A stretch of 64,000 bases of DNA from Larus michahellis (lineage: Eukaryota > Chordata > Aves > Charadriiformes > Laridae): the NCBI RefSeq assembly GCF_964199755.1, contig NC_133906.1:21389419-21453418 (forward strand), in the 5' to 3' direction. This document shows, one piece after another, positions 1 to 64,000 of the stretch. Numbering within the stretch: the stretch's first letter is position 1; each line of letters begins with the position of its first letter. The translations under genes and the position numbers were made by a program. The notes beneath the pieces were generated by a model that worked only from the letters and a program-made list of their open reading frames with translations, was not told where the DNA came from and searched no databases.

Positions 1-1765
1 GTCTCATTAATTTATCATGGGAACATGCCTTCAGTGCTCGCTCCCCTCCGTTCTCTTTCGTAAGATTGACAGAAATGTCTATAGACCACAAAGTGTTCTT
101 GACAAGAGGGTAATTGACCTTCGATGTTTACGTCTCCCCGCTCTTGGTATGTAACACACCAAGCTGGTTCATTTTTGGGAGGACTGGCTGTAAAGGACCG
201 GTAGTTTCCTTTTATGCTCTTGTTCAGAGGTCAGGAGAACTGGAATAACGAGTTCTCTGAGCTCTGTCTGGAGCAGTAGGTAACTGAGGAAGAACTTCCT
301 TGAGTAAATGGCCGAAGCCTTGGAGTCAAGGCTTTCAGAGCAGCCCCAGGTCTGCAAATGGGACAAATGATGATTTGCTGTTTTAGCAAGATCTTGAAAA
401 TAAAGCAGCACCAAGGGATTTTCTTTGTGACGGATAGGGTGCAATAGGCTAAGAATGAAAATCCACTGCTCTCCCTGGTGGGAAAGGAAAGGAGAATAGG
501 CTAAGAGACAGGTGCTATAACTTGGACACTTGGCTGGAGTAGGAGGAACTGGGTGGAAAGAGTTTCTATAGCTGAAGGACTATTAGCATCACCACCACTG
601 AACACTTCTTCCTTCATTATTAACATCAAAATAATTTCATTTATTCTGCAGAGTTGAGCTTTAATGAGACCACTGGCTGATTCTTTGCAGCTGGACATGG
701 CTGAAACACCGTTGGTGCTGACAGAAAGGAGCGTGCTGCTGAATTGCAGGATTTTGCTACGCCACAGACACTGAGGTAGAGAGCAGGACTTCTACCACCT
801 CTAACCTACTGCACTAGCAAAGTAAAACCATTATTTGTTTAATATGTTAGCACGTGCATGACAACTGCTATGTCGTGCACGATCATACGGCCCCTGCATC
901 CCCTGGCTTGGGCACTGTGTCCCATGACCTGACAAAAACTCCTGTCTCGGGAGAGCCGAATGCACTGCTATCTGCAAAAGTTTGAAGTGTCTCCTTTTCT
1001 GGTCTTGAAACAGGCAATGCAGCGCTTTCCTGATGCTGCTAGTGAAGGCTGTTTGCGCGTGCTTGCGCAGCAAAGAAATATTTCTGCTACTTGTCTCATA
1101 TTTTGCATCTTTTTGCCGTCCTTCTCTTCATACATTTGAAAGCAGCCTGGGGGGGAATAGCAATAGTAGAAAGCTAGCGTTAAACCACTGCCAAAGAAAA
1201 TGCCAACAGAAGGTATATGCATCGCTTACGTCCAATCGCACGCTGCCTGCTCAGCATTCGGCTGACATTATTTGGGATGCTGCCACCGACAGCACTGGGA
1301 GTTCAGGCTGCTCCCCGGTTTGCCTGCCGCCTTAGTCACTGGGTTGACTGCTGTTCCCCAGTCCCCGGGTGTCCCACGTGCTCTGAAGAAGGGAAAGTCT
1401 GCCCTTAGAGATGCGGTAGGACCATTTTCCCAAAGGGGGACGGGTGCCGGGAACGTAAATAAAACTCCCAAACGATACAAGTGAAGGAGAGTTCATCTGA
1501 GTTAACCACCGACAGTGAAGTCGTTTTGCTGTCTCGGGCTATTCTAATCCTATCAGTCAACAAACCTAGGCCATCTGAATACGCTGCACCACTTGGATTT
1601 CCACTCCGGCTATTTTCTTCAGCTCTTTTCTCTGCTAAATCTTCACGATTTCCCCCCAAGCACAAACAGCAAGTGGAGAGGGAGAAAAGGAGGATAAATT
1701 GGAAAAGCACAGGGAGAGGCCAGGGGACTGTCACTCGGAAAGCATGTTCTTCCCGTCAGACTGAC
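1..1765. other. Intergenic, no gene seen
   Basis: No Kazal exon or other recognisable coding exon on either strand. By chicken synteny the ovomucoid gene should lie further left, outside the window, so this is probably its far upstream flank. An imperfect inverted repeat (stem about 10 bp with one mismatch) is present near 852-881. Confidence 0.5.
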
Positions 1766-1894
1766 ACATCGCAGGCACGGATCCCACATTCAGTGCTAGA
1801 AGTGAAACCATCTGTGCCACAGATCTGCTGCGGCGCTGGGCCAGGGGGCTCTGACTGGCCGTCCTCAGCGATGCCCCCGGGGCACGTGCTATGG
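1766..1894 (-). pseudogene. Decayed Kazal 'a' exon (relic of a lost inhibitor domain)
   Basis: On the minus strand the bases from about 1830 to 1766 align closely with ovoinhibitor 'a' exons and translate as QICGTDGFTSSTECGIRACD. Compare [20 protein letters not shown] in domain 4: the conserved Tyr is Ser, a cysteine is Arg, and the reactive-site Cys-Pro-Arg stretch is scrambled. The block is about 129 nt, begins after a T-rich tract and CTCAG, and ends at GT|GTCAGT, where intact genes have GTAAGT or GTACGT. An in-frame stop follows 9 nt later. I found no matching 'b' exon between it and the left edge. It is probably a remnant of a duplicated ovoinhibitor/ovomucoid-like gene; a functional exon is unlikely but not excluded. 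Confidence 0.75.
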
Positions 1895-4800
1895 CTGAGC
1901 CTTGAAGGCAACCAAGGAAAAAAAAAAAAGTTTGAAGCAATAAATTCCCGAACATTCCTCATTCTTCAGCAGGCTTGAATGAAATTAACGTTTTGCTTCT
2001 CTGAATGAAAAATAGGCACGACGCGAACGCTCTTTGTTTGCAAATTCACAGTATGTTTAAACTCACGGGGCTGCACCTCAGCTGGTGAAAATCTGGAAGA
2101 GCCTCCCAGGCTGAGTGGATGTCTGCCAGCTGGAGACGGGCTCCCTTCCGCTCCCATCCGATTGTCTCGTATCTACTGGTTGATCAGCGGAGAGCACGCA
2201 ACCGGAGCCCAGAGCGTGGCAAAGAATCAAATGAAATTATATCAAACATTAAATTACAACAGGAGAAAGAACATTTCTGAGTGCAAAGAGAGTGATGGAT
2301 GAAATGGGTGGATACTAGGATTATATCTCCTTAAATATAGAGATCCAGGGAAATTCTTTCCATTCCCAAACTATTTTCTTTGCTAACAGCCAGTTAAATA
2401 GACCTGTGCGACTGATACAACGAGTTTGTATAATTATTTCTGGATTTCTTTTTTTTTTTTGAGGAACATACAGCTATAAAAGCGGTTAAAGAAATCATTT
2501 GACTATTCTGCCAAAAAGAGAACAGTTTTTAAAATCAGTGGGACGAGCCTTGTCACTCTCAAGCGCCTCTCCAGAGAGCGGCAGAGCATCTCGGCCCATC
2601 CACGTGCTGCCTGGGGAAAAAACCTAAACCAAGGCAAATCATCAGCAGACGTAATTTTGAAAGGTATAGATTTTTTTGGTAAAATGGTTGAAGGAAGTTT
2701 AGGTACAGACACTACCAAGGAAAAGTTGTGGGGATTTTTATTTTTTTTTTAAGCCACAGATGGGCGAGTGCTGATAAAGGGTGAAAAAATAATCTTTCGG
2801 CTCAATATGAAAAGACTAAGTATTGTTTTCTAAATCCCACTTATCAATCAAGAACTATATGATTCAACTCATTATTCCTTCCCTTTGTGTTGTAAGAAAA
2901 ATGACTGTAGACTCAGAAAACATTGATAAGTCTATAAAGATAATTTAGACAAACAAGGAAGGAGAGAAGACATTTATGTTTTTAAAATATTGCCTCTGTG
3001 ATATGTACCGGTGCGTTTACAAGTCACGAATCCCGAGGCCGGAACATCACCAGTGTGAAACGCGTGGAAATTGGCCCGCCCTCGGCGCGGCTGAGGAGCT
3101 CGGTGCCTGCTCTCCGGAGCCGGAGGGCTGCGGCAGCGGCCGCAGGGCAGCGTGCGGAGCTGGACCAGCTGCGTTTCGGCAGCAAAGTTTAGATGTTGCA
3201 GTCACAGCAGGCACTGGAAAGGCGGTTTTTTCTTCACCGCATCCTTCCCCGAGGGTATACGGCTGCACCTGCAACTAGTTCTGTTCATGGCAAGAGCGCA
3301 AAAACGAGAGTCCACTGAGAATCCAGGCTTGCATCCGTGTAGCGCCGCTTTTCAATTTTAAAATCAGGCTTTCCTAGCATGACAGTTGAATGGCTTTTGG
3401 GAGTAACCTGACCATTTTGAAGGCTTTTGCCCACGGTGAGTAAGAGAGGGAGCCCCGGGGCCCTGCAGAAGCGATGGAGCAGTAGCTGAGCAGCACCGGA
3501 GCGTCTGTCACCCTCACGCTGCAGACAGTTTCTGAGTGTATTTGCAGCCTGGCAAACGCCGAGCTCACGAGATGATCTCTTGCTGTTCCCCAGCACAGTC
3601 ATCTCTATCTATCCGTCTACCCAGCCGTTCCTCTACCTCTGGCCCAGCAGGCACCCAGCTCATTCACCCGTACCTTAAAACCAGCTTTCAAGTCTCTTAG
3701 TGACACTTTAAACCTGCTCTTGTTCTACCTCTCTCCTAAGCCACCAAAATTCGATGCTTCCTCTTGAACGTGCTCGTCTTTGCCTGGCCGTGGCTTCCTC
3801 ATCGTCACAAAGCAGAAAGAAATCATCTAATTAACACGCAGTCAGTAAGTAACCCTGGAACAGCTGAAAAACAACTCCGAGGCACAGAAAACAGCTCTGT
3901 CCCTGAGAAGGCGGCTGCCCTACTTTTATAGAGCTATATTGCTTCATAAAACACCCCCTGAGCCTGGCGGATATTTAAACGCCAATGTCAGGCTTTTCCA
4001 ATTTTCTGGCCCAGTTTTAGTGATTTATTCCATTACATAATTTTACATGAAACCTACTGGCGAATACTGCGTGGAAACGTCTGTCTAATGGCCGCTTTGG
4101 CTTCTTTCCTCGATTGCTCCGACTTAATCTCAACTTTGTGCCTCCTTGAGTTCGAGTTTGCCTTTGGTGTCACCGGACAGTGAGCTCCACGGAGGAGGCT
4201 CTGGCACGGCGGTGCCCAGCTAACGCCATTCACTTGGACCCTGACAGCTTTACTGCAAAGGCTTGCAAAGGCCAGCGGTCAGAGCTAAGTCCAAGTGAAA
4301 GTCTGCCAAAGTCCACCCAAAAAAAAATAATTCAGGTCTTATCCCTGAGGATAACCAAGTAACATTTAAACAAGGCTAAAGCAGCATGTTCTGCAAAAAC
4401 ACCTTAGCAGAAAATGGCAAAAAGGTTATATAAACCAAAGGAACGTTTACATTAGGACACAGACCCAAGAAAAGTACAATAAGCCATTGTTAGTTACAAA
4501 TCGTCTTGAAAAATACGTGCCAGGCATGGACACTAATGGCACGGAGGTACTACGGCCTCGTTCCCTGGTACAATACCCACAGTATCTCCAAGTCTTGAAC
4601 ATTTGCCTTCAGCCTATTCTTCTAGCCCGACAATTTAAAGAGTGACTTTCCAAACCGATCCAAATAATTGTGTTGCTCTCTGGTAAACTACAATGGGACA
4701 TTGAGTCAGGGAGGCGCTAGCTGTAGTCCAGAAGAAACCCTTTAACCCTGAAATATTGGACGCTTGCAAAGCGCTTTCGTGACCTGGTGTGGAGCCAGTG

Positions 4801-5780
4801 GTAGCAGCTGTACCCAGATGGCCAGCAGATGACGGGCAGCCCCCAGCTCCCCCTACCTCCCTGCCATACACACACCAAAGTGACAGCAAACCTGTCACCG
4901 GGTCCTGAGCTCTTCGGCCTTAAAAAAAGTAGGTAAAACGTGACTATCGGGCAGAACTGCTTTCCTACGACTTGTTACGTATTTGGTTAAGGCTGGTGAC
5001 AAGTGAACCTCTGCGGCCTTTTCCTTCCCGCATGGCTTTAGAAGGCAGGCAGCTGCAGGGATACACCAGGGCTGTCCCCCAGGGGTGACGCCTGCCCACT
5101 GGTCCTGGGGATATTCGGTTGCATGAATAAACCGAGGTATTTCGTGCATGGACATTTCTGCTGCCTGTGACCCTGGAGGGAGCACAACATTGCCTCCTGT
5201 AGGCTATCTCCTATAACAGCACTTGACATTGGGGACAAATTCAGTGGAAACAGGCTGGGATCACCCTTCCTGGCAGCAGCTGCTGCCTCTTCTTCCATGG
5301 GACAGGCCACACAGGCGGTGGGATCCAGGACAGGGGCACCCCTTGGCTAGGCAGCCAGTTTCCCTTCCTAGCCCACAGCAAGAAAGTGCTCTTCTTGAGA
5401 GCAAACCACCGCCCACGTCCTAGACATTGCCCTATGGAGGAGGTGGACCATACCCTTGAGGTGAATGTCTCCTTGTGCCAACTATAAGGATGGAGTCCGT
5501 GATCAGTTCATACAGAGATATTAAGGGTGAGGTTCACACAGAGATATTAAGGGTGAGGTGAGACTAATACCGACAGGGAGACTTTGAGGAGCAAGAGTGC
5601 CTGGGAGCTCCAAGAGGAGGCCAGGCCCTCACGAGAGCAGGGTCAGCACTGACCCATGGCAGGAAAAGATCTACCCACATTGTTTGGTAGAGCAGAATAA
5701 CAGTAGAAAAATACATACGCACCACTACAAGTACCGTGTCAGGGAGAAGGTACAAAAGGGATGAGACATGGCACTAAGAC
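1895..5780. other. Intergenic spacer downstream of ovoinhibitor
   Basis: AT- and T-run-rich spacer between the Kazal relic and the ovoinhibitor 3' end. No open frame here has splice sites or family motifs I can support. The only structured feature is the short tandem duplication at 5512-5559. Confidence 0.5.
5512..5559. repeat. Two-copy tandem duplication, 22 bp at 26-bp spacing
   Basis: ACAGAGATATTAAGGGTGAG plus GT occurs at 5512-5533 and again at 5538-5559, separated by TCAC. The copies are identical, so the duplication is probably recent. It lies about 240 bp beyond the ovoinhibitor poly(A) signal. Confidence 0.85.
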
Positions 5781-5801
5781 AGAGAAATGTTGCCAAGTGA
5801 G

Positions 5802-5807
5802 TTTATT
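5802..5807 (-). terminator. Poly(A) signal of ovoinhibitor
   Basis: AATAAA on the minus strand, about 120 nt after the stop codon, giving a short 3' UTR with cleavage expected near 5780-5790. Confidence 0.75.
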
Positions 5808-5929
5808 GGACAAGTGTTTCAGGAGCTAAGGAAACAAGACAAACGGAAGGAAAGTTGCTGGGGAAGATCAGCCCACGGGAAGTCGCACGCAAGAGAGCTT
5901 GTCTTCCTGGGCTGAACTCCAGCAGAGAC

Positions 5930-5975
5930 TTAGCATTCAGTCATACTCATGAGGTTGAGAGTCCTGTTGCTTTGC
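5930..5975 (-). CDS. OIH: Ovoinhibitor exon 16: C-terminus and stop
   Basis: Encodes [14 protein letters not shown] then TAA. It carries the last cysteine and an NRT glycosylation sequon. The acceptor is CACCAG. The short distance to the poly(A) signal makes this the terminal exon. Confidence 0.95.
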
Positions 5976-8900
5976 CTGGTGAGGAAAGGAGAGAGAAGGA
6001 TTAGCCACAGAGCGCATTCAGGGCTGAAGCCCTGTTCCTCACTTCACTGGCCCGAGCGCGTCAGCTTAGCGTTGACTGGAGAAAAAAAACAGTCTCAAAA
6101 GCCCAAATACTCCCTTTCATCATTATCATTAAAGGAAAGATGAAAGGTTTCACACATTTGATACAAGCCAATTCCTCTGGTGAAGTACTTTCCACATGCC
6201 CTGATAAGCTTGTGGGACAGATTACGTAAAAATGAGTAAAATATCTTGGAAGTTAACAAACAGGCCATGTACAGATCATGGAAACGGGCCCTTTGCATTT
6301 TGCCTTAAAACGCGAAAAAACCCATCTCCTTTGGACAAGTCATGATGCTCCAGAAATGCCCAGTATATGCCCAAAAGCAGTTAGTCAAAAATACATTATA
6401 AAACCAGCCCTGCGTTCATAGTAGGTATAGGAATTGATCATGAAAGGAAGGGTTTTACTCTCGTACGTACACGTAGGCATTGCAGAAAACACATCTGTTG
6501 CTGTATGTTTTGCCGTCAGAGCCGCAGTGGGGCAAGTATTCCATGGTGCAGATAGGAGAGACTTCTTGGAAGCCCTTGCAATGCTCCTGCACACGGAAGA
6601 CAGACATGAGTCTCTGCCTGAGCGCAAACCGTGGCCCCCCCAGCCTAAGGAATGACACCCCGCTGAGAAATGAAACTGTCGTAACATCACCATAATAACC
6701 AACTCCAAGTTTCCTCCTGGTGGCAGATGTGACCTTGTACTATTTCTGCTCACTGCCAGGTGTTCTCCTGCACCGTTACAGAGCAGTGGGATAGATGCTG
6801 GCTCTTTTACGACCAGAGTGAAATTCCCAAGGGATCTCCTCAGGTCTGCACACCACCGCTCCCCCAGCTTGTAACCCAGAGCGGAGGACAGTCCCCCGTG
6901 AGCATAACAGACACTGGACCTCACTCTTTGTTCCCATCCTTTCCCACTCACTTTTGTAATGTCCTCTTCACAGCGTCCGTTCTTTCTCTTGCCAAGATTG
7001 GTCCGATGCTCCCTGGAGGATGGAGAGACGGTTGTCAGCCACAACTTTCCCCTTTACGACCGCAGTGCAAGAACAAACCTCTCTCCCACGTAGCGCACAG
7101 GAGATTTTCGGATAAACTAGCTTAGCATTGCCTGCACAGCACTAACAAGAACATGCCCTTACGGACCAGGCACGTGCCTTCTGGAATAACGCTCTCCCCA
7201 CTTGATGTATCCCACTTTGTGGGGCTCTGGGGCCAAACACCCACCGGGGCAAGCAGGAAAACGGGGGTAGACAGACGGGACCCATCCAGCACAGGGTTTC
7301 AGAGAGCGCCCTTGCACGTTACTTGGTACTCATGGATCCAACCACCACCGCTGCGAATCCCCCCGGCACAAGGACAAGGACTCACAGGTTGTGGGCACAC
7401 AGTGTGCACTCGCTGGCGTAAGTGACACCATCGGTACCGCAGACGGGATCGTAGATCATCGTGCAGGCCATCAGCTCCCTGCCGTCCTTCAGCGTGGAAG
7501 TTCTGTACTGGCTGCAGTCGAGCTGGGGAACCAAGACGGCAAAAGCTCCGGCACAGGCTCTGCTCTGCGCAAGGGCCCCAGACACAACCCCCCCTGCTCG
7601 TGCCTCTGCCTTTTAGGATCTGCCATAGGATGAATTATGGTGATATATTAACTCGTTCTTCGTGGAAAGCTAGCAATTTCCTTTCATAGCTTTCCGCTGG
7701 AGAAGGCTGAACCAAGGCTTGAAGGCAGACATCACTCATTCAACTTTGTGTTTATCATGATGCCCCTATACCTTACTGAACCTACCAGGATATTACCAAA
7801 TGCAGCTCAAAAATAATCTGCAAACCAAAATGGCATGATTTATGCACTTCCTGCGAGAGAGCCGGCTGTGACCGAGGAGTTTTTCCACAGCCCACAAGAA
7901 TGGAGGGGAGATGTGCTGACAGCCCTTTTGTTGCAACGGGACGGCTCCGGGTGTTGAAATCTGCCAGCGGGACGGGCAGCAGTCGAAGCTGATTTACACC
8001 GGTTGAAGAACTGGCCGTGCGTTTTAGCACTCCCGGTTTCTCCAGTGCGAGCTCGTCCTCCCTGATTTATGTATCTCACCGGGTGTGAGCACAGAGCGTA
8101 CTCAGGAAACAAAGGATGACATTTCATAGTTTGTTTGTATAGAAATGAAATATCTGACTCGGGATGTTGACTCTTTCAAACACATGCTAATGAGATGGCT
8201 TTGTTCTTCTATCCCCCAGTGAGAGTAAATAGTTTAGGGCTGGCCAAATATAGTTAATCTGGTATTTTTATAAGATTCATTGTCGGTATACATTAGATTA
8301 CGCTGCATTTACTAAAAAAAAACAGAGAGGGTTTTGAATCCCCTGGTACGTTAGGTATCAGCACTCAAAACACAGGCAATTTTCTAATCTTTGCAGAACA
8401 TCCTTTTGTAAAATGCAAGCATCCAGAAGGCACCGGATACCCTGGGTCCTCCGCGTCCCCTTCCCATATTGCCAAAACAGGCTGCCGGGTTCCCGTGGCA
8501 GCTATGACAGACGGCTGTGGGAAAGGGAGTTCTTCTTGTCAAGCCTTAAATCATTTGTGCTACCTGTCTCATAACTCACTCCGCACCTGTCCTCTCCTCT
8601 TTCTTCCCCTGACCGCAAGCGGGAAGCACACAGTGTTCCTGCTGCCCGAGGGTGATATTCACGCCCAGAAGGAAGGTGACCCTCGGGGAAGGCTACACCA
8701 CCAAATCCCACCAGTGTTTATTCAAGTTCTACCGTCGGCACCAGCTCAAGCTCTTATTTTTCTTTAGGTTTCACTTACCTGGGGAACTTCCTCCACACAC
8801 CTTCCGTCATGCCTCTTGGCAACTTCGGTCCCAAACTCGCTAGAAGAGAAAGCGGGGTTAAAATTGCTCAACAGGTAACTGTGTTGAGCTCTCGGGGGGT

Positions 8901-11900
8901 GACCTCCGGGGCTTACATGTTATGGGCACACAGGGCGCAGTCGTTGCTGTAGGTGACGCCGTCTGTCCCACAGATCTCGCGCAGGATGAAGGGGCAGGCT
9001 GCCACGGCTTCGCCGGTTTTGGTGTTGCTCAGGTACGTGCTGCAGTCCACCTGAGGAGACAAAATAACAATGCTGGGTCGGCTGCCGGGGGATGGAAGTG
9101 CCTCATCTGCAGTCGGCCCACTCTCATCCTCCAGATTTTAAAGGCTTCTGCCCGAGGAAAATCAGGTTTTTTTAAGTTTAGTCTTCCACTGTAAGCGAAT
9201 TAAGTAATTGCAATTGGGTTTGGCATTCTCTGCTAACGGAGGGAAGAAAGGAACAGCTGGCCAAAAAGGTGATTTTCCTAGAGCAGCGTGTGTGCAAGTT
9301 TTAAGACGAGCATTTAACCCAAGGAATCTGATTTAAAGTGTTTGACATTGAGTCCAGCTTGACATAGTTAACTAAATCTGAGATTTTGTTTCAGCTCTTT
9401 TTCAAAACAGCAGCAAGAACTGTTTCACCGGCTCCCGCTGCAAAAATATTTACAGTATATAAAAATCTAACAGTTTAAATATTTGAGGATAAATAGACAA
9501 ACACCTATTGGAAGTCAGTCTGCGCTAGCTAAGCACCACTGACACTTCACTGTCATTTTGCGTAGTTTCCCCGATACAGCGTCTCTTATTACCTGTATTT
9601 CCCACATGGTCCAAGAGCAAATTAAAGCAAAGCTGGCATTTTAACAGTGTGCCTTTACTATAGAAAATATATTGCAGTCCCTCAGGATGCACGGAGTTAT
9701 TTTTGGTGCTTTAGAGCTGCTCTGCATAAGCAGAATAAATGCGTTGAGATATTATCAGCACGTATTGTTACTGTGCAGGATAATAAAGCTATTTTTGTAG
9801 GCGTATCTGGGAGCAGATTTTTCCTGGCTGACCAGAGCGCGAGGATTTTTTAACCTGCCTGTCTAGTGCAATGAATGAATACACGGACATCCAACACAGC
9901 CTTCTGCCTTCCTCTCCGACTGTGCTAAAATGGGCTGCCTGGTTCTTGGGCTGCCTCTCCTGATTTCTGCTCAGAGGTCTGCAGTACCGGGACGTTTTGT
10001 TTCTGAAGTCCCGGCCTGTCCCCATTCGCTCGTGCCCTCACGTTCGGCACATCAGCAGCCGCCGCTGTGAGCAGCAAGGGAGAGCCGCAGCCCGAGCCCC
10101 CCGTGCATCACCCCGCCATCCGTCACCCCCCCGTCCCTCGTCACCCCCTGTGCAGCCGGGAGCACGGCGGGCGCGCTGAGCCCAGCCAGGCTCTGCCTGG
10201 AGGCTGGAGAGGGAGTCGGGGGGGGTAATTTTACAGCTGCTTACACTTACAGCAGTGCTTTCCTCCTTGCATCTTCCCGCGTGGCTTTTCTTAACGTGAG
10301 TCCCGTGCTCTCTGAAAGGGAGAGCTCGGCGTTAGCGTGCTCACCAGCTGAGCCCCGTGACACCCAGGTGCCACAGACAGCAAACTGAACCCACAGCCAA
10401 TATATACGATAAAGGAGGCATCCAATTGCCTAATGAACCAGCTTCTCCCGGTCATCAGCAAGCGTAATCCCGAGCGGTAGCAGACCTATCCCCAGCCACT
10501 CTTTCGTCTGCCCAAACACCACAGCCCCTCATACTGATTGAGAGCTGGCTCTGATTGAGAGCTGGCTCTCCCACAGCTCCCCCGGGACCACAAGCAGAGC
10601 ATCAGGGAACAAAATCAAGGTGACGGGGGCTTCAGGAGGTTGAAAGAGAAACAGAAAGAGACATATAGATATGTTGGTATCAAAAGAAAAGCTGTCTGGA
10701 GCAGTAACCGTGACTAGTCACTCCAAAAGAGAGAGCTATGTACAGTACGTACACGTTATGGGCGCAGATGCCACATTCGTTGTCGTAAGTAAATCCGTCT
10801 GTGCCGCAGACTGGGAGCAGGATCCTCGGACAACGTACCTGGGCTTTACCACCCTTAATCATTCTTGATGGGTATTGACTGCAATCGATCTACAAAGAAC
10901 AGGAGCGTCAAGCCTAGGGAAGTCCTTGTTCTCCGAGAAAACCCCCAACGTAGCCTCCTGCCATGCCTTCCGTGCTGGGCTGCTGAGACGACACTAGTGC
11001 CACGTCTCAGTTCTCCCAAAACCAGGCTGAGTCAGTTCTGCATGAATCCTCTCACGCGCAGCGGGAACAGCACAGCACTGCATGGTTTGTGAGGTGTCAA
11101 ATCACTAGGGTAAGTAGCTTGGTCAATCCCAAATACAAGATGTGCCAGAAAAGCATTAAAAAAAAAAAAAAGAGGAAAAAGTAGTCCCCTTTTCATTCTG
11201 CCGTATAGATATAAACAAAACACCAAAATAGTGAAGGAATTTGGACTTTGCTGACAATGCCTTTGAAGAGCATCCTTCAAAGGAAGATCTAAGCCTAAAC
11301 TGACCGATTTCCACATTTTTGTGTTGGCACGTGCTAGGCACCAGCTCTGGGACTTCTCGCCTGATGCACTCAGATCACAACTTGTGGGGCGCTCCACGTA
11401 CCAGCATATATCCCCACCCCGGGGGTCGGGGTAGGTATGAATTCGTAATGAACCCTCTGTGCCTCAAAGCCCATCTGCCAGGGCTGCGGGGGCAAAGAGG
11501 GCCCAGGGGACACCTGCCTCGGGACAGGTGGGGTCTGTAGGCACCCCCAACACCAGGGGCTGGCAGAACTCAATGACATGTGGAGAAAGCTGGGCTTCAG
11601 GCCAGCTCACTTTCAGAGAATACGTAGCCTCAGGGAACCTTTCAGTTGATACAGCTAAGAGGAGAAACATGCCTTACATTGAGTACTTACCTCAGAAGTC
11701 TCCTGTCTGCATTTTCCATTATGCTTTTTGCTAACGTGGGTCCTCTGTTCTCTGGAAGAGGGAAACAATAAAGTAGAGGAACTAAATGATTCACCTCTTG
11801 GTCGCAGTCACGTGCAAAATGAAGCAAACCATGGCTTCGGACTCTAGAGCGTTTCAGAATAGTCACATTACTCGTTAACAAGCTCATCGCATCTTGTCAT

Positions 11901-14900
11901 GGCATGCAATTTAAAGCAATATTCTGAATTATTCATTCCTCTGCTCAGTCACTGCCCAGCCCACAGACTAATCCGAGGAGCTGCCATCTGACTCGTGAGC
12001 ACAAAGAAGGTATCAGAAGGAAATTCAAGGTAAATCCAAAACCAAGCCGGTTTCTAAGAGACTTGAAGAAAAAGGGGAAAGCAGCAATGCAGAAGGATGG
12101 TTCTCAGGACTGCAAAGCATGGCTGGCTACTTAGGAGGAGTGCTCAACCTATGGCACTTACCCATTGTGGGCACAGATCCCACATTCATTATCGTAGGTA
12201 TTGCCGTCTGTGCCGCAAACTGGGTTCAGGATCCTCGGACAGGATACTAATACTTTGCCGTCTTTAGTGGTTGTTGTTGGGTACTTATTGCAGTCAAGCT
12301 GTCAAAATAAGGAGAATTAGCTCTGGTGGGGCCCTTGCTATGCAAGAAAAGTTGATGCAAAACCTTTTCATTCTGCATCCCAGCCTCCAGTGTTTCTGCA
12401 CAGGACAAAACCCTGATACACTGAAGCTAAATCTTCAGTCAGAAATGAGCTTTCCAAATATTATCCCGGTTCTCTATCAGTCAAGAAAAAGGACTATCTT
12501 GGAGAAGGGATCCTTCAGGCAGAAGAACATATGCAAAATTTGGGCCCATTCTCATTAAAAAAAGGGTCTTGAATTTAGTGGGAAACATTTTTCACCAGCT
12601 GGAAATATGACTAATACTGTTTTGGTTTGTGTTGGTGTTCTCCCCACTTCTCTAGCTCGGTGATTACTTATTACTCCAGAATCCCTGTAGTAAGCACAGG
12701 GTTTGAAAGGGCAGAGAAAAAACGGTTGTCTGTCAGTTGGAGAATGGACTTTCTGCATCCCAGAATTTGGGTGCTGAAATACAGAAGCGTCTCTCCCTGA
12801 GGCACCAGGCTGTTGGCCCTGTATGAACGTACAATAAACTCTACTCTAGAAATACGTGTGCCTAGTTTTCTTATGAGTCTCGCTATGGCTGTGAAAGCGA
12901 CCGGCATGGGAGTTTTGGGTCCCTGATGCAAAGAGCGTAGAGAAAAGGGCCAACCAGCACAACACTTTGGCAAGGGAAATCTTGGGCATCCCATTGGGCA
13001 CAAAAGCCACCTTAGTACGTAGGGAGGCGGGTTCTGCAGCACTGGCTCGCTGCAGCGTCTCATTTCATATCCACCTCCTTCCTCCTTTGGCGGTTTGGTG
13101 TATGCGTGGGGCGGCCCTCTCTTCGGAGCAGGGAGGATGCAAAATCCACCCTCACTGTGCAGAAAGTCGAAGCACGGACTGGGACCCTCGTAAGCCTTGT
13201 CATACGGTCCTCTTGCAGTTTCCTGGGGAAACCTGTGGGGTTCTCGGGATTCTCTCTATTAACCGCCCTGAGAGATGGATTTCTGACTGTTATTGCACTT
13301 ACGGTGACAATCTGCTTGCATTCTCCATCATGTATTTTGCTGACGTTGGTGTGATGTTCTCTGAAAGAAAGAAATGCTTTGTTTAGGAAGCCTTGAGAAG
13401 AACTTTTCCCATCACACACTAGGCACTGGGACAAGAAAGCAAGGTCCCACCTGCCTTGTGGGACACTACAACTGCTTGACTTGTCTGAACGCGCCCCACA
13501 GATGGCAGCAGCAAACGCACAGTATTTCCATATCACACGGTAATTAAGAGTTAGGAGTTAGTAGGTGTTATGAGTAACGCTTTGATCTGTTCGTGGCTCT
13601 GCTCTGCGTTGTCCTGTGGTTCTTTTGTGATTCCCCTCATTGAGCAGAGACAGAAATTGGGGAAGAAAACTCAGGTTGGCTGGAGAATTACAGGCAGCCA
13701 GCTCCAAAGAGACCTACAGAGACATCTGACCTCAGAAAGGCGTTTTACAGACGTGCTCCTGAGAGCCTTAACTATCACTAATGATCCAGAAGGATGTTCT
13801 ATGCACAAGACTTACGCATTGTAGGCACAGATCCCGCATTCGTTGTCATAAGTGAAACTATCTGAGCCACAGACTGGTTTGAATATCCTTGGGCAGGCTA
13901 CCATGACGTGACCATCTATTTCAGCTCTTCGGTACCTACTGCAATCGATCTGTAAAAATAGCAGGAATAGAGAAAAGAAAACAAAATACATTTTCAGTAT
14001 AGAGATATAACACTCCTATGTAGTCCGCTTACTCTCCCTCAGCCTTTGGGGACAAATCCATCATCAAACTAATCCCGCTATCAAATGTGGAAGCCAGAGT
14101 CAGTTCTGTGGGAATTCTCTCCTGCTGAAAAAAATGGCATAAGCAAGAAGGACTATGATTTGGATTTTGTGAGCTCCTTCATAAGATCCTGCTATCCAGG
14201 TGGTGAGATCCAACCTTCAGCCAACACAATGTTTTCATTTTATTCCCAATTACAGAGGCTAGATCCGAATTAAAAAGCACAGAGACATGGTACCAGATAG
14301 CCCATAAAAAACCCTCTCGGCTTTAATTATCATCAGATTTTCATTCCCTTTGTGCTGCGCACGTTCTGTTTTCTTCGTGTGTGGTGTTTGAACTGTCCCC
14401 TTTTACAACCAGATGAAGCCTTCCATGGACTTTGTCTTACCATAATTGACTTTGGCTCGCATTCTCCATCATGTGCCTTCTCCACGCTGGACCTCTGCTC
14501 CCTAGAAGAAAGCAGACCGGCGTCAGGGACCCCAGAGAGCAGCATCACCTCGAGGGCGGCAGCGCCAGACCCAGCTGCTAACTCCCGTGCTCCTCTGCCC
14601 GGTCCTTCTTTGGGGATGAAGTTGCCACCCTCGCCGCAGCCCCTTGCCCCGCGGCTTCTGCTGGGCTTCCAGCACTGCTCACCTGTTGTGCAGGCAGATC
14701 CCGCACTCGTTGCTGTACGTGTTGCCGTCGGTGCCACAGACTGGCTTCAGGTTCCTTGGGCAAGCTACCCAGGCTGTCCCATCCTTGCCGATGCCGCTGG
14801 AATACTGGCTGCAATCAACCTGCGAAAGCAGCACGGGATCAGACCCAACACTGGCTCCCGTAGGGGAAGAAACCCCCACGCAGCCTCCCGCCGCCGTGGC

Positions 14901-16357
14901 CACAGCGCCTGCAGCTCCTGCCGGGAGGTAAATTGGAGGTATTATTTTGAGTCTGCTCAGGCAGTCAGGAGGAGTGAATCTTCCCTACAGAAGTTTCTGG
15001 TTACGCGCTTTCCTGCCGGGGTCCGGGGGAGGCACGGCACGGAGGAAGGGTTGCCGTGGGTGAGACGGTGCCTAATGAAGGCAGCTGGTAATTGGGAGCC
15101 CGGCCATACACCGGAGCCCCTCAGCTCAAAATCTGATCGCTTCAAATCGTGCTGCAGTCTCTGGTGAGTTACGGGAGTCTTGTAACTGCGTGGGAAGAAC
15201 CTGCAGACAAATCCATGGCACAGACCCTGCTGTTTTCCTCTCTATGATACAGATATAGAAAACCCCTGCGAGAACACCGCACTTCTGCAGGTCTTACTGT
15301 ATAGAAAAAAATTACCAGAATCTCAGTCTTTGATGGTTTCAAGTGTATCATCTTCAGACAGTATTCCTCACGAGGAGGTAACCTACTGCCTTTGGGTTGG
15401 AGTAGCTAAATTACGTCTAAGAGTTAATACAATGGGATTATAAAATTACTTCTCACTTTTTTCATTTCATTTAATGAACAGAAAATATTGTAAAAAATGG
15501 GGGATCTTTTACTCTCTCGTGAAATTGGCAACATCATTCAATCATGCACTGGAAAATATTATTTGAACAGCCAAGCTTTCATTAGATTTAATCCACTTGC
15601 TCATCAGATAATTACATACTGTTTCTACTTTACCAGAGACCTAGAATAGAACAGAATGAATGGATCTGTAGCTCACCTCGACTCCAAAGGCAATACCTGA
15701 AAGAAAAAAAAATGGAGACAGAAAAAAAAAAAAATCAAACTATATGCAGTGAAGATATATGTAAATCTTTTCTTGAAACTGTTAAATTCAGTGACTGTTG
15801 TTGACCAGTTCATTTGGTTTAGGAAAATGTGTAGGTTTACATTAGGCCAGTAAACGGTCATAGGATGTATCAGAAGTTACTAAATAAAGTTTCATTGCAC
15901 TTTTGAGGGGAGATAAAACAGGGGAGAGCACATATTCATCCGTCCCTCAGATGTTACAGGGAAGCGATACAGGTACTTTCAATTTGGTACTTTTGGATTT
16001 TAACCTCTTCTAAAGAGACTTTATATTTGACTTTCAGAAGTTTGGACACGCGTGTTTAAGATGCTCCTGCTCCTTCAGCAATTTCCTCCTACAAGCCAAG
16101 AAGATGAAAACAGTTGCCTATATGAGGTTTGCTGAAACCTCAGTCTTGAAGGCTTAATTTTTGCTACACTCTCTTGGCAAGAGTATTTCTTCATGGATCG
16201 AGGCTCTCCCCCACGATACAAGACCCAAATACTTTTACTGAAATGAACATTTAGCTCTGATGCAGCTGGATGGATCTCTGCAATGCCCCAGGAAATACTC
16301 ACCCAAGGAGCAGCAAAGGGCTAGAGCTGCCCTCACGAAAACCCCCGTTATCTTCAT
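5930..16357 (-). CDS. OIH: Ovoinhibitor, seven-domain Kazal serine protease inhibitor (16 coding exons)
   Basis: Secreted inhibitor of serine proteases found in bird egg white and plasma; in chicken this gene is also listed under SPINK5. I joined 16 exons with consistent GT-AG sites and phases: 16303-16357, 15677-15696, 14683-14819, 14441-14501, 13816-13949, 13303-13360, 12162-12298, 11691-11751, 10753-10889, 10251-10311, 8917-9050, 8779-8839, 7386-7522, 6952-7012, 6471-6586, 5930-5975. They total 1416 nt, or 471 residues, close to the chicken length. Residues 1-24 are a signal peptide ([15 protein letters not shown]...). Kazal domains are at about 26-91, 92-155, 156-221, 222-287, 288-352, 353-418 and 419-471, each with six cysteines and a CG(T/S)D core. 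P1 residues (second after Cys2) read Arg, Arg, Arg, Arg, Phe, Met, Met, as I recall for chicken. N-glycosylation sequons are seen in domain 2 (NVS) and domain 7 (NRT). No frameshift or missing cysteine was found. Confidence 0.97.
6471..6586 (-). CDS. OIH: Ovoinhibitor exon 15: Kazal domain 7, first part
   Basis: Encodes [17 protein letters not shown], then CGSDG. P1 is Met. The segment before Cys2 is shorter than in domains 1-6, as in the chicken protein. The exon again ends in GT followed by GTACGTAC. Confidence 0.95.
6952..7012 (-). CDS. OIH: Ovoinhibitor exon 14: Kazal domain 6, second part
   Basis: Encodes [14 protein letters not shown] and linker EEDITK. 61 nt; acceptor CTCCAG, donor GTGAGT. 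Confidence 0.94.
7386..7522 (-). CDS. OIH: Ovoinhibitor exon 13: Kazal domain 6, first part
   Basis: Reactive-site stretch [13 protein letters not shown] places Met at P1, as expected for chymotrypsin/elastase/subtilisin-type targets. Followed by [13 protein letters not shown]; donor GTGAGT. Confidence 0.95.
8779..8839 (-). CDS. OIH: Ovoinhibitor exon 12: Kazal domain 5, second part
   Basis: Encodes [14 protein letters not shown] and linker VEEVPQ. 61 nt; acceptor TTCTAG, donor GTAAGT. Confidence 0.94.
8917..9050 (-). CDS. OIH: Ovoinhibitor exon 11: Kazal domain 5, first part
   Basis: Reactive-site stretch [13 protein letters not shown] places Phe at P1, predicting inhibition of chymotrypsin-like enzymes. 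Acceptor CTCAG, donor GTAAGC. Confidence 0.95.
10251..10311 (-). CDS. OIH: Ovoinhibitor exon 10: Kazal domain 4, second part
   Basis: Encodes [14 protein letters not shown] with the sixth cysteine, then linker KEESTA. The usual HDG is HAG here. 61 nt; donor GTAAGT. Confidence 0.94.
10534..10567. repeat. Two-copy tandem duplication, 17 bp
   Basis: CTGATTGAGAGCTGGCT occurs twice in direct succession (10534-10550 and 10551-10567) in the ovoinhibitor intron between exons 9 and 10. The identical copies suggest a recent slippage event. Confidence 0.85.
10753..10889 (-). CDS. OIH: Ovoinhibitor exon 9: Kazal domain 4, first part
   Basis: Reactive-site stretch [13 protein letters not shown] (P1 Arg). 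The donor lies in the nested sequence GTGTACGTAC; only use of the second GT (exon ending at 10753) keeps the frame with exon 10. Confidence 0.93.
11691..11751 (-). CDS. OIH: Ovoinhibitor exon 8: Kazal domain 3, second part
   Basis: Encodes [14 protein letters not shown] and linker RQETSE. 61 nt; acceptor CTTCCAG, donor GTAAGT. Confidence 0.94.
12162..12298 (-). CDS. OIH: Ovoinhibitor exon 7: Kazal domain 3, first part
   Basis: Reactive-site stretch [13 protein letters not shown] (P1 Arg), then [13 protein letters not shown]. The pre-reactive loop carries a run of four Thr ([11 protein letters not shown]). Donor GTAAGT. Confidence 0.95.
13303..13360 (-). CDS. OIH: Ovoinhibitor exon 6: Kazal domain 2, second part
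   Basis: Encodes [19 protein letters not shown]: the sixth cysteine, an NVS glycosylation sequon and a short linker. It is 58 nt, one codon shorter than the other 61-nt 'b' exons. Confidence 0.94.
13816..13949 (-). CDS. OIH: Ovoinhibitor exon 5: Kazal domain 2, first part
   Basis: Reactive-site stretch [13 protein letters not shown] (P1 Arg) followed by [13 protein letters not shown]. 134 nt; acceptor ACAG, donor GTAAGT. Confidence 0.95.
14441..14501 (-). CDS. OIH: Ovoinhibitor exon 4: Kazal domain 1, second part
   Basis: Encodes [14 protein letters not shown] with the sixth cysteine, then the linker EPKSIM. 61 nt, phase 2 in and 0 out; acceptor TTCTAG, donor GTAAGA. Confidence 0.95.
14683..14819 (-). 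CDS. OIH: Ovoinhibitor exon 3: Kazal domain 1, first part
   Basis: Encodes the first five cysteines of domain 1, with reactive-site stretch [13 protein letters not shown] (P1 Arg) and the TYSNECGIC strand. Phase 0 in, phase 2 out; donor GTGAGC. Confidence 0.96.
15677..15696 (-). CDS. OIH: Ovoinhibitor exon 2: end of signal peptide (20-nt micro-exon)
   Basis: The 20-nt exon lies between a T-rich acceptor (TTTCTTTCAG) and donor GTGAGC. With the split codon it encodes GIAFGVE. Cleavage after the small residue Gly of AFG would release a mature protein beginning VEVDCS, matching the chicken arrangement. Confidence 0.92.
16303..16357 (-). CDS. OIH: Ovoinhibitor exon 1: start codon and signal peptide
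   Basis: The exon starts at ATG and encodes [18 protein letters not shown] plus the first base of a Gly codon (phase 1), followed by donor GTGAGT. The hydrophobic core is typical of a signal peptide. It is the only ATG downstream of the TATA box that fits the following exon. Confidence 0.93.
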
Positions 16358-16432
16358 GGCAGACAGAGGCACCGCTCCAGCGCAGCCTGCGAGCTCTCTG
16401 TGCGGGAGAGGAAGATTGCAGGTAGGAGCAGG

Positions 16433-16440
16433 AATATATA
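16433..16440 (-). promoter_or_regulatory. TATA box of ovoinhibitor
   Basis: On the minus strand the bases read TATATATT, about 76-83 nt upstream of the ovoinhibitor ATG. A start site about 30 nt downstream (near 16405) would leave a 5' UTR of roughly 50 nt. This is the expected layout for a strongly regulated, tissue-specific secreted-protein gene. The start site itself is inferred. Confidence 0.7.
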
Positions 16441-16441
16441 G

Positions 16442-19400
16442 CGCACCACAATACCAAGTGGTCCCACCTTATTAGCTCACGTTCCAAGTCTGTCATCAAC
16501 ATTCAAAGCCAAAAATGTATTTACACAACTCTAGATGTCTAGCTAATGATTGACATGGGCATGTATGCCAGGAAGGGGCCTTTTGCATGGCTCGAGGGGA
16601 GCGGGGAGTGTGCCAGGACCCCTCTCCTCCCGGATGGATCTGTCCCAGCCCTGGGCTGCCCCTCGTTGTAGGCTCACATCTACCCAGCGACTGGCTAAAG
16701 GCAATTAGGTCTTTCTCCTCCTCTATAGTTTTCAACTGAGCTGATAGCCAAAACCCTCATTATTCAACCTCAGAGCGTGATTTTGTACTCTTCACTGCTG
16801 CGCTTCATCCCAGTTTGAGCCCAGGCAATTTCAGCCCAGAAGGTCACCCTGTGCTCTGCGGGAGAAATCCTGTCTTCTCCCGTTTTAAAAAACCCAGTGG
16901 TGCTCTGCTCCACGTGCCAATTTTTTCTGTACTACAGCAAGGAGCAAAAATATTAATTTTGGTACTAAAAATCCCTCTTTTTGGCCGTTCACTGATAACT
17001 CCCATGGTACCCTCTGCTCACCTGCTACCACCGCCCCCATGGCCAGTTCCTGACCCACCTGCCAAGCCTTAGTGACACCATCCCACGGGGCAGCAGGCCA
17101 AACGCTTTTGATGTCTGTATAGACTAGATGTACTGTATTTCCTTTATCTAGGAAGGCAGCCAACATTGCAAAGATTGACATTAGCCCACGCATGGTTTCC
17201 TTCCTGAAGATTAAATGTGTACATTATCCCTCTACAGTTTATATCTTTAGTTTTCTTCAAATTTCTCCTGAAGGTTCGACCACTATTAAGGTAACAGAAC
17301 TTGGATTAGTCCTGAATCCTTTTTCTGTTCTTTAAGGAGGTTTTTGGCAATTCTTTGGACTGGTCTCAGTCCCAGTCTTCTCCACTGGGAACCTAAATTC
17401 TCCAAATTTCTCACTAACTTTTAATCTTTCAAATTCTGTACTTGGTAATCAAAATCCTGACTTACAGATTTATTTTTTACATAATCTAAACAGAGAGAGC
17501 TCGTGTTGAATCATCCCAGTTTTATTTTCTAAGCGAAGGACCAACACCTTTCGCATTTGAAAAGCAAATCCACAATAACACGGTTTTGGGGATTACCTAA
17601 TGGAAAATTCTATTTGCTTTCATATCCAGGAGCTCTGCTAATATTAGTAGTTTGCAGCGTGCATCTGCAAAGCCAACGTCTCCCCAAATGCCAGCACTTC
17701 CAGGCACGTTAACCTCTAGTGACACTAGAGAGATCTATATTCATATATCTTGTTTTCGTTCCTTCCCCTTGATATTCGACCACAGTGTCTCCTGCCCTGT
17801 CCCTTATCTCAGTTCCACCAAGTGTCAAGGACTCCAGACCTTTGAACCAACACAAGCCTCAGCTACAAGGACCTCTGCTCATCCTGATTACAATACCCAT
17901 CTCTCAGGGCTTATTCCAGCCAAGACTATCATCAATTAATGCCTCCTGGAGGAGGAAAATGTATCTTGACAGCTTAATTGCCAGACTCTGTAAAAGCTGT
18001 CACGGTCAAGCAAATTCCTGCCAATGTCCACAGAGACGACACCTGAACCTTATCGGAAAGGAGATATTATTTGCAAACCAAATATGCAGTTAAAATAGAT
18101 TGACTCAGCAGGTTCTGTCAAGATCACAGCAATTCTCTTCCACCCAAGTTATTAAATTTGGGAAATAGTTTGCAATAGGAGGCAGATTATAGGGAGAGAA
18201 CAGCAAACACTTGTCAAGGATCTAGAGAAGGAACTGGGACCTAGGAAACCACCGCAGCTATAGCACGTGTCTGCCGTTCCCCACGTCAGCCAAGGCACAC
18301 AGTGCTCAGCTTTGGGCTCCCGGCCTGTGCACAAGGAAGATCCATGCCACGACCCTACAGGCGAGCCCTCTGCTTCACAGAGAGCCACTCGACAGAGCCT
18401 TTTCCAGCAGCCATTTGTCCGTCAGGACGGAGCCTTCCAGGACCAGAGCAGAAGGTGCAGCACACCTCACCCAGGCTGAACAGGGAGACCTTTGGTTTTC
18501 CCCGTGTATTTACACCTTTGTGTTTGTGCAACCCCCACTTGCAGTCACGCTGTGTTGACATCTACCTGTTTGTTTTCCCTTTGCCGGGAATGGGAGGCTC
18601 TGCAAAGCCCACCTGCCTGAGCAGCCCTGGACATGGGCACTGTCCTCCTTCCCTTCTGCAGGTTACCTCTAGTCCCAGCTGTGAATCATCCGTCACCGTT
18701 TCTGCAGAATTTCGCTGACATGGGCCAAGAAAAGAAGCAGCCCCTTGGAGGCCAGCAGGCAGCAAAGCCAACCCGCCTCTTTTTCAGAAATATAAGTTGA
18801 AATTGTCTGTGCTTCCCACCCACAAACCAAGTGTGCGCTTGTTACTACACCTAACAATAAACTGCTTCTTTTGGGACCTCCAGCGTCAAGGCGAGTTGTG
18901 AATTCGCACCTGGACTTGTAATTTGCAAGTAGTTGCATTTACGTCTTACTATTTTCAGTGAACAACTTGAGCGGAGTTGCTCATACCTTCATGCAGGGGA
19001 AAGCATAGAAAGTTCTTGTGTTGCGGTCCTGGGGGGAAGGCTCCTGCAGCAGACCGGAGCAGGGAGATCCCATGGAAATGGCCCAGACGAGAGCTCCCTG
19101 CAGTAGGAGAGATGTGCTAACAGATGCCAAACAGGGGAGAGGAAAGAGAGAAGCCCGTTCACCAGTCCCCAAGATGAAAGCAGATGGGCCATGGAGCAGA
19201 AGTTGCGATCATCAAGGCAAATAATGCTGAAACCCCCAGGTACCCATACGCAGCAGTTGTTTGGTGGGATTGAGCGTCCCAGGGACGTAGGGAGAGACAG
19301 AAAAGAGAGCTCTGCAGCAGACCCAGAGGAGCTTCCCTGCACAAACAGCATCAGGCTTTCCTCGTCACGACTCGCTCAGTTCTTGGAGAAGCAAATGCCC

Positions 19401-22020
19401 CTGAACTGCAGGATTTCTGGCACCGTGGCAGAGTGTGAGAGGTTCCCTGGCCGGAGCACACCGTGCTGCCGTGCAGGGGCTCTCCCTCCATGGTGGCCTC
19501 CAGAGCAGCTGCGAGGTAGCAGGCAGAGCCACCAGGCTGCAAACGGACAGACTGCAGAGGATTGAGAAACACCCCGGTGAGCTCAAGGTCTGCCGAGTCG
19601 TCTGCCAGAATCAACAGTCCTCACTACATACCAAGGGCAGCGTTTCCACACCCTGAAGAATTGCATAAGTACCTGACACCTTTTATGAAAAAAGGCGAGA
19701 CTCAAGGCCCCCGCAGAGAGTCGTTTAGCTCAAAACCCAACCGTGTTGAGAGTCCCCGAGACCGAAGCTGCCGATTCATAACGCCGGTTCTGCAAAACCT
19801 CAGAAACTGCTGTGAACCACACGGGGTCTGTGGATCTTGGCAAGAGATGCCCTTAACAAAGTGCAATTTACAGCAAACTGAAGACTCCCCAGGGTGCTGG
19901 TACCTTTCCAGGTTGGTAGAGGACCGTTTTAGCCTCGTTACTGTGTTAGAGGGCAACACAAAGGGTAACCAAGAGCACACGTAGAAGAAAGGGTAATAAA
20001 TTCCCAACACCTCTTGAGCCTTTGCCTCCTTCTCCCCAGGAACCTGATGGAAATAACGGGTGGCATCGCTCACATCGAGCCCGGCCAGAGCTGCTCAGGA
20101 CAGGCATCATCATCGAGCCCTTGGAGCGATCTGCAAAAAAGGGGGGGAAGCAAGAAAGGAGGGACCAGGCGGGCTGCCGAGAGCAGAAAGGAGCGATCTC
20201 TGCCACCTCTGGCAGGGCTCTTAGTGAGAGCACAGGCTGTTTTAGCAAGTCACTGTCCTACGCCTTCTCGGCAGACGGGTTTGGAATCTGTTTAACGATC
20301 CCTTATCGCCAGCTGCGATTTTTGTGGATGATAATTTCCGCTAGCAGCAGGAGAAATTCAGAAGGTGCTCAAATACTGACAGAAGAGGCTACTAGGGCAC
20401 CGCCTTCATCAGTTCATTGCTTTTGGAGCACGGCTAACGCAGGTTTTATGGGTGATTATTTCAAAACCTAAATACTTGAAATCACTACAAATCATAATGG
20501 CTTTCAAGTGCGCTGATTTCCATTTGCAAGAATTTATTTTAAGCCACAAATTGTGCACTGCTCTTATGGAATCATGTAGATGTCCCTGCACATGATTTTA
20601 GCTGGAATCAGCGAGCAGACATCATCAGAGAACGTTTTTACTGCCTGATATTCATCATTCTCGGGCTGCATAAATAACCTTCAAGAATTTACTTGTTGCT
20701 CCCCAGCTCAAAGGCAGACAAACCCTGCATCCCCCAGAACAGCAAACCAGGGCCAAACTGGCGACTTCCACCCTGCGTGACTGTACTTGGTGAGGGGATT
20801 TTCCATGTGGAAATAGACAGTAATAATTTATTTCTGAATCACAGTGTTTGCTCACGTTAAGAATCAGCATAGAAAAAATATTAACAACTACTTATGCCAG
20901 AGTCTGCTGATAATAAAATGAGATTTTAATATTATCAGCAGAAATAAAACATGATGCGTGCGTCAGCATTTTGAGAGTTTAAAATCAATTCTTATTGACC
21001 TGCAGTAGAAAAAAAAGGATTTGATAACTTAATTGAAAAAAAAAAAAAATAAAATCTACGTCTTTGGTGGGAGTGAAATTAATTGGCATTAGGTAAAATC
21101 CTGCCAAAATCCGAACGAAAGTCTCTCCAGCCTTATCTGCAACAGAAAGTGTTTACAGATCAGGTCACAGCTAAAATGGACTCAAACACTGTGTGTTCAC
21201 TCAAGGTCTTCTGGAAATGTCCTGCAATAAAGTTTATACAAATAAAGAACATATTTGCTTTAAGTAACGGCTATAAAAGAAAGTACAGCAAGTGCGTGCA
21301 AACTGCCAGATTTCTGCTAACCCACCATCACAGCCTCCTGCTTTGCAAATCCCACCCCATTCTCAGATACGCTGCCCCCGGGGAGCCAGGGGAGCCCCTC
21401 GCTCAAAGACCCGGCTTCATCTTAAAATAGTTTCAGACTACAAATGAGTTAGAACTGGCTGTAAATCAGGTACATCCCAAAACAACGATACTTTTCCTTA
21501 AATAGCTTAAGCCATCCAACACCACAGAAATTCCCACTTCTCCATCTCCCCCCCCCAAGGAAGGACCCCTCCCTGCAGGAGATGCCTCCTGAGATGGGCA
21601 CCACCTGAGCCCTTGTGCCCACAGGGCCCTGTTTGGGGAAAGAAGTTCAGGCCAAGGCGGAAGGTGACCCAGAAGCACATGGTGAAAGGTCCGTGAGCCA
21701 CCAAGTTGGCTGAGCTTTCTGCTGGGCCAGCACTGCCTCAAGGGTGCCATCAGTGCTTCTGCCCTCTCACAGGGAGAAATGCTGCTGCCCAAATTCACAC
21801 CTCCAGATCCCAGAGACCTTCCTGGCTGTGTCCCCAGCTCCAGCTTTGGTGGGGCAGGCCACAGCACACCATCTAACATGACCAGTCAAGGCATATCTAG
21901 TTCCCACGGCTGCACAAAGTGGTCTGCATTTCCCAGTGCGGGGTGGAAGAGAACACTTACTGCAACAGCTGAACTGCCAGCCCAATGCGTGGGATGCTTT
22001 AAGACCAATTTTCCTCAGTG
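16442..22020. other. Intergenic region between the two inhibitor genes (5' flank of ovoinhibitor)
   Basis: About 5.6 kb with no recognisable exon on either strand. Any distal regulatory elements of ovoinhibitor should lie here, but I could not identify a convincing full palindromic hormone response element by eye. Confidence 0.5.
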
Positions 22021-22165
22021 GGTTTCCAAATGCAAACCAATTAAATCTCAAAACAACCCTCTGAGGTAGGTAGTGTATCCTTTAATGTCCATTTTAGAGG
22101 CAAGAGAAAAGGGCTGAAAGGGTGGTGAAGTGATTGACCCAAGACCCCACAAGGAGTCAGAGAGA
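22020..22165 (+). repeat. Ancient MIR/L2-like fragment
   Basis: The block around CCCTCTGAGGTAGGTAGTGT, followed by an ATTTTAGAGG...AGTGATTGACCCAAG-type segment, follows the order of the conserved 3' core of tetrapod MIR/L2 elements (AACCCTGTGAGGTAGG, then CCCATTTTACAG, then AAGTGACTTGCCCAAGG). Family assignment is by eye. Confidence 0.55.
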
Positions 22166-22377
22166 ACCTGACCCCTGGTCCCTCCTCACAAAACCCTGGA
22201 CCACGCTCTTCCTCCTTGGGTCCAACATCTTTGCCGGGTATTTACAGCAGCTGGTGCACCCCAGGGGCCTCTGCGTTTGCTTATTGCCTACGGGGCACGC
22301 AGCGTAAAGCCGAAGTGGTGGCCTCTTTGTCCCACACGGCTCGGTGAAGAAAAGTGACATGAAGCTGCTGAGTTATC

Positions 22378-22383
22378 TTTATT
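22378..22383 (-). terminator. Candidate poly(A) signal of the LEKTI-like gene (distal)
   Basis: AATAAA on the minus strand, about 210 nt past the alternative terminal exon, which fits a short 3' UTR for that model. Confidence 0.45.
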
Positions 22384-22620
22384 GTAGAAGCACGCAAAGA
22401 CACAGCGAGGCGGCAAAGACCGCAACGGCATGCGTGGGGCAGACCTGGGAAGACACCTCTGGGTCCCCACAGCCCTTCGCCCTCCACCTGAGCAAGGACG
22501 GGCCCCGTTCGCTGCAGAAGGGGATGAAGGCAGCTCTGGCAGTCCTGGAGACTCGGCAGCTCCCCTGATGCTCGACATCAACTCTTCCTTTACTTGCCCT
22601 GGGGAGACAGGGGGAGACAG

Positions 22621-22626
22621 TTTATT
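22621..22626 (-). terminator. Candidate poly(A) signal of the LEKTI-like gene (proximal)
   Basis: AATAAA on the minus strand, about 470 nt beyond the preferred stop codon. If the alternative last exon at 22598 is used this signal would be intronic. Confidence 0.45.
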
Positions 22627-23092
22627 GCTGTAGTCCCAGAAGGCAAAGGGACCTGAAAGGACCACGAGGAAACCTCAAAGCTGGGATGCTCCCATGCTGT
22701 GCAGGGGCTCTGGGCCACCTCTGCCTCCCCATGACGGGGGACAGGAGCACGCGGCTCTGCCAGCACCCTCCCTGCTCCACGGGGACAGCTCGGCTGAAAA
22801 ACCAGAGAGCTGGGGGCAAAGGAACAGGCAGAGCCCACCACCACAGGCACTAGAAAGTCTGCTCATTCCCACAGGCTCAGCCCCACCGTCCCCTGGCTGC
22901 AGGGAGAGGGAAAAGCACGCTGCAGAGCCCTTCGCCCCAGCCCTGCAGCCCGCCCGGGCAAGGTTGGACCCTCCAGCCCTTGGGAAACGCAACCTCCAGA
23001 GGACAGGCTGGCCAAGAGGGGGTAAATCACTGCCCCTCTCTGTACCTTTGGTCGCAGCTGATCCCTGGTGTTGGCTGGCAGTCTGAACTCCA

Positions 23093-23098
23093 TTACTT
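23093..23098 (-). CDS. SPINK5-like: LEKTI-like terminal coding exon (Lys-stop), tentative
   Basis: Acceptor CTTTTTCTTTCCAG is followed in phase 0 by AAG TAA. A competing acceptor at 22599 (CTCCCCAG) is followed by GGC AAG TAA. Either adds one or two residues, so the protein is barely affected. The choice needs transcript data. Confidence 0.4.
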   Translation of the reverse strand, partial: K

Positions 23099-25851
23099 CT
23101 GGAAAGAAAAAGCAAAAGATAAGACCATCCCCGAGCATGACCATTGCTGTGTGACACTCGCAGAGCATTAGCATCCGTGTGACAGCCCCTGCAGCCAGCT
23201 CAGCGGCTGCATGAAACAACTGCAGCAGAGCCTGGCACCAGGGCGGGCAGGTTGGGTCGCTGCCAGCCTAGGAAAACAAGACGAATTTCAGCCCAAAAGC
23301 TAGGTACTTTCCACACCTACTATCTAACTGGGAAAGATCCTGCTTTTTTTCTTTTTCTTCCTTCTGCCACCTTAAAAAGAAAGGTGACAAAATAGAAAGC
23401 ATTGTAAGAAAAACAGGACCTGCCCATTGCAAACCTGGGAGTTATCTGTTTGTTCAGAAACAGATTTTAAAAAAGGAGAAATTGGTTATCTCCTTTTTTT
23501 TTACCTAACGTATTGACTAAAGTGGGCGAACTGGTGAGTATCACGTGGGTGATTTGTGGAAAAAAACCTTTGAACAAGTAAAGAAACTGCAAGATACACA
23601 GCATTAAAAGTGAAATGTACTGGAAAGACTCAGAACAAATTCACCTGTATGACACAGCACTGCAGGAACTAGCGGCTGGCTAGCTTCCCAAAACAGGTAT
23701 CGAAACCCAGGACTCGGACCTAACATTCATCCGCAGTAAAGCGGCGGAGGATCAAAGGAATTTGGTTATGGCACAGAAAAGGTGGTGAGCCGGGACACCG
23801 GCCAGCCCGAGGCCCCGGGGACAGGCTCTCTCTGCATCAAGTTTTTCCACCACAGCAGCGCACAGATCCACCCTTTAGCGTCAGATCTCTCTCAAACCAC
23901 ACTGCTTCCCGTCCCTTCCTGCAAGCATCCCTCCCCCGATGGCAATCCGGCCACCGGGCAGGGAGAGTTGCCAGAAACACCGGGAAATCCAGCAGGAGCT
24001 TTGCAGGCAGGAGCAGACATAGACACTGAGCTGCAAAGGGATGACCTTGGACGCGCATTTCGTCAGGCAACCCTGCACCCTCCATGGACAATTTCAAAAT
24101 ACAGCTCAAGGAAACATTACGTTTTTGGGTAACGGTTTCTTATCTGTCTCCAAAGCTTAAAGAGAGGCCTTTGCATTTTTTTTCTGCACATTGCAACGGT
24201 CTAAAACCATTTCTGATGCCAAAAGCACTGCTGGAGCTGGTTTCCTCTGGTTTTAGCAGCACATATTGAGTGCCTGCCCCTTCAGTAAAAGAATTCATTA
24301 TACTGCAAGTGACCATGAATTTCAGTGCTGAAAATAACATTGCTCTGTACGTTGCTCATAAGCTTCCAACTGAGAAATAGGGAAAGTTTTTGATGGGCTC
24401 AAAAGGTTTTCCAAGGAAATGGGCTCCCACGTATTTCCAATCCGATTCTTCAGGTGACTTTGTATACATAAACAAAGAATAAGTCATTGTGCCTGGGGGT
24501 TCATGTTTGGCGCTTTTTTGCCCCAAGGAAAAAGCTTATCGCTTTCCCTTTTAATTGCATCCAGCTCTCCTCGGAATAGCCGGCATAGCTACAAGCTGTC
24601 TGACTTTCTGTAAATGGCACAGTCCTCTAATTGCAAAGGCTTGAGAGCCTTTGGTAGAACATGGAAGAGTAAGGAATTCCAGACCAGGCACAGTTTTGTG
24701 GAAATCCTCTCTGTTTTTCAGTTGCCGTGGTATACCCAACCCCGTCTGTCCTGGGCAGCGTAAGCACAGGCCCCTCGTGTAGCGCCTGGTCTCCCCGCAC
24801 TCCCAGAACACGCAAGCCAACAGTGGCTCCATCACACCAAAGGTCAAGACATGAAGGCCTCCAGCATGATCACAGGCAGAGTTATTTCTCTCTGCACCAC
24901 AATTTCTTCAAATTTAAATAAAGTTCAGAGCACTCTACTGCTTTACAGAAGAGGGGAAGGGGAGGTGGGATGTCTACTTTTTAATGTTTTGGGGATCTGC
25001 TGGCATCCTGGCACTGAGCAGAGGAAGGCATGGCATGATGCTACGGCATGAAGGCTATCCCACAGGAAAGCTCTTCATGACCTACAAACACATTGATACC
25101 AAATTCATATGCAGAAGCCAAAGCTCCCATCCAAAACTTTGCAGAACTTCTCTGCTTGGCTCGTTCAATATTTTGATTCTCTCCAGGTCTGGAAAGTGGG
25201 AACAAATCTCAGTATTTCCCTGGGGATGAGTATTCAGTTTCTCAAGAGCTCATGCCAATACAGAGGACAGTCCTCCCCGGCTGTTACAGGGCATCCCGCG
25301 CACTCCAGAGACAAAACCTCAGGCCCTAGCTGCAAATAAAAATACTGGAGACTGCCAAGGTGCCACTGGTGGAAAGACAAAGCACAACTGAGAAATATTT
25401 AACTCATCTGCTATACGGGATCACACCAGATGTCAAGGCTCAAGACCTTTCCCAAAAGTATGCCACTTAGTGAATAATTTTCATTTCCCAACTGTCTCTC
25501 TGGGTGTTATTTGGGAAGTGAGCCTTTATGGTTGACGCAGTTCTAGTCTTTCTGGCCTCACCAAAGTCCCCGGAGGAAAGCCAGATGTTTTCCCAGACAT
25601 GTCATTCTCCTACCCTACAGCCTAGGTAAGACACAGAGACTGTGCTCACATTATACATTAAATCCAATTCTGAACCTGTATTTAAACATCTGGACCATGA
25701 GCACCCCACTCCTGTGGCTCTGATGCTCCCACCGCAGCTGCAGGGGGCAGACTGCTCCCCAGCACGCACTTGGAGAGAGAAATGGGATGCTACACACAGC
25801 CAAGAGGCACTTTGGGTGGCCGTTTTCTCCACCTCTCAGCAACATTCCACC

Positions 25852-25885
<34 letters not shown>

Positions 25886-28800
25886 AGAAAAAAAGCCAGA
25901 AGAGATCTGGGGCTCCAATACCCCTCTTCCCTCCCAGCCTGCAATACAACTGAACCCTCCTAACCTGCAGGACTCCCCAAGATGACCCTAAACAGTACTG
26001 GAAGGTGCTACACCACATGGCTGAATAGCAGCCAGAGAGCACGGCTTTAATTAACCCATTAGTTCAGTCGACTTGTTCTTTCAATTAACCTGCTAGTTAA
26101 CCTGCCTGCAGGGTCAAGGTGTTGACCCCCAGCTATTGCTGAAGAGCCCAGCGGGGGCAGCCAGTGACTGACCGCCGAGTACTTCTCATTTTTCACGCTC
26201 CGCTGTGGCTGCCTGGATCAGGCCCCCAGGAGCTGGGACGGTGCCGATAGGGGAGTTTCACAAGGGGAAAGGGAGAGATTGATGTTTCCCCAGCCCAGCC
26301 GTGGCATGCCGCTTACCACTTCAGGGGCAGGCTTTCGGCATTCACCTCGATAGTTTACCGTGATGTAGTTTGAAGCTCTCCTGCAAAGGGAGGACAAGAC
26401 GTTGCTTATTATTCACTTGCAATGCCACAGCTCTCTGCCATCGGCATGACAGTCCTCTGTGGGCTCCTTAATACTTTGATGCTACTTCCAATACGATGGC
26501 ATTTATTACTCCCCAAACAATCTTACGATCGGGCAGAAAGGGAATAGGGGACTCTGGAAACTTGTGTATCTTAATTAGCTGTCATCAGATTAATCTCAGG
26601 CATTTTGATCTATGTTTGCTTAACAGCAAGGCACCAAGGACACACTTGATAGTGAGTCATGATATATCAAAACAAACAGTGTGCTGCAAAAGACACTCGG
26701 GAATGGTGGATGGCCCTGTATTACTGAAATCTCTCCGCCTACTCACATGGCAGCTGAACACAAGTCACATTCATTTTTGTATGTTTTCCCATCAGTGCCA
26801 CAGACTGGTTGTGAGGATTTGCTGCAGAAAATCCTTCCACCCTTTACCCCGTGCAGAATTCGATCACAGTCCAGCTGAAGAGAGAAAGAAATCACATTTG
26901 GTGCTGGTTCACTTGCAAGACCCTCCTTTACGCGACTTAAAAGCGCTTATGAACCAAGCCTTGCCGTGGGGCCCCTCTGCCCTGCGGCACGTCCACCGCT
27001 CCTCGGCAAGGCCAGGCTTGTAAAGAGGTGGTGTCTCTTGCTGGGCTGGCCAGCCAAGCTTCTGGGGGCCCTGCTCCACTGCCAGGCACAGACCCACTCG
27101 CCGGATCCACCTCGGCACCAGGGCAGGTTTATTTCTCTCACTGGGGATCCACAAGAAGATGAAAACCTCTGCTACCTGTTCCTAGTCCTCCTTATCGGGG
27201 CTTTGATGCCGTTTCATATATCCAAGAATGAAGATGAAACCCGTTGGCCAAAATTAAGGAAAAACCTCTAGAGCAGCCGGAGGGTGGTGCGACATGCAGC
27301 ACGACTTCTGACACCCACTGAGTTCAGAGACAGAAGCACGTATAAGCAGCTATGACTAATTAAGGGTGCTCTCATGTCTCCTCTCGAGCACGACACTGAG
27401 AACGTTTAGACACTGCTTTCCTTACAAACCACACGCGGGACCAACCAGGACAAACTCACAGCACAAGGAGTGGCCTTTTGGGACCCCAAAAAGCCTCTCG
27501 CACTTAGGTCTCCACCCGACAAGGATGCCGGGGCGAGTGTTTGCAGAGTCGTAGCAAATTTCAAACAGCAGAGGTGCCTGGCACACACACAGCCCCTTCC
27601 TCCTCCTGGCTGCCCACCTCCGCTCCAGGTGATGAAAAAAAGACCAGGACAAAGGAGTGACTAATGGGTTCCCATCCCCTCCTCCGGGTGCTCCAAAACA
27701 TGTTGCAATGGCTGCAAGTGGTGCAATCGGAGGAGAGCTGCAGCTGGGACAGGAGGACTGGGACAGAGAGGACATTTCTCCTCCTGTGCCACCTGGAGAT
27801 GCACCACTTAGCACAAACTGATGGTTTATCAACAGCACCGCAGGGAGGGCAGGTTTCGTGCCGGGTGGCACGGGGGTTCGGTGACATTGGGGTGCTGTGA
27901 TAGCACCTGCTGGTTAAACGTCACTTGCTAATTTCATTAATGTGCTGCTTCCTCTCTCATCTGGCTAATTAGCGATGACATGAAGGCAGAGAACGCTGAC
28001 CTTTGCAATTCACTGCTAGATGCCCTCCTACGGGCCAGACACTGCTGCCCGCAGTACGACCCCCGTGCCTGCGTTACCACCCAGGGCAGGCGGCCACCCC
28101 ACCGGCAGCCCCACATATCTCGGGTGCCAGCAGCCAGTGCCTCCCTTCTTTTGGCTCTGGAGAATCGGAGCTGCCTGCAACAAAACCCACGGGTGGCCCT
28201 GGGAAGAGGAGAGGAGCAGATTTGCTGTCTGAATCACCTCTCGTCAGTCAGGCTCATCAGCATCCACTCCTCCTCCGGCGCTACCAGGAAATACCACTAA
28301 GCCCTGAAGCTGACTGGAGTTATTACGCCTAATGCTGCCTTTGGAATGCATCAAAATTGCTGTACCTGAACCGCCTATCGGGACTTTTTTTACTTAAATA
28401 TCCCTTTTCTACAAAGTGGTCAGTGACAGAGCTTCAGAGAGAGTTACGGCAGGTTGTAGTAAGGTCCCTCCAGCCCCACAGAAACACGTTCCCTATCCCT
28501 TCCAAAATGTTATTTAAATTACTGTATGCAAATGCTGGAGGGATTAAAACATCAGGTCGATTTTTAACCATCCTTGCTCCTGACCACACCCCGTGACAGG
28601 GAGATCCACAGTTTAGTCACCCTTTTTATGGTAACTTATTTTCTCTTATTAGTTTCGTATTTCCCGCTTTTAGCTTGGTTGAAACCATTGCATTTTCTTT
28701 TGGTGGGCACAAGGTAGAGCAGACACCTTCATCTTCCTCCCACCTTATTCCATACACAGTCATCATCTACCGCTCAGTGTTTCCCCCTTTATCACTCCCT

Positions 28801-31800
28801 CCCCCTGCCAACCCTGTCCTCATGCCCTGGTCACCTCCATCACCCTGCTCCAGCCACGGCCTTTGACTCAGCACCTTCTCAACATGTTGGGGGTGGCACT
28901 CCTCGCCCCACTTTGGCTACACGTGGGGCAGGCATCCAAGCCTGAGCTCAATGCCAGCACCCTCACAGCTGATGTACTTCCATGAGGAGCCAACCCCAGA
29001 AGCAAAACTGGCTTCGGAAGGTCTCATATGGGCAAATCCAGCCCTGCTCTCCTTCCCTCTGCTTCCGTGCTGGGCAATACAGGGGCTAGCATCAAGGTAC
29101 AGATGCTTTCACTCATTCAAACCCTTCCAAGGACATGGGGCCAACTGAGAAGCTTTAAGGTCGCAGCAGAAACAGGAGCAGCTGCGGGGAAAGGAGCCGG
29201 CGGGGGCTCAGAGCCAGCGGAGGAGCACCCCATGGGACAGGTCCCCATTTCTGCCCGCACAGCCGCCGGCCGAGATGCAGGAGGGGGGTTTACCAGCTGG
29301 TGGGCGTTGGTGTCTCTGTTCTGCGTCTTGCGGCCAGGGTTGCAGTTCCTACCGCTCTGAGCCACGTTTCCTTGCGGGCTGGCGGGGAAAGAGCAGAGAG
29401 GCAGCTCATCACACCTCCCCTCCAGAACGGGGGGAGCCCGGTGCGAACCCACCCTCCCCACAGACTTCCCCCCACCCCTTGGGGAGCTGCTTGCGCTATG
29501 GCAGCACCCACACCAGGAGAGGAGAGGGCAAGAAGCGCCCCCCCGCCCCAGCCACTTGCTAACGGGAGGCAGCCGACAGCAGGACAAACCTTGCCCTGTG
29601 CTCAGCCCGAGTGTGTCACCACCACAGGGCTCTCCAACCCTGTCTGTCCCCTGGCATTGCTGGGTGGAGGGGGGAGAAGGGACCACACCAGCCGAAAGCA
29701 GGGAATCTCAGAGCTCCCCAGAAAAGGCTCTGAAAAAGCAGCAGCTGAGTCCTGCTCAGGTCCAGGAGGTATAAAACAAAGAGGAGCGCCTGACCAGCGT
29801 GCCCAGAAAGCACCTGGTGCGCCGGGCACTGCCTTCGAGCCAGGGTGAGGATGAGCCAGGGCCAGGCAGCGGACACGTGCCCTGCCAGGAGGCAGGGTTT
29901 GCTGAGCAAAGGTGTCCCGAGAGGGATTTTGAGCACAACAGTCACCGGTGCTTTATGCACAGGAAAGCCAAGGACAAAAAGGAGCAAGGGTCGCATGAGA
30001 AACGTGCCCTGCTCTACACGTCACTTCCCCAGCGCTGTTTTCACCAGTGGGAGAAGTGCTGTACTGAGCACCAAACACCACAGTGTTCAATTCTCCATCC
30101 CAGAGAGTGCCACTTGGGTGCTACGGAACCATTCCTGCTACAATCAACCTCCTAACCACCCCTAGGAAAAATCATGTAGGTACGAGAGAGGGCAGAAATC
30201 CGTGCCAGGGATTGTGGGGCCGTCGGGGGGACAGGCTGCCACCCCAGGTGCTGCTGTACTCACCCTCTGCCGGACGAGAAGGGACGTCTCTCATTCGCGC
30301 CCTGCCGACCCTGAACCAGCACAGTTCTTCTGCAATAAGGCCAGATCATGTTCAACAACCAAGCATAGAAACAACTTTTATACAACTAGAGAAGCAGCAA
30401 AGCTAAAGCAGCTCCTGTCCTCCCCCCCCTCCTCCTCCTCCCAGACCCAGGGAGCTGCGGGGCTGTTCCTGGAGAAGCAGGTTTGATGCTTGCTCCATAC
30501 AGGCTTTAATACCCACCAAATGTTATCATCTGAGGGCTGACAGGATTGTGGGGAGTCTGAACCCCCTTATCTCATATATAGCATCGCACCGTTGGGCAAG
30601 CAAGAGGGGCTGTTCCGCCAGGTCCCAACGTGCCCACTTTGTATGCTTACACACAGGTCCATCCCACAAACGAGCAAGGCTTTGCAATACAACCTGCTTC
30701 TCTCCCCTCGTCAGCTGGCTCCAGAGTCCCAAGCACCACGGTCACCCCGGGCTGACCACAGATAGTCCCTGGCCATCAGGACCCCACTGACTCTCACCCG
30801 CCCCTTTCTCTGAGCTCAGGGCAGGCTCCGAGCTCCATCTCACCTGCTTCATACGATCTGAAGTGAGCGGTTTGTTGCGCTGGGCGGTTCCACCAGACTG
30901 ACCTCCTCTTTGGGCTTCCTTTTTGCTGGAAGAAGGGGAGAGGAGGAAAGAGAGCGCTGTGGCAGCGCAAGTGCCACCGGGACCCGGGTCTGCCCTGTAA
31001 GCCCACGTCGTGCCATTGGGTACCACCCCCCCATCCGCAGTCCCTGTTCCTGGTGGTCCTGTTCCTACTTCCCACCCCTAAGCCTTCTCCCTTCTCCTCA
31101 CCATTCCCACTGTACGCTACATCCTGGATCCAGGTGGCTGTTTTCATATCAGGGCTGCTTCTGCATATGCTCTATGGGAGTAGAGAGAGAGCATCTGGAA
31201 GGCAAAGTACACGCATGGGAAACTCCTCCGGAGCTGCCCGCACCCAACAGTCCCCTGGGAAAGGGGTTGCTCTCTATCAACCTTCCTTCTCCTCCTCTAC
31301 TCCACACTGCTTCTCACCTGCCCCTGGGCCCTTCACGCTGAAAGGGAAGTGGGAAGAGGGGCAATGGCAGGGCCCTACTGCCGGAGCATCTCTTGGAGGG
31401 CCACTGGGATCCAGGACTCTCTCCCAGGCATCGCCCAGATGCAGCTCCGCAGGGAGAAGCTGCGCTTTGGCAGCAGGAGGTTGCCCTCTTTGCTGTTGCT
31501 GCTCAGAGGTAGCTGTACTCACAACTTCTCAGCGCACATGAGACATTTGTTGGTGTGCTGCTTGCCGGAGGAATCCCGGACAGGGTCATTCTCCCTCGTG
31601 CAGGACAGTCGTCCGCCAGCTTCAAACTGGGAGCGAAACTCACTGCAGTCATCCTGCGGAAGGAGGGCAGCAGTTAGGGCACCCTGTGCTCCTCGTCTTA
31701 TTGATCTGATTCTTAGAAACTTGGGGTTTCCTACTGGGAAAGCACGGAACCATCACAAACGCATCACAGGAGAGCCTGGGTGTGGGCAAGAGACGAGGGT

Positions 31801-34800
31801 GTGCAGCACCAGCCACTCAGAATATAAACAGAGTGACTCAGAAAAATTATGGGTCCCTCTGCCTGCACAGCACGTGTTGGGAGTTTTCTAGTATGGTCCG
31901 ACTAGTTATTATTCTCCTTGTTGGGCTATCCAAAGCATGCCAGTGATGTGACTGACACGGTCATGAAGTCCCTCCCCTCCCGCTTCTCCCACAATCCTTA
32001 ATACACAGCTACAGCCTTTTCCCAGATCATAGCTCAGATCATAGTTGCCTTTACAAATCGAGTAGTAGCCCCCCAAACCAACCACACTTTGGGAATCAAT
32101 CAAGGAGACGCAGTCAAAACATAAAAGCACAGTGTAAACATATTTAATAGCCCATGAGCAGCAGAAGGGTGTTTGGAGAGTAGATGATTAATTTGTTCCC
32201 TGTTCAAAATCACTGCACAGAAACCATGTTAATTTGCCCCCTAATTCCAACTGTTTCTGACACTGCAATAGCCAATTCCAAACAGCAAGTAGAGAGGATA
32301 AGTAACTGGATCCCACTTACCCTTCATTTTTTTTTACAAATTGGTTTTAACGCTTGCAATTTTCTGCCCGTTTTGTGCATAGGAGAGTTTTAGCCAGCTC
32401 GCGTTAAGGTCCTTAGCAGGTCACTGACCCCATCCTTTGCTTCGCTGAGAAGTTTCCAGCGCTTCGCCCTGTCTGCCAGGGGGTTTCCCCAGCGCTGTCT
32501 CCTGCATCCTACCCGGGGCGCCTCAGCCTCCGGCTCCTCAGCTTTGCTGCTGGGCCGACGCCAGCAAAACACTTAGAGCAGAAACTGCCACATTTCCCTA
32601 GAGCCAAACTAGCCGCGGGTAGAAGAGATACCACCCGGCACAGGACGGGCCGGCACCTGCTGTGGCCAGCAGCCACATTGCATTGCTCCCATCAGAAATA
32701 AACGTCGCACCCCACTTCAGAGGGGCTGCCCAAGAGCCTCCCCGCTTCTCCCCATCCCAGCGGGTGCTCACGCCCCCGGGCAGCTCAGGCGATGCTTTCC
32801 CTCCCCAACAGGCCCAGAAAAGCTCTCCCAGCCCCTCTGTGCCTCGTTCCCTGGGACCAGCCCAGCTCAGCACCCCAGTCCTCCGCCTCCGAGACAGACC
32901 TGCCTTCCCCTAACAGCCTCTCTCAAACAGGCTCCCTTTGAACTAGCGTTTTTGGAGCTCTGTTAACTTCCCGACCTCTGCTGCAAAATCCTCGCCGAGT
33001 ACATCCAAGACTTGCATTTGCCTTTTTCATGGCCTGTCGCATCCCTGACCCACTAATAAATGTAGGGCTTTCTTATCCTTTGTCACTTCCAGCCGACAAG
33101 CAGGAATTCTTGTTAATCACTGTCTGTGTGATCTTGCGCTGCTATTACATTTTATCTTGTTTCTATTACTCCAGGCCTCAGCGTTATCCAATTAGTCCTG
33201 AGTGATCTGCTGATCCTCCTCTGCTGATACTGCCTCCCAGCTTTGCCATCAGCACATTTCACTCCCGCTTCCATTTTTTCACACCAAAGTCATCAGGAAA
33301 AGTACCGAAACAGGATTATCCCCAAGAGTGGGGCTTAAGGGGACTGCACCAGTCCCTGCCATGGCAGAAATCAAGACGTAAGTGTTGGAAAGAGTCTCTT
33401 TTCCCTCCTTACAGAGCTGCTTTTGCCAGGAAAACACCAGTGCGCAGGGGCACGGTGGCCACGGAGTGGCAGGGCGAAGGGGGCAAATGGCAGCACAGCG
33501 AGAACAAAGTTTCCAACAAAAAAAGCTAAACCTGAGCCACAGGCCCACGGAAATAGCGCAGGGCTGGGCTCTCCTCCCAGAACATAATGAGCTCTTGAAC
33601 TTTCCAGGGCTTTTCACCTGGATTTTTCATTTTTAACCTAATAAGCACCCTCAGCAGCACTGGCTTCTCCACCCTTGAGCCAGGTGTCAGGGTGCTGCGG
33701 CAGAGCTGGTTTCTTATTCTGATGGGATTTCCCTGTCCCTAGATCCGCAAGTCAGTGGGTTACACCATAACATTCAAGCACAAGTTGTTCACTTGGGGGA
33801 TTCAAGAGCACGAACAAGAAATAAGGAGGGAAAGGAAAGTGGATCTCTAAATTAAATCAGCAGAGACAGAGCAACCCAGTAGAATAATGTCGCCTTTTCT
33901 CTATCTTGGGTGAAAATCCAATAAAAGTTTTATATTGACCTGCCTAATACTTTAATCTCACCTTATCTTTTCCTTGTCTGTTTTTAGATAACTTCTGCTC
34001 GTTCTCTCTTTTGCTGGAAGGGAAGCAAGATGAGAAAGTGAACACCACGGTGCTCCAGGGAGCGAGAGGTTTTCCCCACCACCGTCAGCAGGAGGGGGAG
34101 CGATCCCATCCACTGGCATCCGTAGCCAGGTCGTTCCAGCAGCCGCTTTCTCAGGCTAACAGAAAAAGCTGCTTTTTTTTTTTTTCCCTTTTCCCTTCCC
34201 CTCTACTCACAACTTCTCTGCACACATGATGCACTTATTGCTGTGTTGCTTCCCAGAGGAATCCCGGACAGGGTCATTTTCTCTGGTGCAGGAAAGTTTC
34301 CCTTTCTTGAAGAGGTCCCGAAACTCTCGGCAGTCATCCTGTGGAAGCGCCAAAAAACACGGGTTGACACAGATATGCTGACGGAGGGACGCATGTCCCA
34401 CAAATCCACAAAGGATTATCCACCCAGTGAATTACGTTTCAAATGCTGTTCTGTTTCCTTGAGGTGTAACTCAGGGGAAAACCATAGTTTGGCTGATGCG
34501 TCCTCTTAAAGTATAGCGTGCGACAGCGAAATAAATCCATGTTTAGATGAGCGCATTTGTCTGTTGCATCCAGGGTAGTCTTATTTCTATTTCTAACAGA
34601 TAAGACATGCAAAAGCCTGCCCGAAGGACCTAGGTTCTGCTCAAAGTATAAAAGCAACAATTCCTTAGTGAATTTTGAACGGGGAAGCCAGTTTTCTCGT
34701 CTCTCATGAGTGAACGCTCTACCGAGATTTTTAAAATCCGTGCACAGTAAAAAAGACGAAGCTGCAGGCATTAAAAAAAAAAATCCTTGCACACCTCCTT

Positions 34801-37800
34801 CCAGGTATGCTAGGGTAAGAGGTGAGTATTTTTGCCATTTAACATGACATTACACATTAACTGAAGCAAAGCACTCTTTCACAAAAGGCTTTTGCACCAA
34901 AATCTGCTTGAGTATCTCAGTCTGGTCTTTAATTTCCTCTGAACAGCTTTCCTCTGACTTTCAGAACACGTGAGCGGGTTTGTAGCGTAAGAAACACATG
35001 CTACACGTGAAGCCTTTTGGAGCCTTTATGCAGCACCTTTAAGGTTATCTGCTATGTGATCTGCGTTTTCCCCCCTCATGCCGTGTAAAGGAGATGGTTT
35101 GATAGCTTATCCCAGCTCCGCAGGTGGGGAAGTCAAGCCCAGAAAATTACTTGCCAAAAGCCAGACAGAAAAATCTGTGGGCGAACAAAGAAATTTAGCG
35201 TAGGTCTCTTCCTGAGACTCTAAAACTGTCCTCCTGCCTTCAGGACTACGTGTTGGCAAGTCAGGTGTTTAAAAAAGATCTCCCTTAGGACATCTATGCT
35301 TTACAAAGCCTTTAAATTGCCCAGACACACAAGAGCTAGAAAGCTACCCTGCTTAACCAGATGTGAAAAAAAATAAATAAATCACTGCAACCAACACTAT
35401 CTGTTGGCAACCAGCTCACTCCCATCCAGAATAAAAACCCAAGGCTCAAAAAGACAAGTCCCTCCACATAAAGACCTGCTATCTAAAAAAACAGCTACAG
35501 GTAAAAGAAACCAGCCGGCTGCATCGACAAGATAAACAAGGGACAATTAGAGCCAGCCTGCTCCCACGCCCTGCCCTAGTCACAGCTCACATGCACCACC
35601 ATTGCTATTAATTATTTGTCAGATGCCAATGGCATGCCTTCAACAGGCAGGTTCCTCCTTAGCCTACACTCTGGGTCAGGCACAGACCACACACGCCGTG
35701 TCAGTAATTGCCTGATAGGGAATAGATTGCCTGGGATTTGCCACGAGGAGTTTTGGTTTCTTTTATGCTCGTGGATGGCACAAAGCCTCACGCTCCCTCA
35801 GAGCCTCTCGCCGAGGCAGAGCACGTTTGCCCTGCTCCCATTGCCAGGCCCTTCCCCATCGGCCAAGCCGGTGTTTCCCACACCGCAGACAAGGAAACGC
35901 ACTCGGCAAGTGGGTCAGAGGCAGAAGACGCAACACCACCACATCATCCCGCTCCCGGTGCGCCGATAAAACTGGCTTCGGTAGCGATGCTTCACCTCAC
36001 CTCTCCCGAGGAGTTCACATTCCTGTTCGCCTCTCCACCACTCCCTTTGTTTTTTGAGTCTCTTTCCCTGCAAGAAAGGGAGGCGTGAGCGACAGAGCAG
36101 TCCTCTCGGACGTAAAACCACAATAGCTAGTGATTAAAGGCCAGTCCTGCCAACCCCACCTCCCCGTTGTGCAAGGCGGTGGGAAGAACCGGCACTGGGG
36201 CTCAGTGAGACATGCCCAGGGTATTGACGAGGGGCAATGGTTTAAACTAGAGCAGGCCAGGTTTAGATTAGCCATTAGGAAGAAGTTCTTGACAAGGAGG
36301 GTGGTGAGACACTGGAACAGGTTGCCCAGAGAGGTGGTGGAGGCCCCTTCCCTGGAGATATTCAAGGCCAGGCTTGGTGAGGCTCTGAGCAACCTGATCT
36401 AAAGATGGCCCTGCTTACTGCAGGGGGGTTGGACTAGATGGCCTTTAAAGGTCCCTTCCAACCCAACAAGTTCTATGATTTAGCACCTCTGCACTGGGTC
36501 ATTTTGCCATCCTTTCTCCCTGCCCAACAACCAGAAACATCTAGTTTCTTAGAAACAAGAAACTAAATCCGGTATGTTTTCACCCTGGATTTGCTCCTCA
36601 CACCCTGCGGTGTGTCACCTCTGTGTGACAAGCTGGAGAGCGCTACTGAGTTCACAGGTGTGCTGAGGAGCTACAAACTGGTCTGTCTGGCCCAGGACTA
36701 CAGTTTGACATTGCAGAGTGAGACAGAGCCTCCCCAGAGCGGCCTCATCGCTATAGGAGAGGACGGGCTGCACACTGAGGATGGCGGCATGAGCGATACT
36801 CACAGCAGCCTTTGGCACATCAGGCACTTGTTGAGGTCTCCTTTGGCACCTGAGCTGCTGAAGGGCTCCTTGGTGGTGGGACAGGAAAACTTCCCACTGC
36901 GCAGAAGTGACCAAATTTTCATGCACTCTTTCTGAAAAGCAGAGGAGGACAGTCAGTGGAGGCTCCCTCAGAGGCCATCGGGATCCTGGGAATAATCCGT
37001 TCATATTCAAGTTCTTTTGGGTGGGTTATGTGCTCTCAAGAGCAATAGTTTGTTCACACTCCTCATCCCCATCCCTCACCCCACACCACGCGTGGTACAG
37101 GCTGCGCCCAGAGCCCTGCTCGTGACTCCCGAGGCAGAAAAGACAACAAGAAAGTTCAAAACCCGTTGCAAGGGCCATTATGCACGGGAAAAGGAACACA
37201 TATTTAATTAGCATACAGCTGCAAATTGCTACCTGCTGCAGGGGAGGACTCTCATGTTATAAAGTTAGTCAAGAGTGAAAAAAATGTAGCCCTAGAAGTG
37301 CCAGTGGGATGCAAGAGTAATGAATCAAGCAGAGTTACTGAAGAGCGATTCAGGTGCAAGGCTGAAGCACAGAAAAGCACAATCCTCTCGGGAAGCGGAG
37401 CAGTAATGTTGTGTAATGCTGCATCCCCCAATTGCCTCTGCTGCTGGGTAACAGAAGCGCAGACGAGGGAGAATCAAGGAACCATTTAGTTATTTTTGGC
37501 TGCTATGTTTTCCAATAGGGTCTTTACTAAGGAGAGACAAGCTTGTTTGATTAAAACATGAATGGAGCTGACTTCTCAGCCATTGAATCAAATAATTTTC
37601 TGAGACTCAAAGGACTTGCCTTAATTCTTTTAATTATCAAACTGGGGAATTGTCAGAAGCAGGGGTTTCTGCTGGATCAGAAGCAAAATTCTGAAATATC
37701 GTTAAAATATTATTCGTTCCATTTCTAACTTCATCTCACGAGATCTCCAGCCCAGAGCTGTTCGGATATGTGCTCGGCATAGCACACTAAACATACGCTG

Positions 37801-39181
37801 TCAGCTAGAGCCACTGCCGTATCACAAAAGCATTGTCTCTAAGCATGGAGGAATTCACTGCTTTTTCCACCACTGAAAACGCATTATGATATCTAAGTAT
37901 AGTCTGTCTAAATGACTTTGCTCAGAGCATGCATTAAGCAGTGTAGTTGGCAAAACAAAAAGAGAATCACAATAGAAAAGGTTGGACTTGCCTTAATCGA
38001 AGCTTGGCTGGCAACATCTGTGACAGAAAAAAAAAAAACAACAATGAAACCACAAAAAAGTCTTTGAAAGGAAATTTTAAATCAAAAGTATTTCATTACA
38101 ATACTTGATGCAGTTTCCTAATCCACCCAAACACCTCTAGATAACAGCTAATCCAATGCATTCTTGTAGACTGATAGAACGGACTGAGCATTAGAGACTT
38201 TCTGGAACATCGCACTTTTTGTCATTCAAATGCAAAAGCACATCCATTTTTTCATCTCTGTGCCCTCCTTTACTGTCTTAAAATCCAAGTTCCAAGGATG
38301 ATTCGGTAACTGTTTCTCTATTATTCCACCCCACTGCCTTGGTAGCGGTATCAGCGCCACCCAAATGTTTTTGATGTTCTTCATCTTCAGTTAGAATTGG
38401 GGTAGCAGGGCTAGCCCATAACATCGTTGTTTGTCCAAACTTTCCAATTCCTTTTCAAGGCCCATTCCATTTGCAGTACTTCACACAAATTACCAAATTA
38501 ATGAGTCACCAGGTGGGTAACTGATACACATCTCTTCCTACTAAGCCCCTGAGACCTGGTGTAACACGTCATCTTACACCAGCAGTGGCATCACAAGGAC
38601 CCATCTTTTTCAATAGACACAGGCAGTAAAGCGAAAGACCGTTGCGTCGAGCCCAGACTCCTGCTGCAGCCTCTCTCTTGTAGCCACACAAAAATGCATT
38701 CCTTAGTAAGAGTAAATTCCTTAGAGAATTCACTAAAAGTTATATCACACATTTGTTCAAAGTAAACTTTTCACGCAAAAATTCAGTCTGGTTGGAAAGT
38801 TGTATTCCTCCACTTAGACAACTGGGGCTGGGGTTTCTTTTTTTGTTCTTAAACTGTTAACTGTACTAAAAATAGATACTTTCACCCATCAGTGGAACTT
38901 CGCCATGTTCACATGCAAGAGAAAAAGCCATTATCTAGAATGTGTTATATCAAATCAATACAAGCAGTACAGCAAAAAAATGATGGTCTTCTGGTTATGC
39001 TGCTACGCTTTTTAAAGAATAAGGGCTCTCTACTCCTCTATCTCAGTGTCTTTACGGGAGCTCCCAGGCTGTGTCCTCTGCCAGTCCCAGATTTCAGCAC
39101 AGAGAACATCAGAAGTTACTAACCTGAGAAGAAGCAGAAAAATGCCAGAGCAAGGACCACCGAGGCACCTTCTATTTTCAT
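23093..39181 (-). CDS. SPINK5-like: LEKTI/SPINK5-like secreted inhibitor: three LEKTI-type domains plus one classical Kazal domain
   Basis: Predicted secreted serine protease inhibitor. Joined exons: 39124-39181, 37992-38017, 36804-36931, 36001-36067, 34211-34338, 33962-34013, 31523-31653, 30844-30925, 26747-26874, 26317-26380, then a two-codon terminal exon at 23093-23098. Total about 289 residues. Residues 1-19 are a signal peptide. Domains are at about 29-93, 94-153, 154-224 (each with four cysteines, C-x13/14-C-x18-C-x2-C, the LEKTI pattern) and 225-288 (six cysteines, CGTDGKTYKNEC). P1 residues read Thr, Arg, Arg, Lys. Linkers are charged and cysteine-free; one NSS sequon lies in the first. 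Mammalian LEKTI has 15 domains, so this is a compact version. Chicken databases use the SPINK5 name for ovoinhibitor, so orthology is uncertain. The 3' end is the weakest part: an alternative last exon at 22598-22590 would end in Gly-Lys-stop. Confidence 0.87.
25854..25884 (+). repeat. 31-base uninterrupted G run
   Basis: Thirty-one consecutive G on the plus strand, in the last long intron of the LEKTI-like gene. The pre-mRNA carries the C run and the template strand can form G-quadruplex. The length is likely polymorphic and error-prone in sequencing. Confidence 0.9.
26317..26380 (-). CDS. SPINK5-like: LEKTI-like exon 10: classical Kazal domain, second part
   Basis: Encodes RASNYITVNYRGEC with the sixth cysteine, then RKPAPEV. 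64 nt, phases 2 and 0; acceptor TTTGCAG, donor GTAAGC. Confidence 0.9.
26747..26874 (-). CDS. SPINK5-like: LEKTI-like exon 9: classical Kazal domain, first part
   Basis: Encodes LDCDRILHGVKGGRIFCSK, then QPVCGTDGKTYKNECDLC. P1 is Lys, predicting trypsin-like targets. Corresponds in type to the six-cysteine domains of LEKTI. Donor GTGAGT. Confidence 0.93.
28590..28720 (-). repeat. Possible old CR1-type LINE 3' fragment
   Basis: The minus strand resembles the CR1 segment around AACAAACAAAAGGAAGTA...CTGTGGAACTCC, also seen in the element at 51.75-54.9 kb. The match is weak and strongly diverged. It lies in the intron between exons 8 and 9. Confidence 0.3.
30844..30925 (-). CDS. SPINK5-like: LEKTI-like exon 8: domain 3 linker
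   Basis: Encodes KKEAQRGGQSGGTAQRNKPL then TSDRMKQ. Longest linker in the protein, basic and glycine-rich, possibly a proteolytic release site. Acceptor CTTCCAG, donor GTGAGA. Confidence 0.8.
31523..31653 (-). CDS. SPINK5-like: LEKTI-like exon 7: domain 3 core
   Basis: Encodes DDCSEFRSQFEAGGRL, then the same SCTRENDPVRDSSGKQH as domain 2, and NKCLMCAEK. P1 is Arg. One codon longer than exon 5. Donor GTGAGT. Confidence 0.93.
33962..34013 (-). CDS. SPINK5-like: LEKTI-like exon 6: domain 2 linker
   Basis: Encodes KRENEQKLSKNRQGKDK, a lysine-rich, cysteine-free linker. Acceptor CTTCCAG, donor GTGAGA; phases match. Confidence 0.8.
34211..34338 (-). CDS. SPINK5-like: LEKTI-like exon 5: domain 2 core
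   Basis: Encodes DDCREFRDLFKKGKL, then SCTRENDPVRDSSGKQH and NKCIMCAEK. P1 is Arg. CTRENDP is the hallmark of LEKTI domains. Donor GTGAGT. Confidence 0.93.
35060..35180 (+). repeat. Possible MIR-like fragment in LEKTI-like intron
   Basis: CTTATCCCAGCTCCGCAGGT, then GGGGAAGTCAAGCCCAGA and ACTTGCCAAAAGCCAGACAG follow the order of the MIR core (CCCATTTTACAGATGGGG, GAGGCACAGAG, ACTTGCCCAAGGTCACAC). The fragment is short and diverged. Confidence 0.45.
36001..36067 (-). CDS. SPINK5-like: LEKTI-like exon 4: domain 1 linker
   Basis: Encodes ERDSKNKGSGGEANRNVNSS then GE. Cysteine-free, charged, glycine-rich linker with one NSS sequon. Acceptor TTGCAG, donor GTGAGG; phases 2 and 0 match the neighbours. 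Confidence 0.78.
36215..36481 (+). mobile_element. 5'-truncated CR1 LINE (3' end)
   Basis: Plus-strand sequence encodes the C-terminal end of CR1 ORF2 (RVVRHWNRLPREVVEAPSLE...FKARLGEAL), followed by the typical 3' UTR GGTTGGACTAGATGGCCTTT ... TCCCTTCCAACCC and a final TTCTATGATT. Only about 265 bp survive, as is usual for bird CR1 copies. It sits antisense in the intron between exons 3 and 4 of the LEKTI-like gene. Confidence 0.92.
36804..36931 (-). CDS. SPINK5-like: LEKTI-like exon 3: domain 1 core
   Basis: Encodes KECMKIWSLLRSGKFSCP through NKCLMCQRL. Four cysteines; the position two after Cys2 is Thr, so this domain may be a weak or non-canonical inhibitor. Donor GTGAGT. Confidence 0.88.
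37992..38017 (-). CDS. SPINK5-like: LEKTI-like exon 2: short propeptide exon with GC donor
   Basis: 26 nt encoding DVASQASIK with the split codon. The acceptor follows a T12 tract. The donor reads AAG|GCAAGT, the consensus of the minor GC-AG intron class. No GT donor nearby keeps the frame. Confidence 0.8.
39124..39181 (-). CDS. SPINK5-like: LEKTI-like exon 1: start codon and signal peptide
   Basis: Encodes MKIEGASVVLALAFFCFFS plus one base of the next codon (phase 1), donor GTTAGT. It resembles ovoinhibitor exon 1 in length, phase and the opening MKI.G. Confidence 0.88.
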
Positions 39182-39267
39182 GGTGAGGGTGGCAGCTGTT
39201 TGCCTACGTTGACTCTATTAGTGCATTGCTCAATGAAACCCAAAGAAAGGGCTCAGGTCAGATCACG

Positions 39268-39275
39268 TATATATA
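39268..39275 (-). promoter_or_regulatory. TATA box of the LEKTI-like gene
   Basis: TATATATA on the minus strand, about 87-94 nt upstream of the ATG at 39181, the same spacing as in ovoinhibitor. Start site predicted near 39240. A single AGGTCA half-site on the plus strand lies at 39253-39258, between the box and the predicted start; its relevance is unknown. Confidence 0.65.
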
Positions 39276-39279
39276 GATG

Positions 39280-42200
39280 ACCAGATCCTCCGCCTTCATT
39301 ATGACATAATCTTCCCAAGAACCATCATTAGCTGCAAAAACCAGTTTGATGACAGTAGCTCTAAATTCTAATGATCCCATTAACACAATTAATTTCCATA
39401 AGGATGGGACATATTTGAGTCACTCCCTGTATTTTGTTAAGGTAAGAAAATTATAAATAGATCATTTCAGTTTCCCCACACAGCCGGAAGAATCCTTGCC
39501 ATCTTTGGGGTGGTTTGTAAGACAGAGGTACCCCAGTCAGCACACCCCTAACACCCTTCACATCCCAACAGAATAGCTGAAGGGGTTTTATTTTAATAAC
39601 TTGACTTATAACTTTAATATCAGCAAAGACAACAGGAGGGCCAGGTCACTCAAACCCCCTGGAAGTCAGTCTGCCTTTATTAGAGCACCCCAGCGTGAAC
39701 GGTAAGCATTCAAGTAAGGTTGAAAAACATCAAGTTTGAGGCCTTGTTGAAAATCCTTCAGTTTGTTGCTACAGTTCACATACAGCTGTGCTAACGAGAA
39801 AAGCATGCTGATGAATCCTCGTCCCTTCCCTGTCCCTCCCTGTTGTCTTCAGAAGAAACTGCAATGGTATTCGTGAAAACCTTTCCTCAGCCCACACGGG
39901 ACTTGACAGACCATGTAGATACTGCTCTTCAAGCAGATCAGTGCTCACAGGTGTGGTGTTATTGATGCTAAAGGATCCAGCAAAGCAGCCCTGCTCAGGT
40001 CTCTCCCGAAAAAGAGATATTTTTTTTAAAAAAAAAAAAAAAAAAAGATTCTCATCCTGTGCAGGGCTTCTCAGGAGACTCAAGAGAGGTAAATAAAGAT
40101 GACATCAAAGTTTTGGAATGTCATTTATGTGGGAAGAAGCTGTATGCCTTGTTCTCCAGTAAAAAGAGGAGAATTTGAAGAGAAAAAAAAAAAATCATTT
40201 GCGAGGTTTGAAACAGGTGGATAAATGAGAGAGTCGAGCAGAACAGAGCAATAAGGAGCTTGAGCACGGGCAAACAGGCGGCGGCTGTGCAGAGGCAGGT
40301 CAGCACCATCCGAGGAAGGAAGAAAACACACTTCCACATGACATACGCGTTTGGCCAGACAGGCCGACACAGCTCAGTTCAGATATAAACCCTTGTAATA
40401 AGTTGCTGCCACAAGTTTCCCAGATCAGAGTAGCTGTTCGTGTGTACAAGTGGAGCCAGAGCCGAGCACGCAGCGTCCTAATTCGGTGTGTGCTCAGCCC
40501 TAACGTTTCTTTCCAACTCAAAGCAAAGTCGCGGGCAGGTTCGCGGTGGAGAGCTTGGAACAGAAAAGTAAACTGCCTGAGGTCATGCAGATGGTCCGCG
40601 GCAGATCCGAAGCGCTGCGTGTTGCCCTGAATCACGAGATAATTTCTGTACGTGCATTAGGCAGGGAGGCCAACAGGAAGAGACAAAACTGACCTGATAC
40701 AGTATGTCTCAATAAACCCTTGGGAGAGATTATAAAAGCTCCGGAATGGAAAAAAGAAAAAAGTGCACGGTAGTTTAAAAGTGGATAGAGCTGGAAATCT
40801 AGTTGAAGGATAAAACCAAAAGACATTCTTTGTTACTCAGGTGTCTTTCCATGAGTCAGTCTTGACATGGTAAGGTTTGGGGAGGGGAGGGGTATTTTCA
40901 AATGGGTTTTGGTTTTGATTTTTTCCTCTTCCTCCAAAAGCTCTATTCCTATAGGGAAGTAAAACAATTCCCCGATTTTAGACAGATAGCTGACCACCCT
41001 GCTCCTGGAGGAAGCAGAGCGGGTGCCAGACGCGGTCAGAGTGGCCAGGCGAGAGCAGCGCCCAGCTGGGCAGTGTGGACAGAGTCAAGGAGGAGGAGAG
41101 AGACCCAGGTCCTGACCCCACGTGGGCCCTGTGCCCACCGCATCTCTCCCACCATCCCACCACCCTGTCCACCAGCCATACCCACACCAAGACGTGAGAG
41201 AGGGTCAGAATGGCCCAAACACACCTTGACACCAAAACCAGAACCGTGTTCAGTACCAAATCTTAAATTAAAAAAAAAAAAAAAAAAAAGAACAAAGAGA
41301 AGGACTTCCTTCCCAATTACCACTGCATAACTACAAACTTCTAAAAAAACCCACCGATGGTATGAAACGTGATGTCAGGGGATGGGGAGAACCCTGCAAA
41401 GCCATATGGTTTGAAGGATTTGCTCCTGTGTGCTTGAGTTACAAAAGGAAACCTGAGCAGAATAATGAGGGATGACAGCAAGAATGTATTAAACATAAAC
41501 CTTGCCTGACTCACTTGATTGCCTTTATTGATGGATTTACACAATAAAGTCTCAATCCTGCACTGGAATCCAGACAGCCCATTAATTTCCATAGGAGTTT
41601 GTATTGCAGGATCAGATCTGTAAGAGATGATCCTGATGCTTTAGCAACGGGTTTAGTACAACACCTTGCTAATCTTAATTTAAAAATGATGCGAAACCAC
41701 TGAAGAGCAATATGCCACAGAGAAAAGCAGCTGAGGGCAAGAAGTGGTACTACAAAGACGCTCTTGTTCGTGTCTCAGTTAAAATTTTGGAAAAGTAAAC
41801 AGCATAGAATGATGTTATGCCTGTAGGACAGCTCTCAGGGGGTCCCTTTTCCAGCACATTCTGCTAGAAAAACAGGAAAAAGGATAAAAATAATCATGGA
41901 GGAGCAACTAGGAAAACTGAAGGGGAAACGGGAGCATAACATAAAATTCAGGCAAATTCTCGTCAGGTGGAAACCCAAGAGGTTGTGGGATGTCCTAGGG
42001 ACAGAGCACTGCAGCCACCGAGCTGGGCCAGCACCGTGGTGGGCAGGACACAGCCACGGGGGACATTCACCTCTTCCATCTTCAGGGCCCTGAGGAGAAT
42101 GGGGAAGGGAGTCCAATAATCAGCCAAACGATTCACAACCCAATCAGTGATGAATATGCTTATCCTCCCATTTTCTGATGTTCCCACATTTCACTCCTTC

Positions 42201-45090
42201 ACATGCCTGTGCAGGCAGAGCTTGTGTCTCTACATATATGAAAATAATTGAGATGCCTTGTCCACTCAAATTGTTTTTCTCCCCTTTAGTGACATGGCAC
42301 TGTTTAGCATCACCTAGGAAGGTTTTTGTCAAGGGAAAGCTTCCTGGCACTATAACCGGTTGGGTTTTGGGGCAGCGGGGCATGAGGTACGTTGAGGTTT
42401 TTTTTTTAAGCCATCTCTGCTTTGGCAGCTCTCTGTGTGAACACCAGTCTCCGGCCCAAGCAGCTCTGAGAGCCTGAGTTCTGCAGCCCCATTCTTACCC
42501 CACAGCAAGGCAGTGTTTTGGGTCAGGTCTCCAAAGCCACCATAGCAGGACAAAATGAGCCCTGATAAGGATCTGCAGTCCGCGTTTCACCTACTTTTGC
42601 ACCACTGCCAGGGACCCCCCCTTCACAGCACCGTTTGCCTTTCGCCGCCCCCGCTAGAAAACTTACATCTCTGCAATCAGCGCTGTGGCTTCAGTATCAC
42701 CCACAGGACTCCCGGCAAGCAAAGGGGACTTTACCCAATGCCACTGCTGGGTCCTTAGAGCAGAGTGGAAAAGCAACACGTGCTTGTGTCTGTGCTGCCA
42801 GCGCGGCTCGCTCTTCCTCCTCAAGAAAGCTCACACCACCACAGCCTACACAGCCTCACGGGTCCCAGCATACGCTCTCAGGTGGCTTGTGCTCTGCCAT
42901 CTCTCCAGCTGCCCTGTTCACACCAGCCCAGGCAACCTTCAAGACTAGGTCCCATCCCCTGCTCACCTCTTCCAGGGAAGGGAACCCTTCATGCCTAGCA
43001 GAAAGTAACATGAGTGGGGAAACTAGAGCCTGCGTATTTCTAGTAAAACTACAGACATGCCTATATCCCCACCAGAGCCGTCCTTTTCTGTCCCAACTGA
43101 CACACTTTTCACCTCCCCACCATCTCTTCCACCTCAGATGAACCCCACCAGCAACACTGCTTAATTTCTCTGAAATTTTGATACTTCTCTCTTTCCCAGG
43201 CCACCACTATACCCCCTCAACCCGGAGACCCTCAGGGTTAAAAGAGCAGAGGCATAGTTGTTGACATACTTAACAAAGGAAACCAGAGTAGATGGCATCT
43301 TACTTCACAGCCAAAGCAGAGTCCAGAGCTCTCACCTTCAGCACTATTTAATGAGTTACCTCTCCAAAGTGGGACATTTCAAAATGCAGGGAGTTCAAAG
43401 ACACTTACCCATTTTTAATCATTTTCTCTGCATTATTAATGCTTCGGGTTCAGAGCAACCAGCCCCTTACAGCTCACTTTGGGCTCATCTGCAGCTGCCA
43501 AATAAGAAAAAATATCAAGGGAAGATTATTGTGCTGCCATGCTGACGTTGCAAGCTAACATAACCTTTTGGGCTGCATCTGCATAAGTGGCGCCCTCAGA
43601 GAAAGTCTGTCCTGTGCATCTTGCCTGGTGCTTGGTAAAAGGACTCGTCTCTGCTGGCAACCGCCACATCAAGATGGCTTCCTGCCTCCCAGAGACATCC
43701 AGTTAGGCACCCACCCTGGGCTAGACTCTGCTGGAAGAAGAGCCATGAATCTCACCCACCTCCTCAGCACAGCTTGGGAGGCACCTCATCCACATGTGTC
43801 CCACGCAAGAACAAGATTCATCACACTAGAACTAACCCTTTTGCTTGCACGTAATTCTGTGACCAAAACCCAGTTGCCAATCAGCCAACAAGCTAGTCAG
43901 CCCCATGCTAATGGAAACGAGTTTGAGTTGCTGGACTGCAACAGCCACGTGTCTCAGAGCTCCCCTCTTCATACCTACAGCTGCTGCAGCTCTCAAGTGA
44001 GCGCTGCCCAGATCTCCAGGGAAACAAGTCTTGCTCATCCTGAAATCCCACCGTCACTGCAGGTACCCAAGGTCTACGCCACGGTCCTTCTCCTTCGGAC
44101 AGGATGAGCTCCCTGAGCCCAAAGCAGAGCTCCACCAGTCTGACCCAGTGAAAAAGTCCTTCCCAATCGGCTGCTCATTTCCCACCCTGGTGCTGGGCAT
44201 GCAACCCAGCTCAGCAGCACGGCAGCTGACTCTCCACGCCACCTGGCTGCATCCCTGCAAATGCAGCAGCAGAGTGCGTTAACTCTCAGAGTCCTGGAGC
44301 ACTATTCCCTCTTTGCGGGCTCACTGAGGAGGGCGAGCTGCTAGAGGCCAGGAGAGGAATTTCCTGATTCCATCTACCTCTGAGAAGCAGGTGCACGGCA
44401 AGTCCTGCGCATCCTAGAGCACGTTAAGCCTCAGCAAAAATCTTTTCAGGAACATGTCCAGAGCACGGCAACAAGCTTCACTGAAAAATAAAACATACCC
44501 CCCCACCCCAAAAAAAAAAAAAAAAATCTGTGTTGAGTGGACTCACTGCTTCAAAAGGAAAGAATACGAATAAACTTAATTTGGACTAGTTACTTTGCAA
44601 ATCTCTGTGCACCAAGAGCATCCATCAACTTCCCCTAAATCCAGCATCCACTGCATCCTCCTCAGGTCCCGGTGTCTCATGGGCCACACCCTTCCCCGTC
44701 ACCAGGTTTCCTTTCCCGCCCAAATCCACCTTTTAGCTCTGATCTAAAAGTCACAAAAAGCATCTTGGGTTATGAACTGTCTTACATGCCGTTTGTACAC
44801 CCTCCGGCACAGAAAGGCCCTGGTCTCCCTGCCACATCTGCAGAGCAATGGCAGCGGCTTCCAACAGTTTGCGCTTGAACCGGAGCATGGGCCTCATCTC
44901 CGCAACCCTTCCCAGGCCATGAGACACCATGACATGGGGCTGACTGTCCTGGACAGGCCTTTGCCGCTGCTGACTTAGCTTGACGGTGCCAGGGAGGAGG
45001 GGGAAATGAATCAGGAAGTGAGCAACAGCGAGAGGTGTATGTCCAAAAGGCAGGGATGAGGCCAACTTTGGAAGATCACAATAATAGCGT
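39280..45090. other. Intergenic region, no gene supported
   Basis: 5' flank of the LEKTI-like gene and beyond. Open frames here lack splice-site and family support. Long A runs occur at 40028-40046 and 41270-41289, which could be retroposon tails or slippage. In mammals SCGB3A2/SPINK1/JAKMIP2 neighbour SPINK5; I found no exon of these here. Confidence 0.5.
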
Positions 45091-45095
45091 GTAAC

Positions 45096-45225
45096 ACATG
45101 CCATCTTCAAAGGACTAATGAATCCCTACAAGGTTCCCCTGTTATTATTTGCATTTCACAGATGGGTACATTAAGATGCAGAGGGCCGCATTATCCTCTG
45201 GGTCACACCTATTTCAGTCTATTCA
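45096..45225 (+). repeat. MIR-like fragment
   Basis: CCTGTTATTATTTGCATTTC followed by ACAGATGGGTACATTAAGAT and GCAGAGGG matches the order of the MIR core (TTATTATCCCCATTTTACAGATGGGGAAACTGAGG). Assigned by eye. Confidence 0.55.
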
Positions 45226-45334
45226 TCCCTGGTCTTGTATTGGAATTCATCCCTGCGGTGCGAGAGATCCTCCCACAAGTCAAAACAACAATGCTATCTC
45301 TCAGGCGGGCCTGGTACGGGAATCACCAGTATCA

Positions 45335-45412
45335 TCTACGGTCTGGTTTGCACAGTACACCAGACCGACTGGTCCTATTGATCTCTCCTGGCCTTGAGAA
45401 CTGATCAGCTTA
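45335..45412 (+). repeat. Possible CR1-type 3' end fragment
   Basis: CACCAGACCGACTGGTCCTA ... GATCTCTCCTGGCCTTGAGA resembles the ...AGACTAGATGATCATAATGGTCCCTTCTGGCCTTA... terminus of sauropsid CR1 elements. Diverged. Confidence 0.4.
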
Positions 45413-46114
45413 TCAATTTTCCTTCCCACCCACCAGGCTGAAGGGTACAAGCAGCTCTGGCTCACTGCTGGATGGGCTTTTTTTCAATATCTTTTCCTGT
45501 ATGTGAAATACCAGACAGAGGAATCCAGGGGAGAGATGCATCCTAGTGCCTAACACCATCCAGCCCCATTCCACCCAGAGGTCTCACTCTGGCCTGTGGA
45601 AAGGTCCCACCTTCCAGCCAGGAGCCTCCCCACAGCTCAGTAACTTTTGTTCACAGAAGAATGAAGCTGCCCTGGGAAGCTGCGCTAGCTGGGAGAGCAG
45701 AGTTGCACCCCACGCTATAACCAATGCCATGTGGGGCTGGGGACGCTGGAAACAGTCTCTGCATTCAGAGGGACATCCAACATCGAAGCAACAAGCTCTC
45801 CCCGCCGACTCTGGGGAAGCAGCCTGCCATTCCTACTGTCAACGCTTTCCAGGGCGGTATTTGTTAGGCTGGAGATGGCGGGAGTTGGGTTTTGATCTAC
45901 AAGGCCTCAGCAAGTAACATCTGCAGAGTGAAAGGATTTCCCATGGCAAAGCACCACGACATCCCATGGAGCTGCAAAGGACTTGCAGCCCCAGAAGGCC
46001 ACCAAGATCTGTGCTTTGATGGGCCTTACCACAGCTAGCTGATTTCACGGCCGTTAACAGTATTTGTAGCTTAGATAAGGGTAATCAAAATCTCATCATT
46101 CAGGGCGTAAACTG

Positions 46115-46250
46115 ATCGCCTGCAGGGGTTAGAAAGGAATTTTACTTCATGTGCAGCATTGCACAACCACCCGGATTCATTGTGGGTATTTTCCAGCCTC
46201 TGCTGAGCACCAGCCATGGGCCACAGCTAGAAGCGAAGCATGGCACACCG
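46115..46250 (+). repeat. Possible CR1-type 3' UTR fragment
   Basis: GGGGTTAGAAAGGAATTTTA ... TTTTCCAGCCTCTGCTGAGC ... GGCCACAGCTAGAAGC follows the order of the 3' UTR of old sauropsid CR1 LINEs (AGGAATTTTCCCC..., TGGCCACTG..). It lies about 700 bp from the possible CR1 terminus at 45.34 kb. Confidence 0.4.
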
Positions 46251-46259
46251 GCTGAAAAG

Positions 46260-49200
46260 CCGGAGTCATCATGTGGAAAAACACAGCCCCATTGTTTGGG
46301 AACAAAGTAGGAGTTTTTCTGCCTCTGGTTTCAACTCACACATGGAAATAAGAGACAATGACTGTCACTGGGCTGCTGAAACAGCAGAATTTCAACAGAG
46401 GAAGAAAAATCTGTCCCGGGATTGTTTTCCTGTAGACAGTGAGAAGAGTGCCTGGAGAGCCCATGAGCACAGCGCACAAAGGATTACACAGCACAAAGTG
46501 ACCCGTTTGAGTAAGGCTGCCCCATCCTGCGCTGCCAGCTGGACCCTGGAAGCACCACTCCAACAAGGGGTAGCAATAACCTACCCTCCAGTGAGGGCTG
46601 AGCCCTTCCATGTCACCCAAGAACCCTCACCACCAGCTGTCCCCACATGAACGACGAGGGACAAGAACATAGTGTTTTTCTCTCTGCAAAATTATTATTT
46701 ATGTTTTATCAGTAGTAAAGGTTCTATAATGTCGGAGCTGGCCGCAGGGTGTGGTGGCCTAAGTGGCAGTACCCATCGCAGGAGGCCAAAAAACATGCCC
46801 CATGTGGGTGTTGGTTGCTCTTAGATTATAGTATCACCACGCCCCGCTCCGCTAATTGCACCGCGAAACTCTGATCTCTGCCATATCCCACAGCCAGCCT
46901 GATGGCAGGTACCTATAGCCGCGCATGTGACCCATCACAGCACCAGCCGTTCCTCTGGAGAAACCTATGGAAAGATTGGACCCTGAATTTCTTTTCTCTG
47001 TAGAAGATAACTGAGAATGAAGCATTTCTGGGCATGTATCTGAAAGACGACAACAGTGGCATTACTAGAGCCATCTGCTGCCATGAATTCTGACTAGAGG
47101 TGCTTGCAAGCCAACAGGGATAATTTCTAAAGAAAATTGTCAACTTTTCACTAAAAAAATAAGCAACTACAACTGAAAGTAGAATATGTTTGCATGAGAA
47201 CTATGGATTTCCCATAATCTTCTGTTTCTCCTCCCATATCCCCCAGATTTAGGGGAGAGCATACAACTGACATGAATATTTGTGTTTGGTCCCTTTGTGT
47301 GAGATGTAAAAAGGTTTAAACACCTTCCCATGGGAAAGGGAGGCATGCTGTCAAACAGCATCACCACCTTCAAGAGCATCACTCTGGTTGCTAAAGGAAT
47401 AGTTCAGCCTTATCAAAGCTAATGGCACAACCCTCGGTGCATCGGGGGGAGAGGAACCACCAGAAACGCATCGGGATTTCGGGAAGCTGCTTTAGGTCTA
47501 ACACACTTCAAGAAACCATCTCCATTCAGTCCTCACTGCTCAGCTTTCTCCACTCACACACCAAAACGCATGTCTCGTGCAGGCATTCACTAACCCTGCA
47601 GTCTGCTCCTCTGCACTGTGGTCAAATACTCCCGAGTGCAAGTCTGCAGTCATCAAATCCCTTGCAAGTTTGTACCTGATTTCCAGCTAATATGCTTGCT
47701 ACTGAACTATTAATCCCTGTGCTCTGGAGGGAGTGTTTGCCAGGCCCTTTCTGGCAACAGCATTAGGACACCATGACAAATTCCTGCTAGCATGGCTTCC
47801 CTTACACACCTACATGAGACTTCTTTGTGTCCCGCAGCAAAGCCCTCGTTAGTGTTCGACACCAGGACTTGTCTACACAATACCTTCTGGACAGACACCA
47901 GCAACTCTGCTCACGCTGGGCAGAGAAGAGGTTGCTCTGGCCATACTCTGAACTGCACAAAGGCTGAAGAAACACCCCATCAAGACCTGTCCACGTGGCC
48001 AGCGAGCTGGGGCACACACACTGCAGCGTGGAAGACACACTGTAGGTCCTGCCCACCCCATGGGTCTGGCCTGCCCCTGGACTTCCCTACAGGTGTGGAT
48101 CATGGCTAAACACTCACCAATTGGTCATCTGCTGAGCTAAAGGCACCTTCCAGCATCTCCAGCACCTTCCACGGCTGATTACCATGGCAGTCTTGGTCTT
48201 TCTTTTGCCTTTCTCCTGGAGGAGAGAAGAGTGAACCATCTTCCTTCTCTACATCACCAGGGACTACACCTATGCTGTTGGTTCCTCTTTTGGTTCTACA
48301 CTTCTCTGGCCTCCCACTTACCCTCCATCAAAGAGGGGGGAAAGAACCTTTCTCAAAGAGTTTGTGGGTCTTTTGGGCTCTTTCATCCTATTTGGTGCTG
48401 CCTGAAGCATTCCATCAGCCACTGCAAACCATCCTCAGGGTCCTTTTGTCTGCTTCTCAAGCACATGCACTTCACAGGAGCTCAGCACACATTTAACCCA
48501 ACCTGTTTCCCCGAGGACTGCTATAAACCATGCCTTTTCCATAGGCACTCCTCCACACGCAGAGCTCTGTTATCCCTGCAGCAGGAATGTGCTTGCCACG
48601 AGGAGCCCTGAGGTTTGCCTGATTACCTTTAACTACCTGTGGCTTTTCGCTTGCGTTTAATAACGCTGTTTCACACAGCGCACTGGCCTGTGCACCCATA
48701 CCCAACTTAATAAGCATCCCATTGCAGGCGGGTCACCGGTCTAGTGGGGAGCAGATCAGCAAACAAATGCCTAATGACAGCAATGGGAAGCGCTGTGTTC
48801 ACCAGCAGTGATTGATTAACAAATTGGCTACTGGGAGTGGCATGTGGCAGACACCAACAGCATCCCAGAGCTGAAACAAGGCCAGGGAAAGACCCAAATC
48901 AGTGCTATTTCAGTTTTTGAGGAACATCTAGATCACGATCTGGCACTTTTCATCACCAGTCAGTGCCTGGCAGAAGGGTAAAACCAAGGAAACTTCAAAT
49001 AGGCAGTATGCGGCAAAGGAGCCCAGCTCCTGTTGGCGTTCACCTTGTCCTAAAATACCCAGTGTCTTGACTGAACATTCTCCAAGCGTTTGTCCATGAT
49101 GGTGCAAGTCCAACAACCAAGTTGTCTTTCCTCGTGGACTGTTGGGATGTCCCAGCCTGCGGTCCCTTCGAGGGCTGGGATTGTATTCACTCTTTGTTTC

Positions 49201-51740
49201 CCAACTGAAAATAAGGCCATAATCCAACATTTGGGCTGCAGGAATGGAGCCTTCTGAATATAATTTAGTAAGTTTGCATAAATCTTGCATTTTCACCTTT
49301 TGTGAGAACTGATATCAACTGTTGCATGTGAGAGACCTCCCCTTTGCAGCACTGAAACAAGGAGCCCAGTGACAGATGGAGCCCTGGGGCTGGGGAGCAG
49401 GGACCCAGCTGCTGCCCCAGGAATTCCCCCTTCGTTTCAGTGAAATGAAGCCTCTGCTTGTGGCAAGGTAGGTCTCCCGCATTTACAGAGCCCTTCTCCT
49501 TTCTCTCCCTTCTGAATCTGTTACGTGTACGCTTGATCTCTGTTGCTGCCTGTCCCATGACCCACCTGCCTTCACTGCAGAGGTTCATCCTTGTGCGACC
49601 TCCTGCCTGTCCAGAACATCTGTCCACCCATCACTGGCTCAGGACCAGATGCAGCATACAACTATCAGCATCCAAATGTTATTTTCTTCTTGTATTCATT
49701 GCCATACATGTTTGGTCTCATGGGCTGTTTGCCTGGTGTCCTGACTTTAGGGGACACTTCGCCTTGTTAATCACAATTGTTGGACCTGCCATGGAGCCTA
49801 CTTCCAAAGGTGTAGGACAGAGAGACATCCATGATTTACTCTGGCATTAACACTGCGCTTCCTCCATGGAGCGCAGAAGTGGAAAGGACCTCCTGGGTCA
49901 TCAGGTTCATCTGCCTGTCGTCACTAGTAACCACATCACTACATCAATTAGATGTTTGATTGGCCTATCACAGCTAATGGGCTCCTCAGCCTGGCAGAGG
50001 AATAACAGGATCCGAAGACTAGAAGCCACAACTAAGCAACACCAGGGTGGAAACAAAGGGTGACCATTTAACGGCGCTTGGGTCCGTGCAGGGAAGAGCT
50101 GTTCACAGCATCCCATGTCACCGGCAAATTTTCAGTTTAGTCTGAATGTTTTACCAAGACAATTTTATCCAGTGGCTTTCTGCCCCAAACACATGAGTCT
50201 CTGGGAATCTCTGGACTGCTGCTACATGGTTTGTGAGAGGTAACAAAGAAAAGCCATTTCTACCAGCTATGTAATAATACACTTACTGGGAAGTGGGTGG
50301 TTTTTTGGTTTTGGTTTTCTTTTTAAGGAATTGCACCTTCCATGGGAGGCGTCCAAAGGAATCCACAAGCTGAAAGAAAAGGGTTTAAAAAAATAAATAA
50401 ATCACTGCTCTGAGCGAAACAAGAATTAACTCAAAGCAATCCTCTGGCTGCAGATATCTGGTTTAAATCCCACCCTAAGAGCTACACCCACTACCAGGTT
50501 TACAAAAGCAAGCAGTTAAATGGAATTTATTATTTGTTTTCAAGGTATGGCATCAAATAAAACTGAAAAACAGCATATCCGTATGCCCTAGGCTTTTCCC
50601 CTCCATGCTTTTGAAGATGCTCTCCTAGAGATTAGACTGACATCTAAGATAATTAGCATATCTTCAGGCTGGAGATTTAATTAATAACAAAAAAATAATA
50701 AGTCTCTCATGTTTACTAAGAAACCTGGGCAACTTTTGTTGTAATATTTTCTCCTAATTGAGTGCATATACACAGCGCCGAGGTCACAGTGGTGCTAATA
50801 CCCATTTTCTGTTCACTATCAATTCTAGAAAAAAAAGTCGAGGAGAGTTAAAAAAAATTTCAGGCCAAATAAGATGTTTTGCTTCATACTCGAGCTTTTC
50901 TATACTCCGCCTTCCACATAAAATCAAAACATCTCACTTTTAAATTATCCAAATCACTACAACAATAACTGCAAGTCACTGCAACACCCCAGCCACGTTC
51001 AAAACAAACACTTGCATTGCGTGGGGTTACGTTTGAGGCCCCTGTGGGATGCTTAGACTACGTGCTTTAGTGGAATTTCCCAGGATTCACAAGGGATCCT
51101 GAATTTGAGGTGAGAATGCAACGGAGGGGATTTTGAATCACTAAGTGACAGGACATGAATTCACCTTACCACTGAGCAACAGGACAAACGGTTAAGTTTT
51201 GCTCAGGAATGCTAGACGTCCCTGTAGCTTCTTGCTGGATATTTGTAGGACCTTTCAAAAAGCAACAGCTTTGAAAAGGTGCAAAAATCCCACAAGAAAA
51301 AAAAAAGTATAAGCATTTACACATGATTACGGTACTGTTCAAGGGAATAATTTATTTGGTCTGCCCCTGTTTAGTGGATGTTTGAAGACCCTTTTCAGAT
51401 GATCATCCCAATTAGTCTATCTTAATGGGATCACAAGGTGTGAGCAGAGGATCCATGCTGAGGATTTGAGCTCCATTAGACTTGTTGCACATACGCAGCT
51501 GGACAGCTTTGTGCACGTGAGTTAGAGCTGGTCATGGGCACATCACTCAGGTCTGCACATTGTGAAGGGTAGCCACGGACCCCAAAATGCCAAGTCTTAT
51601 AGCAAGAACGGCCAAACTGGAGGTCTTCTGGGACCAGAGAGATAGCAGTGACACATTCTGGAACACCATGGAGCACTCACGCAGACCAGCAGCTCCAAAA
51701 AACTGCCTGAGGAGGGAGGTATATCCTTTCACACTAAGGA
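46260..51740. other. Intergenic region, no gene supported
   Basis: No exon with splice sites and a recognisable motif was found on either strand. A very weak CR1-like stretch (GGAAAGGACCTCCTGGGTCA at about 49879, minus-strand orientation) is the only structure noted. Confidence 0.45.
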
Positions 51741-51749
51741 TATCCCTCT

Positions 51750-54700
51750 GAAAACAGTGGATTCTGCCAACAGGATGAAAAAGGTCAGTGCAATGGAAAC
51801 AAGACAACTGAGGACCAGAACATCAATTGCCTGCTGGATGCCAACAGGGTGGTCTCACATCTGGACTGTCCCTTACTCTGAGCGGAGGAAGAACTCATGG
51901 TGTGGTCCACATGGCCACCACCAACGCAGGATGGAGAGAACAATCTTGAAGGCAAGATTCAGCAAGTAGCTACCAGGCTAAAGGCCAGGACCAACTCAGT
52001 AACACGCTCAGAAGTGCTTCCCCCAGTGCCCTATAATGAAATCCAGAGTCACTGCAAGGTTCAGACTCTAGTACCTTGAAGACAGGCTTGAGTAGGTAGA
52101 TCCTATATAGTAAATATCCAAAAGCTTAATCCAAATGAAAACAGGTCAAGGCTACTGGCACAGAAAGGTCTTAAACCAAATATTGGGGGAAAGCCAACAG
52201 TTTGACAAGACATGTGGTTTGGGAAAACACGGTCTCCAGTGGAGAAGTCGTGAAAAAATTGTATCCTTGAATAAAAGGATAGGAGAGAAGCAAAAACCCG
52301 TCAGGGAGGAAACAGCAGACTGCAGCGCCAGCAGACATCCCTCTTGGGCCTGCAGAGAGAGAGAACAGAACAAGACACCACGTACGCATGTGGATCCAAG
52401 CACCCAGGGTCTAAAAAGCAAGGTGAGCGAACAGCAGTGCCCTGGTTTCAGATGGGGCTATTAACATAACCAGCGCCTCAGAAACCTGGTGGAGCGAAGA
52501 TAAGCAGCAGAACACGGTAATGAGTGGGTATGGATTATACAGGAATGAGCGCAGGCTGTGCAGGTGGAGGAGCTGAGCATCAAAGAGCTGGGCATTAAGA
52601 CAAACATCAAGGAGAACTTATCAAAGAGCGCAACCAAGTTAACTGTATCAACAAGCACCACGGTGTCCCTAGGATTGCGGTCCCGTGCCCAGACTTACTC
52701 CATCATCCGCCCATCCAGAACAGGGCAACAACTGCAAAACCTTAAGGGAGATGCGTGAGGCCGTGATGGAGATGAGAGGACACAAGCACAAACAACGGCA
52801 GATGTCCGTCTCCCTGTACAAATGGGATAACTGACGGGGAGAATATGTCTGCATTTAAGATGGGAAGCTACTGCTCTTCCCAGCAGCAATTTCTGACCCC
52901 TGCAGCAGAGAGCTGCTTCTTCAGCACATCCTGAGCAGCACCCAGGAACTAGGGGGGTTGATTTCAAGCATATTGCCGGTGGCTCTTTGCACCTCAAATC
53001 TGGCAAACTTGAAGGTAGCCTTGCAAACCTGCTACTGCAAGCTTAACTAGAAGCGGGAGCTGCCTAAAAACACAGACACTCATTCAAAGAAAATTAAAAA
53101 GGAAAAGCCAGTACGGACAAACACACCCAGGAGGCGGGAAGATCATTTGAAGAAGTCGTTCGAGTAAACATGCATCTCTTAAGGGGAAAAAAATTTAGAA
53201 TAAAAGCTAGCACGCTTAAAGTGGGACAATTAACACAAAATGAGGCTAAGTAGAAGCACTGTCCAAATAATGAAAATGTAAAAACAAAGTCTAGAATGTA
53301 AAATCTGCAACCGTGCCAAAACATACCAAGTATTCTGAGCAGAATTTTTCAAGTCACAGGCACTAATCAAAAAAAAAAAAAAAACAAACCACACTGAAGA
53401 GTCCACGATCACAGGGCTAAGGGAGCCCCCAAGGAAGGTAACCCCATAGTAGATTAACTCTTATTCACAATAAACTGGTAAATCCTGGTAACGGAGCCAC
53501 AGTCAGGGACTAAACCCCCCCAACCCAGCACTGAAGGGGCTCAAACACGCGATCACCCAGCCCAAGCTCCGTACTGCGCTGTTGGGAGCAGGGAGGAAGG
53601 CTCATATAACAGGGTAAGGAAGTACACGGAGAGAAGTGATAGACTGGGGAAGACTCATCACAGGTTTTGGGGAGGCAAATCCTGCCCCACCAGTCCGTTA
53701 GAGTCCCCTCAGGCGTGGGACGCAATGGTGCTGCGTGACACAATGAACTTCTGTTTCTAATGAACTGATTTCAAGATCCCTCCTCCTCTAAAGGCTTCTG
53801 AAGACTGTAAGGTACCATAACGTAAAGCAGCAGCTTCTTTGAGTTAAAAATGGTTAAAAATGAAAACGGTAATAAGAGGTCAGCTCTCCCAGTGGAGGTG
53901 AGACCCGACAGGAATCTCTGCAGCTCAGCTTTTTGTAAATGACACTGAAAAGTCAATTAGCAAAGGGACAAACGGGATGATTCGGGAGAGTTCAAAGCTT
54001 CAAGTCAACTGAGAGAAAAGCAAAAGCTGCTCCTGACAGTGGCTGGACAAGAAAGTGGCAGCCAAATTTCAGTAATGAGAAACTTAGGGGAAAAAGCTAG
54101 CTATGGTACACCTGCATATTACAGCGCTGCATTAGCGATCACCGTCAGGGGGTGTAGTATGGAGACACCGTGGGTAAGGTCACAAATAAGTGTCACTCCA
54201 TTGCTGAGCAGCAATCAGAGCTGTTTAGCACCTGATAGGAAGCTAAAGAAGCTTAGGGAAGAGAGAGGATAAAACAAATGATTTCTATCGTGCTGCTGTA
54301 CGACTGCTGGCTCTGCTCAGCTGCAGCATTCTGCACAGTTGTGGCACTATGGCCTTCCTCATCATCATCACAACAGGGATGGAGGGAGCTAGACAGGGCA
54401 GAGAGCCCCTCTCCTGGCCACAGAAAAGAGCAGAAATAGGAAGGGCTTTTGTCTAAACTCGCAGCAACTCCTGTCATGGAGAACAGGCTACAGAGGGGGC
54501 TACGGTTACAACGGAGTCCACAAATCAGGAGTGGCCCAGAGAAAACGAACAGTAGCCGTTGTTCAGGATTACTCATAGCACTAGAATTGAGGGGTACTAA
54601 ATAAATTATCATATAGTAGGCTTAAACAAACAAAAGGAAGTGGTGTTTTTTTTTTCCCCTCCCCATACAATCTAATTGCGTTGTGGAACTCATCGCCCCA

Positions 54701-54900
54701 GGATGTTGTGGATGTCAAACACATCAAGGGAGTCAAAAGTCAATTAAACAAATTCACAGACTGGTCCATCAGTGGCTATTAAACATGATGATGGAGATGC
54801 AGCCTGTGGCTGGCAAGTCCCTAAGCCACATGAAGCTTTATCACAGGACGAATTACCCTGTGCTTGCCCTGTTTATTCCCCTCGGCACCCACAGCCGACC
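51750..54900 (+). mobile_element. Long, decayed CR1-superfamily LINE
   Basis: Four landmarks occur in the order expected for a sauropsid CR1 element. (1) 5' untranslated/ORF1-like segment near 51950-52020 (AGGCTAAAGGCCAGGACCAA...CGCTCAGAAGTGCTTCCCCC). (2) Endonuclease region near 52450-52560, translating as SETWW...GYGLYRNERR. (3) Start of the reverse-transcriptase region near 53650-53710 (GGGGAGGCAAATCCTGCCCC). (4) The 3' end near 54600-54850 (AAACAAACAAAAGGAAGTGG, GTTGTGGAACTCATCGCCCC, CAGGATGTTGTGGATGTCAA). Frames are broken throughout and much of the RT is missing or unrecognisable. Boundaries are approximate. Confidence 0.7.
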
Positions 54901-57900
54901 TCGGTCGGATCCAGGACCCAGGCAGAGGAGTTATCCCGAGCTGGCGCAGGCTCTCAGGGTTGGTGTGGACTTTCTCAGGTCTCAGAACATGGCAGTCCTG
55001 GTCTAGGGATCTGGACTGCCTCTTTGTCCCTGTCCTGAAGTGACACCAAACCTTCTGAAAACAGGACAAATTGCCAACATCTTGGGCTAAAATTTTGGGC
55101 TTTAAACCTCAGGAGATTCCTAGGACATGAAATCCAAAATCACACCCAGATGTCAGTCCTTTGTTTGGATGTCATGATTTATATTCTGAGTGACACTTCC
55201 TCTTCTGTCTCCCTAACAATGACAAAACAAAGAGCTATAAACAAATCCTGGCTCCAGATCTTCTTTGGCCCTCATTAGCAACCAGCTTGGCTAATGCTGT
55301 TTCATCAGCCCTTTGTTTCAGGGTGGCAAGCCAACATCAGCAAGTCGAGGACACTTTGATGGGCTCCCCCCCTCTTGGGATGTGACAAATTCCCAGGACA
55401 CTCCTGCCCAACGCTCACTACAATAACAAGCATGGGGCTGAATTACTGCCCTCGACAATGTTTGGTACGTGGAAAAACTTGTGTTTGCTAATTACCTTGA
55501 TTGCTCCATAAAAATCCACCTCGGGCAGCCGCGTGCAATCCCGGTGAGCCGCAGCCCTGCCCCTCGGCATCCCATGGCAGCAACCCAGGTGGAGACGATG
55601 TCTCCTCTCTTTGAAGAGCCTCCCCAGCACTGGAGGTGTCCCACCCACTCGCCAGATCTATTCCTAGACATATCGGTTTCTATTTATTTCCCCACTGACT
55701 GTTACACCAGTGCAAAGAGACAACGTTGAGACTCAGTCAGACCAGACACGTAAGTAGGCTACAAAACAAAGATTCTCCTCTTCCTTTGAAGCCTACTATC
55801 CATTATTTTTGATAAGAGGTGCAGCAGATTTATTTCCCTGGTTTGAGTACTCCTAAGCCTCTTTACTAAGCCTGGCAGCGAGAACCTCAAAGCATATGCC
55901 AAACCCTGAAATCTTTTTATGTGTGGTAGAAATAATCCCTTTGCCTGGTGCCTGGGAGAGCTGAACCCTGACATTCACACGAGCCACTGACGGACCGGCC
56001 CTCGGGAGCCGAAGCAGAGCCAGCAGCAAGGTCTCTTTTCCCCGCAGAGCACCTTCTCTCTGCGGCCAGCCAACAACCACACGCTTTGCTTTTATCTGAG
56101 CTCCAGCCTTGCGCCAGCCTTGGAAAGAGGTACACAGATCTGACCCCAAAGCCCATCAGATCTCCCCATGCCAGGTCTCCCCAGCGAGATTTGGGCACTT
56201 TCCTCCCTGCAAGGGATCCTTTAGTCTTCCTCCTCCCACAATTTCACTTCTACCATGAGTAGCTTTAGGAACTGAAGCGTGAAGCCCAAAGAAACCCTTA
56301 TAAAAGGGCAACACAGCTCCCAAAGCCACCCATGCTTCCTGATCAACGTGGGCCAAGCTAACCAGGTCCTTCTGGCTGGCTGCCTTGAACTGAGGAAGTC
56401 AAACTTCATGACTCACAACACCGTAGCCAAATATCCCCAGTCCCAGGGTAACTGCAGACATTTTGAACCAGAACAAGCTGCCAGGACAGAGGGCAGCTAA
56501 TCATAAAAGGAATAAATCAAGGGGAAATATTTGGCACTTCACTTTTGGCAGGGAGGGGCTGATCAGCTTTTACTGTGGAGGAATAAGGAGGAGTGAGAGA
56601 GGGAAGATCCACTTTCACTCCCAGGATGCCCAAGGACTTTCACATCCCTGCGCAGAGAACAGCTGCTGTAAGTCTTTACATCTCATAATGATAGATCCCT
56701 TGTTTAAAAATAAATCAGTGCAGCCTGGGATGCATGCCAACACATTTCCCCCAGTTTTCCCACGTCCTACATTTTAAAGGCAGCTGATGAGCTCCATCCT
56801 TGCTTATTCCTCATCCTTCCTTTAATAACTCCCCTTGTTCCTGTCAAAACCAGTGCATTGCCCTCCTCACCCCGAAATTTCCCCGGAACTGCAGCCCCTG
56901 CTTTGGCTGCTCTGGTTCATTTTGCATCATATTGCGCTACTGCTTCAACGGCAGCAGCAACCTTTGAAGTTCCTTTTGGTAACTTCTCCCACCGACAGCA
57001 CCATTGAACCCTTTGTGCACCAGGTCTAAAAAACCACCTCCACTGAGTTTCTCCATCTCCGAAAATACAGGCAAATTAATAGTTCAGGGACAGTTGGAAC
57101 CAACACTGTTATTCTTCACGTATTGATCTTGACCTTCAGGTTGATATTGTTCCCTAAAACTTACAAAAAGGGACCCAAGGTTTGCAAAGAAGGCGCTCAA
57201 ACACACCATGTTCTGCAACATGCAGGCTATCAAACCTGGGATCTCATTACACCCTCTGCCTCCCACTCCGGGTTGTGTTCCCTTGTTACTTCTTGTTTCA
57301 AATTAGACTGAAAGCCCGTCACGCCAGCGGCGGTGGCTCCCTGTGGCACCACTGCAGCAAACCAGATTAATAAGCAAGACTAAAAACAGCTCTCAAAAGC
57401 ATCAAAAAACAAAGAGGAAACCAAAGAGATGTGGGAAAGTCCATGCCTCTGCCCTGAATGAAGAACAGCTCTCAGGATGCTTGAATAACTTCAGGACATC
57501 GGTGAACTTGACTTCTCTATCACAAGTCTCATTCTTCACTTCTAGCCTCAGCACTTCACAAATTAAGTGAACCCAAGTGAAAAGATGCTTTGCACAGTCT
57601 GAGATTTTTTATGTTGTGTTTCATCAGCGTAGCTTAAAGATTTAACTAGTCCGTTCAAACTGGGTCATTTGTGTTGTAGACAACAGGGCACACTCAGCAA
57701 GCCGGGGATATAAGGATTTTAGTGTCAAGAAAATAAGCAACCTGTTCTTTGTCAGCGGGCTGCTGTGTCCTAGCCCAGGATCTCACACCCTCCAAAGCAC
57801 GGGTTTGCCACTGCCTTACTCCCCAACTTCTGTTTCGGGACTTAGATTTGGAATTGAGCAAATTCCCCCCCCCAGTAACAGCTGGCTGGGGAGGTGCTAT

Positions 57901-60900
57901 CTGATCAGCTCTCCACCCAGCTGCTCCCAGAGCCCCAGGTGCTGCCCTTCCATTAGTGCATACAAAGACCTGCTATTTGTGTAACTGGCCATCACCTCCT
58001 AGGGGCTTTATGCCAACTGAGTCCTTTTTCCAGTAGCCTGAAGAAGCCGACCTGGGAGTAGCGTCTGCTGTTTATCAGCTGGGCTATGGAGAAAGGAGAG
58101 ATTTGCCACTGGCCACCAAATGAGTCAGTGGTTAGGGTAAGACCCTCTTCACCTTCCCCAGAGCTGAGCCCAGGATCCAGTAACATGAACAGGGTTTACG
58201 TCCCCCACCACGTCCCCAGACTCACGCTCATCTGCTGCTGAGGTCCATGATGACAGCACTGATGTTCGGGAGGTAAGGGAGAGCTCGCGTTGCACAGCTG
58301 TTTCACCCTGCTACTGGAGAGACAGTTTCATCCCTCTTCACTGGACACGATTTCTGTAACGAGAAGCTTTCAGTGACAGAAATTCCCAGCCCAAGAAGTA
58401 TAATTCTAATAGTTCAGGTGCACAACAGCAGATCAGATGCCACTGCTCCCCAAGAGGCCTTAACTCCTTTCTCCCCCTGCCCACCCTCCCTTAGAGCATC
58501 ATCTCTGCAGGTTCACCTCTCCCAGGACTAGCACGTGAACACTGGATCGTGCTTCTACAGGGCCTTCTGACACCAAAGCCAAAGCCCAAATAGTGGTTCT
58601 GATTATTTTCTCTAATAAGGCATAGTGGGGCTGCCCTAATGGCACTGCCAGTTTCAGAGCAGCATACCCTTGGACGGCATTGCTGGCACTGGCACCATGG
58701 CCCGCCAGAGAAGGCGGCGCTCTGGGTTACAAAGGGAACATGCAGTGCCCTCACCAGGGAGCACACTTACTCACAGAAGACAACAGCACTGGAAAGCAGA
58801 GCTGTCATTCCATGGGAAATCCCCAGTTTCAAACAAGATTAGTTTTGCGCTTTTAATCACCCTGCGCCCCAGTGGTGCTCAGGACAAGAGGAGTCACAAG
58901 CAAAGCTTTAACCTCCCCCCTCTTACCCTTTGCTTGCGGCCGTAGTTACAAAGTCCCACAAATGAGACCACCGTATTTGCATGCCATTTAACTTGGCACC
59001 ACAGTTTTCCTGCTGGGAGGAAGGGTTCCTCTGGCTGGGTGGGGTAGGACTGTCCGGGAAAAAAACACTTTTCTACGGAGAAGGAGGAGGAAGTTAGTTA
59101 CATCCTGCCTCATCCCAGAGCTTTGGAGTGACGGCACTTACGGCGACAGCAAACAAGTTCTCGGCAGCACTGCTGTGATGCGGTTTAAGCAAAAAAACCC
59201 AAAATCTTTTTTGAGCGTGGAGCTACGCAGGCCCCAGGCAGTAATGGGTACATGGTGAATAATAAACTCATCTGAAGCAACAAGCGTGAGTCAACCCAGA
59301 TGAAGAGTTCCTCATAGTTCCCCCCTCCCCCCCGCCTTTGGCTGTTCCTTGGAAAACCCATATGCGTTATGAGGGTGTCCATAAAACAAACATTTGGCTG
59401 CCTTCTTGAAGAAGCCACGAAGAGCCCAAAACCAGCTGTGTGGGCTGAGTCCTCAGCAGGGTACAGTAACCAAAGCAAAAAGAAACCTCCTCAGGGGCTG
59501 TTATAGCATTTGGGATGGAGGAAGTGGAGCAGAAATCTTTGTAGAAAAGCTATTTACATCTGTTTGACCCTTGTAAAACAGGTCCCCAGGCTCTTCCCCA
59601 CTTGGAGGCATTTGGATGACAGGCTGCTGCAGCAGCAGCAGTTTGATCCTTCCCAGGGGAAAGGAGTGGTGCAGAGCAACCACAGGTAACCACCAAGCAG
59701 CGTATACAACCTGTGCCAAGGAACGGGTGCGGGCAGAGCAGTGCCACCTGCTTTGGAAGGCAGGAAGGGGACGACAGCAGGCTCCCTGCGAGGACCAGAC
59801 TGCTGTCTGCAGTGACACCCCTTGGCTCACAGTCCCACATTTGCAGGAGAAGCCAATGAAAGTGAAAGATACCTGCACCCTCCTCCAGACTCCACCTTGC
59901 CACCCCAGCCTTCCCCGACAGGCTGCTCCTCCCTAGGAGGCTGCGTATCTTCTCCCACTCAAATCCCTTGATCTGCTTGCCAAAGCCCAGCCTGCTCCCG
60001 GAGGGTCCGGCTGCCCAGATACTGCCAATTACTGCAGGGCTGCAGCTCGCCTCTGGGCTACCACGGGGCCAGGTGGCTCTAGGTCTGGTCTTCCCTTGCT
60101 TTGTCCCAAACACCTATTGGGGGTCCACGAGTTCACCCATCCCAGCACCACCTGTCCATGAAGTACAGAGAAAGGGGATCCCACGTACTAAGATCAAGAG
60201 TCCAAGACAAACACTTCTGCCGTGGCTGAAACTCTTGTGGATCCACACAAGTGACGAATGCATCCAGCAGCCAGGCACAGCTCTGAGCAGCTCCTTCTGC
60301 TGGTTTGAAGCCAGGCTCACACAGCTCACTGCCCCAGCCTTCCTTACCCAGAGGCCAGCACCATCTCCCGTTCTCCCTGCATCACAAAAGGGACAAAAAC
60401 CCAAAGGACTATGGAGGTGGTCTGCTCGCTAGGGACCACAAACAGTGGAGAAATGGGATGACAGAGGCCAGACTTGCATGGTCCTACATCCAGCAGTCCC
60501 CCAGCAACTTTGTGCCATGAGAGGCAGACAAGAGGGTCCACGAGAGGCAGCAAACAAATGCTGACCCACCTCCACACGCTCTGTCCTTCAGAAGGAAAGT
60601 TTCAAGTCTGGTCCCACTCAGGACAGCACTGGGTGTGACAGCCAGCTCTGCTGCTGGCTTCTGTCACTGCTCCTCATCCTGCAGCACAGAGTCTTGCCCT
60701 CTCCACTCCGTCAGGAGGAAAGAAAATGGTTTTTGACCTCTCTTCTTCCACTGTGGATGCTCTGCAGTACATGGACAAGGCAGCACAATGCATGGCATGC
60801 AGAGAGTTTGTCCTAAGGGCTGGCACACAGACCTCAGGAACGCTCTGCCCCAAACCCAGAACATCAGCCACCCTACGGCAGCTCCCTTTTCCCTGGGGAC

Positions 60901-60930
60901 GGGACATCCCATTGTGTCTGGGACTCCTCA
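54901..60930. other. Intergenic or intronic, no gene supported
   Basis: No recognised exon. If the candidate first exon near 60.98 kb is real, this interval would hold the rest of that gene. A TATAAAAG on the plus strand near 56305 has no convincing downstream coding exon. Confidence 0.4.
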
Positions 60931-60940
60931 CCAGGCTCAC

Positions 60941-60982
60941 CCCCCAGCAGGTGCCCAGTGCCACGAGCAGCCAAGCAAACAT
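60941..60982 (-). CDS. Candidate first coding exon of an unrecognised secreted protein
   Basis: An ATG with purine at -3 opens MFAWLLVALGTCWG, a short hydrophobic signal-peptide-like stretch ending exactly at a strong donor (GGG|GTGAGC, phase 0). A TATAAG box lies about 100 nt upstream. One possible second exon is 60348-60428 (acceptor GGTCCCTAG, donor GTAAGG, 81 nt, phase 0-0, containing CPFC). I do not recognise the product, and chance is a serious alternative. Confidence 0.25.
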
Positions 60983-61080
60983 TGCCTCCTCCTCCTTCAG
61001 CCTGTTGAGCAACCGCCAGTGGGTGGACACACACCCCGGCTAAACACAGCTCCAGCACCACCGCCCCCACCCGCCGTGGC

Positions 61081-61086
61081 TTATAC
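61081..61086 (-). promoter_or_regulatory. Possible TATA box upstream of the candidate signal exon
   Basis: TATAAG on the minus strand in a GC-rich context, about 100 nt before the ATG at 60982, with a start site expected near 61050. Spacing resembles the two inhibitor genes in this window. Confidence 0.3.
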
Positions 61087-64000
61087 CCAGGTCGCCAAAC
61101 ACATTCCTGCTTTGGGTGCACTAGTTCTCACGCTCCTCCCCGGGAGGGAGCCCACGTTGCTCAACCCCGCTCCAGCTCCGATTTCCCCAACGCTGAACCC
61201 GGAACCAGATTTCACTCCCCGTAAAACGTGCCGGCCCTCCTTGCCCACACGAGCTCAGTCCCAAGGATGAGGAGGGTGCGATGCTACCGCCATTACAGCC
61301 AGAGCTGGCCACTCGGACTGCAGCGTGACAGCCTGTCCCAGGACTAAATGGGGAGAGAAAGGTCTCGGTGTCACAATTGTCATTCTCTCTAATCCCTGTG
61401 TTTGAGTGCCTCAGAGCACAGGTCAACCCGTGAGGCGCCTGACATCTGAAGGACAGGGGGTTTAAGGCTCACAATGCCTCCTCAGCACAGCCTTTACCTC
61501 CACATGACACATCTAGCTTTTGCAATCCGGGTTAGCACTCATCTGTCCTATTTCAACTTCAAAGCACTTCGCAAACATTAACCAATTAATCCTCTCACCA
61601 CCCTCAGAGGGAGGCGAGCATCTTTATTTTTATCCATTTCCCCATCAGTGAGAAGGAGAGAGTTAAGTGCCTCTCCCAAGGCCACCCCAAGCTGACTCCC
61701 AGCTGACTGCACTTGACTCCCAGCCCCAGGCAGGGGCCATCAGGGGAACCACACGCAGAGTACACCTCAGAGAGCAGAAATGCTGCAGAAACAGTCACGG
61801 CTGCCTAAGTAGAGTCGTCACCGAGCACCTTTGTTCTCCTCCGTGCCCCAAGTGACTTGGCTTCTTGAGCACTTTCTGTTCACCATCAGTCAATGACCTG
61901 GAAGGAAAATGATCTGAGAAAAGCGAGACAGAGCAGACCACCGACACGCAGCCACCAGGACCAGCTGGACACCCAGGGGCACATGCACTATAAGTGTTTT
62001 TGTAACAGGCCCATAAAAAGTCCTACATCTTGGGGGGGGGGGGGGAAAAATGCAGAGGCCAGTGAGGATGGTACCAGAATATGGGGACAAAGTTTGACAC
62101 GACTGAAGCTAGACAGACAGCTGACACCCGACACGAGCTACTGGCAGTGCTTAGCTTTTGCTAAAAGCTGGGGCAGAACGTCCCAGCTCATTCTGCACTT
62201 GAAATGACACTTATTTCCTCCAGCTCAGGCAGAGCTTGGTTTAGGGAACCCCACAACCCTCTGAAGCAGGGAGCTGGAAAGGGAGCCGGCCTTCAACTGG
62301 GAGAGTGGAGGAAGTCAGCATGTGTCACACCAGCATGGTGGCAGCTCACTCAGGGTGGGACACGCGTCACCAGGAGCGATGCTCCCCCTCAGATATCCTT
62401 CACATCAGTCAGGACTCGCTCAAACACCGCCAGCACGCAGCACGGCACCCACCTTCACCAGGTCCATCCTATACCTCCAAGCTGTAACCAGCCAAAAAAG
62501 TGTTTCGTCACCTGAAAAGACTATTTCTTTGTTGAAGCCACGGGCTGCACTCCTCCCTCAGCCAGCGGGCAGAGCTCCCATGCCAGGGCACCCCGGTGTG
62601 CTCAGGAGGAGGGAAGGAAACACCCTGGTCCCTCAACAGCCCCGAGAGAGAGGGGGCTGTGGAGAGGGAGAGTGGGGTGGCCCACACTCACAAGGAGGGG
62701 TTACCCACCAGACCCCACCGTCAGTGATGGCTGCATTTATTATAATTTTTCACGGATGAAACTACTCGCTCAGGAGCGGGGACTGCGCGAGCCGCAGGAG
62801 CGCTCCCGCTCTTCCCGTGACGGACCAGGCAGGGCTGGGAGGTTGCTCCCCATTCCCTTTCACTCCAAGCAGCAATTGCTGTCCCCAGGGTTCCTCAGAG
62901 CATGCAGGTGAAAGTCTCCCTGCTTTTGCAACACCACTGACCCGCAGTGGGACTCCTGCTCCTCCGCCGCCGCGCCGGTGGCAGGGAGAACCCACAATTG
63001 CAGGGTTTACGAGGAAGAGCCGCTTCATTTTTCTCATCATTTCCAATGGCTGTGGCTCAGCGCTAACTGCTGACAATTATTCATTACCATTCATCCTGAG
63101 GTCCCAAATTGCTCACTAAACCCTGTGAAGATGTCGGGATCCCAAAGCCTTTTGGATGGAGAAGGGCAGCCTTTAAACAACGCTCTGCAACAGCAGATCA
63201 ATACGGGGAAAGAGCTGAAATCAGTCCAACGTCTCGCCGAAGCGGCAGGAGAATTTCAGGCAGATGAAATGCAATTCTCTAACTGCAGTTATTAGAGGCA
63301 GCGGGGGTAGAAGCCTTACTTCTATTACAGATACAATCCCATCCCAAGGGAAGGCTTTTCTTCGCATCAAGAATCACTCTGAATACCTGTTTAAAACAGG
63401 GCGTACAACGCGCCTTAAATTTCCTGCTGAGCACAGACCTTAAGTCACGGCAGCACCTTAAAAATACCAGATTTGCCCCCCTACGCAGGGGGTGTCGCAC
63501 CTGCACCTACGACGTGGCTGCAAACCCCGGGAGGGGAGGCAGAGCCGGGGCTCCCCGGGTCCCACTCCCGCAGGAGCACCCCGAGGTGCAGGGACAGCAT
63601 GGGGCCGGCTCGCAGCAGACAGTGCCACCTGCTGACACCCAGTCCCCAGCCCATCCCTCCCCGCTGGGGCACCCAGGCACCCTCCCAGCCCATCCACACA
63701 ACTGTTCGGCACCTCACATGCCCGCCAGACCCCAAAAGCAGCGGGAATTCTGCAGAATATTCTTGGCGGCTCGCAGGGCCGTTCCCCCTTTCCACGCGGT
63801 TGTGTGGGACAGACACGGAGCTGCTGGAGGACAGACCGTCTGGCCACAACCATCCGTGTAGCATGGGATTTGGCACCACATGCCAAGACTGTTCTTCAGG
63901 GAGAGGAGGAGAAGACAAGCACCCACACTGGGATATAAGCAAGGAACAGCTTCTGGGTGCGCTTTGTTCCTCCTCCACAACTGAAAACCCTTTTCTTAGA
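61087..64000. other. Right-edge region, no gene supported
   Basis: Contains the MIR/L2-like element and a 14-base G run at 62032-62045. Open frames at 63.4-64.0 kb on both strands are GC-rich overlaps without splice or family support. Confidence 0.4.
61550..61740 (+). repeat. MIR/L2-like element, well preserved core
   Basis: AAAGCACTTCGCAAACATTA, ACCAATTAATCCTCTCACCA, a CCTCAGAGGGAGGCGAGCA block, TTTTTATCCATTTCCCCATC and GTTAAGTGCCTCTCCCAAGG occur in order, matching the conserved MIR/L2 3' core. This is the clearest ancient repeat in the window. Confidence 0.75.

Follow-up and report, generated by a model that had tools for sequence, protein, structure and literature searches.

The genes for ovoinhibitor and ovomucoid are linked inhibitor genes made of repeated Kazal exon pairs, and in the gull Larus michahellis the region that holds them is a long one-strand inhibitor cluster. 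Between the two genes, on the minus strand, lies a short block that resembles a Kazal exon, and we asked what this block is, which working exon it came from, and whether it ever was part of a gene. The analysis covered a stretch of 64,000 nt, referred to here as the window (contig NC_133906.1, positions 21,389,419 to 21,453,418), to which the adjoining 40 kb on its low-coordinate side were added; negative window coordinates refer to that added DNA. For birds, a passage in PMC6767445 uses the names SPINK5 for ovoinhibitor and SPINK7 for ovomucoid. A passage in PMC9363672 gives ovoinhibitor seven Kazal domains and mentions an ovoinhibitor homologue in crocodile eggshell.

In the window, ovoinhibitor runs on the minus strand from a likely signal exon at 16357 (E=0.01 when searched with a chicken signal peptide) through seven 'a' exons with 5' ends near 14819, 13949, 12298, 10889, 9050, 7522 and 6590. 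Each of the first six is followed by a 'b' exon, giving six 'b' exons, and the gene closes with TGC-TAA at 5935-5930 (stop at 5932-5930) and an AATAAA at 5807-5802. About 250 nt past this AATAAA, a 26-nt unit is repeated twice (5506-5559). Ovomucoid was found downstream in the same orientation, with its signal exon at -7610, two 'a' exons of 137 nt (-9466 to -9602 and -10472 to -10608), 'b' exons at -10127 and -11177 and a third domain near -12250. The block therefore sits between the AATAAA of ovoinhibitor and the first exon of ovomucoid. The eight working internal 'a' exons of the two genes are 134 or 137 nt long, all of them 2 modulo 3, and working Kazal 'a' exons are entered in phase 0 and left in phase 2.

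Kazal exons are also present on either side of this gene pair. Upstream of ovoinhibitor, an 'a'-type exon with all five cysteines (26874-26748, minus) probably belongs to another SPINK-type gene, and three more Kazal-type exons lie at 36952-36803, 34431-34210 and 31752-31522, again on the minus strand. The exon at 36952 is the most diverged of these three (E=0.095 with an ovoinhibitor-type profile). Two of the three have in common a DPVRDSSGKQH stretch in place of the CGTDG core, and we take these two to be similar to LEKTI-type SPINK5 domains. Beyond ovomucoid, further Kazal exons occur on the minus strand from about -14700 to -33000: one near -16.1 kb, which pairs with ovoinhibitor domain 7 (support 94) and is accompanied at -14786 by a likely signal exon, then three near -23.4, -24.7 and -25.8 kb, and another near -32.9 kb.

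A DNA profile built from the window's seven ovoinhibitor 'a' exons picked out the block, giving 38.9 bits (E=2.9e-11) for minus-strand positions 1890-1771, and the score stayed between 32.0 and 42.2 bits when each exon was dropped from the profile in turn. With the same profile, the best non-Kazal match in the window reached 7.0 bits and the reversed window 6.1 bits, and none of 100 windows of 64 kb simulated as first-order Markov sequence scored above their maximum of 10.1 bits; in these, as in all Markov nulls used here, real repeats are not modelled. At the protein level, tblastn with ovoinhibitor domain 1 found the block at 1875-1780 minus (48% identity over 33 aa, E=2e-5). A protein HMM built from seven Kazal exons of the window (six from ovoinhibitor and one upstream) gave it an E of 1.9e-5, compared with 1.6 for the best match that was not Kazal-like. 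Pfam Kazal_1 (PF00050) matched the block's peptide with E=0.0012 and 19.2 bits, below the curated cut-off of 21, and its top matches among solved structures were follistatin (E=3.7e-4) and ovomucoid (E=5.1e-4). The block is homologous to Kazal 'a' exons. An earlier note on this DNA, made from its letters, had called it a relic Kazal exon on the minus strand; DNA profile, tblastn and protein HMM bear out that location, the nucleotide alignment to Kazal exons is significant, and the profile score against its null, together with the damage described below, supports the identity. We conclude that the block is very likely a relic Kazal exon of the ovoinhibitor front-half type. A scan of viral contigs for stray bird DNA gave no relative. 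A relic exon in the ovoinhibitor-ovomucoid gap appears in none of the titles and abstract openings among the matches listed, a literature search in which subscription literature is thinly covered and which says little.

Based on the DNA profile, the leave-one-out runs and the global alignment, the relic occupies 1766..1900 on the minus strand, 135 nt counted from an acceptor AG at 1902-1901. By global alignment this start is more likely than the one first proposed, at 1894 (129 nt). Counted from 1900, the relic has one extra base before C1 in this alignment compared with working exons. A T-rich acceptor side ending in TTCAAG is indeed present (1901..1935, minus), but the acceptor is out of phase. 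All four AGs between 1960 and 1880 (before 1957, 1900, 1894 and 1888) give lengths divisible by 3, and translation in phase 0 runs into a stop at codon 4 from the AG at 1900, at codon 2 from the one at 1894 and at codon 8 from the one at 1888. The donor is in a different state: it is of the GT/GT type that had been noticed, reads GATGT/GTCAGT and preserves the phase of the working exons. From C1 to this donor, the relic body (1766..1893, minus) is in frame with the working exons and free of stops. The global alignment places a single 3-nt gap in it; the local profile alignment places gaps of 1 nt and 2 nt instead, which cancel each other.

Within this open frame, the Kazal domain itself is heavily damaged. 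Aligned by codon with the working exons, the relic reads SHSTCPGGIAEDGQSEPPGPAPQQICGTDGFTSSTECGIRACD. Three of its five cysteines are lost (C1 to His, C2 to Gly and C5 to Arg), and C3 and C4 are retained. Ser stands in place of the Tyr that follows the CGTDG core and Cys in place of the Tyr a little beyond C1, and the reactive-site loop is gone, the stretch after C2 retaining little beyond one proline. The earlier note had rightly seen the loss of the Tyr and the reactive site, but counted one lost cysteine where the codon alignment shows three. Kazal disulphides pair C1 with C5, C2 with C4 and C3 with C6, so two of the three (C1-C5 and C2-C4) cannot form in an exon that has lost C1, C2 and C5. 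The third needs C6 from a 'b' exon. Of the six spaced cysteines of a Kazal domain, five of which are in the 'a' exon, the relic has only C3 and C4, and C6 is a Tyr in the candidate 'b' relic described below. Of the 42-47 columns that do not vary among five of the six internal exons, 14-17 are altered in the relic, compared with 3-7 of 43-47 when each working exon is set against the other five; constraint has been lost at sites that are invariant in working copies. Differences between relic and domain 2 are spread as 19/18/19 over codon positions 1/2/3, compared with 11-17/7-12/21-26 between domain 2 and domains 3-6. Because the spread is less even against domains other than domain 2 (for example, 19/17/28 against domain 4), this sign is mixed. 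With disulphides, reactive-site loop and acceptor phase lost, the relic should make no functional inhibitor today.

Which part of ovoinhibitor the exon came from is indicated by its best pairwise blastn match, the 'a' exon of domain 2 (13816..13949, minus). The two share 76% DNA identity over 84 nt, strand, donor phase and a stretch of intron, the match extending 26 nt beyond the donor, to 1740. Unlike domain 2, the relic is without C1, C2, C5, the core Tyr, the reactive site and an acceptor in phase, and it lies beyond the gene, downstream of the ovoinhibitor stop and AATAAA. The stretch consisting of the relic donor GTCAGT and the intron that follows (1740..1765, minus) resembles the intron after domain 2, and past the donor hexamer 13 of 22 bases are shared. 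In this intron test, made after the blastn match had been seen, one of the 69 donor-like sites on that strand of the 104 kb reached 13 matches; as the donor of domain 2 is itself such a site with 13, it is that single site. Apart from the exon itself and these roughly 26 nt of intron, blastn found no further ovoinhibitor-like flanks around the relic.

Trees of the exons point in the same direction; their supports are ultrafast bootstrap values computed from about 135 columns. In a 15-exon tree, domains 1-4 and the relic were split from domains 5 and 6, ovomucoid and the other exons (support 77), and in a nine-exon tree the relic and domains 1-4 were split from domains 5-6 and ovomucoid (support 75). 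The nodes that place the relic inside the domain 1-4 group have supports of 39-48, which fall short of usual standards, and in an earlier tree that lacked ovomucoid the relic was joined to domain 5 (support 47). Ovomucoid domains I and II, about 11 kb downstream of the relic, are likewise Kazal 'a' exons on the same strand; however, they fall on the opposite side of the split (support 75-77), and their identity to the relic is 51.5% and 44.8%, compared with 55.7% for domain 2 and 53-56% for domains 1-5 in global alignment. Together, these comparisons suggest, with modest support, that the relic belongs on the domain 1-4 side, away from ovomucoid, and domain 2 is its most likely source.

A candidate second relic, of a 'b' exon, lies on the same strand at -2637 to -2698 (C15:21386720-21386781), 4.4 kb beyond the first, a distance far above the 77-568 nt that exon coordinates give for a-b introns in ovoinhibitor and ovomucoid. 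A profile made from five 'b' exons of ovoinhibitor gave it 10.6 bits (E=0.013 over 40 kb), a score matched by 2 of 400 second-order Markov intergenic stretches and by none of seven opposite-strand chunks. With an eight-exon profile it scored 7.9 bits (E=0.24 over 104 kb, both strands), equalled in 6 of 300 simulations. It also came first, with 28 of 49 matches against 23 for the next site, in an ungapped comparison of 395 acceptor-like sites on that strand of the 104 kb, a test from which working 'b' exons were left out and which was made after the candidate had been seen. Its blastn match is to 'b' exon 3, at 69% over 77 nt with an E of 0.005. The candidate has a good acceptor, is open in the expected frame and reads ESEIDTGKNPNGKYITRNSL, with C6 changed to Tyr. 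As it is 62 nt long and working 'b' exons are 58 or 61, its donor is out of phase. It is absent from the protein profile matches. We regard this second relic as likely to be real, though not secure.

Further profiles were run over the 14.3-kb gap between ovoinhibitor and ovomucoid. A terminal-type exon profile found only the known relic above chance there (8.3 bits, 1 of 300 simulations), and a weak signal-exon profile of three exons found only the signal exon of ovomucoid itself. A 'b' partner directly behind the relic (1361..1397 minus, with the match at 1396-1371) was rejected as being at chance level: 30 of 500 simulated stretches scored as high and 2 of 36 plus-strand chunks equalled it. 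Two further stretches gave weak matches to introns, -2265 to -2515 to an ovoinhibitor intron near 15692 (60% over 260 nt, E=0.013) and 1027-934 to an ovomucoid intron near -11823 (64% over 94 nt, E=0.002); these are perhaps shared repeats, or perhaps more of a lost copy.

The clean frame of the relic body bears on its history. In a neutral simulation, with indels assumed to occur at 0.1 per substitution and 80% of them shifting the frame, the share of exons that were still clean was 27% at 0.1 substitutions per site, 8% at 0.2 and 2% at 0.3. The relic's own tree branch is 0.60-0.73, compared with 0.17-0.36 for working internal ovoinhibitor exons. An open frame at such divergence implies either recent damage on top of older divergence as a coding exon, or lasting constraint. 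The simplest interpretation would be an exon that gathered some of its divergence while it was still coding and was damaged later. Tandem gene clusters contain pseudogene fragments with a recognisable exon between working paralogues; the relic is like these in its position, but its frame is clean for its divergence.

Overall, we think it probable that the block is a dead 'a' exon copied from the domain 1-4 part of ovoinhibitor, likeliest from domain 2, and probably the remnant of a lost unit. An 'a' exon with some adjoining intron would have been copied from that part of the gene, probably within an additional unit of ovoinhibitor type, situated between ovoinhibitor and ovomucoid and oriented as they are. 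The exon would then have decayed, losing cysteines, the reactive-site loop and the acceptor phase. That these are the remains of an inhibitor unit now lost from between the two genes is, on balance, the likelier case, and a candidate 'b' relic on the same strand in the same gap fits it. Of the two origins that the earlier note had offered, a third inhibitor gene between ovoinhibitor and ovomucoid is thus the favoured one, given ovomucoid downstream and the candidate 'b' relic, even though the profiles for signal and terminal exons found no further relic there.

A lone 'a' exon with a little intron might instead have been copied into the downstream flank of ovoinhibitor and never have stood in a gene, which we consider possible but rather unlikely. 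Just one relic is secure, its likeness to ovoinhibitor ends after the exon and about 26 nt of intron with no long flanks, and the signal and terminal profiles revealed no further relic in the gap, all of which speaks for a stray copy. However, the candidate 'b' relic shares its strand and gap, and a frame that is still open despite 53-56% identity to domains 1-5 would be odd for an exon that was dead on arrival.

In a more elaborate but unlikely history, ovomucoid would be the surviving back half of a tandem-duplicated gene of ovoinhibitor length and the two relics remnants of its discarded front half. Ovomucoid domains I-II group with ovoinhibitor domain 6 in the nine-exon tree (support 87) and with a group of domain 6 and terminal-type exons in the 15-exon tree (support 84), where ovomucoid domain III stands beside ovoinhibitor domain 7 and one more exon (support 75). 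Both relics are found upstream of ovomucoid and share its strand, the 'a' relic being like domain 2 and the 'b' relic like 'b' exon 3. Because they lie upstream of the ovomucoid signal exon as well, that exon must have moved or been regained under this history.

Selection for another role, as regulatory DNA, as a non-Kazal peptide or as part of a fast-evolving gene with missed exons, could account for the open body frame, for which one neutral model gives an expectation of about 2% at 0.3 substitutions per site. We hold this to be very unlikely, as the changes fall on fold-defining residues, the acceptor is out of phase and Rfam gave no match at its gathering threshold over the window. The second origin offered by the earlier note, that ovoinhibitor had more domains, is less likely than the first: an extra 3' domain, lost or still used in alternative transcripts, agrees with the same strand, the position 3.9 kb downstream and the correct donor phase, but is very unlikely for a gene that already ends with a seventh domain, its own stop and an AATAAA about 3.9 kb before the relic. 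The relic, moreover, groups with the internal domains 1-4 rather than the terminal domain 7, has an acceptor that is out of phase and has lost three cysteines. Chance resemblance, for which the Pfam score beneath the curated cut-off might speak, can practically be dismissed, since the block scores 38.9 bits and the best of 100 simulated windows 10.1.

As molecular biology, the finding is an ordinary one, since tandem gene clusters are expected to contain relic exons. For the egg-white inhibitors of birds, a relic between the two genes that is of ovoinhibitor front-half type would show, as a physical trace, how their cluster gained and lost parts, and it could be dated via other birds and crocodilians.
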